NCBI GenBank assembly: GCA_947573605.1
Contig: CANPGM010000036.1
Span: 1-38,388 of the forward strand
DNA from: an uncultured Roseburia sp.
GTDB taxonomy: Bacteria; Bacillota; Clostridia; Lachnospirales; Lachnospiraceae
Direction: 5' to 3'
Length of the DNA: 38,388 nt
This document shows, one piece after another, positions 1 through 38,388 of this stretch. The position numbers were made by a program, and so were the translations under genes. The notes under the pieces were generated by a model, which was not told the DNA's origin, ran no database searches, and worked only from the letters and a program-made list of their open reading frames with translations. Numbering within the stretch: position 1 is the first letter of the stretch; the number at the start of each line of letters is the position of its first letter.

Positions 1-464
1 TTAAGCATCCAGTTATAAAGAATATTCTCTTCTCCTTCCGGAATCAGAAGGTGTGCTTTTACCATAAATTCAGGATCAAGTCCGATAAAGCATTCCGCAT
101 GGTATAAAGTCTTCCATCTTGCCTCGTAAACGGCATCCATAACCACTTTATCAAGCTTTGTATCATCAACACCCGGTTCGCCTTTGATACGGCGAGCTGC
201 AGCGTAACGTCCCGTTACGGCTCCGTCGTTAAACAAAAGAACCTTTGCGTCCTTCTCAAGGCCGAACGTCTCGCCGTCCTTCACCGGCATATCCGTAACA
301 ATGGTTCCCGGCGAATTCTTTGCCATCTGATAAGCCTCTTTTAAGGTGTTCACTTTCACTACGTTATTGCCGTAGAAAGCGGCTTCGATAATGGAACGGG
401 TCTTTGAAAAACCCACTTTACCCTTTCCAATTTCGTTAATCGGGTAATAAGCTTTTGTTGACAT
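1..464 (-). CDS. PEP carboxykinase-like protein, N-terminal part (runs off the window)
   Basis: The first 154 codons of a gene that continues past the window edge. It starts at an ATG preceded by AAGGAGGAG at good spacing. The translation opens MSTKAYYPINEIGKGKVGFS. Two segments resemble the N-terminal fold of ATP-dependent phosphoenolpyruvate carboxykinase: GAVTGRYAAARRI, like the GxFTGRSPxDK segment, and FIGLDPEFMVKAHLLIP, like the CGAD...VR.ITE segment. The nucleotide-binding kinase motifs would lie in the missing part, so the assignment rests on weak similarity. A PEP-carboxykinase role would fit a neighbourhood that includes citrate synthase, but that is inference. It has its own promoter at 525-552 and is probably transcribed separately from cdd. 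Confidence 0.5.
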   Translation of the reverse strand, partial: MSTKAYYPINEIGKGKVGFSKTRSIIEAAFYGNNVVKVNTLKEAYQMAKNSPGTIVTDMPVKDGETFGLEKDAKVLLFNDGAVTGRYAAARRIKGEPGVDDTKLDKVVMDAVYEARWKTLYHAECFIGLDPEFMVKAHLLIPEGEENILYNWML

Positions 465-524
465 CTGAAATCTCCTCCTTATATGAAAATAATTGGATAG
501 CTCATTCAAAACTTCGCTACTTTA

Positions 525-552
525 ACTATACACTATGTTATTTTTTTGTCAA
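525..552 (-). promoter_or_regulatory. SigA-type promoter for the PEPCK-like gene
   Basis: On the minus strand TTGACA (552-547) and TATAGT (530-525) are separated by 16 bases. Transcription would start near 518 and give a leader of about 54 bases before the ATG at 464. No other strong promoter is seen in this gap. Confidence 0.7.
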
Positions 553-578
553 TCTTTTTTGTATAAAAATTCCATAAA

Positions 579-600
579 ATCCGGGTCTGCATTCCCGGAT
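579..600 (-). terminator. Probable terminator downstream of cdd
   Basis: Minus-strand stem ATCCGGG/CCCGGAT with an 8-base loop, followed by a T-rich but interrupted stretch. It lies about 95 bases past the cdd stop and just upstream of the next promoter, where a terminator is expected. A second small hairpin (CTTCG/CGAAG) is at 621-633. Confidence 0.5.
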
Positions 601-667
601 ATCCCGCTGATTTGCGCATTCTTCGGCGCGAAGTTTGATCCGTTCCTGACAAAACAGTTCTGCCTCT

Positions 668-700
668 GCCGTGAGCTTTAGAACTTCTCTTCACGCTAAT
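668..700 (-). repeat. Short repeat overlapping the cdd stop codon
   Basis: The plus-strand text contains GTGAGCTTTAGAA and ends in GCTAAT. The same two blocks, with a small internal length difference, occur at 17527-17560 in front of an ABC ATPase gene. In this copy the CTA of GCTAAT supplies the TAG stop of cdd. Two copies are too few to define the element's ends. Confidence 0.45.
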
Positions 701-1109
701 CACGCTGTCCTTTCGCAAGCTCCTCCGCATTAAATGCACCCGGAAGCAGTTCCTTCAACGTAAAAACACGATAGTCTTCCGTACTTTTTGCAGTGATAAT
801 CCGAAATTCCTCCTGATTGCAGAATTCCGCCATAACCTGCCTGCACACACCGCACGGAAACAAATAATCATCCGCATCTCCGTTTACAACAATTGCCAGA
901 AACTCCTTTTCTCCTTCGGATACAGCCTTAAAAAACGCCGTCCGCTCCGCACAGTTTGTCGGAGTAAAAGCCGCGTTCTCGATGTTGCACCCACGGTATA
1001 TTCTGCCGCTTTTCGCCAGGAGCGCCGCACCTACCCGAAAACGGGAATATGGAACGTATGCATTTTCCTTCGCACAAATCGCTTCTTCAATTAATTTTTT
1101 ATCATCCAT
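696..1109 (-). CDS. cdd: Cytidine deaminase
   Basis: A 137-residue protein of the homotetrameric zinc cytidine deaminase family, which converts cytidine and deoxycytidine to uridine and deoxyuridine in pyrimidine salvage. The zinc and catalytic motifs are complete: TNCAE (Cys53, Glu55) and PCGVC (Cys86, Cys89). The substrate segment CNIENAAF is also present. Length is normal for the small bacterial class. The start is the ATG after GAAAGGAAGG. The gene stands alone, transcribed away from citrate synthase, and its stop codon lies inside a short repeated sequence. No convincing consensus promoter was found upstream, although TATAAT occurs near 1170. Confidence 0.96.
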   Translation of the reverse strand: MDDKKLIEEAICAKENAYVPYSRFRVGAALLAKSGRIYRGCNIENAAFTPTNCAERTAFFKAVSEGEKEFLAIVVNGDADDYLFPCGVCRQVMAEFCNQEEFRIITAKSTEDYRVFTLKELLPGAFNAEELAKGQRD

Positions 1110-1271
1110 AATACAGCCCTTCCTTTCCTCATAATAATAAGAATCATTTTCTGTTCTTTTTCTTAAATTATAGCGGAATGTGCGTCAAAAGAAAAGAAAT
1201 TTCTCCGCCGGATAAGATGTAAACATTTTATAAAGTAACTTTTAATTTTCTTTAAATTTAAAACAATTTCC

Positions 1272-1301
1272 TTGTATTAAAAATAAAACATATGCTATGA
1301 T
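1272..1301 (+). promoter_or_regulatory. Probable promoter for citrate synthase
   Basis: TTGTAT (1272-1277) and TATGAT (1296-1301) with an 18-base spacer, in an A/T-rich setting. It would start transcription near 1308 and leave a leader of about 160 bases before citrate synthase. Confidence 0.6.
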
Positions 1302-1307
1302 AGACCA

Positions 1308-1470
1308 ATATAACAGTTTTTTCTCATGTCTCTGACGTCTGTTAACACGGAACAGACACATGTTTCGCACAATTCTTTTTACCTTATAGGATACAGCGTT
1401 GCAAGGCGCCTTTCAGGCGTCACGAATCGACGCTTTTACATCAATTTTTAGAAATTAGGAGGAATTTTCT
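1308..1470 (+). promoter_or_regulatory. Structured leader of citrate synthase
   Basis: The citrate synthase leader holds a hairpin with outer arms CATGT/ACATG and inner arms GTCTGTT/AACAGAC (1325-1362). After it comes a T-run, and then a dispersed repeat (1381-1437) with its own hairpins. AGGAGG stands before the ATG. Hairpin plus T-run (ATTCTTTTT) could act as an attenuator, but no T-box, known riboswitch or leader peptide was recognised. Confidence 0.4.
1381..1437 (+). repeat. ACCTTATAGGA repeat, copy 1
   Basis: Begins ACCTTATAGGATACAGCG and ends in a hairpin block GCGTCACGAA..GACGCTTTT. The same beginning and end, in the same order, occur on the minus strand at 20763-20846. The motif directly follows a T-run. 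It also contains a small GGCGCC/GGCGTC hairpin. Confidence 0.6.
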
Positions 1471-2838
1471 ATGAACAATTCAAATCCATTTTGTGAAATC
1501 ACCCCCGAATTACTGCATCTTTCGGAACAATGCCAGAAAAGCGCCGTAATCGATTCTGATTTATATACAAAATATGACGTCAAACGCGGTTTGAGAGATA
1601 TTAACGGAAAAGGTGTGTTAGTCGGCCTTACCAATATTTCCGAGGTCTGTTCCACAAAGACAGAAAACGGGAAATCAGTCCCGGCGGACGGCGATCTTTA
1701 TTACCGCGGCTATAATGTAAAAGATATCATTGCCGGAATCAGTGAAGAAAGTCATTTCGGCTTTGAAGAATGTACTTATCTTTTACTGTTTGGCAAACTG
1801 CCGACCGATACGGAGCTGCAGGAATTCAATAAGATGCTCGGCGAATACAGAAGTCTCCCCACAAGCTTTGTCCGGGATATTATCATGAAGGCTCCCAGCC
1901 GCGATATGATGAATACGCTTGCACGCAGTGTATTGACACTTTATTCCTATGACGATATGGCGGACGATATTTCTCTTCCGAACGTATTGAGACAGTGTAT
2001 GCAGTTAATCAGCCTGTTTCCAATGCTTTCCGTTTACGGTTATCAGGCTTATAAGCATTATCACGACGGCGCAAGTCTTTTTATCCATCAGCCGGTACCG
2101 GAATATTCTACCGCGGAAAATATTCTTCACATTCTCCGTGCCGACAGCCAGTTTTCACCGCTTGAGGCAAAGCTGCTCGATATTGCATTGATTTTACATA
2201 TGGAGCACGGCGGCGGTAACAACTCTACTTTTACCACGCATCTGGTATCCTCCTCCGGAACCGATACCTACTCCGCGATTGCCGCTTCGCTCGGCTCCTT
2301 AAAAGGCCCCAAACACGGTGGAGCGAATATCAAGGTTGTCCGCATGTTTGAGGATATGAAAGAACAGTTAAAAGACTGGACGGATGAAGACGAAATTACA
2401 AAATACTTAACGGCGCTGCTTCATAAAGAGGCATTTGACAACGCCGGACTCATTTATGGAATGGGGCACGCCGTTTACTCGCTTTCCGACCCGCGTGCCG
2501 TCATCTTCCGTACCTTTGTTGAAAAACTCTCTGCCGAAAAAGGACAGGAAAAAGAATTTGCGCTCTACGCCGCAGTCGAACGCCTTGCCCCGCAAATTAT
2601 TGCAAAGGAACGCAAAATCTACAAAGGCGTCAGTCCGAATGTCGATTTCTTCAGCGGTTTTGCTTACAGTATGCTTGGTCTTCCGGTAGAATTATATACG
2701 CCGATCTTTGCAATCGCTCGTATTTCCGGCTGGAGCGCTCATCGGCTGGAGGAAGTCGCTCATAACGGCAAAATTATGCGTCCGGCCTATCGAAGCGTTA
2801 TTGAACACAAAGCGTATCTCCCAATGGCGAACCGCTAA
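1471..2838 (+). CDS. gltA: Citrate synthase (citrate/2-methylcitrate synthase family)
   Basis: A 455-residue protein that condenses oxaloacetate and acetyl-CoA to citrate, feeding 2-oxoglutarate and glutamate synthesis in an anaerobe. Family signatures are clear: MEHGGGNNSTFTTH, GPKHGGANIKVV, GMGHAVYSLSDPRA (catalytic His) and NVDFFSG (catalytic Asp). The N-terminal roughly 60 residues extend beyond the compact bacterial type I enzyme, as in the longer clostridial form. The start follows AGGAGG by 8 bases. The gene is monocistronic, with a long structured leader upstream and a gene-poor interval downstream. Use with propionyl-CoA (2-methylcitrate) cannot be excluded from sequence. Confidence 0.93.
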   Translation: MNNSNPFCEITPELLHLSEQCQKSAVIDSDLYTKYDVKRGLRDINGKGVLVGLTNISEVCSTKTENGKSVPADGDLYYRGYNVKDIIAGISEESHFGFEECTYLLLFGKLPTDTELQEFNKMLGEYRSLPTSFVRDIIMKAPSRDMMNTLARSVLTLYSYDDMADDISLPNVLRQCMQLISLFPMLSVYGYQAYKHYHDGASLFIHQPVPEYSTAENILHILRADSQFSPLEAKLLDIALILHMEHGGGNNSTFTTHLVSSSGTDTYSAIAASLGSLKGPKHGGANIKVVRMFEDMKEQLKDWTDEDEITKYLTALLHKEAFDNAGLIYGMGHAVYSLSDPRAVIFRTFVEKLSAEKGQEKEFALYAAVERLAPQIIAKERKIYKGVSPNVDFFSGFAYSMLGLPVELYTPIFAIARISGWSAHRLEEVAHNGKIMRPAYRSVIEHKAYLPMANR

Positions 2839-2964
2839 TACATACAAAACAGCGCGGGAAATCCCGTTTCAAATCCTTACATCTTATAAGGTTTAACCGC
2901 TTTGTCGCGCCAATACGGTCATTTTCACGGCATAACACCTCCTGTAGGTTCATTTTCTGAAGAC

Positions 2965-3007
2965 TTTTTCATATGGGAAATTCTTCCGACATTTCCCATA
3001 TGAAAAA
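2965..3007. repeat. 16-bp perfect inverted repeat
   Basis: Left arm TTTTTCATATGGGAAA (2965-2980), an 11-base loop, and right arm TTTCCCATATGAAAAA (2992-3007). T-runs lie on the 5' side and A-runs on the 3' side on both strands, the reverse of an intrinsic terminator. It may be a relic of a mobile element or a protein-binding site. Confidence 0.7.
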
Positions 3008-3114
3008 AACTTGAGACAAGTCATAAAGCGATTTCCTTTGTAATCAAACCAAAAAGCCTCCCCTTTCATTCCTGCCGAATCGCCGATTTGCTCTGCAAGC
3101 TGCTTAATGGAAGA

Positions 3115-3267
3115 TCACTTAAACGCATACTCCATATCACTTGTTGCCGAACCTGGGCCGCCATGCAAATACTGCAAAACGGGATTATCAATGTCCTTTC
3201 CATTAACATCAATATACATTGACTCATTAACTATAAATAATGTAACAATTAGTTCAACATCATTATC
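3115..3267 (-). pseudogene. Alpha/beta-hydrolase (proline iminopeptidase-like) N-terminal remnant
   Basis: A minus-strand reading frame open for 50 codons between stops reads MYIDVNGKDIDNPVLQYLHG, then GPGSATSDMEYAFK, then TGA. The HGGPG oxyanion-hole motif preceded by NPVLQYL is typical of the start of alpha/beta hydrolases related to proline iminopeptidase. The nucleophile Ser and catalytic His/Asp are absent, and the stop falls where the protein should continue. There is no good ribosome binding site. It is best read as a dead gene fragment. Confidence 0.6.
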
Positions 3268-3398
3268 TTACCCTCTCTTTGCCCCATCTTTCGCAATCAT
3301 CATCTGCTTTATCCGTTCCCTCTGTACGATACTCAAACGCCGCAACAAGTTTTACATTTGTCTGTATTCTACTGTTAAAATTCTAAAATTACGGTTCT

Positions 3399-3428
3399 TT
3401 GCACAAAAATCAGTATTTTTTTTATAAT
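3399..3428 (+). promoter_or_regulatory. Probable promoter of the CheY/CheX-like pair
   Basis: TTGCAC (3399-3404) and TATAAT (3423-3428) with an 18-base spacer. An 8-bp inverted repeat AATTTAGT/ACTAAATT lies downstream in the leader (3447-3472). Confidence 0.5.
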
Positions 3429-3504
3429 ATAATTGCATAGAAAAGAAATTTAGTGTAAAATAATACTAAATTCTTGTGCCAACTTATCATGAAGGAGATT
3501 TATT

Positions 3505-3882
3505 ATGAAACTTGAAGAAGCAAAAATTCTTATCAGTGATGATTCCATACTGGCCAGAAAGCAATTAAAAGATGTAATTTCTGATTATGGAACCCCCACT
3601 TTTATTGAGACCTCCAACGGACAGGACGCCATAGACAGCTATAAAACTGAGAAACCCGATTTGGTATTTTTGGACATCGTTATGCCCGTCAAAGACGGAA
3701 ACGCCGCTGTCCGGGAAATACGCGAATATGACAGCAAAGCGGAAATCATTATTGTCTCTTCTGTCGGAACCCAGGCGCAGCTTCGCGCCGCAATCGAAGC
3801 CGGAGCAAAAGACTTTATCCAGAAGCCGCTGCATCGGGAACAGATTCACAATATCATTGTTTCAAGGTTCGAAGGGAGATAA
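3505..3882 (+). CDS. CheY-like stand-alone response regulator
   Basis: A 125-residue single receiver domain with no output domain. The acidic pair is in ISDDS (Asp12, Asp13), the phospho-acceptor is Asp57 in FLDIVMP, the Thr/Ser position is in IVSSVG (Ser85/Ser86), and the conserved Lys is Lys107 in IQKP. Such proteins work by protein-protein contact, as in chemotaxis or motility switching. The start follows AAGGAG. The next gene begins three bases after this stop, so the two are translated together, and that partner carries a CheX-like domain of the kind that dephosphorylates CheY. The cognate kinase is not in the window. Confidence 0.9.
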   Translation: MKLEEAKILISDDSILARKQLKDVISDYGTPTFIETSNGQDAIDSYKTEKPDLVFLDIVMPVKDGNAAVREIREYDSKAEIIIVSSVGTQAQLRAAIEAGAKDFIQKPLHREQIHNIIVSRFEGR

Positions 3883-3885
3883 ATT

Positions 3886-4782
3886 ATGTATGCTCAATTC
3901 TTTGGAAATTTTTTATTGTCACGCGACATTATAACCAGGGAACAGCTTCTTTCCGCAATGGAGAAGAAAGCCACCAGGCGTATCAAACTGGGTACGCTTG
4001 CGATGCACGCAGGCTATATGAGCGCAAACGAGGTAGAACACATAAAAATACTGCAGACACATCAGGATCGAAAGTTTGGCGAACTTGCCATTGAATCCGG
4101 TATTCTGACAAAGGAACAGGTCGATGAACTGTTAAAGGCTCAGGTACCGAATTTTCTTCTTCTTGGTGAAGTACTGGTTGACGAGGGAATTATTGACAAC
4201 TATCAGTTGGAAACTCTTGTAAATGAATATGAATCGGAAAGCGATCTTTATGCGCTTGAGTACGACGAAGACCCAAGAGAAAAAATAGAAACCATGCTGA
4301 AGCAGTATATGCAGGCCGCCGATAATAACATCAACGAATATGAACTTTTATATAACGTTCTGCTCTTCAACAATCTCGTTCGCTTTATTGGGGAGGACTT
4401 TACCCCCATATATTCTACTGTCTGTACGGAATATCCGAAGAACTTTTGCATTACGCAAAAAATAACCGGTCCTTTTGATATCACACTTTACATAGATATG
4501 CCGGAATCTGTCTGCATTGCTTTTGCGTCCAGATATGTCGGAGAAGATTTTGAACAATTCGACGAATATGTACAGGCTTCTATTGAAGACTTTGCAAATT
4601 TACATAACGGTCTGTACTGTGTCAATCTCTCAAACACAAAAAATGTAGAATTACAGCTTATGCCGCCGGAAATCGTATCCGATCCGGTATTAATGTTTGA
4701 ACATCAGGCTTTTTTAATGCCGATTATTTTTCCGTTCGGCTCTGTTAATTTCATCTTTGAGCTGAATGATAAAAATATCTAA
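3886..4782 (+). CDS. Tandem MshEN-like repeats fused to a CheX-like domain
   Basis: A 298-residue cytoplasmic protein. Residues 5-115 hold four 24-residue repeats (5-28, 34-57, 63-86, 92-115), each separated by exactly 5 residues, with the pattern (K/L)-(L/F)-G-x-x-(L/A)-(V/I)-x-x-G...Q-(L/V)...L. For example, KFGELAIESGILTKEQ opens repeat 3. This 24-5-24 arrangement is that of the MshEN c-di-GMP-binding domain (known from MshE/GspE ATPases), present twice. Residues about 150-298 resemble the CheX/CheC phosphatase fold: SIEDFANLHNG is followed by Pro261 exactly 22 residues after Asn238, matching the N-x22-P rule. The usual Glu of ExxN is Asp235 here. The start follows GGGAG. It is coupled to the CheY-like gene and ends at a strong bidirectional terminator. 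A c-di-GMP-controlled CheY phosphatase is inferred, not shown. Confidence 0.72.
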   Translation: MYAQFFGNFLLSRDIITREQLLSAMEKKATRRIKLGTLAMHAGYMSANEVEHIKILQTHQDRKFGELAIESGILTKEQVDELLKAQVPNFLLLGEVLVDEGIIDNYQLETLVNEYESESDLYALEYDEDPREKIETMLKQYMQAADNNINEYELLYNVLLFNNLVRFIGEDFTPIYSTVCTEYPKNFCITQKITGPFDITLYIDMPESVCIAFASRYVGEDFEQFDEYVQASIEDFANLHNGLYCVNLSNTKNVELQLMPPEIVSDPVLMFEHQAFLMPIIFPFGSVNFIFELNDKNI

Positions 4783-4788
4783 TACAAA

Positions 4789-4866
4789 AGGAGCTGCCGC
4801 ATCAGGGAAAATTCACAGGCCTTTTCTTCCGCCTGATCTTTTTCCTGATGCGTCAGCTCCTTTTTT
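4789..4866. terminator. Bidirectional terminator between the CheX-like gene and thrC
   Basis: Long inverted repeat with arms AGGAGCTGCCGCATCAGG and CCTGATGCGTCAGCTCCT (one mismatch), flanked by A-runs on the left and T6 on the right. It therefore terminates both converging transcripts. Confidence 0.93.
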
Positions 4867-4891
4867 ATCATCCGTTAAATCGTGAAATCTT

Positions 4892-6385
4892 CTACACTAC
4901 GCCAAGAAATCCCTTTACCACTTCCTGCATCTCTTCTGCGCCGCAAACCGTCTTATGGCAGACTTCAGCCGTTCTGATCTCTTCTATCGCATTCGGTACC
5001 GCCACGGCGCCGATTCTTGCAAGTTCGTCTACCAGTTCAAAATCTGTCATAGTATCATAACCGTTGTCAATCGCATTCATGACGCTTCTGGTGAATTTAA
5101 ACGGACTTGCCGTAGACGCAATTACTGTCTTGGTTTCTGTATCCAATGTATCTTTGCAATACTTATGATATACGGCTGAGGCAACTGCCGTATGCGTATC
5201 AATCACATATCCCGTACTCTGATACAACGATCTGATTGCTTCTGACGTCTCTTCTTCACTTGCATAATTGCCGTAAAAGTCTGTGAGCTGCTGTCTCATC
5301 TCTTCCGTAATTTCATATTTTCCGTTTGCAGTCAGCGCCCGCATAAATTCTGCATTCATTTTTGAATCATTGCCCGCAATGCGGTAAATCAGGCGCTCTA
5401 AATTACTGGAAATCAAGATATCCATTGACGGAGAACTGGTCAGCATAAATTCACGGTTCCTGTCATAGACCCCTGTTGCAAAAAAGTCATATAACACCCT
5501 GTTCTCATTTGACGCACATATTAATTTCGCAATCGGAAGCCCCATATTTTTTGCATAAAACGCCGCTAGTATATTGCCAAAATTTCCGGTCGGAACGGCG
5601 ACATTGATTTTCTCTCCCTTTGTAATGACTCCGTTCGCATACAGCTTTGCATACGCATAGACATAATAGACAATCTGCGGCACCAGACGTCCAATGTTAA
5701 TCGAATTAGCGGAAGAAAACTGATATCCGGACTGCTCCATTCGTTTTCCAAGCTCTTTGTCTGCAAATATCTTTTTTACACCTGTCTGCGCCTCGTCGAA
5801 ATTACCGTGTATTCCAACTACAAATGTATTCTCTCCTTTCTGCGTCACCATCTGTTTTTCCTGAATCGGGCTGACGCCGTTCTTGGGATAAAACACAATA
5901 ATCTTAGTTCCTTTTACATCGGCAAAACCTGCAAGCGCCGCCTTTCCGGTATCTCCGGAAGTCGCCGTTAAAATAACAATCTCATTCTTTACCTCGTTCT
6001 TCTTTGCCGCGGCAGTCATCAGATGAGGTAAAATCGACAGCGCCATATCTTTAAACGCTATCGTTGCGCCGTGGAATAATTCTAAATAATACGCACCGTC
6101 CGCACTGACAACCGGAGCAATCTCTTCCGTATCAAACTTACTGTCATAAGCGGCTGCGATACATTTCTTTAATTCCTCTTCGGTAAAGTCGTCTAAAAAC
6201 AACTTCATGACTTCAAACGCCGTCTCCTGATAAGTCATCTGCGCCAGCTCTTCCACGTCTCTGTCCAACGTCGGAAGACACTCTGGAACATATAAACCGC
6301 CGTCGCCGGCAAGCCCTTTTAAAATCGCCTGTGACGCGGTTGCCTTTTCCTCTGCATTTCTAGTACTTACATACATCAATCCCAT
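4892..6385 (-). CDS. thrC: Threonine synthase
   Basis: A 497-residue PLP enzyme converting O-phospho-L-homoserine to threonine. The N-terminal YVSTRN segment, GDGGLYVPE and the PLP-lysine motif GATIAFKDMAL are all present, as are TATSGDTGKAAL and the phosphate-binding region PTGNFGN. Length and motifs fit the longer threonine synthase class found in Clostridia and E. coli. The start is the ATG of MGLM, ten bases after AGAGG; the later in-frame ATG is less well placed. It lies 18 bases downstream of a chemoreceptor gene on the same strand, so the two probably share a transcript, an unusual pairing. It ends in TAG before the shared terminator. Confidence 0.95.
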   Translation of the reverse strand: MGLMYVSTRNAEEKATASQAILKGLAGDGGLYVPECLPTLDRDVEELAQMTYQETAFEVMKLFLDDFTEEELKKCIAAAYDSKFDTEEIAPVVSADGAYYLELFHGATIAFKDMALSILPHLMTAAAKKNEVKNEIVILTATSGDTGKAALAGFADVKGTKIIVFYPKNGVSPIQEKQMVTQKGENTFVVGIHGNFDEAQTGVKKIFADKELGKRMEQSGYQFSSANSINIGRLVPQIVYYVYAYAKLYANGVITKGEKINVAVPTGNFGNILAAFYAKNMGLPIAKLICASNENRVLYDFFATGVYDRNREFMLTSSPSMDILISSNLERLIYRIAGNDSKMNAEFMRALTANGKYEITEEMRQQLTDFYGNYASEEETSEAIRSLYQSTGYVIDTHTAVASAVYHKYCKDTLDTETKTVIASTASPFKFTRSVMNAIDNGYDTMTDFELVDELARIGAVAVPNAIEEIRTAEVCHKTVCGAEEMQEVVKGFLGVV

Positions 6386-6403
6386 AATGATTTATCCTCT
6401 TGC

Positions 6404-8164
6404 TTACACATTTTTAAACTGATTTGCCTCGTGACGAAGCTGTTCACTGATATCGCGGTTGGTCTCCATCCGGGAGCTGACCGTATCGATATTTTCTACA
6501 AGTACGCCTGTACTTGACGCAGCATTTGTAATTCCGTTTGCGCTCTCTTCGATTGCGGAAGAAATGTCTCCGACAGCAGTCGTCATCTTTGACACAATAT
6601 CGAGCAGCGTGTCTGCCTGCTCTTCAAACCGATCCATTGTGCTGTTGACATACTCCGCATCCCTGCTGTATTGCTCTCCTGTATGTACAAAACTCTCATA
6701 ATCCGGCATAATTGTTTCATCAATATATGAAACAAGCGTATTGGCATTGCCCGCAAGCTTGTGAACTGCGGACGTTACCTGGTTATTGATTTTCTGAATA
6801 TTATTGGCGGTTTCCTTTGTAGAATCCGCAAGCTTTCTGATTTCATCCGCAACCACGGCAAATCCTTTTCCTGCCTCTCCCGCTCTTGCCGCCTCTATGG
6901 AAGCGTTTAACGCAAGAAGATTTGTCTGACTGGAAACGCTTAATATCTCATCGGCCAACTCATTAACGTGTTCTACACTCCTGCTTTCCTCAATCGCATC
7001 ACGAAGCGTCTCTACGATTCCGGAAACCATCTGACTTGTAGATTCTTTGTTGTCAACCGCTTTCAGTCTTAATTCATCCGCGCGATCCTGCATTTCGGAT
7101 GCGTAGCCATTCATTTTGCGCGTCGCATTATTAATCGATACCACTTCGTCGTTTACTCTTCCAATGCTTTCATTTACCATTGTAGCAGAGGAAGCGACCT
7201 CTTCCATCGTCGCCGACAATTCCTCCATCACAGACGAGATATCGCAGGCATTCGCATTCGCCGTTTCCACGCTGTTCACCACGCTGTTTACAATTTCTCC
7301 CATATCATTGGAATTCATTAAAATTTTACCCATAATACGCTGCAGGGTCTCAAGGAATATATTGATTCCTGTTGCAAGCGCACCGATTTCATCCCTTGTC
7401 GAGACGCGTACTCTTCTTGTCAGATCTCCGTTCCCGCTCTGAATCTCACGAATCACGCCGTTTAATTCGGAAGCAGTTCGTTTTAACGGCTTTACCACAT
7501 GGAACATAGAGATATAGACAGCGGAAAGCAATACGCCCGTCATAACGATGGAAATCACAATTACAATTACACGCGACATTTTGTAAACGTTTTCCTGATC
7601 GATAATTGCCTGATCGATATCGGCGTTCGCATTGTCAATAAAATTATCAATCGCCTGATGCATCTCCGTTCTCTTCGGCGTCAGCTCCTGATTAATAAGC
7701 GCGCGCGGAGCCGTTTTATCCGTATCTTCAAACAGAACAAGAAGCCGGTCAAAGATATCCTTATATTCATAAAACTTTGCACTCAAGGCAGCTGTCAGAT
7801 CTTTTTTTGTCTGATCTGCAGTTGTCTGCTCAAATTCCAGAATAAAGCCCTCAATCTGGCTGATATACTGTTTGGATTCCTCAATCATATCCAAGCGTTC
7901 CGCTTTGCTCTGGGATACGCACATCATGTATGCCAACAGTTCAAGATGGTCAATATCGGCAGAAAACTCATTGATTTCCTCTGTTTTCACCATATACTCA
8001 CCAGTGATCTTTTTGCTGGACTGGAACACCGAATTCAAATTAAGCGAACTGATAATAACCGTGGCAAGGGCTACAATAATCAGTTCGACCACAGGAATCA
8101 GTACCTTTCTACTGACTTTTGAACTTCTGCCCGTAACCTTTTTCTCTCTGGTATTTCTCTTCAT
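6404..8164 (-). CDS. Methyl-accepting chemotaxis protein
   Basis: A 586-residue transmembrane chemoreceptor. It has TM1 near residues 19-41, an extracytoplasmic helical region with an E/D-rich four-helix-bundle look (about 42-200), TM2 ([20 protein letters not shown]), a HAMP domain with the [11 protein letters not shown] segment, and a long MCP signalling domain. The highly conserved tip reads [20 protein letters not shown], then [15 protein letters not shown]. The ligand is unknown; the sensor lacks a recognisable dCache or PAS signature. The start is the ATG after GGAGGG at 10 bases, not the upstream in-frame codon at 8185. Transcription starts from a clear promoter at 8207-8235 and probably continues into thrC. 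No CheA or CheW gene is in the window. Confidence 0.95.
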
Positions 8165-8206
8165 AATGATTCCCTCCGCAAACACACATAATCAACCACT
8201 ATTTGC

Positions 8207-8235
8207 ATTATAACAAGGTTTTACATTTTAGTCAA
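8207..8235 (-). promoter_or_regulatory. Promoter of the chemoreceptor gene
   Basis: Minus strand TTGACT (8235-8230), a 17-base spacer, then TATAAT (8212-8207). Leader of about 35 bases to the ATG at 8164. Confidence 0.8.
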
Positions 8236-8260
8236 TCAATACTAACCAACCTTATTTCTA

Positions 8261-8289
8261 TTGCCTCTTTTTGTGAAAAATGCTATGCT
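8261..8289 (+). promoter_or_regulatory. Probable promoter of the AP2-domain gene
   Basis: TTGCCT (8261-8266), a 17-base spacer, then TATGCT (8284-8289), divergent from the chemoreceptor promoter. Leader of about 33 bases before the ATG at 8328. Confidence 0.6.
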
Positions 8290-8327
8290 TACAAGGTACT
8301 AAAATCCTAAAAAGAAGGGAGAACACT

Positions 8328-9131
8328 ATGCTTCCCGGAGTCTATGCAGCCCAAAAAAAAGACGGTACGCCGTATTTCCGCGCAGGTTTTCATTATAAAA
8401 CAAGACACATCAGTCTCGGAAGCTTTTCCACAGAAGAACTTGCGGGCAAAGCATATGCGCAGGCGCGTCGGATTGTTGAGACGCAGGAACTGACGATCCA
8501 CAATTTTTTTCCGTATAACGGCGTGCTGACATTCGAAAAAGTAGTATCTCTTATAAACTTTCGGGATAACAATCTCTATTTTCACAATCCCATCTATTTA
8601 AGAAAAGGCTATTTCAGTTATTTCCTCACGCCGGAAACCGAACTGAAATTCGATATCGACGACTTGTTCTATTATTCCGGCCATCGAATTATGCGCCGCA
8701 AAGGACATCTGTTTGTCAGCGATTACGGTATGCAATATTCCATATTATCCCGCTACGGCATTCGTCCGTACGCCGTCGCAGGGAGGGATTACCGATTTGC
8801 AAACGGCGACGCCACGGATTACCGTTATTCGAATATCATGATTATCAATCGTTTTCACGGCGTAGTATGCCTTGACAAAAACGGAAAAAAGGAATACAAA
8901 ACGTCCATTCATATAAACGGCAACTACTTGATCGGCATTTATTCCACGGAAGAAGAGGCCGCCGTTGCATACAACAAGGCGGCCGATTTGGCTAACGAAT
9001 CCGGGATACCGAAAAATTTTCCCAAGAATTATATTGATACTTTTCAACCGGAGAAATATGCTAAAACGTATGCAGACACCCATATCTCTGAGAAATATCT
9101 TGCCTATCTTGCATCTGTTCGGAAAAATTAA
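8328..9131 (+). CDS. Two-AP2-domain protein with a degenerate HNH-like core
   Basis: A 267-residue soluble protein. Residues about 4-50 (FRAGFHYKTRHISLGSFSTE) and about 190-250 (YKTSIHINGNYLIGIYSTEE, then EAAVAYNKAADLANE) both look like AP2/ERF DNA-binding domains. Each has the three-strand plus helix pattern and the G-x-(F/Y)-S-T-E-E-x-A-x-x-A-Y signature. Between them FDIDDLFYYSGHRIMRRKGH and FANGDATDYRYSNI recall the AP2-linked HNH homing-endonuclease family, but the usual catalytic His pair is not evident. It is therefore likely a domesticated DNA-binding protein or regulator rather than an active nuclease. The start follows AAGGGAG. It is monocistronic, convergent with leuD. Its target is unknown. 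Confidence 0.7.
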   Translation: MLPGVYAAQKKDGTPYFRAGFHYKTRHISLGSFSTEELAGKAYAQARRIVETQELTIHNFFPYNGVLTFEKVVSLINFRDNNLYFHNPIYLRKGYFSYFLTPETELKFDIDDLFYYSGHRIMRRKGHLFVSDYGMQYSILSRYGIRPYAVAGRDYRFANGDATDYRYSNIMIINRFHGVVCLDKNGKKEYKTSIHINGNYLIGIYSTEEEAAVAYNKAADLANESGIPKNFPKNYIDTFQPEKYAKTYADTHISEKYLAYLASVRKN

Positions 9132-9158
9132 CCGCACCTCCCGCCGGTTCAGATGATA

Positions 9159-9647
9159 TTATTTTTCATTGATATAATGAATCAGTCCTCCGCAGTCGAT
9201 TATTTTTTGCATAAACGGAGGAAACGCCTGCCCTTTAAAGGTCTCTCCGGTCGTTTTGTCCGTAATCACGCCGGAGTCAAAATCTACCGTAACTTCATCC
9301 CCCTTCCGAATCGCTTTTGCCGCTGCAGGACACTCTACAATCGGCAGTCCGATATTGATGGCATTGCGGTAAAAAATTCTTGCAAATGTTTCTGCGATGA
9401 CGCAGCTTACTCCCGCTGCCTTTATGGCAATCGGCGCATGTTCTCTTGAAGAACCGCAGCCGAAATTTTTATTGGCTACGATAATATCGCCTGTTTCCAC
9501 ACTCGTTACAAATTCCTGATCAATATCTTCCATACAGTGAGCCGCCAGCTCCTTCGGATCGGATGAATTTAAGTATCTTGCCGGAATAATGACATCCGTA
9601 TCAACGTTATCGCCATATTTAAATACATGACCGCATGCTGCTTTCAT
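9159..9647 (-). CDS. leuD: 3-isopropylmalate dehydratase small subunit
   Basis: A 162-residue small subunit that pairs with LeuC to isomerise 2-isopropylmalate to 3-isopropylmalate in leucine synthesis. Diagnostic segments are [29 protein letters not shown] and [15 protein letters not shown]. The start is the ATG of MKAACGH six bases after GGAG. An in-frame ATG twelve bases upstream actually contains that GGAG and is less likely. It follows leuC on the same strand after an unusually long structured spacer of about 160 bases. No leuA or leuB is in the window, so the pathway is split. Confidence 0.96.
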
Positions 9648-9656
9648 AGTTTTCTC

Positions 9657-9781
9657 CATTTCTGCGCTGCTTTTATCTTAGCTTGGCTGAGATTCGCATA
9701 AACGGGTTTGTGTCAAGCCAATTATGGCTCTGCAGCGCGCAGACACAAATCCCGCGATTGAAAATTTTAATTTTCAATCTT
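9657..9781 (-). repeat. Multi-hairpin intercistronic element between leuC and leuD
   Basis: In the direction of transcription: a palindrome GATTGAAAATT/AATTTTCAATC (9759-9781); a long stem CGGG-TTTGTGTC/GACACAAA-CCCG enclosing an AGCCA/TGGCT hairpin; a CTCAGC/GCTAAG hairpin; and finally GCGCAGAAATGGAG, which supplies the leuD ribosome binding site. Its first part is clearly related in sequence and order to the spacer at 27171-27255. It may act in RNA processing or in setting subunit ratio. Confidence 0.6.
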
Positions 9782-9807
9782 TCTCTCTTTCCGCCTCTTA
9801 ACAGGCT

Positions 9808-11070
9808 TTACATTACTTCGTCCGGTCCCGAAATCTTTCCGGTAACCGCGCTTGCCGCGGCAACTGCCGGGCTTGCAAGATATACTTCCGAGTTCACATG
9901 ACCCATGCGGCCCACAAAATTTCGGTTTGTAGTAGAAACACACCGTTCCCCTTCCGCCAGGATTCCCATATAACCGCCGAGACAAGGCCCGCAGGTCGGA
10001 GTGCTGACAACGGCTCCGGCTTCAATAAAAGTCTTAAGCAGCCCTTCCTCCATTGCATCCAGATATATGTTCTGAGTGGCGGGAATCACAATGGCGCGCA
10101 CCCCTTTTTTCACCTTTTTTCCTTTTAGTACAGAGGCCGCAATCCTTAAATCCTCCATACGTCCGTTCGTACAGGACCCTATCACAACCTGATCAATCGC
10201 GATATCGCCTGTTTCGTCAATTGTCTTTGTATTTTCCGGCAAATGCGGAAATGCAACTGTAGGCTTCAGCGCGCTTAAATCAATCGTATACTCCTCGTCA
10301 TATTCGGCGTCGCTGTCCGCCTCATATATCGTATAAGGACGGGAAGAATGTTCTTCCATATATTTTTTTGCAAGATCGTCTACCGGGAAAATACCGTTTT
10401 TCCCGCCTGCCTCAATCGCCATATTTGCAATTGTAAAGCGATCGTCCATAGACAGATAGGAAATGCCGTCTCCCACAATTTCCATTGAGCGGTAGAGCGC
10501 GCCGTCTACGCCGATCATTCCGATAATATGCAGAATAATATCTTTTCCGCTAATCCATTTTGCGGGCTTTCCGGTCAGGTGAAATTTAATGGCGGACGGA
10601 ACCTTAAACCATGCCTTTCCGGTCGCCATCCCCGCAGCCATATCGGTGCTTCCTACGCCTGTGGAAAATGCGCCCAGCGCGCCGTACGTACAGGTATGCG
10701 AATCCGCACCGATTACCACGTCTCCCGCAACGGTCAGTCCTTTTTCCGGCAGCAGCGCATGCTCGATTCCCATTTCCCCAACGTCAAAATAATTGGTTAT
10801 TTCATGTTTTGCGGCAAATTCCCGCACACATTTGCAGTGCTCTGCCGATTTGATATCCTTGTTCGGTACAAAATGATCCAGTACCAGCGCAATTTTATCC
10901 TTATGAAAGACCCCGTCTGCATTCATCTTATCCATTTCATGAATGGCAACCGGTGACGTAATATCATTTCCAAGGACTAAATCCAACTCTGCTTCAATCA
11001 GTTCTCCCGCCTGTACCGACGAAAGTCCCGCATGAGCCGCCAGGATTTTCTGCGTCATTGTCATTCCCAT
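9808..11070 (-). CDS. leuC: 3-isopropylmalate dehydratase large subunit
   Basis: A 420-residue aconitase-family subunit carrying the [4Fe-4S] cluster. Cluster-binding cysteines are seen in [10 protein letters not shown] and [10 protein letters not shown]. Substrate segments are [20 protein letters not shown] and RNFVGRMGH. The length matches the shorter archaeal/clostridial LeuC type. The start is the ATG of MGMTMTQ eight bases after AGGAGG. It is divergent from a LysR regulator across 273 bases and followed by leuD. The regulator's position suggests it controls leuCD, as LysR genes often do for the operon they face. Confidence 0.96.
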
Positions 11071-11343
11071 TGCTGATTCCTCCTGAAAAATAGCATTTGC
11101 CGGTATCCCCGGCTGTTCATAAAAAGTGTAACACAGGAGATATTATAATAGAAATACATAATAAACATATTTACCATAACTTTTTTTTATGCTATACTTA
11201 CCGTAATCTGACATGCTGTCTATCACTGATAAGTATGAAAGGATTCAAACGTCAAAAGGCAGCCGTTCATAATTTACGGATCTGTTTTGTGCAGAAGAAT
11301 GAATTACTCTTCCTACTGAAAAAGAAAGGCACGGTACGCATTT
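11071..11343. promoter_or_regulatory. Divergent control region between leuC and the LysR gene
   Basis: On the minus strand TATAAT (11147-11142) has no good -35, which suits an activator-dependent leuC promoter. The leuC leader holds a GCCGG/CCGGC hairpin near 11100-11113. On the plus strand TTTACC-N18-TATACT is a weak candidate for the regulator. Two near-identical 9-mers, TTACCATAA (11171) and TTACCGTAA (11198), are 27 bases apart and could be regulator half sites. All of these are candidates only. Confidence 0.4.
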
Positions 11344-12246
11344 ATGAACCAGAATCTATCCTCCTACCGGATTTTTTATACCGTCGCAAATACCGGAAAT
11401 ATTTCAAAAGCGGCCAGAGAGCTTTATATCAGCCAGCCGGCGATCAGTAAATCCCTCCAAAAGTTAGAAGAAAGCTTAGGCTGCCGCCTTTTTTCGCGAA
11501 GCTCCCGCGGCGTACTGCTGACCGACGAGGGCAGACTGCTGTATGAACATGTGAAGGAAGCCTTTGAAACCCTGACACTTGGAGAAGAAAAACTGAAACG
11601 CTCCATCGAACTTGGCGTCGGTCATTTAAAAATCGGTGTCAGCTCTACTTTGTGCAAGTATCTGCTGCTTCCTTATTTAAAGGAATTTATAAAACGAAAT
11701 CCGCATATTTCGATTTCCATCAATTGTCAGTCTACGAACGAAACGCTAAAGCTTCTTGAAGACAATAAAATTGACATCGGTCTGATCGGCAGACCCGGAA
11801 ATTTAAAATCTATACATTTTGATTTTCTGGCGGAAATTGAAGATTCTTTTGTTGCTGCAAAAGAATATATTCGCAACTTAAGAGCGCGGGGAATTAAAAA
11901 AGATCAGATTTTACAGAGCAGCACACTCATGCTGTTGGATAAAAATAACATGACAAGACAGTATATCGACGATTACTTTCTGGAAAATCAGATAGCGGTA
12001 AAGGATACGATCGATATTTCCGATATGGATCTGCTGATTGAATTTGCCAGAATCGGCGTCGGCGTCGCCTGTGTGATTAAAAATTTTATAGAATCCGATT
12101 TAGAAAACGGCTGCCTGGTTGAAATACCGGTTGAAATCCCCATTCCAAAACGTGAAGTAGGCTTTGCCTATAAAACGGACGGCCATCTATCCAAATCGTT
12201 GAAAACGTTTATTGAATTTTATCGAAGCTTTCGGACTCAGGTTTGA
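11344..12246 (+). CDS. LysR-family transcriptional regulator
   Basis: A 300-residue regulator. The N-terminal winged helix-turn-helix (residues about 6-65) contains the signature NISKAARELYISQPAISKSL and LFSRSSRGVLLTDEG. The remaining roughly 210 residues form the periplasmic-binding-like effector domain. The effector is unknown; given the divergent leuCD operon, an isopropylmalate-type or related ligand is a reasonable guess. The ribosome binding site is poor (AAAGG about a dozen bases before ATG), but the N-terminus aligns well at this Met. The gene ends close to the MarR operon promoter. Confidence 0.9.
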   Translation: MNQNLSSYRIFYTVANTGNISKAARELYISQPAISKSLQKLEESLGCRLFSRSSRGVLLTDEGRLLYEHVKEAFETLTLGEEKLKRSIELGVGHLKIGVSSTLCKYLLLPYLKEFIKRNPHISISINCQSTNETLKLLEDNKIDIGLIGRPGNLKSIHFDFLAEIEDSFVAAKEYIRNLRARGIKKDQILQSSTLMLLDKNNMTRQYIDDYFLENQIAVKDTIDISDMDLLIEFARIGVGVACVIKNFIESDLENGCLVEIPVEIPIPKREVGFAYKTDGHLSKSLKTFIEFYRSFRTQV

Positions 12247-12303
12247 GCTTCTATTTCCAAATCAGAGCTTTCCGTCTTTTTTTTGGCGAAAAGCTCTTTT
12301 TTC

Positions 12304-12358
12304 TTGACACAAATCCGAAATCGGATTATAATACCACTCATGAATCCGAAATCAGATT
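12304..12358 (+). promoter_or_regulatory. Consensus promoter with paired MarR-type operators
   Basis: TTGACA (12304-12309), exactly 17 bases, then TATAAT (12327-12332). The spacer is occupied by the perfect palindrome AATCCGAAATCGGATT (12312-12327), which overlaps the -10. A second copy with one change, AATCCGAAATCAGATT (12343-12358), covers the expected start site, 31 bp centre to centre, about three helical turns. This is a strong promoter built to be repressed, most likely by the MarR protein encoded just downstream. Confidence 0.85.
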
Positions 12359-12374
12359 AATAGGAGGAACCATT

Positions 12375-12821
12375 TTGAAGCAGCAACAGAGCAGAGAGGT
12401 AAAAGAATTTAACCGGCTTTATAAGGAGCTCGACGATATTTATCATGAAATCAGTGTAAAAGCAGGTCTGTCCGACAGCACCTTTCTTATTTTATATGCG
12501 CTGGCCGACTTTGGAAGCGGCTGCCTGCAAAAAGACATTGCTGATAGCTACTCTGTCAGCAGGCAGACCATCAATTCCGCCATAAAAAAGCTGGAGTCAC
12601 AGGGCTATCTCACGCTGACCCGCGGGCACGGCCGCGACATGCATCTAAGTCTGACAGAGGCGGGCGAAGCTCTAGTCAAAGAGAAAATATATCCTGTAAT
12701 TATGATGGAAAACTATGTTTTTGAAAAAATGCCGCCCGAAGAAAGACAATCCATGCTGCAGCTTACAAGAAAATATGTCGCGACGTACCGCAAAATAGCG
12801 GCTGATCTAAAGCAAATCTGA
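12375..12821 (+). CDS. MarR-family transcriptional regulator (TTG start)
   Basis: A 148-residue winged-helix regulator: QKDIADSYSVSRQTINSAIK is the recognition helix region, and the wing is LTLTRGHGRDMHLSLTEAGE. The start is chosen as TTG at 12375, seven bases after AGGAGG. Upstream in-frame codons would place the start inside the promoter. It stands first in an operon with a MATE pump, and two palindromes cover its promoter. By analogy with MarR/MexR systems it probably represses the pair and is released by a toxic or phenolic ligand. That ligand is not known. Confidence 0.88.
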   Translation: MKQQQSREVKEFNRLYKELDDIYHEISVKAGLSDSTFLILYALADFGSGCLQKDIADSYSVSRQTINSAIKKLESQGYLTLTRGHGRDMHLSLTEAGEALVKEKIYPVIMMENYVFEKMPPEERQSMLQLTRKYVATYRKIAADLKQI

Positions 12822-12870
12822 TCGCAACGCCGGAATGAGAATACTCTCCTACGGCAGAAAGGGGGACATA

Positions 12871-14202
12871 ATGAATATCCAATTATCCGATCACTTTACC
12901 TATAAACGGCTGATCCGCTTTGTCGCATCACCCGTGCTTATGATGATTTTTACCTCGCTCTACAGTATTGTAGACGGTTTTTTTGTTTCCAATTTTGTCG
13001 GAAAAACGCCGTTTGCCGCTGTAAATCTGATTATGCCGATTATGATGGGAATCGGTACCATCGGTTTTATGCTCGGAACGGGAGGAAGCGCCATTGTTTC
13101 CATCACTTTAGGCTCCGGAAAGAAAAAAGAAGCAAATGAATATTTTTCTATGCTAGTTGCCGCCGCCCTTATTCTGGGCCTTATTTTTTCTGTTCTTGGC
13201 TTTCTGTTCATACGGCCAATCTCCATAGCGCTTGGAGCGGACGGCGAACTGCTTAAAAACTGCGTGATTTACGGACGTCTTCTGTTCATAGCCGAAACGC
13301 CCTTTATTATGCAGAATGTCTTTCAAAGCTTTCTCGTCACCGCAGAGAAACCGGAATTAAGCTTAAAGCTTTCGGTTGCGGCAGGCGTGACAAATATGAT
13401 ACTGGATTACCTGTTTATAGCCGTATTCAAATGGGGCATCGCAGGCGCGGCAATCGCGACCACATGCGGGCAACTGATAGGAGGCATTCTGCCTGTATGC
13501 TACTTTGCACGGGAAAACAACAGCCTGCTGCGGCTTGTAAAAACAAAATTCGATAAATCGGTCTTATGGAAGGCATGTGCAAACGGTTCCTCCGAAATGG
13601 TGACAAACCTCTCCGCATCCGTCGTCAATGTCCTGTATAATTTTCAGCTTATGCGATTTGCGGGAGAAAACGGCGTAGCCGCTTACGGTGTAATTATGTA
13701 TGTTAATTTTGTTTTTTCAGCCGTTTATATCGGCTATTCCATCGGCAGCGCCCCGTTAGTCGGCTATCATTACGGTGCGGGAAACCGATGCGAACTGAAA
13801 AATCTGTTCCGAAAAAGCCTGATTTTAATGGGCGGCTCCGGACTTCTTTTAACGCTTGCCGCGGAACTGTCCGCGGTTCCGTTGGTAAGTATTTTTACAA
13901 GCTACGACGCAAAACTTTTTGCAATGACCTGCCGGGGATTTCGGATTTACTCGCTGGCCTTTCTGATTATGGGCGTCAATATCTGGGGATCCGCCTTTTT
14001 TACCGCGCTTGGAGACGGCGCCGTTTCCGCCGCCATCTCCTTTTTGCGGACGCTCATTTTCCAGATAATCTCCGTGCTGCTTCTGCCTCTTTTCCTTGAA
14101 ATGGACGGAATCTGGCTTGCGATTGTCGCTGCGGAGACGCCTGCCGTCCTCGTTACCATTTTATTCCTTGTAAGGAAGCGAAAAAAATACCATTACCTTT
14201 AA
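12871..14202 (+). CDS. MATE-family multidrug/sodium antiporter
   Basis: A 443-residue integral membrane protein with about 12 hydrophobic helices in two halves. The first half has SPVLMMIFTSLYSIVDGFFV and VGKTPFAAVNLIMPI, the classic MATE opening. The second half repeats the layout, with SSEMVTNLSASVVNVLYNFQ. Such pumps export cationic drugs or metabolites using Na+ or H+ gradients. The start is ATG after AAAGGGGG at 5 bases, 49 bases after marR, so the two form a regulator-pump operon. Its TAA stop overlaps the stop of the convergent permease gene (shared TTAA), leaving no room for a terminator between them. Confidence 0.92.
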   Translation: MNIQLSDHFTYKRLIRFVASPVLMMIFTSLYSIVDGFFVSNFVGKTPFAAVNLIMPIMMGIGTIGFMLGTGGSAIVSITLGSGKKKEANEYFSMLVAAALILGLIFSVLGFLFIRPISIALGADGELLKNCVIYGRLLFIAETPFIMQNVFQSFLVTAEKPELSLKLSVAAGVTNMILDYLFIAVFKWGIAGAAIATTCGQLIGGILPVCYFARENNSLLRLVKTKFDKSVLWKACANGSSEMVTNLSASVVNVLYNFQLMRFAGENGVAAYGVIMYVNFVFSAVYIGYSIGSAPLVGYHYGAGNRCELKNLFRKSLILMGGSGLLLTLAAELSAVPLVSIFTSYDAKLFAMTCRGFRIYSLAFLIMGVNIWGSAFFTALGDGAVSAAISFLRTLIFQIISVLLLPLFLEMDGIWLAIVAAETPAVLVTILFLVRKRKKYHYL

Positions 14203-16807
14203 GACGTCAGGGCTTCTATAATATTTTCCCGCTTCAGCCTGCCCTTCCCGTACAGCATGGAGGCATAGACGACGGCAAACACGCAGAAAGCCGCTATGAC
14301 GACATACCGGGCGGGCAGGAAAAAGCCCCCAAACGAACCGTTGTTGCCGAAATAATACATAAACAGAGTTACCGGAAACGAAATCATAAATCCCGCGCCA
14401 AAGCCTTTCAATCCGTAGAGCATACATTCAAAGTTTAACATGCGCCGAAATCCCTTTTGCGTCATACCGACGGATTTTAACATCGCAAATTCACGCCGTC
14501 TTAACCCCATGTTCGTTGATATCGTATGAAATATATTTGCAGCGCAAATCAGGGAAATTAAACTGATAAAGCCATAACAGAATAACTGCACCATCATCAG
14601 TACCGCCCGGTAACTTTCCTCATCCGAAGCCTGATCGTATACGTTTCCTCCGGAATCCTTTAGCAGATCTTTCATTTTTTTCGCCGCTTCACTGTGATTT
14701 TCCGCCATAAAATAGGCAAATACTTCAATGTTGTCGCCAAAATACTGTTCCTTTAATACTGTCTGTGCCACAGACAGCGGATAAACAAGACTTAACCTCT
14801 GATCATCCGACCAGCCCATACAACGGTCCGAAAATTCCGGATATTGACTATACGTCATTCTGTTCGTCACTACGTCTCCGATTTCAACCGAAAATAACGA
14901 TTCGTCTTCCATCGACCCACAGCTTCCTTTTAAAGTTTTACCGTCTTCCGATATAGCAGAAAATTCAACCAGCTTTCCTTCCTCGTAGCAACTCATCGTA
15001 TTTAACGCCACAGCCTGCGGATTTGCACAGTCCCGATATTTCTTCCCGTCCAAATGATAATAGGATGTCAGCTCGTCAAATATATCGTCCGGAAGAAACC
15101 GCATGACAGCCGGGAACCTTCCTTCCCACGCATAAATTTGCTGCGCCCATTTTTCTGCTTCCTTTGTAAATGTGCCTTCTTCTATTTCGATATCTAAATA
15201 AACATATACATTTTGACTCACCTGTTCTACATCTTCCAATGCGTTTATTTCCTCCAGCTTATCTGCCAAATCCTGATAACTGATCCCATAAATTCCGACA
15301 CTGAGATCATAAGGGCTGATCTCTACCGCATTCGTATAGCTGCCGAACAGATACTCCGAAAAACTTCCGGCCGAGATGAAAAGCAGAATGCTTAGGGAGA
15401 GTGAAAAGACTGTCGCACGGTATTGCCGTTTGTTCCGTTTAAAATTTTTCCAGGCAATCATTCCTTCCAAACCAAAGCATTTTAACACCCATCCCGGCGT
15501 TTTTAAGGACTGCCTGGTCAGTTTGATATCCCGGTTCTGTCTGATTGTATCGAGAGCAGAACTCTTTATCGCCCTGCGCATCGGAAGATATGCAGAGATT
15601 AAAACGGTAATGATTCCGATAACCGCGGCAATTACGATACCTGAAACTGACGCCACCGCTTTCATTTCGACACCGTCTGCCGACCCGATTAAATATTCAA
15701 AGGAATCCGCACACAGAAAAAGTGTAATTCCGATACCTCCGATTCCGGATAAAATACCAATCGGAATCCCGGCCAGACATAAAATCAAAGCTTCAAAACA
15801 TACCGTTTTTTTCATCTGCCGGCCGGTCGCCCCAATAGACGAAAGTACGCCAAACTGTTTGTTCGCTCGCTGATTGAAATTGCAAACGCATTATAAATCA
15901 GGGCCACGGAACCCAGCACGATAATCACAATCAGAATTCCGCCCATCCCGTAAAGCACCATCATAAAATCACTTCTGGCAGAGACCCCGTAAAACCGAAG
16001 CAGCGCATTGTTGCTTGCAATCTGAAAAGCGCCCTGCCCCGAAATTTCCCGCATCATGGAAATGGCATCGGACGGACGTTTTAAAGTCAGATAAACATTA
16101 TAGCTGCCCGGAATCACTTCCTGTGACTCCATTGTCAGTACGGTATAGCCCGGCGAATAATAATTTTCAAAATGCGGACGATTATAAAACCCCACAACCG
16201 TATACGTCTTTTCCTCCCGGACATTCAAATGTTCCAATGAAACGATCTCCGTCTCCTCTTTCGCATTTGCGTTTTCTTCCACGAAAAGCTTCTGTTCCTG
16301 CCAAAGCAGTTCTCCGTCTTCCGTTTCGCGGTACCCGACGTCAAATATTACCGTTTCTCCCAGTTCAAAAGAAACTCCTCCGTCTTCGAAAACATGATTC
16401 GGAATCAAAATCTCGTTTCCGTTCTCCGGCATTCTGCCGTCCGTCAGCTCAATCGGCATATGCTCCGTAAATCCCGTATCCATCGCCTGAATACACAGAT
16501 ACGGCTTATAATCGTTTATACATCCCTCAAGATCAGCGTATCCGATGCAGGAAAGACAAAACGCCTCTTTTACCCGTTCATCTTCCCGCAGGGAAAAGTA
16601 CTGCTTTGCATCCGTCTGCTTTACATTTAAAAACCAATCCCCCGAACGTTTTGATTCATATGCGATTCCGTATGCCTGAATGGACGTTACAATCGTTGTA
16701 ACAGCCGTAATCATTGCAGTTGACAGAATAATTCCGACGATTGTGACGAATGTGCGCGTCTTGTTTCCTATTAAACATTTCAAAGAAAATCTATGAAAAA
16801 TATTCAT
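14199..16807 (-). pseudogene. FtsX/MacB-type ABC exporter permease, frameshifted
   Basis: Two adjoining frames together encode one permease of about 865 residues. The first (16807 to 15812, 331 codons) has TM1 (TFVTIVGIILSTAMITAVTT), a long extracellular domain and the first FtsX domain, up to FAISISERT. The second (from 15815) continues with KKTVCFEALILCLAGIPIGI, a second extracellular region and a C-terminal FtsX domain (NMGLRRREFAMLKSVGMT). Between them the minus strand reads CGAACAAACAGTTTGG. One more A would give ERTKQFGVLSSIGATGRQMK, the expected FtsX motif and a match to the C-terminal copy. As written, frame 1 ends after 22 wrong residues at a TGA overlapping an ATG without a ribosome binding site. 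It may be inactive, a sequencing error, or phase variable. Its start overlaps the ATPase stop (ATGA). Confidence 0.85.
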
Positions 16808-17487
16808 GAACGGATCACCTCGTCTCTTACAATTTTTCCGTCCTCGATGCGCATAATCCGTTTTGCCTGCAACGCTACCTTTTCATCATGTGTAATTACA
16901 ATTAAGGTCTGATGATATTTTTCATTGGAAACGCGCAAAAGCTCCATGATTTTTCCGCTGTTTTTGGAATCAAGGTTGCCCGTGGGCTCATCGGCAAGCA
17001 CTACGGCAGGCGCATTCATTAGCGCTCTGCCGATTGACACCCGCTGCTGCTGCCCGCCTGAAAGCTGATTGGGCAGATGATGCTCTCTGCCCTTTAGCTC
17101 AAGCAGCGTAAGGAGCTCCTCAAGACGCTCGTTATTAACGTTTCGGCGATCCATCAGCACCGGAAGCGTCATATTTTCTACAACGTCAAAAACCGGTATG
17201 AGATTGTAAAACTGATAGATCAATCCTACCTCCCGTCTGCGGAAAATCGCAAGTTTTTCTTCGTTTCCGGCATAGACGTCCGATTCGTTTAAGTAGATAT
17301 TTCCGGAAGTCGGACGGTCTACGCCTCCTAATATATGAAGCAGCGTAGATTTCCCGGAACCGGACGGACCTGTAATCGCAATAAATTCTCCTTTTTCGGC
17401 AGAAAAAGAAATATCGTCAAGCGCTTTGACTTCATTTTCTCCCTTCCCGTATACTTTGCTGATATGGCATGCTTTTAGAATACTCAT
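16804..17487 (-). CDS. ABC exporter ATP-binding protein (LolD/MacB type)
   Basis: A 227-residue ATPase: Walker A GPSGSGKST (residues about 40-48), Q-loop YQFYNL, signature LSGGQQQR and Walker B VVLADEPTGNLDS. This is the compact MacB/BceA/LolD class that pairs with FtsX-type permeases. The start is ATG at 17487 five bases after GGAGG; an ATG twelve bases upstream lies inside the ribosome binding site. The gene overlaps the permease by ATGA and follows a sensor kinase gene. Regulator, kinase, ATPase and permease in one operon is the usual layout for peptide-antibiotic sensing and detoxification modules, but the substrate is unknown. Confidence 0.93.
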   Translation of the reverse strand: MSILKACHISKVYGKGENEVKALDDISFSAEKGEFIAITGPSGSGKSTLLHILGGVDRPTSGNIYLNESDVYAGNEEKLAIFRRREVGLIYQFYNLIPVFDVVENMTLPVLMDRRNVNNERLEELLTLLELKGREHHLPNQLSGGQQQRVSIGRALMNAPAVVLADEPTGNLDSKNSGKIMELLRVSNEKYHQTLIVITHDEKVALQAKRIMRIEDGKIVRDEVIRS

Positions 17488-17496
17488 AATTTCCTC

Positions 17497-17560
17497 CATT
17501 TCTGCGCTTCTCTCTGCGAATGAACCTTCTGTGAGCTTTAGAAGTGCTTCTCATGCTAAT
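17497..17560 (-). repeat. Leader repeat before the ABC ATPase
   Basis: Ends in GCGCAGAAATGGAGG, the same ribosome-binding-site block found before leuD. Its upstream part carries the GTGAGCTTTAGAA...GCTAAT block (plus-strand view) shared with 668-700, including an AGAAG/CTTCT mini-hairpin. It fills most of the 120-base gap between kinase and ATPase. Confidence 0.5.
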
Positions 17561-17607
17561 ATATCAGCCTCGGATGATTTTACCGTGACTGCAAAATGAC
17601 AGTTTTG

Positions 17608-18633
17608 TCACAAATCCGTTTTGTAGAATCGAATCAGAAATCCCGCTCCGCCCTCACGCTTGTTTTCCGCCCGAATCACGCCCCCCTGTTTTGTAATAAT
17701 CGACTTTGCCAGAGCCAGGCCGATTCCGGCGCTTTCTTCACTGCTGTTCTTCCCTTTATAAAATCGTTCAAACAGATGCGGCAAATCCTCCTTATCAATT
17801 CCCGTTCCGCAGTCTGAAATGACAAGCTCCGAATACACCGCATTTTCCGTACCCGAAACCGTAATGACACCGCCCGGCGCCGAATGCTCCATGCAATTTT
17901 TTAAGATATTTTCCACTGCTTCGGCCGTCCACCTGAGATCCACGGAAAAACCCGCTTCTCCTCCATCGGCATGAAGCGTCTGCCCTTTCAGTTCCATCAG
18001 AACCTCAAGCAGTGAAACAGCCTCTTTGATCAGCTCCTGCATCGTGACGGGCCTGGTTTCAAACACAACCGCATCCGCGTCTAACTTGGAAATTTTTAAC
18101 AGAACGTCAATCAGCCACTGCACCTTTCGAAGCAGTCTCTGCTGCTTCCTGAAATATTCCTGTCGTTCTAAAGGTGTAAGATCTTCCTCTTCCAACATGG
18201 AAAAAATCAGATTCACAGAAGTAAGCGGCGTGCGAAGCTGGTGCGACAAATCGGCAAGCGAATCCGCAAGATAACATTTCTCGCGGCGCAACTCTTTGTT
18301 CTGCTCTTTTAACCGAATCAGCAGTTTGTTTACTTCGTCCTCCAAAATCGAAAGTTCTCCTTCTCTCATATCAGGCAGTGTAAGAATATCCTCTCTGTGC
18401 AGAATCCGATCTATCTCGCCGGATAACATTGCTATCTTCCGATATCGAACCCAGGCCTCCGCAAAATGAAAAAGACCCGCCGCCGCCCATACGAAAACGA
18501 CAAAGGCGGCCGCCTTTGCGAAAAACAGGAAACCGATCATCCCGATTCCGGCCCCCGCCCCAAAATAAAGAAAAAGCTGTCTTCTGATCTCCGGATTGCA
18601 TACGAAATGATAGAGCGAATATTTTTCTTTCAT
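17608..18633 (-). CDS. Two-component sensor histidine kinase
   Basis: A 341-residue kinase. Two closely spaced hydrophobic segments at about residues 20-60 (FLYFGAGAGIGMIGFLFFAK, then AAAFVVFVWAAAGLF) leave almost no extracellular loop, as in intramembrane-sensing kinases that watch an ABC transporter. His131 lies in DLSHQLRTPLTS. The ATPase lobe shows NILKNCMEHS, DCGTGI, FERFYKG and GIGLALAKS. The start is the ATG of MKEKYS, overlapping the response regulator stop by ATGA. Next to an FtsX-type exporter, it probably takes its signal from the transporter, as BceS does. The transporter permease here is broken, which could uncouple signalling. Confidence 0.93.
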   Translation of the reverse strand: MKEKYSLYHFVCNPEIRRQLFLYFGAGAGIGMIGFLFFAKAAAFVVFVWAAAGLFHFAEAWVRYRKIAMLSGEIDRILHREDILTLPDMREGELSILEDEVNKLLIRLKEQNKELRREKCYLADSLADLSHQLRTPLTSVNLIFSMLEEEDLTPLERQEYFRKQQRLLRKVQWLIDVLLKISKLDADAVVFETRPVTMQELIKEAVSLLEVLMELKGQTLHADGGEAGFSVDLRWTAEAVENILKNCMEHSAPGGVITVSGTENAVYSELVISDCGTGIDKEDLPHLFERFYKGKNSSEESAGIGLALAKSIITKQGGVIRAENKREGGAGFLIRFYKTDL

Positions 18634-19313
18634 CCCTTCTGTTCCTTTCCATTCCACGCATAACCCACTCCTCTGACGGTCCGTATCCGTTTCGGATTCT
18701 GCGGGTCTTCCTCGATTTTTTCACGAAGACGCTTAATATATACGGTAAGCGTATTGTCGTTGACAAATTCACCCGCCATATCCCACATTTCCGCCAGCAG
18801 ACTGTTTCTCGTAAAGATCTGTTCCGGGCGGGAAAGAAAAAGAAGCAGCAGACGATATTCAAGAGCCGTAAGATAAAGTTCTTCTCCGTTCTTTTTTACT
18901 ACGCCTTTCGCCGTATCCACGCACAGCGATCCGGCCCGAATGACCGTCTGCGCCTTTCCGCAGCGTCTTAGCACGCTCTTTATCCGGGAAACCAGTTCTC
19001 TTGGACGGAACGGCTTGCCGATAAAATCATCGGCACCGATATCAAGTCCCGTCACCACACTAAATTCGTCCGAAGAGGCCGTAAGAAAAATTACCGGAAT
19101 ATCCTTAAGTTCTTTGATTCCGCGGCAGACCGCGTATCCGTTTCCGTCCTTTAGTGTAATATCAAGCAGAACAAGGTCGAAATCCCTTTCCTCAATCAGC
19201 CGCAGCGCCTCCTTCTGTCCGTCTACGGCGCACACCATAAAATCCTCTTTCTTTAAAAAATCGGTCAATGTTTCTACTATTGTAATATCATCCTCTACCA
19301 GCAGAATCTGCAT
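18630..19313 (-). CDS. OmpR/PhoB-family response regulator
   Basis: A 227-residue DNA-binding regulator. The receiver domain has the acidic pair in VEDD, phospho-acceptor Asp51 in LLDITLKDG, and Lys in GKPF. The winged-helix output domain ends NDNTLTVYIKRLREKIEEDP and VRGVGYAW. The start is ATG five bases after GGAGGAGG. It is translationally coupled to the kinase gene. It is expected to drive this operon and the exporter genes downstream; no obvious direct-repeat operator was picked out near its own promoter at 19393-19421. Confidence 0.95.
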   Translation of the reverse strand: MQILLVEDDITIVETLTDFLKKEDFMVCAVDGQKEALRLIEERDFDLVLLDITLKDGNGYAVCRGIKELKDIPVIFLTASSDEFSVVTGLDIGADDFIGKPFRPRELVSRIKSVLRRCGKAQTVIRAGSLCVDTAKGVVKKNGEELYLTALEYRLLLLFLSRPEQIFTRNSLLAEMWDMAGEFVNDNTLTVYIKRLREKIEEDPQNPKRIRTVRGVGYAWNGKEQKG

Positions 19314-19392
19314 TCCATCCTCCTCCCAGACGAAAATAATATAGGACAGGTCTCTGCCTGACACTTCCAATTACTAACAAATAACATTCATA

Positions 19393-19421
19393 ATTATATC
19401 GTTCCCCCGTATTCTTTTCAA
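19393..19421 (-). promoter_or_regulatory. Promoter of the regulator-kinase-exporter operon
   Basis: Minus strand TTGAAA (19421-19416), a 17-base spacer, then TATAAT (19398-19393). It gives a leader of about 73 bases. The remainder of the 19314-19669 interval holds only the hairpin at 19533-19568 and no gene. Confidence 0.7.
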
Positions 19422-19532
19422 GAATTTTGCTTTCATACTCAAACCATTTCTTATCCGGATAAAATCAATTACTGCCTGAGAAACTACAGGCTTCTATCCG
19501 TCTGCCGCCTGTGAATATCCTTAGAACAGATA

Positions 19533-19568
19533 AGAGGACTTACAAGTTAAAAACCTTGTAAGTCCTCT
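19533..19568. terminator. 14-bp stem hairpin, terminator-like
   Basis: Arms AGAGGACTTACAAG and CTTGTAAGTCCTCT pair perfectly around an 8-base loop. T-runs after either side are weak, so termination is likely but inefficient. It sits downstream of the DUF2500-like gene on the minus strand. Confidence 0.55.
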
Positions 19569-19669
19569 GTCATACCATGTAATACTGATTCGGCTATTTT
19601 TGTAACGCGATGATTACGCCCCGGCACCGCCTTAATCTTTCTCTCACTATTTTATTATTGTGGAAATTC

Positions 19670-19993
19670 TTATTTCCTCTGAAATGATTGAATAGTTTGT
19701 CCTTTATAACTAATCATTCCTTCATCACCCACTGTAATCAGGACATTATTAGCCTGAAAACTTCGAAGTTTTAAACGTTCTCCGTTTTCACATTCTACTA
19801 CATACCATTCAATATTTCCCTGTTGAATTGGTTTTTCTAATACCTTAATTTTTCGTGTCACAATTTCTTTATTATTGTCCTGCCTTTTCACAAAGAAATA
19901 AAACGCACAAAACGCAATCATGAGTGCAATAAGTATACAGAAAAATATAGGTACCATCTTAATATAGTCTAAACTTCTAGCCCTGTCAAACAT
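19670..19993 (-). CDS. DUF2500-like small membrane protein
   Basis: About 107 residues: one transmembrane helix (MVPIFFCILIALMIAFCAFY) followed by a small beta-rich domain ending ITVGDEGMISYKGQTIQSF. That ending closely resembles the end of E. coli YhhM (LTVGDKGTLSYKGTRFVSF), the DUF2500 family. The function is unknown. The start is taken as ATG of MFDRARS, eight bases after GGGAG; ATGs up to 30 bases upstream are alternatives. It lies 47 bases after another small membrane protein on the same strand and is probably co-transcribed from the promoter at 20398-20426. Confidence 0.7.
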   Translation of the reverse strand: MFDRARSLDYIKMVPIFFCILIALMIAFCAFYFFVKRQDNNKEIVTRKIKVLEKPIQQGNIEWYVVECENGERLKLRSFQANNVLITVGDEGMISYKGQTIQSFQRK

Positions 19994-20040
19994 GTCATTC
20001 ACTCCCATCTTCATATCAATCATTTATTATTGTCTGATAG

Positions 20041-20322
20041 TTAATCAGACTTCTTCCGAGTCACTGCCAATACAAGACACATCACACCTGTAACGCCGGC
20101 AAGAATATAAAATATCGTTCCACCTGTGTTAAATACTTCATATTTTTCTTTATTTGCGCCAATTCTCCCTGATGATATCTCAGTATACTTACCATTAATC
20201 ATTACTCCCGTTGAAGATGATATTCCCTGATGTCTATCTGCTGTACTTTTAAAAATAACTCCTAACAAAAGAAAACAGATTGTCAAAACCAACGTTGCTC
20301 CTATTATCAACTTTCTACTCAT
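20041..20322 (-). CDS. Small two-helix membrane protein, unknown function
   Basis: A 93-residue protein with a hydrophobic helix at each end (LIIGATLVLTICFLLLGVIF, and IFYILAGVTGVMCLVLAVTR before a basic tail). The middle is short, polar and probably extracytoplasmic. No family was recognised. The start is ATG after GGGGGGAGAG. It faces an XRE-type repressor gene across a 156-base region with two palindromes and overlapping divergent promoters, so it is probably under that repressor's control together with the DUF2500-like gene. Confidence 0.65.
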   Translation of the reverse strand: MSRKLIIGATLVLTICFLLLGVIFKSTADRHQGISSSTGVMINGKYTEISSGRIGANKEKYEVFNTGGTIFYILAGVTGVMCLVLAVTRKKSD

Positions 20323-20367
20323 TTTTCTCTCCCCCCTCTCTCTTTGATTTCTAAGTATATCTCTAAT

Positions 20368-20439
20368 ATGACATCTAGTAAGTGTCATATTATTTGAATT
20401 TTAGCATACGCTAAGAATATTGACAAGCACTAAATGTCA
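20368..20439. promoter_or_regulatory. Back-to-back promoters with two XRE-type operators
   Basis: Operator 1 (20368-20388) is ATGACATCTAGTAAGTGTCA plus T. Operator 2 (20421-20439) is TGACAAGCACTAAATGTCA. Both share TGACA-N9-TGTCA with a related core. The minus-strand promoter TTGTCA (20426-20421) N17 TAAAAT (20403-20398) serves the small membrane genes. TTGACA at 20420-20425 with TGTAAT 19 bases on could serve the XRE gene. The two -35 boxes occupy the same bases inside operator 2, so one bound dimer would shut both. Confidence 0.75.
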
Positions 20440-20478
20440 TTTTTTGTAATAAAAATACTATTTAACGGAGGAGTTCTC

Positions 20479-20730
20479 ATGTATAAAAACAAATCTTCTA
20501 ATGGAAAAAATAATTTATGCGGAAAAAAATTATGTTTGCTGAGAAAACAACTAATACCCAAAGTCTCTCAAAGAGCATTTGCTGATAAATTACAGTTAAA
20601 AGGGATTGATTTAGATAAAAATGCTATACAGCGAATTGAATGTGGCAAAAGATTTGTAACCGATATTGAACTAAAAGCATTTGCACAGATTCTGAACACC
20701 ACTACAGATGAATTACTTAGGAATGATTAA
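20479..20730 (+). CDS. XRE-family (HTH_3) transcriptional regulator
   Basis: An 83-residue protein that is essentially one Cro/cI-type helix-turn-helix domain: LCLLRKQLIPKVSQRAFADK, then a variant second helix with AIQRIECGKRFVTDIELKAF and a C-terminal LNTTTDELLR. The RIE.G segment followed by ELKAFAQIL is typical of XRE regulators. The start is ATG five bases after GGAGGAG. It most likely binds the two TGACA-N9-TGTCA palindromes upstream and represses itself and the two small membrane genes. Base composition is more A/T-rich than its neighbours, so the three-gene module may have been acquired. Confidence 0.88.
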   Translation: MYKNKSSNGKNNLCGKKLCLLRKQLIPKVSQRAFADKLQLKGIDLDKNAIQRIECGKRFVTDIELKAFAQILNTTTDELLRND

Positions 20731-20762
20731 CAACTTGCGAATCTAATATGTATCACAATATA

Positions 20763-20846
20763 AAAAAGCGTCTCTTCGTGACGCTTGCAAGTTCGCTTCA
20801 CGAACTTGGGAACGCATGTGTCTGACGACGCAGTTTCCTATAAGGT
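20763..20846 (-). repeat. ACCTTATAGGA repeat, copy 2
   Basis: Minus-strand text begins ACCTTATAGGAAACTGCGT directly after the leuS terminator T-tract. It holds an AAGTTCG/CGAACTT hairpin and ends AGCGTCACGAAGAGACGCTTT, a hairpin with T-run that could be a second terminator for leuS. The beginning and end match copy 1 at 1381-1437; the middle differs. Confidence 0.65.
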
Positions 20847-20889
20847 AAAGAAGAACACAGTGACTCAATTGTCACTGTATTCTTCTTTC
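20847..20889. terminator. Terminator of leuS (bidirectional)
   Basis: Arms AAGAAGAACACAGTGAC and GTCACTGTATTCTTCTT with a 6-base loop and one mismatch, between the convergent XRE and leuS genes. The A-rich and T-rich flanks allow use from both sides. Confidence 0.85.
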
Positions 20890-20904
20890 ATTTTTACCAT
20901 TACA

Positions 20905-23322
20905 TTATTTCATTACAAGGTTCACAATTCTGCCGGGAACATAGATTTCCTTTACAAGGGTTCCCGTCAGTTTATCCGCTACTAATTCCTTTGCCTTTAA
21001 CAGTACGGAATCCTTTGCTTCTTCTCTTGCAATCAAAAGCGTTCCTTTGATCTTTCCGTTAATCTGAACCGCTATTTCAATCGTATTTTCCACTGTTTTG
21101 GCTTCGTCATATTCCGGCCACGCCGTCTGATATACGCGCCCCTCAAAGCCCGCAAGCTGCCATAACTCTTCCGTAATATGCGGCGCTACCGGATTTAAAA
21201 GCGTTATCAGCGTTTTAAATTCACCCTTTGTTACCGCATTCTTTTTGTAGAATTCATTGATTAAAGCCATCATAGCGGCAATTGCCGTATTGTATTTTAA
21301 GCTCTCAAAGTCATTGCTGACTTTTTTTATTGTCTGATGCATTTTGGTTTCCAGATCGGAAGAATAGTCTGCATCCTCCGTCATGATATCCAAAAGCTTC
21401 CAAACGCGTTCCAGGAAACGGCGGCAGCCTTTCACGCCGTCCTCGGACCAGGAGGCGCTTAAGTCGAAAGCGCCGATAAACATTTCGTAAGTTCTTAACG
21501 TATCTGCGCCGTATTCTCTTACGATGTCGTCCGGGTTGACGACGTTACCTCTCGACTTTGACATTTTTTCGCCGTTTTCTCCCAGAATCATTCCGTGAGA
21601 AGTTCTTTTCCGATACGGCTCCGAGCAGGGAACAATCTGTTCGTCATAGAGGAACTTATGCCAGAACCGCGAATACAAAAGGTGGAGCGTCGTATGCTCC
21701 ATGCCGCCGTTGTACCAGTCTACCGGCATCCAGTAGTTTAACGCTTCTTTTCCTGCAAGCGCGTCCTCATTCTGCGGATCGGTATACCGCAGGAAATACC
21801 ACGAAGAACCTGCCCACTGCGGCATCGTGTCCGTTTCCCGCTTTGCCGGACCGCCGCAGCACGGACATGTCGTATTGACCCAGTCCGTCATTGCGGCAAG
21901 CGGCGATTCGCCGTTATCCGTCGGCATATAGCTGTCTACCTCCGGAAGCAGCAACGGCAGTTCGCTCTCGTCAATGGGAACAAACCCGCACTTTTCGCAT
22001 TCCACAATCGGAATCGGCTCGCCCCAGTAACGCTGACGGGAAAATACCCAGTCTCTGAGCTTATAATTCGTCTTTGCCGTACCGATTCCCTTTTCCTCCA
22101 GCCATGCAATCATTTTTTCCTGGGCGTCTTTTACTTCCAGTCCATTAAGAAAATCGGAATGGATCAAAACACCGGTAGCTACATCCGTAAAAGCCGATTC
22201 GTTTATATCCACTTCCTCGCCGTCTTTCGCCACAACCTGAATCAGCGGCAGACCGAATTTTTTTGCAAATTCCCAGTCTCTTTCATCGTGCGCCGGAACC
22301 GCCATAATCGCTCCCGTTCCGTAGGACATCAGAACATAATCGGAAATCCAGATCGGTATCTGCTTTCCGTTTACGGGGTTCACCGCCGTAAGTCCGTCAA
22401 TTTTTACGCCCGTTTTCTCCTTTGCAAGCTCCGCACGTTCAAAGTCTGATTTCTTTGCGGCCTCGTCGCGGTACGCGGAAATCTCTTCCCAGTTTTTTAA
22501 TTCTTCTTTGTATTTGTCAATCAGCGGATGTTCCGGAGACACTACCATATACGTAACGCCGAATAGCGTATCACATCGAGTCGTATAGACGCAAAGCTTA
22601 TCTTCTTTGCCCTGGATGGAAAAATCTACCTCGGCTCCTTTTGACTTTCCGATCCAGTTTTTCTGGGAAACTCTGACGCGCTCAATGTAATCCACATCGT
22701 TTAACCCCTCAAGGAGCTTATCCGCATATTCCGTAATTTTTAACATCCATTCGCTTTTTACCTTGCGGACAACCGGAGCGCCGCAGCGTTCGCAGGCGCC
22801 GTTTACCACTTCCTCGTTTGCAAGTCCGACTTTGCAGGAAGTACACCAGTTAATCGGCATTTCTTTTTTATAAGCAAGTCCCGCTTTGAACAATTTCAGG
22901 AAAATCCATTGCGTCCATTTGTAATAATTCGGATCGGTCGTATTGATTTCCCGGTCCCAGTCGAACGAATAGCCAAGCGACTGTAACTGCTGTTTAAACT
23001 TTTCCACATTGTGATTCGTCACAATTTTCGGATGTATTTTATTTTTTATCGCATAGTTTTCGGTCGGGAGTCCGAATGCATCCCAACCCATCGGATACAA
23101 AACGTTGTATCCCTGCATTCTCCTTTTTCTCGCTACAATATCAAGAGCGGTATACGGTCTCGGATGCCCCACATGAAGCCCCTGTCCGGACGGATACGGA
23201 AACTCAACTAATGCGTAATATTTTGGTCTCGTATAATCGTCCGTCGCAGCAAAGGCTTTTTCCTCTTCCCATACCTGCTGCCATTTTTTCTCAACCACCT
23301 TATGGTTATAAAGTTCCGACAT
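20905..23322 (-). CDS. leuS: Leucyl-tRNA synthetase
   Basis: An 805-residue class I synthetase that charges tRNA-Leu. HIGH is HVGHP (residues 50-54), KMSKS is [10 protein letters not shown], and the CP1 editing domain contains the [20 protein letters not shown] motif. Two zinc-knuckle Cys clusters are visible (CTSCKVG...CERCG and CEKCG...CPCCGG). The start is ATG of MSELYN, five bases after GAGGAGA; in-frame codons upstream lie inside the leader and are not supported. A leucine T-box precedes it (23518-23832), with about 190 bases of repeat-like sequence between the T-box terminator and the start codon. Confidence 0.98.
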
Positions 23323-23330
23323 GTTCTCCT

Positions 23331-23514
23331 CATTTCTGCACGGCTGGTTTTTCGATTCATTTGATTTGCAAAATAACAACTGCCGGTTCATACGTCTGCA
23401 GGCGCCGTGCTGCACAGACCGTAAAGCGATTCCGGTAAATTTCCGCGAGAATATCCGGGCGCGCCTCCCGGAGGTTTTCTCATTCAGCTAATTCGGATGA
23501 ATTTCCTATAAGGT
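23331..23514 (-). repeat. Repeat-derived spacer between T-box and leuS
   Basis: Begins with ACCTTATAGGAAATTCATCC (ACCTTATAGGA copy 3) right after the T-box terminator T-tract. It continues through a CTCCGGGAGG hairpin, a GTCTG..CAGAC hairpin near 23396-23421, and an AACCAGCCG block. It ends in GTGCAGAAATGAGGAG, the ribosome binding site of leuS, in the form shared with other leaders here. It looks like an insertion between the riboswitch and its gene. Confidence 0.5.
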
Positions 23515-23517
23515 AAC

Positions 23518-23832
23518 AAAAAATCTTCGTCTCTAACTGCAACATTAGAGACGAAGATATGATTTGCTCCGCGGTACCACTCCGATTCGTATCCTGTCTT
23601 TCCGGCATGGATATCCGACAGAATACGCGCTTATGATTCTTAACGCGAATAACACGCTCCGGCCTACTTTTGCCGCTTTGGAACGGACATTTCAACCGAA
23701 GAACTCGGGGGCGAGTTGGGAACCGTATAATACTGCCTCACACCTTCCGGCAGCTCTCTGAAAATCTCCGGTTCTTAATACTCCCTTTCATCGTCTTTTT
23801 CACTTTAGAACCGTTTCTAAAGCTAAAATCTA
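23518..23832 (-). promoter_or_regulatory. Leucine T-box riboswitch of leuS
   Basis: The minus strand holds the invariant T-box AGTGGTACCGCGG (about 23569-23583). A Stem I region has the GGTG/GAGG-type conserved loops (CAGAGAGCTGCCGGAAGGTG), and a candidate specifier CTC (23715-23713) fits tRNA-Leu. The leader ends in a strong terminator ATCTTCGTCTCTAA/TTAGAGACGAAGAT plus T6 (23518-23558). Uncharged tRNA-Leu would stabilise the antiterminator and allow leuS transcription. Confidence 0.93.
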
Positions 23833-23838
23833 TGGCTT

Positions 23839-23866
23839 ATTTTATCACATTCTTCATTTTTGTCAA
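23839..23866 (-). promoter_or_regulatory. Promoter of the leuS leader
   Basis: Minus strand TTGACA (23866-23861), a 16-base spacer, then TAAAAT (23844-23839), placing the start just before T-box Stem I. Confidence 0.85.
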
Positions 23867-23932
23867 CCGTTTCCGAAGGCAAACTATTCCCGTACAAGCG
23901 TAACTACATTTGAATGTCTGTTATCCCGTACC

Positions 23933-24733
23933 TTAAAAGCGCTGATTGTCTGCCTCATTAAAAATCTCGGCTGCTCCGTCCGCGATTGCCTTTGCAAGTT
24001 CTCTCCGATATTCCCTCTGCGAAAGCTTTTCTCTGTCGCCGCCGTTGGAAAGAAAGCCTGTCTCAATCAGAAGCGCCGGCATTTCCGTATTGCGGAGTAC
24101 TGAAAAATCAGAGCCAATACTCTCACGCACATCGGTGACGCCCAAAGCCCGTATGGTTTCTTCCATCACAGAGGCCAACTGCGTTCCTTCCGCACTCCCT
24201 TGCATATAATGACAGGTCAGACCGTTTATGGCGGCGTCGTCTTCGTAATAATCTACATGAATACTTAAAAACAAATCGGCTTTTGCCTGGTTTGCAATCT
24301 CCGCCCGCTCTAAAAGACTGTAAAGCGTATCGTCTGTTCTGGTCAGAAGTACGGAAAATCCTCTTTCTTCCAATTCTTCTTTTAAAGCCAACGCAATATC
24401 CAAAACTACTTCCTTTTCTTTTACTCCGTCATATGCGGTCCCCTCGTCATCTCCGCCATGTCCGGCGTCTATCACTACCGTCCTTCCTCCTGCGATATTC
24501 AGTTTGTTTGTTTCTTCCGTATAATCGGTATTCCCCGCTGCACTTGTGTTCACGACTTCGCCGTAAACTACGCTGTCATTTTGAAAAAGATGATCCAGAA
24601 TATACAAAAAACCGCACGCAATCAGTATCATTACGGCAGAACATACGCAAACCGCCGTAAAGCGCGCCGCATATGCCAGTAGTATCCTCTTTTTTCGCTC
24701 TCTTTTTCTCTGTGCTCCCATTGCAGCATTCAT
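23933..24733 (-). CDS. N-acetylmuramoyl-L-alanine amidase (Amidase_3)
   Basis: A 266-residue peptidoglycan amidase, membrane-anchored by an N-terminal basic segment and helix (FTAVCVCSAVMILIACGFLY) and exposed outside the cell. The zinc site is intact: VIDAGHGG (His), the Glu in KEKEVVLDIAL, SIHVD (His) and catalytic Glu in LLIETGFLSN. It cleaves the amide between MurNAc and L-Ala in cell separation or wall turnover. The start is ATG nine bases after GGAGG, not the codon at 24790. A direct-repeat box at 24803-24820, shared with the promoter of the adjacent response regulator, suggests that regulator controls it. This resembles the WalR/PhoP control of wall hydrolases known in Firmicutes. Confidence 0.93.
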   Translation of the reverse strand: MNAAMGAQRKRERKKRILLAYAARFTAVCVCSAVMILIACGFLYILDHLFQNDSVVYGEVVNTSAAGNTDYTEETNKLNIAGGRTVVIDAGHGGDDEGTAYDGVKEKEVVLDIALALKEELEERGFSVLLTRTDDTLYSLLERAEIANQAKADLFLSIHVDYYEDDAAINGLTCHYMQGSAEGTQLASVMEETIRALGVTDVRESIGSDFSVLRNTEMPALLIETGFLSNGGDREKLSQREYRRELAKAIADGAAEIFNEADNQRF

Positions 24734-24802
24734 CTTGAAATACCTCCGCTTTCTTTTTTCTGCGGTAAGTATACCTTTTTCCTGTAACATGATTTTTGCA
24801 AA

Positions 24803-24820
24803 GTTGTATCATAGTTGTAA
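24803..24820 (-). promoter_or_regulatory. Response-regulator box upstream of the amidase
   Basis: Plus-strand text GTTGTATCATAGTTGTAA, i.e. TTGTAT-N5-TTGTAA, an 11-bp direct repeat. Nearly the same box (ATTGTATCAAAGTTGTAA) stands at 27981-27998 before the response regulator gene. The form matches the WalR/PhoP-type TGTWA-N5-TGTWA pattern. It overlaps the end of the upstream gene. Confidence 0.65.
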
Positions 24821-25750
24821 AAAATTATGAAAACATTCAAATCCGGTCACAAAGTATCCTATCTCCTGCACTGCCTTCACATGGTATTCCAAAACCAGTT
24901 CCCCATAGCCGTCTCTGTTAAAATTAACCAGACTGTAACCGCACGGCCATAACCATTCCCTTGTATCGATACTGTAATCTGAATTTTCGTCTGTAAGTTC
25001 GCTTTTTATTTCTTTGGATTCCGCCCTGTTGCCATCTACCTCAAAATAAGTTCCTACTACTCCCCAGTCTATGATGTCGCTGGCAATATCATAATATTCC
25101 GCCATACTCTCTATCCATCGGTAATGTACGTCATATTCCAGTTCTCCATATAGGTCGAACATCAATCCTGTTTTTTCATTGACTGCATACAATTGCTCAT
25201 AACACATTTGCGTACGCTTATTCCAAACGCCGCATGAGACGATTTTCTCAAATTCCGCATCCAGAAGCAGACAGATTTTGTATTCGTCTTCTTTTTCATA
25301 GGAAATCGTCCAAAACGTAAACCCCCGAAACTGTTCGCCGCCGTTTTCCTTCGGATACGCGGTATACAGCCCGCAGTATTTTAAGTCCTCAATCCTGCAG
25401 GAAATATCCGCCCATACGGGCTGATAAACGGAAAATTCATCAAGCTCTCTGTTGACCGCATCCGTCAGCCTGCTTTTTGTTTCCTCGTCCGCCTCCTGCA
25501 GCCTGGTTGCAATAAGCTCATTATCCAATCTGCCGCTTTGGGAAAGTGACGCGATCTTCTGCTTAAAATCCTTGTATTCCACCTGGTAAGTATCCACCCG
25601 CGCATCCAGAAACTGCGGTTCATTCTGCGTTCTTTTGTCATAATAAGAAAAATAAAGTTCCGGCAGTAAAAGCCCTGCGGCAAGAAGCGCCAGCACAAGC
25701 GCGATTCCGACCAGATTTCTGACATTTTTTTTCTGAAACCACTTATGCAT
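24809..25750 (-). CDS. Membrane-anchored protein of unknown function in a two-component operon
   Basis: A 313-residue protein with a single N-terminal helix (LVGIALVLALLAAGLLLPEL) and a large extracytoplasmic domain rich in acidic and aromatic residues. No family was recognised. Notable features are a helical segment after the anchor (residues about 40-100, charged and possibly coiled), then a mixed alpha/beta region with paired Cys residues. The start is taken at ATG of MHKWFQ, overlapping the end of the kinase gene, so translation is coupled. It sits between kinase and amidase, so it may modulate kinase activity from outside the cell, as YycH/YycI do for WalK. That comparison is positional only, with no sequence similarity seen. 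Confidence 0.65.
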   Translation of the reverse strand: MHKWFQKKNVRNLVGIALVLALLAAGLLLPELYFSYYDKRTQNEPQFLDARVDTYQVEYKDFKQKIASLSQSGRLDNELIATRLQEADEETKSRLTDAVNRELDEFSVYQPVWADISCRIEDLKYCGLYTAYPKENGGEQFRGFTFWTISYEKEDEYKICLLLDAEFEKIVSCGVWNKRTQMCYEQLYAVNEKTGLMFDLYGELEYDVHYRWIESMAEYYDIASDIIDWGVVGTYFEVDGNRAESKEIKSELTDENSDYSIDTREWLWPCGYSLVNFNRDGYGELVLEYHVKAVQEIGYFVTGFECFHNFLQL

Positions 25751-27161
25751 CGGCCATATCCCCATCTTCTTTAAAATGAACAGTGACTCTTGTCCCCTGT
25801 CCTTCTGCGCTGCTTATTTTCCAGTCCGCCCCATGGAGCTCAATAATTCTCTTACATAGTGTCATTCCGATTCCGGCGCCTCCTTCTTTCCTTGCACGCG
25901 ATTTGTCCACCATATAAAATGCCTCTGTAATTTTATAAATTTCCTCTTCAGGTATTCCGCGTCCGTTATCCTGAACAAAAAAGCGATAGCCGTCGTCCTC
26001 CGGCTCTCCCATCATCCAGATAATTCCTCCCTCGCTGCAGGCTTTTCTTGCATTATCGATCAGATTGCCGAACAAGGACTGCAGAAGGTCAATATCTCCG
26101 TATATGCTGCCTGGGGCTACGCTAACATAAAATGTAATTTTCTTTTTCCTCAATACCTGCACAGTAAACTTTTTTATCTTTTCGGCCAGCTCTTGGACAT
26201 CGATTTCCTGTCTTCTGATTTCGTCCGTCCGCATTCCGACCAGCTCCATCAGCTTATAGGAAAGACGTTCAAGCCGTTTCCCCTGTCCAAAAATATAGTC
26301 TGCGGACAGTCTGCGTTCCTCGTCCGAAAGGTTTCTGGAACGAAGCATGTCCGCATATCCTATTACAGATGTAAGCGGTGTTTTCAGCTCATGTGCAAAC
26401 GCGGCGGTAAAATCCTCCTGCCTTCTTGCATCCTCCTCCAGTTCATTCATGGTTTTTTCCAGTTCGTTTGCCATATGGTTAAACGATTTCATCAGCTCCG
26501 TAATTTCATCGTTCCCGCGTACCGCCACACGCCGCTTATAATTTCCGTCTGCAAACCAGCGCGTTTCAATCGAAAGTCTTCTGATTGATCTGGTAAAGCC
26601 TGCGGATAAAAGAAACGTCAGGAACATGGACGCCAGAAATGCGGCAAGCAGTACCAATTTATAATTTGACAGCAGCATGTCCCGCTCGTTGTATATATAT
26701 GTGATATTTTTGTCAATCTCAAGGTAATAGGTTCCCATTTTTCCCGTTACCTCTAAAAATGTTTCAATAAAGAAGCCGTCCTCCTGCTTCACAATTCTGC
26801 TGACGCCGGAATGATCTTCCCAACCGCTTTCTAACAGGCTGCCGTTCCGGGGTTCCGATTCGAAAACGATCTGTCTCCTGCTGTTATATACTCTTACAAT
26901 GTTATTGGAATTTGCAACATTATTCTGAATTGTTTCGGCAATTTCCGCAGCGGCCATGTCGTAAGCCTGATAGCTGTCCGGCAGGCTTTCCATAGAAGTC
27001 AGCAGGGCATACTGAAAAAACAGGGTTTCCTCCCTGCTTCTCTCTTTTTCTCTGTTTATTGAATTTTCAAATGAAAAATACATCAGAAAGCATCCGAAAA
27101 CAGTAAACATAAGCAAGATAACGGCCTGCAGACTGATGAAAAGCTTCCAGAAAAGTTTCAT
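25743..27161 (-). CDS. HAMP-containing sensor histidine kinase
   Basis: A 472-residue kinase: TM1 at residues 7-29, an extracellular domain of about 135 residues, TM2 near 168-190 (LVLLAAFLASMFLTFLLSAG), HAMP with WFADGNYKRRVAVRGNDEI, His257 in FAHELKTPLTS, and an ATP lobe with NLIDNARKA, DNGRGI and GAGIGMTLCKRI. The start is ATG after AGAGGAAAA; a GTG twelve bases upstream lies in the ribosome binding site. The extracellular sensor is not a recognised domain. It is preceded by its response regulator with a 109-base hairpin-rich spacer and overlaps the unknown membrane protein downstream. Together with the amidase target box, this suggests envelope-stress or wall-homeostasis sensing. Confidence 0.93.
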   Translation of the reverse strand: MKLFWKLFISLQAVILLMFTVFGCFLMYFSFENSINREKERSREETLFFQYALLTSMESLPDSYQAYDMAAAEIAETIQNNVANSNNIVRVYNSRRQIVFESEPRNGSLLESGWEDHSGVSRIVKQEDGFFIETFLEVTGKMGTYYLEIDKNITYIYNERDMLLSNYKLVLLAAFLASMFLTFLLSAGFTRSIRRLSIETRWFADGNYKRRVAVRGNDEITELMKSFNHMANELEKTMNELEEDARRQEDFTAAFAHELKTPLTSVIGYADMLRSRNLSDEERRLSADYIFGQGKRLERLSYKLMELVGMRTDEIRRQEIDVQELAEKIKKFTVQVLRKKKITFYVSVAPGSIYGDIDLLQSLFGNLIDNARKACSEGGIIWMMGEPEDDGYRFFVQDNGRGIPEEEIYKITEAFYMVDKSRARKEGGAGIGMTLCKRIIELHGADWKISSAEGQGTRVTVHFKEDGDMADA

Positions 27162-27170
27162 TTTTCCTCT

Positions 27171-27255
27171 CACTCCGCCCCTTCAGCGGCTTCTAAATAA
27201 GGAGGAACTTTGTGCGTCGGCACAAATTCCGGGTTGAAGCGTTTTTCTTTCAACC
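27171..27255 (-). repeat. Three-hairpin intercistronic element between regulator and kinase
   Basis: In transcription order: GGTTGAA/TTCAACC (27232-27255), then GGAA-TTTGTGC/GCACAAA-TTCC (27204-27230), then GCCGC/GGCGG (27175-27190). It is followed by GGAGTGAGAGG, the kinase ribosome binding site. The first two hairpins share primary sequence and order with the leuC-leuD spacer (TCAA..C-CGG-ATTTGTG). Confidence 0.6.
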
Positions 27256-27270
27256 TTTTACCCGTTCCAT

Positions 27271-27930
27271 TTACACTTCCGCTTTCAACCGGTATCCGAC
27301 TTTGTAGACCGCTTCAATATCGTGTTCCAGCCCCGTCTTTTTCCGCAGTCTCTGAATATGCAGATCAATCGTCCGGCTGTCGCCGATATACAGGCTGTTC
27401 CAGACACGCTCATAAATCGTTTCCCGGTAAAGCGCCACGTTTTTATTTTGTGCGAACAGAAGGAGAAGGTCAAATTCTTTTAAGGTCAGATCAATCTCCA
27501 CTCCGTTTCGTTTCACCGTTCTTGACGTCATATCAATCGTCAAATCTTTTACTTTAATGATTTGCTCCGTTTTGTTAAATCTTCTTAGAATATTTTCCAC
27601 CCTTGCAAGAAGTTCCAGTACTTCAAAGGGCTTTGTAATGTAATCGTCCGCTCCCGCGCGAAGTCCCTTTACTCTGTCCTTCAATTCACCCTTTGCCGTC
27701 AGAAAGATTACAGGAATTTTTAATTTTTTCGCATAGTCAAGCAGCCCGTAGCCGTCCAGACCCGGAAGCATAATATCAAACAGACATAAATCATAACTGT
27801 TTTCTTCCATTTTATCCGCGCCTGTAATACCGTCATAGGCAATGTCGCACAGATATCCGGCCCCTACAAGGTTCATACGAATTAAATTTGCAATGGCTTC
27901 CTCATCCTCTACAACTAAAATACGGTTCAT
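27271..27930 (-). CDS. OmpR/PhoP-family response regulator
   Basis: A 219-residue regulator: VEDEE acidic pair, Asp52 in LFDIMLPGLDG, Lys in TKPF, and a winged-helix output with SLYIGDSRTIDLHIQRLRKK and YKVGYRL. The start is ATG nine bases after GGAGG. Its promoter TTGATA-N16-TATAAG (27990-27963) is overlapped by a TTGTAT-N5-TTGTAA direct repeat, and a near-identical box lies before the amidase gene. It probably autoregulates and controls the amidase. The box type and target resemble WalR/PhoP regulons, but whether this is the true WalR orthologue cannot be told here; YycH/YycI/WalJ genes are not recognisable. Confidence 0.94.
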   Translation of the reverse strand: MNRILVVEDEEAIANLIRMNLVGAGYLCDIAYDGITGADKMEENSYDLCLFDIMLPGLDGYGLLDYAKKLKIPVIFLTAKGELKDRVKGLRAGADDYITKPFEVLELLARVENILRRFNKTEQIIKVKDLTIDMTSRTVKRNGVEIDLTLKEFDLLLLFAQNKNVALYRETIYERVWNSLYIGDSRTIDLHIQRLRKKTGLEHDIEAVYKVGYRLKAEV

Positions 27931-27962
27931 TCTATAAATCCTCCATGCCATAGCCCTGATAC

Positions 27963-27998
27963 CTTATAATTTACATCAAAATTGTATCAAAGTTGTAA
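27963..27998 (-). promoter_or_regulatory. Promoter and direct-repeat box of the PhoP-like operon
   Basis: Minus strand TTGATA (27990-27985), 16 bases, TATAAG (27968-27963). The plus-strand box ATTGTATCAAAGTTGTAA (27981-27998) covers the -35 region. Overlap with the -35 fits either autoactivation or repression. Confidence 0.65.
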
Positions 27999-28007
27999 CC
28001 AAAATTC

Positions 28008-28931
28008 TTAAGATTTCCGAAAGGAACAGCTCAAGATAAGCCATTCCTTATCCTCTGATTCCGCATGGAGGCTTCCACCCATTTTTTCCGCCAGTTCCTT
28101 TGCAATTGTTAATCCCAGTCCGGTAGAGCTGCCGCTTCTGGCGTATTCCGCCCGGTAAAACCGTTCGAACAGCCGTTTCTCCGCACCTTCCGCAAGGCCG
28201 TCCGTATCGTTTCGAAAGAAAAACGATACCGTATGTTCTTCTTCACAAAAAGATATTTCAAAGCTGCTCTTCGCATACTTTTTTGCGTTTTCGGTCAGAT
28301 TTTCAAAAATACGCCGTATGGCGCCGCTGTCGCCTTTCACAAATAACGCCCCATGCGGCAGCGATATCTTAACCTTTCGCTTTCCCTCTGCAAAAGACGG
28401 ATATGCGTCCGCAAGCGTCTCTCTTAAAAGCCGCGCCGCGTCCACGCATTCGATCTTTAATTCATAATCGCCTGCGGTAAGTCTTGAAAAATCATAAAAC
28501 TGTGTAATCAGCTGCTCAAGCGCTTCCGCCTTACGTAACACAACCTGCATATTATCACGTTCCTCTTCACGGAATGTCTGCACATCCATGATTTTTAAAT
28601 AACCGATCATAGACGTAAGAGGCGTCCGCAAGTCGTGACTGACATTTTCTATCTGCTCCTTTAAGGCTCTTTCCCGTTTCGCATAGCTTTGCCGTTTCCG
28701 ACGAATTTGGTACAGCACGCAGTTGACCGCTTCTAAGAGTCTTTCCAGCTCCGTACCGGGACAGGAAAGTTTTACAATGCGGTTTTCTTCTATCTGCGCC
28801 GTAATCTCTTCCATCTGTTTCGCCGCGTCGCAAACCGCATTGCGAAGCAGCAGGAGCCGTACATAAAAATAAACCGTTCCCGCAAGAAAAAAAATACATA
28901 AAATACTCGCAACGCCACACCAGATTTCCAT
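28008..28931 (-). CDS. Short-sensor histidine kinase of an ABC exporter operon
   Basis: A 307-residue kinase with one N-terminal membrane helix (VASILCIFFLAGTVYFYVRL), almost no extracellular part, a coiled linker, His99 in NVSHDLRTPLTSMIGYL, and an ATP lobe with NLTENAKKYA, FERFYRAEYARSGSSTGLGL and TIAKELAEKMGG. The D-box equivalent (FRNDTDGL) is poorly conserved compared with DNGxGI. The start is ATG of MEIWCG after AGGAAG at the end of the permease gene. It is the last gene of the regulator-ATPase-permease-kinase operon, an order seen in lantibiotic or bacitracin self-protection and sensing loci. Confidence 0.92.
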   Translation of the reverse strand: MEIWCGVASILCIFFLAGTVYFYVRLLLLRNAVCDAAKQMEEITAQIEENRIVKLSCPGTELERLLEAVNCVLYQIRRKRQSYAKRERALKEQIENVSHDLRTPLTSMIGYLKIMDVQTFREEERDNMQVVLRKAEALEQLITQFYDFSRLTAGDYELKIECVDAARLLRETLADAYPSFAEGKRKVKISLPHGALFVKGDSGAIRRIFENLTENAKKYAKSSFEISFCEEEHTVSFFFRNDTDGLAEGAEKRLFERFYRAEYARSGSSTGLGLTIAKELAEKMGGSLHAESEDKEWLILSCSFRKS

Positions 28932-28936
28932 TCTAT

Positions 28937-29713
28937 TTACACTTCCTGTCTTCTGCCAAAAATCAGACCGGCCGCCAGAAAAATAAGGATCCCCGCCGCA
29001 CCGGATATCACACATTTCATAAATCCTTCCGTCGTATCCCATAGACACTGATATCCTCCGCTAAGCGAGGCAGATACTTCACTGCTTAGATAGTTCCACG
29101 GCATCCAGGACGCAATGCGCGCGCAGATTTCTATTTTAAGGCCGGCAATCAAAAGAATCTTTGGAATCACTGCCATAACCGCAGCCCAGCCAAGCATTGC
29201 CGCAACGTCTTTTTCAAAAAGAACCAAAAACAGCAATTCCAGAATCACCGACGCAACTGCGCACAGTAAAACAGCAGAGACACCGGTCAGCGTTTCTTTA
29301 AGCGCCGGTTGGATCGGACCGTCTAAAAGCAGGCATGCGCTGCCCAGATATACGGTGAGTATCACAAACATACTAAGAAACGCTACGGCGCTGCAGACAA
29401 TTGTTTTGCCGAGAAAAATCTTTTCTCTTGAAATTCCGCAGGCAACCGTATTTCTCATAATTCCGTTTTTTCGTTCTCCGGAAAATAAAAACATTGCCAG
29501 AATTGCGCCTGCAGCCAGAATGATATGCATACCTGATACCAAAAAGCTAAATGAGAAAGAAATCGTTCCGTATCGAAACCCTTCGATTTTCCGATTGGCA
29601 ATAAAATGAATCAGATTTAACAAAAAGGCCATTCCTCCCGCAGTACCTGTAAAAGTATAAATCTCCTTTGAATGAATGATCCGGTACCACTCGCTTTTCA
29701 TATAATTAATCAT
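28937..29713 (-). CDS. ABC-2-type exporter permease (lantibiotic-protection type)
   Basis: A 258-residue permease with six hydrophobic helices and the typical opening SEWYRIIHSKEIYTFTGTAG. An internal segment GERKNGIMRNTVACGISREK is characteristic of ABC-2 permeases, the equivalent of the 'R.G..R..L..P.SR' cytoplasmic loop. The start is ATG of MINYMK, eight bases after GGAGG and overlapping the ATPase stop by eight bases, so the two are translated as a unit. The family exports peptides such as lantibiotics or bacitracin, or protects against them. The true substrate is unknown, and no lantibiotic precursor or modification gene is seen nearby. Confidence 0.88.
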   Translation of the reverse strand: MINYMKSEWYRIIHSKEIYTFTGTAGGMAFLLNLIHFIANRKIEGFRYGTISFSFSFLVSGMHIILAAGAILAMFLFSGERKNGIMRNTVACGISREKIFLGKTIVCSAVAFLSMFVILTVYLGSACLLLDGPIQPALKETLTGVSAVLLCAVASVILELLFLVLFEKDVAAMLGWAAVMAVIPKILLIAGLKIEICARIASWMPWNYLSSEVSASLSGGYQCLWDTTEGFMKCVISGAAGILIFLAAGLIFGRRQEV

Positions 29714-30629
29714 TTCGGCTTCCTCCTTTTAAATTCATATAATATTCCTCAAGAGATTTCTTTCTTGTATGCAGCGATAAAATCGCAATTCCGTTTTCTG
29801 CCGCCAGACGACTGTAACGTTCCGTCTCTCTTTTGGGTTTTAAAATATGAATCAGACCATCCGGGAGAACCAGATAGTCTTTTTCCGAAAACCGCTTTTC
29901 CAAAAGCGCCGTATACCGTTCCGTATCAGACACCGATATTTCAAGAAAACTGCCGCACTTTTCACGAAGGCTTGCCGCGCTTACCTGCTCTAACAGGCGG
30001 CCGCAGTCCAGAAAACCATACACGGCTGCAAGCTGTTCCAGCTCGCTTAAAATATGGCTTGAAATCAAAATCGTAATGTTTTTTTCCCGATTCAGCTTTA
30101 ACAGCAGATTTCGCATTTCTATAATGCCCGACGGGTCAAGCCCGTTGATCGGTTCGTCCAGAATCAACAGCTCCGGTTCGCCGATTAACGCAATCGCCAG
30201 ACCGAGGCGCTGCTTCATTCCGAGAGACAGCGTTTTTCCTTTTTTCTGCCGATATTCCCACATGCCGACCGTCTTTAAAACGTCTTCCACAATCCTCCTG
30301 CCCGGTATTCCTTTTAACAGTCGATAATACTCCATATTTTTTTCGACCGAAAGCTGCGGATAAAATCCGGGCTGCTCGATCATTGCGCCCATCCTGCCCC
30401 GCTGCTTTTCCATTTTCTTACTCTCATGCGCGCCGAATAAAGAGATTTCTCCTCCGCTTGGAAAAATCTGTCCTGCAAGAAGCTTTAAAAGCGTTGTTTT
30501 TCCCGCGCCGTTGTTTCCGACCAAACCGTAAATCTCTCCGCGTCCAACGGAAATCGTCACCTGATTCAATGCGGATAGTGTGCCATAGCATTTTGTAAGA
30601 TTTTGAGTCTTTACTACGATTGCATCCAT
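29706..30629 (-). CDS. BcrA-like ABC exporter ATPase
   Basis: A 307-residue ATPase: Walker A GNNGAGKTTL, Q-loop EQPGFYPQL, signature LSLGMKQRLGLA and Walker B LLILDEPINGLDP. A C-terminal domain of about 90 residues is typical of the BcrA/NisF bacitracin and lantibiotic exporter subfamily. The ribosome binding site is GGAAAGGGAA. The 133-base gap to the upstream regulator gene contains a possible regulator binding site, so ATPase, permease and kinase may have a second, regulated promoter. Confidence 0.94.
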   Translation of the reverse strand: MDAIVVKTQNLTKCYGTLSALNQVTISVGRGEIYGLVGNNGAGKTTLLKLLAGQIFPSGGEISLFGAHESKKMEKQRGRMGAMIEQPGFYPQLSVEKNMEYYRLLKGIPGRRIVEDVLKTVGMWEYRQKKGKTLSLGMKQRLGLAIALIGEPELLILDEPINGLDPSGIIEMRNLLLKLNREKNITILISSHILSELEQLAAVYGFLDCGRLLEQVSAASLREKCGSFLEISVSDTERYTALLEKRFSEKDYLVLPDGLIHILKPKRETERYSRLAAENGIAILSLHTRKKSLEEYYMNLKGGSRND

Positions 30630-30724
30630 TTCTTTTCCCTTTCCTGTAATACGTTTCTATTTTACAGACAGGCTTTTTCTTCCTCTCTGCTGCTCTTATT
30701 CTAGCGCTCCGTCTTTAAATAAGT

Positions 30725-30753
30725 CCTTTAGAAAGTTTAAAGAAATCGTAAAG
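30725..30753 (-). promoter_or_regulatory. Candidate regulator binding site before the ABC ATPase
   Basis: The minus strand has two tandem half sites, CTTTACG and CTTTAAAC, with an 11-base phase, typical of OmpR-family binding. They are followed by a weak -10 candidate TAGAAT with no good -35. This would fit activation of the exporter genes by the regulator encoded just upstream. Candidate only. Confidence 0.4.
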
Positions 30754-30762
30754 AAGCATTCG

Positions 30763-31464
30763 TTACGCCATTTTAAAACCGATTCCCCATACCGTTTTTA
30801 TATATTCTTCCACAGGATCATACGCCGCAATTTTTTTCCTTAGATTGCTGACATGCACGTTTACCGTATTATCTTCCCCGTAATAGCTGCCGTTCCATAC
30901 CGTTTCATAAAGCGTTTCTCTTGAAAATACCTTTTCGGGCTGCGAAATCAAACAGAGCAGAATTTCATATTCATAACGTGTCAGCGCCAGCTCCTTTCCG
31001 TTTACCGACGCGCTTCTGGCTTCCGTATCCAGCGCCAGATGCTTACGGCGCAAAATCTTTTCTTTTTTTCCCGACTTGCCTTCTGTATTTTCAAACTTCT
31101 GATATCTCCGCAGCGCGGCCATCACGCGCACCGACACTTCTTTCGGCTCAAACGGCTTTGTAATATAATCGTCCGCACCTCCTGCGATCAATGCAAGCTT
31201 ATGCTCTACGGCTGTTTTGGCGGACAAAATCAGTATCGGTATCTCGCTGTGCTTTACATTTCGGACATAGTCCGTAAGCTCCTCTCCTTTCATCCCCGGA
31301 AGCATTAAGTCCAAAAGCATCAAATCCCATTTTTCCTGATCCAGCAAAAGTTTTGCCTCCGTACCGGAATAAGCGCCCGTTACTTCATATCCGTCTTTGG
31401 TCAAAATTTTGCAAAGCAGACGATTGATATCCTCGTCGTCCTCCACAATTAAAATACGATCCAT
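30763..31464 (-). CDS. OmpR-family response regulator of the ABC exporter operon
   Basis: A 233-residue regulator: VEDDED acidic pair, Asp52 in LLDLMLPGMKG, Lys in TKPFEP, an extended linker (FENTEGKSGKKEKI) and a winged-helix output ending EDNTVNVHVSNLRKK and KTVWGIGFKMA. The start is ATG after AGGAGGGGGG. It lies 78 bases beyond the ilvC stop, with the ilvC terminator in the gap. No clear separate promoter was found, so low basal expression by read-through from ilvNC is possible. Members of this branch (VanR/BceR-like) respond to cell-wall antibiotics. Confidence 0.95.
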   Translation of the reverse strand: MDRILIVEDDEDINRLLCKILTKDGYEVTGAYSGTEAKLLLDQEKWDLMLLDLMLPGMKGEELTDYVRNVKHSEIPILILSAKTAVEHKLALIAGGADDYITKPFEPKEVSVRVMAALRRYQKFENTEGKSGKKEKILRRKHLALDTEARSASVNGKELALTRYEYEILLCLISQPEKVFSRETLYETVWNGSYYGEDNTVNVHVSNLRKKIAAYDPVEEYIKTVWGIGFKMA

Positions 31465-31496
31465 AAAACCCCCCTCCTGGCCGAAGCATTAAATCG

Positions 31497-31533
31497 AAAA
31501 GGCTGCCACGCATATCTGCGCCGCAGCCTTTCT
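31497..31533 (-). terminator. Terminator after ilvC
   Basis: Minus strand AAAGGCTGC.../GCAGCCTTTT with an internal CGGCGCAGATATGCGTGG loop, followed by TTTTCGATTT. Stem of nine pairs. Confidence 0.75.
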
Positions 31534-31542
31534 TTCTCCGGT

Positions 31543-33115
<1,573 letters not shown>

Positions 33116-33124
33116 ATTTCCTCT

Positions 33125-33145
33125 CATTCCGCCGTATAATCGGCT
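33125..33145 (-). repeat. Hairpin-RBS leader motif at ilvN
   Basis: AGCCG..ATTATA..CGGCGG hairpin followed by AATGAGAGGAAAT and the start codon. The same arrangement precedes the kinase at 27161 and the YfhO gene at 37576. Confidence 0.55.
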
Positions 33146-33162
33146 CTGATGTACTATGTAAA

Positions 33163-33190
33163 ATCATAGCATATCAAATCTTTTTGTCAA
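33163..33190 (-). promoter_or_regulatory. Promoter of ilvN-ilvC
   Basis: Minus strand TTGACA (33190-33185), 16 bases, TATGAT (33168-33163). It lies immediately beyond the terminator of the TM2 gene. Confidence 0.8.
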
Positions 33191-33199
33191 TAACAGAAT

Positions 33200-33229
33200 A
33201 AAAAAAGGGTATACCTGTTAGGAATACCC
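33200..33229 (-). terminator. Terminator after the TM2-domain gene
   Basis: Minus strand GGGTATT/AATACCC-type stem (GGGTATTCCTAACAGGTATA then CCC) followed by T7. Compact, with a strong U-tract. Confidence 0.9.
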
Positions 33230-33247
33230 AAAATAACCGAATGCATG

Positions 33248-33655
33248 TTAATCCGATAATAAATTGCCGTCTCCGTCACGGTTAATCGAACCCGTCAAAA
33301 TCATAATTCCTTCGATCAGCCCCCAGATACTCGTAGCGATCGAACCGATTCCGCAGGTTGCCACGGTCAGCACAAGCTGTATGACTGCTTTGGTCGTGTA
33401 TCCGAGATAGAAATTATGTACGCCGAAGCTGCCTAAAAAGATTCCGAGCAGTCCTGCTGCGATTTTGGATTTATTTCCCTTCGGTCCGTATGCCGCAAGC
33501 GAAACGCCGCAGTTTAAACAGATCTGCGTATCCGGCGGCGTCGGCTGTCCGCAGTTGTAGCAGTAATTGTTCCCTGTGCCTTTCTGCGCGCCGCACTTTA
33601 CGCACATTACGGCTTCATCCGTCATATATTTCTCTCCGCAATTTCTACAAAACAT
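33248..33655 (-). CDS. Zinc-ribbon and TM2-domain protein
   Basis: A 135-residue protein. Three CxxC knuckles are seen at the N-terminus (CRNCG, CVKCG, CYNCG) and a fourth at CLNCG, making two zinc ribbons. Residues about 63-125 form a TM2 domain with two helices and the signature GSFGVHNFYLGYTTKAVIQL. The function is unknown; zinc-ribbon plus TM2 proteins are common in Firmicutes and are thought to be membrane adaptors. The start is ATG seven bases after GGGAGG. A candidate extended -10 (TGC-TAGAAT, 33691-33686) lies just upstream. It is expressed alone, between the YfhO operon and ilvNC. Confidence 0.88.
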   Translation of the reverse strand: MFCRNCGEKYMTDEAVMCVKCGAQKGTGNNYCYNCGQPTPPDTQICLNCGVSLAAYGPKGNKSKIAAGLLGIFLGSFGVHNFYLGYTTKAVIQLVLTVATCGIGSIATSIWGLIEGIMILTGSINRDGDGNLLSD

Positions 33656-33704
33656 ATTATGTCCTCCCTTATATTTACTTCAATCATTCTAGCACAACCA
33701 AACC

Positions 33705-33727
33705 AAAAAGGAAACAGATTCCTTTCC
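33705..33727 (-). terminator. Possible terminator of the YfhO-UbiA operon
   Basis: Minus strand AAAGGAA/TTCCTTT with a short loop and T5 downstream. The stem is A/T-rich and therefore weak, but it lies in the expected place after the small membrane gene. Confidence 0.45.
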
Positions 33728-33769
33728 GTAAGTCCTGTTTTTTTATGGTAAATAATGTCTTATTATTCT

Positions 33770-33952
33770 CTACCGGAACAAAAAAGCGGTAATTACCCAG
33801 ATTACACCCGCGAAAAATACCCAGTACCCCATTCTTCTGGTCTTTTTCACAGTCTCCTCATCCGTTCTGTCGTCTTTTCTTGTCAGAGCTTTCGGAGCCG
33901 CAACCATAAGCGCTCCGGTCAAAAGCAACACTCCCTGTATTAACCGTATCAT
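33770..33952 (-). CDS. Small membrane protein, unknown function
   Basis: A 60-residue protein of two helices (LIQGVLLLTGALMVAAPKAL and MGYWVFFAGVIWVITAFLF) joined by a charged loop (TRKDDRTDEETVKKTRR). It was not recognised. The start is ATG of MIRLIQ after GGGGG; an ATG twelve bases upstream contains the ribosome binding site. It follows the UbiA-family gene by about 80 bases on the same strand and ends in TAG. Its leader has the GCAGAAATG block shared by several genes here, which supports it being a real gene. Confidence 0.6.
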   Translation of the reverse strand: MIRLIQGVLLLTGALMVAAPKALTRKDDRTDEETVKKTRRMGYWVFFAGVIWVITAFLFR

Positions 33953-33961
33953 AATTTCCCC

Positions 33962-33992
33962 CATTTCTGCGTTGGTAAAACGGCTCGGTTCT
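33962..33992 (-). repeat. Leader motif before the small membrane gene
   Basis: Minus strand AACCGAGCCG...ACGCAGAAATGGGGG, matching the leuS leader (AACCAGCCGTGCAGAAATGA) in order and sequence. Confidence 0.5.
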
Positions 33993-34031
33993 TCCGTTCA
34001 TTTCTCCATCCTCTTTTGTAACGCAAGGATC

Positions 34032-34904
34032 TCAAATAATATAGATTACTAAATACATATATATCACATAAAACAAGACGGATGCAATCAATATTTTGTC
34101 TCCAAGCAAAACATCCACCGGATCTCCAAACGAATTTCCCTCTACCGCAAGCGTATACTTCATACAGATAAAAATAACCGGAATTACGGACCAGATCAGA
34201 AGATCGGAGTAAGTCACACTAATTGCCCATAACGAATAAAAAGCAATGCCAAGCGTCATGCACACATTCATCATTTTATCACAGAATGAACAGGTATATT
34301 GTTTTAAAACCTCCCTCGTTTGAAAACGACCGTTTTGTTTTATAATTTCATTACGTCTCTTTCCAAATCCCATATACAAAGATATCGCGATAATTGTCAG
34401 AATTAACCAGTCGGAAGCTTTTGTACCGCTTATCTCGGCTCCATATAACGTCCGTATCAGAAACCCGGAAGCAAGTATCATTACATCTATAATAGGGATA
34501 TGTTTCAGTTTGAAGCTGTACGCCGCATTTAACCCAAAATAGAGTATCAGAAAAATCAGCTCTGCGTTTAATGGACTGCCCGCTGCACTCCAATTCAGGA
34601 AAAAAGCGGCAGCAGCCAGTATAAATGCCGCAGCAGCCGCACTGCCGGCAGATATTTCACCCGAAGCAATCGGCCTTTTACACTTTATTTCATGTAAGCG
34701 GTCCGCCTCTCTGTCTTTTATATCGTTTACAATATATACCAGCGATGAAACAAAGCAAAAAGCCGAAAAAGCCATAAAGAGCCTGCCTAACTGTTCCAGC
34801 GATTTTCCAAAACTGGCGGAAAAGAACAGCGGAACAAATATCAGCAGGTTTTTTATATAATGCTTTGGCCGAAAGAGTCGTATCCATGTTATTAGTCTCT
34901 TCAT
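34032..34904 (-). CDS. UbiA-family prenyltransferase, DPPR-synthase-like
   Basis: A 290-residue integral membrane protein with about eight helices. The first Asp-rich motif is NDIKDREAD (residues 60-68), the NDxxDxxxD form of decaprenyl-phosphate phosphoribosyltransferases (Rv3806c type), followed by KCKRPIASG. The second conserved region is YSFKLKHIPIIDVMILASGF. The N-terminal RLFRPKHYIKNLLIFVPLFF is also typical of that subgroup. The reaction would be transfer of phosphoribose from PRPP to a polyprenyl phosphate, giving a lipid-linked pentose donor. The start is ATG five bases after GGGAG. It lies 59 bases after a YfhO-family gene (GT-C-like), so together they may make and use the lipid-linked sugar. 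Ubiquinone or menaquinone synthesis is less likely. Confidence 0.8.
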   Translation of the reverse strand: MKRLITWIRLFRPKHYIKNLLIFVPLFFSASFGKSLEQLGRLFMAFSAFCFVSSLVYIVNDIKDREADRLHEIKCKRPIASGEISAGSAAAAAFILAAAAFFLNWSAAGSPLNAELIFLILYFGLNAAYSFKLKHIPIIDVMILASGFLIRTLYGAEISGTKASDWLILTIIAISLYMGFGKRRNEIIKQNGRFQTREVLKQYTCSFCDKMMNVCMTLGIAFYSLWAISVTYSDLLIWSVIPVIFICMKYTLAVEGNSFGDPVDVLLGDKILIASVLFYVIYMYLVIYII

Positions 34905-34963
34905 ATGTTCTCCCATCGTTTTCATGCCGCCGTCGGCAATATCTTCCGTTACGGCCGAAAAAA

Positions 34964-37576
34964 TCAGACGCGAATCAGCAGGCCTTCCAGGTATTTCAAT
35001 ATCGGAATCAGATAAAACAGAATCATCACTCCCCAAAAAACCAGGAGAAACGCCCCATAGGACGCCTGGTACAATCTGCCGATATACTTCCCGTGCGCTT
35101 TTTTGCAGTATACGAAAAGGAAAATCGCTCCGATTACAATTCCGGCCGCCGTGAGAAAGCCGCCCTGTATCATCCCTTTCGGTGTAAATTTCAGATGAAT
35201 CTCATTGGTTCCCTGCCATACATGCACTTTTAAAAAGCCAAACGCATTCCCAACCGTCTCTTTGTCTCCATTCACTTTACAGCTCCAGCCCTCGTCATAA
35301 AGAACCGGTATAAAAACGGTTCCTTCCCTGCTGCTGTCTAATGTTATACGAAGACTTGTATGCGTTCTCTCGTACGCGATCTTCTCCATCAGCTCGGAAT
35401 TTATGCTGTTCATCCCCGCTTCAAATACTTCCACATCCAGCATTCCCAAATGAATACCGTCCGTATTGCTCAAATTGAAAAAATCAACAAAAACCGTCTG
35501 ATCTTCAAAATAACCCAAAAAAAGCAAACCGTTATTAAAATCGATTGGATAATTGTAATTATAATCGTTCGACTTGGCCGGAATCACGAGATCCTCTCCG
35601 TTGACTCTGATCGAAAACGATTGTTTGTCATTTCCGTATAAATACAGCGCCTTCTTCCCTTCTGCCTCTACAATGGTACTTTCTCCTATCCAGATATCCG
35701 AATACTCTTCTATCAGGTTTCCGGAATAACCTGTCACACTTCTGAATATTACGTTTTGATTTTCAAAAAGATTGTCAGACAGTTCGTATCCATTGTCTTC
35801 CAGATAGGAAATAAGCGGCAGCGCGTATCTGTTTTCTGAAATATAGTAAATATTTCCCTTCGTTCCCTGGCATTCCGCCACATATTCAAAAAAAGCTTCC
35901 GGCGGTTTTGTACCGCTTATGATATAGCGGATTCCAAATAACGTATCCGTAAAAATGGTTCCTCCCGTATCTAAAAGTCTGGTCCAATGCGAAGAATACC
36001 CCCATTTCGACAGAAGCGGCTGATACGACGCGTCAATTACATGAATATAATTCGCCAGCGATTCTCTTCCCATTACAAGCGAATAGTTTACATTCTTTAT
36101 CCTGCCTTCGCTGTCCTTGATCCGCTCAAAAGGAGCGGTTTCTCCCATACTGTCGTTTATTCCATGTATATCCGTTAAATAAGCGACGTCATGCTCGTTA
36201 TTTTGATACGTGTCCGGGGCAAGAAACAAACCGGTCATCGTCGTTACTTCTAATACAATCAGAAATACTGCCAGACTTACCCTTTTTTTCTCCGCCGCCA
36301 GTATCGCATAGTATCCAAAAGCAAAGAAACAACATAATACAATGCAAATCACTTCTTTATGCGCATGAAAATCGGGCATTTTTACGAATATCCGCCCTGC
36401 CATTCCGCTGCAGATTAGCCCTCCAAGAAATGCAGGAATACACCAAAGTTCCGTTTTCTTCTCCTCACAAAAATCTGTTTTCTGCAAAAACCGAACCAGA
36501 TAATCCACTGCCGCAAACGATAACAGAAAAATAAACCGAATCGGCCACCAGTTTCGGGAACCGCCGTGCCAGAGCAGTTCCGTACCGTTCACCGCAAATG
36601 GGATCAGCAAAAGCAGGATCAGAATCATCCTTCTTTTCTCAAATTTAACGCCCGCTTTCTTTGACAAAAAACCATATATACCGGCCGCTGCCGGAAAAGA
36701 GAGATTTATCAGTAAATATTTTGCAACTTCCCAGTCTCTTGTCGTCCATGAAGAAGAAATTGCCTCTGCATAGGTTCCTATAAAGCTTTTTCCGACGCGC
36801 GATGATTTTAAGATAGAATTTAGTGCCGGTAACACTACCACGGCGCTGATCATCAGAGAAATCAAAACCGACATTCCAAGCAAAAAAGCATACTCTCCTT
36901 TTTCCTCTCTGCTCTTTTGCCACCCGATAAAGTGCAGGCCGCTTACGATCAGGATAAACAACAGCACCATAAAACTCATGTAGATATTTTCCACCAGGCA
37001 TAAACTGCACACGGCAATAAATAATCCGCACTTCTTTTTGCAAAAAATCCGGTCATACCCAATCATCAATATCGGCAATAAAAATGCCATATCCATTACA
37101 AACATAATATGATAATGAATCAGACTTGCCGCGCCAAACGCATACAAAACAGACGCGCCGATTTTAATTGGTTCCTTTATCTTATATTTTTTTAAATACA
37201 AATACATAGCAATCGCTATGGCAGCTATTTTAATAATAAAAAGGATATTGACAAAATCTGTTAAATGATCTCTGGAAGAAAACAAAATAAAAAGATTAAG
37301 CGGACTGAAAAAAGCCTGTTCGGACGCGGCGCCGGAGATATTCAGACCGAATCCCGAATTCTAGGTAAAAAAAGGACTGGCCTTACCGTGCAGAACATCC
37401 CACATGTAATAAAGATTTTCCGGTATGGTCTGCTGCGACATATCGCCGTATGAAATCGAATTACCCCCAAACGGGTAGATTTCTTTATGATGATATACAG
37501 ACAATATGATACTGCTTACTGAAAAAATAATAATCACTATGGGAATGATTCCCGATATTGCTTTCTTTCTCTCCAT
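34964..37576 (-). pseudogene. YfhO-family membrane protein interrupted by an in-frame TAG
   Basis: A 870-residue YfhO-family membrane protein, read through one stop. Codons 1-71 contain a signal-anchor helix and IYPFGGNSISYGDMSQQTIP. Codon 72 is TAG (37363-37361). The same frame then continues NSGFGLNISGAASEQAFFSP and runs open to 34964. YfhO proteins have FFxWxSGxG here, so TAG replaces TGG (Trp) by a single G-to-A change. The rest has about 12 helices and a C-terminal extracellular region (SSREGTVFIPVLYDEGWSCK is characteristic). No ATG with a ribosome binding site follows the stop closely. The family is linked to glycosylation of wall polymers and is thought to be GT-C-like. The start is ATG at 37576 after AGAGG. 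It is first in an operon with the DPPR-synthase-like gene. It is a nonsense mutant or a sequencing error. Confidence 0.85.
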
Positions 37577-37585
37577 TATTCCTCT

Positions 37586-37606
37586 CATTCCGCCGTTTTA
37601 GCGGCC
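37586..37606 (-). repeat. Hairpin-RBS leader motif at the YfhO gene
   Basis: GGCCGC-TAAAA-CGGCGG hairpin followed by AATGAGAGGAATA and the ATG. Same form as at ilvN and the 27161 kinase. The rest of the 37577-37773 gap holds a CACTTTT/AAAAGTG inverted repeat near 37677-37701 and no clear promoter. Confidence 0.55.
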
Positions 37607-37773
37607 TTTTAACGCTATACAGGTTCGAAACTATCTGCCCGGCAAAAAACATTACTTAGGATATAATGATTTTATCACTTTTGCCTAAATTTTAAAAGTG
37701 TTACTTACTCAGGACTGGCAAAACGGATATTATGTAATGAAATATCATATACTTTCTGAGAGGTGATTTCTAA

Positions 37774-38286
37774 ATGAAAAGATTGAAATGGTATTTTTTA
37801 TTCGGTGTTATTTTCGTTATCGTGACAGGGTCTTTATCGCATTTTTTATATAAATGGAGCGGCAATAACACTATCGTCGGTCTGTTTGTTCCGGTAAATG
37901 AATCGGTTTGGGAACATATGAAACTGATTTTCTTCCCAACGCTGTTCTATTCCCTCTTTTTGATTTTCCAATTGAAAAAAGAACTGCCCTGCATAACCTC
38001 GTCCCTGTACTTGGGGATATTGCTCGGAACATTCTTTATTCCTGTTTTTTTCTATACTTATACGGGCGTCCTCGGCCGCGATTTCTTCTTTTTAGATCTT
38101 GCGGATTTTGTTCTGGGAGTCATACTTGCTTTTGCCGCAGCTTACAGGCTCACAGCCTCCTGCCGCGTACAGCCGTATTGTAAATTTCTGTTTGGCCTTG
38201 TATGTCTGTGTGCCGTTTGTTTTTTGCTGTTTACGTATCGGCCCCCGAACTGCAATCTCTTTCTGGATCCTTCCTTAGCCGGATAA
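37774..38286 (+). CDS. DUF6512-like integral membrane protein
   Basis: A 170-residue protein with about five hydrophobic helices. The motif GLFVPVNESVWEHMKLIFFP (residues about 37-56) is characteristic of the DUF6512 family of small clostridial membrane proteins of unknown function. The start is ATG after GAGAGGTGA. The C-terminus reads NLFLDPSLAG then stop. Family members usually continue a little after the LFLDP-like segment, and four bases past the stop the sequence becomes transposase, so the last residues may have been replaced by an IS3-type insertion or deletion junction. It diverges from the YfhO operon. Confidence 0.75.
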   Translation: MKRLKWYFLFGVIFVIVTGSLSHFLYKWSGNNTIVGLFVPVNESVWEHMKLIFFPTLFYSLFLIFQLKKELPCITSSLYLGILLGTFFIPVFFYTYTGVLGRDFFFLDLADFVLGVILAFAAAYRLTASCRVQPYCKFLFGLVCLCAVCFLLFTYRPPNCNLFLDPSLAG

Positions 38287-38290
38287 ACAG

Positions 38291-38388
38291 ACCAGGGAAG
38301 AAGCCAAAGCCGCAGTGTTCGAGTATATGGATATTTTATAACCGTAAACGGATCCATGAAGCAAACGGTTATCTGACGCCGGAGGAAT
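38291..38388 (+). pseudogene. IS3-family transposase (OrfB) 3'-end remnant
   Basis: In frame from 38291 the text reads TREEAKAAVFEYMDI. A net two-base loss at 38336 then follows, after which another frame reads YNRKRIHEANGYLTPEE up to the window edge. The assembled EY(I/M)(D/E)IFYNRKRxHxxxGYLTPEE is the C-terminus of IS3/IS150-group OrfB integrases. The DDE catalytic residues lie upstream and are missing: the preceding sequence is the DUF6512-like gene. It is therefore a truncated and frameshifted relic. Confidence 0.85.

Follow-up and report, generated by a model that had tools for sequence, protein, structure and literature searches.

A CheX-fold protein with four MshEN-type repeats and a constant CheY neighbour in Roseburia and its relatives, a candidate c-di-GMP-responsive partner of CheY

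Proteins with a PilZ domain connect c-di-GMP to motility or chemotaxis proteins, YcgR acting on the motor and MapZ on CheR. Rap phosphatases respond to peptide signals, not to c-di-GMP. Their likeness to the protein described here lies in the pairing of a helical-repeat protein with a receiver phosphatase, and in the capacity also to block the receiver by binding to it, as for RapH and Spo0F; the folds differ (PMC3035606, available excerpts). The nearest relative on the c-di-GMP side is the MshEN_N domain of Vibrio cholerae MshE (PDB 5htl), in which two motifs of 24 residues are separated by five and each supplies a basic residue, a Gly and a Gln (PMC5013675, available excerpts). On the side of the receiver, CheZ and the CheC/CheX/FliY proteins reach into the receiver with an acidic side chain, which forms a bridge to its Lys, and with an amide that positions the water (PMC3035606 and PMC3510030, in the parts available). 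That acidic residue is Asp in CheZ (DxxxQ) and Glu in CheX (ExxN), according to the excerpts of PMC3510030.

A protein combining the two modules is known by name. Wang et al. (2016) listed CheX in one sentence among the domains associated with MshEN, and in the available excerpts of that paper (PMC5013675) the domain pair is named and its architecture, partner, active site and evolution are absent. Among the matches listed in the open-licence literature (titles and abstract openings), we found no functional study of an MshEN-CheX protein, and the available parts of PMC8789113, PMC12943098, PMC9239204, PMC10746217 and PMC12415202 do not treat one. Likewise, no study dedicated to c-di-GMP and motility in Roseburia was among the matches listed (titles and abstract openings), and the link between the two in Gram-positive gut bacteria seems little studied. 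Within the literature searched, the central site with caps, the clade with a Glu-to-Asp change, the constant CheY and the fused forms that we describe below appear to be new detail.

The window, i.e., the whole stretch of 38,388 nucleotides that was analyzed, comes from an uncultured Roseburia sp. The open reading frame of interest occupies positions 3886..4782 of the plus strand and encodes 298 residues; its coordinates, frame and length in the preliminary description were correct. Its ATG at 3886 follows by three bases, as had been noted, the stop codon, ending at 3882, of a gene for a stand-alone CheY-like receiver of 125 residues (3505..3882, plus strand; Pfam Response_reg, 89.1 bits). The interval between the gene and the convergent thrC holds a strong hairpin with a terminal T run (4782..4868, no strand assigned; -46.9 kcal/mol, z -9.9), whose stability was equalled by 0 of 200 shuffles. 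This hairpin is probably a two-way terminator; a simple terminator scan restricted to loops of 3-8 found none. The local order, citrate synthase-CheY-MshEN-CheX gene-thrC, is old, since 33 of 37 related loci have a match to thrC and 28 have one to citrate synthase, and the locus is therefore a stable chromosomal one. A chemoreceptor gene is indeed present nearby (6404-8185, minus strand; Pfam MCPsignal), but it is not a conserved neighbor: a homologue was found in just 6 of the 37 loci, some of which end at contig edges, and we rejected a link to it. A frame of 283 residues at 8280-9131 has a homologue in 22 of the 37 loci, and no Pfam match to it was found at E <= 0.001. Promoter-like sites were no more frequent than expected by chance (6 found, 5.4 expected). 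A c-di-GMP riboswitch was also discarded, the sole Rfam match above gathering score in the window being a T-box leader at 23544-23800 on the minus strand (111.3 bits).

The N-terminal part of the protein consists of four 24-residue repeats spaced by five residues, as first described, giving an exact period of 29 residues: residues 5-28 (3898..3969), 34-57 (3985..4056), 63-86 (4072..4143) and 92-115 (4159..4230), all on the plus strand. Mean BLOSUM62 self-similarity was positive only at lags 29 (0.61) and 58 (0.66), ranging from -0.45 to -1.35 at the remaining lags between 15 and 59, and the lag-29 value was reached by none of 20,000 shuffles. Scored against the published MshEN motif, with similar residues allowed by a rule of our own, repeats 1 to 4 agreed at 8, 9, 11 and 9 of the 11 consensus positions, and the next best segment of the protein at 6. 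Profile comparison supported the MshEN assignment in part. NCBIfam NF053729, a model of the MshE-related c-di-GMP motif, matched the protein at 66.3 bits (cut-off, 38; E 1.6e-18) and was matched by all 50 members of alignment A1, window included (E <= 0.001; rows L071 and L076 left out), whereas Pfam MshEN (PF05157) stayed silent at E <= 10, both on the protein and on the genome as a whole. Thus, an MshEN_N-type c-di-GMP motif is supported at the level of sequence, and by PF05157 the protein falls outside the full MshEN domain. Weak Pfam matches to DUF4388 and to a fumarase C-terminus, covering about 30 residues around repeat 3, were under cut-off and were dismissed. The predicted structure of residues 32-89 matches MshE with c-di-GMP (PDB 5htl) and has the same helical fold.

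The repeats are not equivalent. We counted the ligand positions in 95 sequences, a set that includes the window protein and from which two short incomplete rows, L034 and the second partial frame at L009, were dropped together with identical copies. In repeat 2 (KLG...Q), Lys or Arg is found at residue 34 in 94 sequences, Gly36 in 93 and Gln57 in 94; in repeat 3 (KFG...Q), Lys or Arg63 is found in 89, Phe64 in 94, Gly65 in 94 and Gln86 in 93. All four Gly and Gln ligand positions are present in these two repeats of the window protein. At motif positions 1 and 2, they have Lys-Leu and Lys-Phe against the Arg-Leu of the motif, Arg being found at residue 34 in 13 and at residue 63 in 72 of the 95 sequences. 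Repeat 1 (FFG...K) has neither the Arg/Lys of position 1 nor the Gln of position 24; no sequence has Arg or Lys at residue 5, and 43 have Gln at residue 28. In repeat 4 (LLG...Y), the Gln is replaced by Tyr or Phe in all 95. Because only the central pair keeps a full ligand set, a single c-di-GMP site across the boundary between repeats 2 and 3, with repeats 1 and 4 as probable caps, appears likelier than the doubled MshEN receptor first proposed. Two sites made of repeats 1+2 and 3+4 were set aside on their residues, since Arg/Lys and a conserved Gln are missing from repeat 1 and Gln gives way to Tyr or Phe in repeat 4. The NCBIfam profile gives counterevidence: in the window protein it ranks pairs 3-4 (38.4 bits) and 1-2 (33.1) above pair 2-3 (26.3), so that its scores by themselves favor pairs 1+2 and 3+4. 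Compared with MshE, which has the same 24-5-24 spacing, Gly and Gln ligands and helical fold (PMC5013675, in the excerpts), the protein has four repeats instead of two, of which the central pair carries the intact site; it has Lys/Phe where MshE has Arg/Leu and a CheX fold in place of an ATPase, and it is unmatched by PF05157.

The CheX/CheC-type character of the C-terminal half was upheld by a marginal match to Pfam CheX (PF13690; 28.2 bits, cut-off 27); within alignment A1, 39 of 50 members match this profile at E <= 0.001. The predicted structure of residues 148-295 or so (4327..4770, plus strand) matches CheX structures. In an alignment to 3iic, D235 (codon 4588..4590, plus strand) takes the place of the catalytic Glu of ExxN, and N238 (codon 4597..4599, plus strand) that of the catalytic Asn. 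The Asn is present in all 94 sequences (L035 lacks the CheX part), and the Glu position holds Glu in 44 of them and Asp in 50, the window clade having DxxN. With Asp235 for Glu and Asn238 kept, the window protein departs from the canonical Glu and Asn pair of CheX, and we therefore class it as a CheX fold and not as a proven CheX phosphatase. It differs from Borrelia burgdorferi CheX, known in complex with CheY (PDB 3hzh), both in this DxxN and in its N-terminal regulatory repeats.

On the midpoint-rooted tree, the sequences with Asp go back to one change (branch support, 100/99). We infer that it went from Glu to Asp, because canonical CheX and 14 of 15 distant rows have Glu. A second position follows the same division: an Asp lies four residues upstream of the Glu in 43 of the 44 Glu sequences, and Ala or Ser is found there in 49 of the 50 Asp sequences. 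Five of the 15 distant rows combine Ala at this place with Glu, so loss of the upstream Asp may have preceded the change from Glu to Asp. By analogy with the described phosphatases, the DxxN site may be active, weakened or limited to binding.

The coupling to CheY proposed at the outset was borne out across the relatives. A receiver gene on the same strand lies within 300 bases upstream at 53 of the 95 loci and downstream at 28, a C-terminal REC domain is fused to the protein at 11, and neither arrangement was found at three; the receiver is thus adjacent or fused in 92 of 95. At one of the three (L023), the CheY gene is cut off at a contig edge, and at another (L085), the sequence extends just 323 bases on one side; at L129 there is no receiver within 1.5 kb on either side. 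A phylum-wide sample added 17 loci, 16 of them with an adjacent receiver, the miss (L145) being the same place as L129, and in the 13 loci outside the order a receiver is present in every case. This constant partnership and the fusions provide strong evidence, drawn from gene arrangement, for direct interaction between the MshEN-CheX protein and CheY. The window CheY keeps the full set of CheY-like receiver residues (D12, D13, D57, S85, F104 and K107) and shares 43% identity, across 109 residues, with the flagellar-operon CheY of the same genome. Among 54 upstream CheYs, that of the window counted, 50 keep Asp57. The other four (L029, L030, L036 and L037), which form one subclade of the tree, have Ser or Thr at 57 and Asn at 13. 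These CheYs are nonetheless under purifying selection (dN/dS, 0.09-0.20 in the five computed pairs, three of which have dS near or above 1), and the Gly and Gln ligands of the accompanying repeats are intact, which suggests a phosphorylation-independent function in this subclade. Of the “phosphatase or scaffold” role initially envisaged, the phosphatase half must therefore be qualified, and the scaffold half stays alive because of the Glu-to-Asp change in the clade and the loss of the phospho-Asp from the CheY of one subclade.

With protein P0001 as the query and matches below 1e-15, the gene was detected in 56 of 62 genomes within the genus, its own included, in 9 of 28 in the sample of the rest of the family, and in 5 of 55 in that of the rest of the order. 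In the phylum-wide sample, 17 of 398 genomes match, again including its own. Named relatives come from Roseburia, Agathobacter, Eubacterium, Lachnotalea (Lachnotalea glycerini, L033) and other Lachnospiraceae or Clostridiales records. A tally of 387 of 392 genomes was set aside because its query contained the receiver domain, which matches everywhere. Outside the genus, the gene is present in 14 of 60 flagellin-bearing genomes and in 0 of the 23 genomes that lack flagellin (two-sided p 0.0085, uncorrected for kinship). GGDEF occurs in 140 of 145 genomes and is therefore too common for a usable correlation test.

Several relatives depart from the common architecture. Both Gln residues are kept in 12 of 15 distant full-length rows. 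An orthologue on a long branch (L073:1674-2594) has lost c-di-GMP ligand residues and retains the CheX site and the CheY, representing a natural ligand-blind variant; the L084 protein has likewise lost ligand residues. One distant family (f62; L150-L153) contains CheX-CheY pairs whose repeats are largely missing or lack ligand residues. In two of them, L152 and L153, the repeats are considered largely missing because the match begins at position 93-94 of the family model. Fused MshEN-CheX-REC paralogues of 424-460 residues (L076:11673-13034, L081:1710-3014 and L107-L111) bear a canonical DxxxExxN site, and fused and split types coexist in some genomes, e.g., G060, G043, G007 and G023.

The genome itself has 14 GGDEF matches above cut-off and a stretch encoding CheA, CheC, CheD, FliM, FliY, a CheY and a YcgR-type PilZ protein, the latter belonging to the PilZ links mentioned above, which act through another domain and on other targets. 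A further CheC/FliY-type protein, a short free-standing FliY-like phosphatase domain of 216 residues (L106:5332-5979; NCBIfam FliY, 246.6 bits, cut-off 218), is encoded on another contig than the flagellar operon. Contig C2 has, at 60000-79000 (L103), a second CheA cluster. It also encodes CheW, a CheY-like receiver, two REC-HD proteins and frames that we named CheB and CheR by eye. The two REC-HD proteins are possible c-di-GMP phosphodiesterases, through which the cluster may connect a chemosensory kinase with the breakdown of c-di-GMP.

We propose that the two genes form a module in which a dedicated CheY would be controlled by its own CheX-type partner, which would read the c-di-GMP level. 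The middle two repeats (residues 34-86) of the helical array would bind one c-di-GMP, and repeats 1 and 4 would cap it. From repeat 4, a linker predicted with low confidence (pLDDT <50 at 122-128) would lead to the CheX-fold domain, which would place D235 and N238 into phosphorylated CheY. Binding of c-di-GMP would alter the encounter of this domain with CheY~P; with more or less of the messenger, the rate of CheY~P removal or its free amount would change, in one direction or the other, with the flagellar motor as the presumed output. The protein is most likely a partner of CheX type that responds to c-di-GMP and serves its own CheY, and we give an even chance to the version in which it affects CheY~P turnover. 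A broader version is somewhat more tentative: throughout Clostridia, one c-di-GMP in the middle of the array would directly gate the CheX fold and thereby the state of CheY, and the module would have become, in some lineages, a phosphorylation-independent switch from c-di-GMP to a CheY-like protein and, in others, a single MshEN-CheX-REC polypeptide.

The CheX domain of the window clade might instead be a c-di-GMP-gated holder of CheY with little or no phosphatase activity, holding or releasing it irrespective of phosphorylation. We consider this less likely, but it would fit the single Glu-to-Asp change, its near-complete coincidence with the missing upstream Asp, and the subclade whose CheYs have neither D57 nor D13 yet evolve under purifying selection next to repeats with intact Gly and Gln ligands; CheC and FliY are in any case present in the genome. 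Against a mere holder, all 50 Asp-type sequences retain both an acidic residue and the Asn, CheZ also has Asp where CheX has Glu (DxxxQ versus ExxN; PMC3510030, excerpts), the role of the acidic residue is a salt bridge to the receiver Lys (PMC3035606, excerpts), and the great majority of upstream CheYs, that of the window included, have D57.

Two other readings concern the ends of the proposed chain. The dedicated CheY could act away from the motor, for instance on the CheA cluster of contig C2, where its two REC-HD genes would close a c-di-GMP feedback loop. The components found there (CheA, CheW, a CheY-like receiver and the by-eye CheB and CheR) allow for such an output, but the window CheY is only 28% identical to the contig C2 CheY, against 43% to that of the flagellar operon, and in our sample the gene outside the genus occurs in flagellin-bearing genomes only; we regard this output as improbable. 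More improbable still is that the repeats have ceased to bind c-di-GMP and serve only in dimerisation or in placing the CheX domain, like the MshEN domain of XpsE. XpsE has lost G11, G40 and Q61, among others (PMC5013675, excerpts), whereas the matching Gly and Gln residues are kept here in 93-94 of 95 sequences and the NCBIfam score is above its cut-off. The silence of Pfam MshEN, Lys for Arg at 34 and 63, Phe for Leu at 64, and the loss of ligand residues in L073, L084 and a few distant relatives are the observations that would agree with such nonbinding repeats.

If the broader, Clostridia-wide version is true, c-di-GMP would be wired directly, by post-translational means, into chemotaxis signaling at CheY itself. 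The module predicts a junction of c-di-GMP and motility signaling within a single protein, and the family offers natural variants of it: sites with Glu or Asp, CheYs with or without the phospho-Asp, lineages that have lost the repeats or the ligand residues in them, and a fusion in which the partner is fixed.
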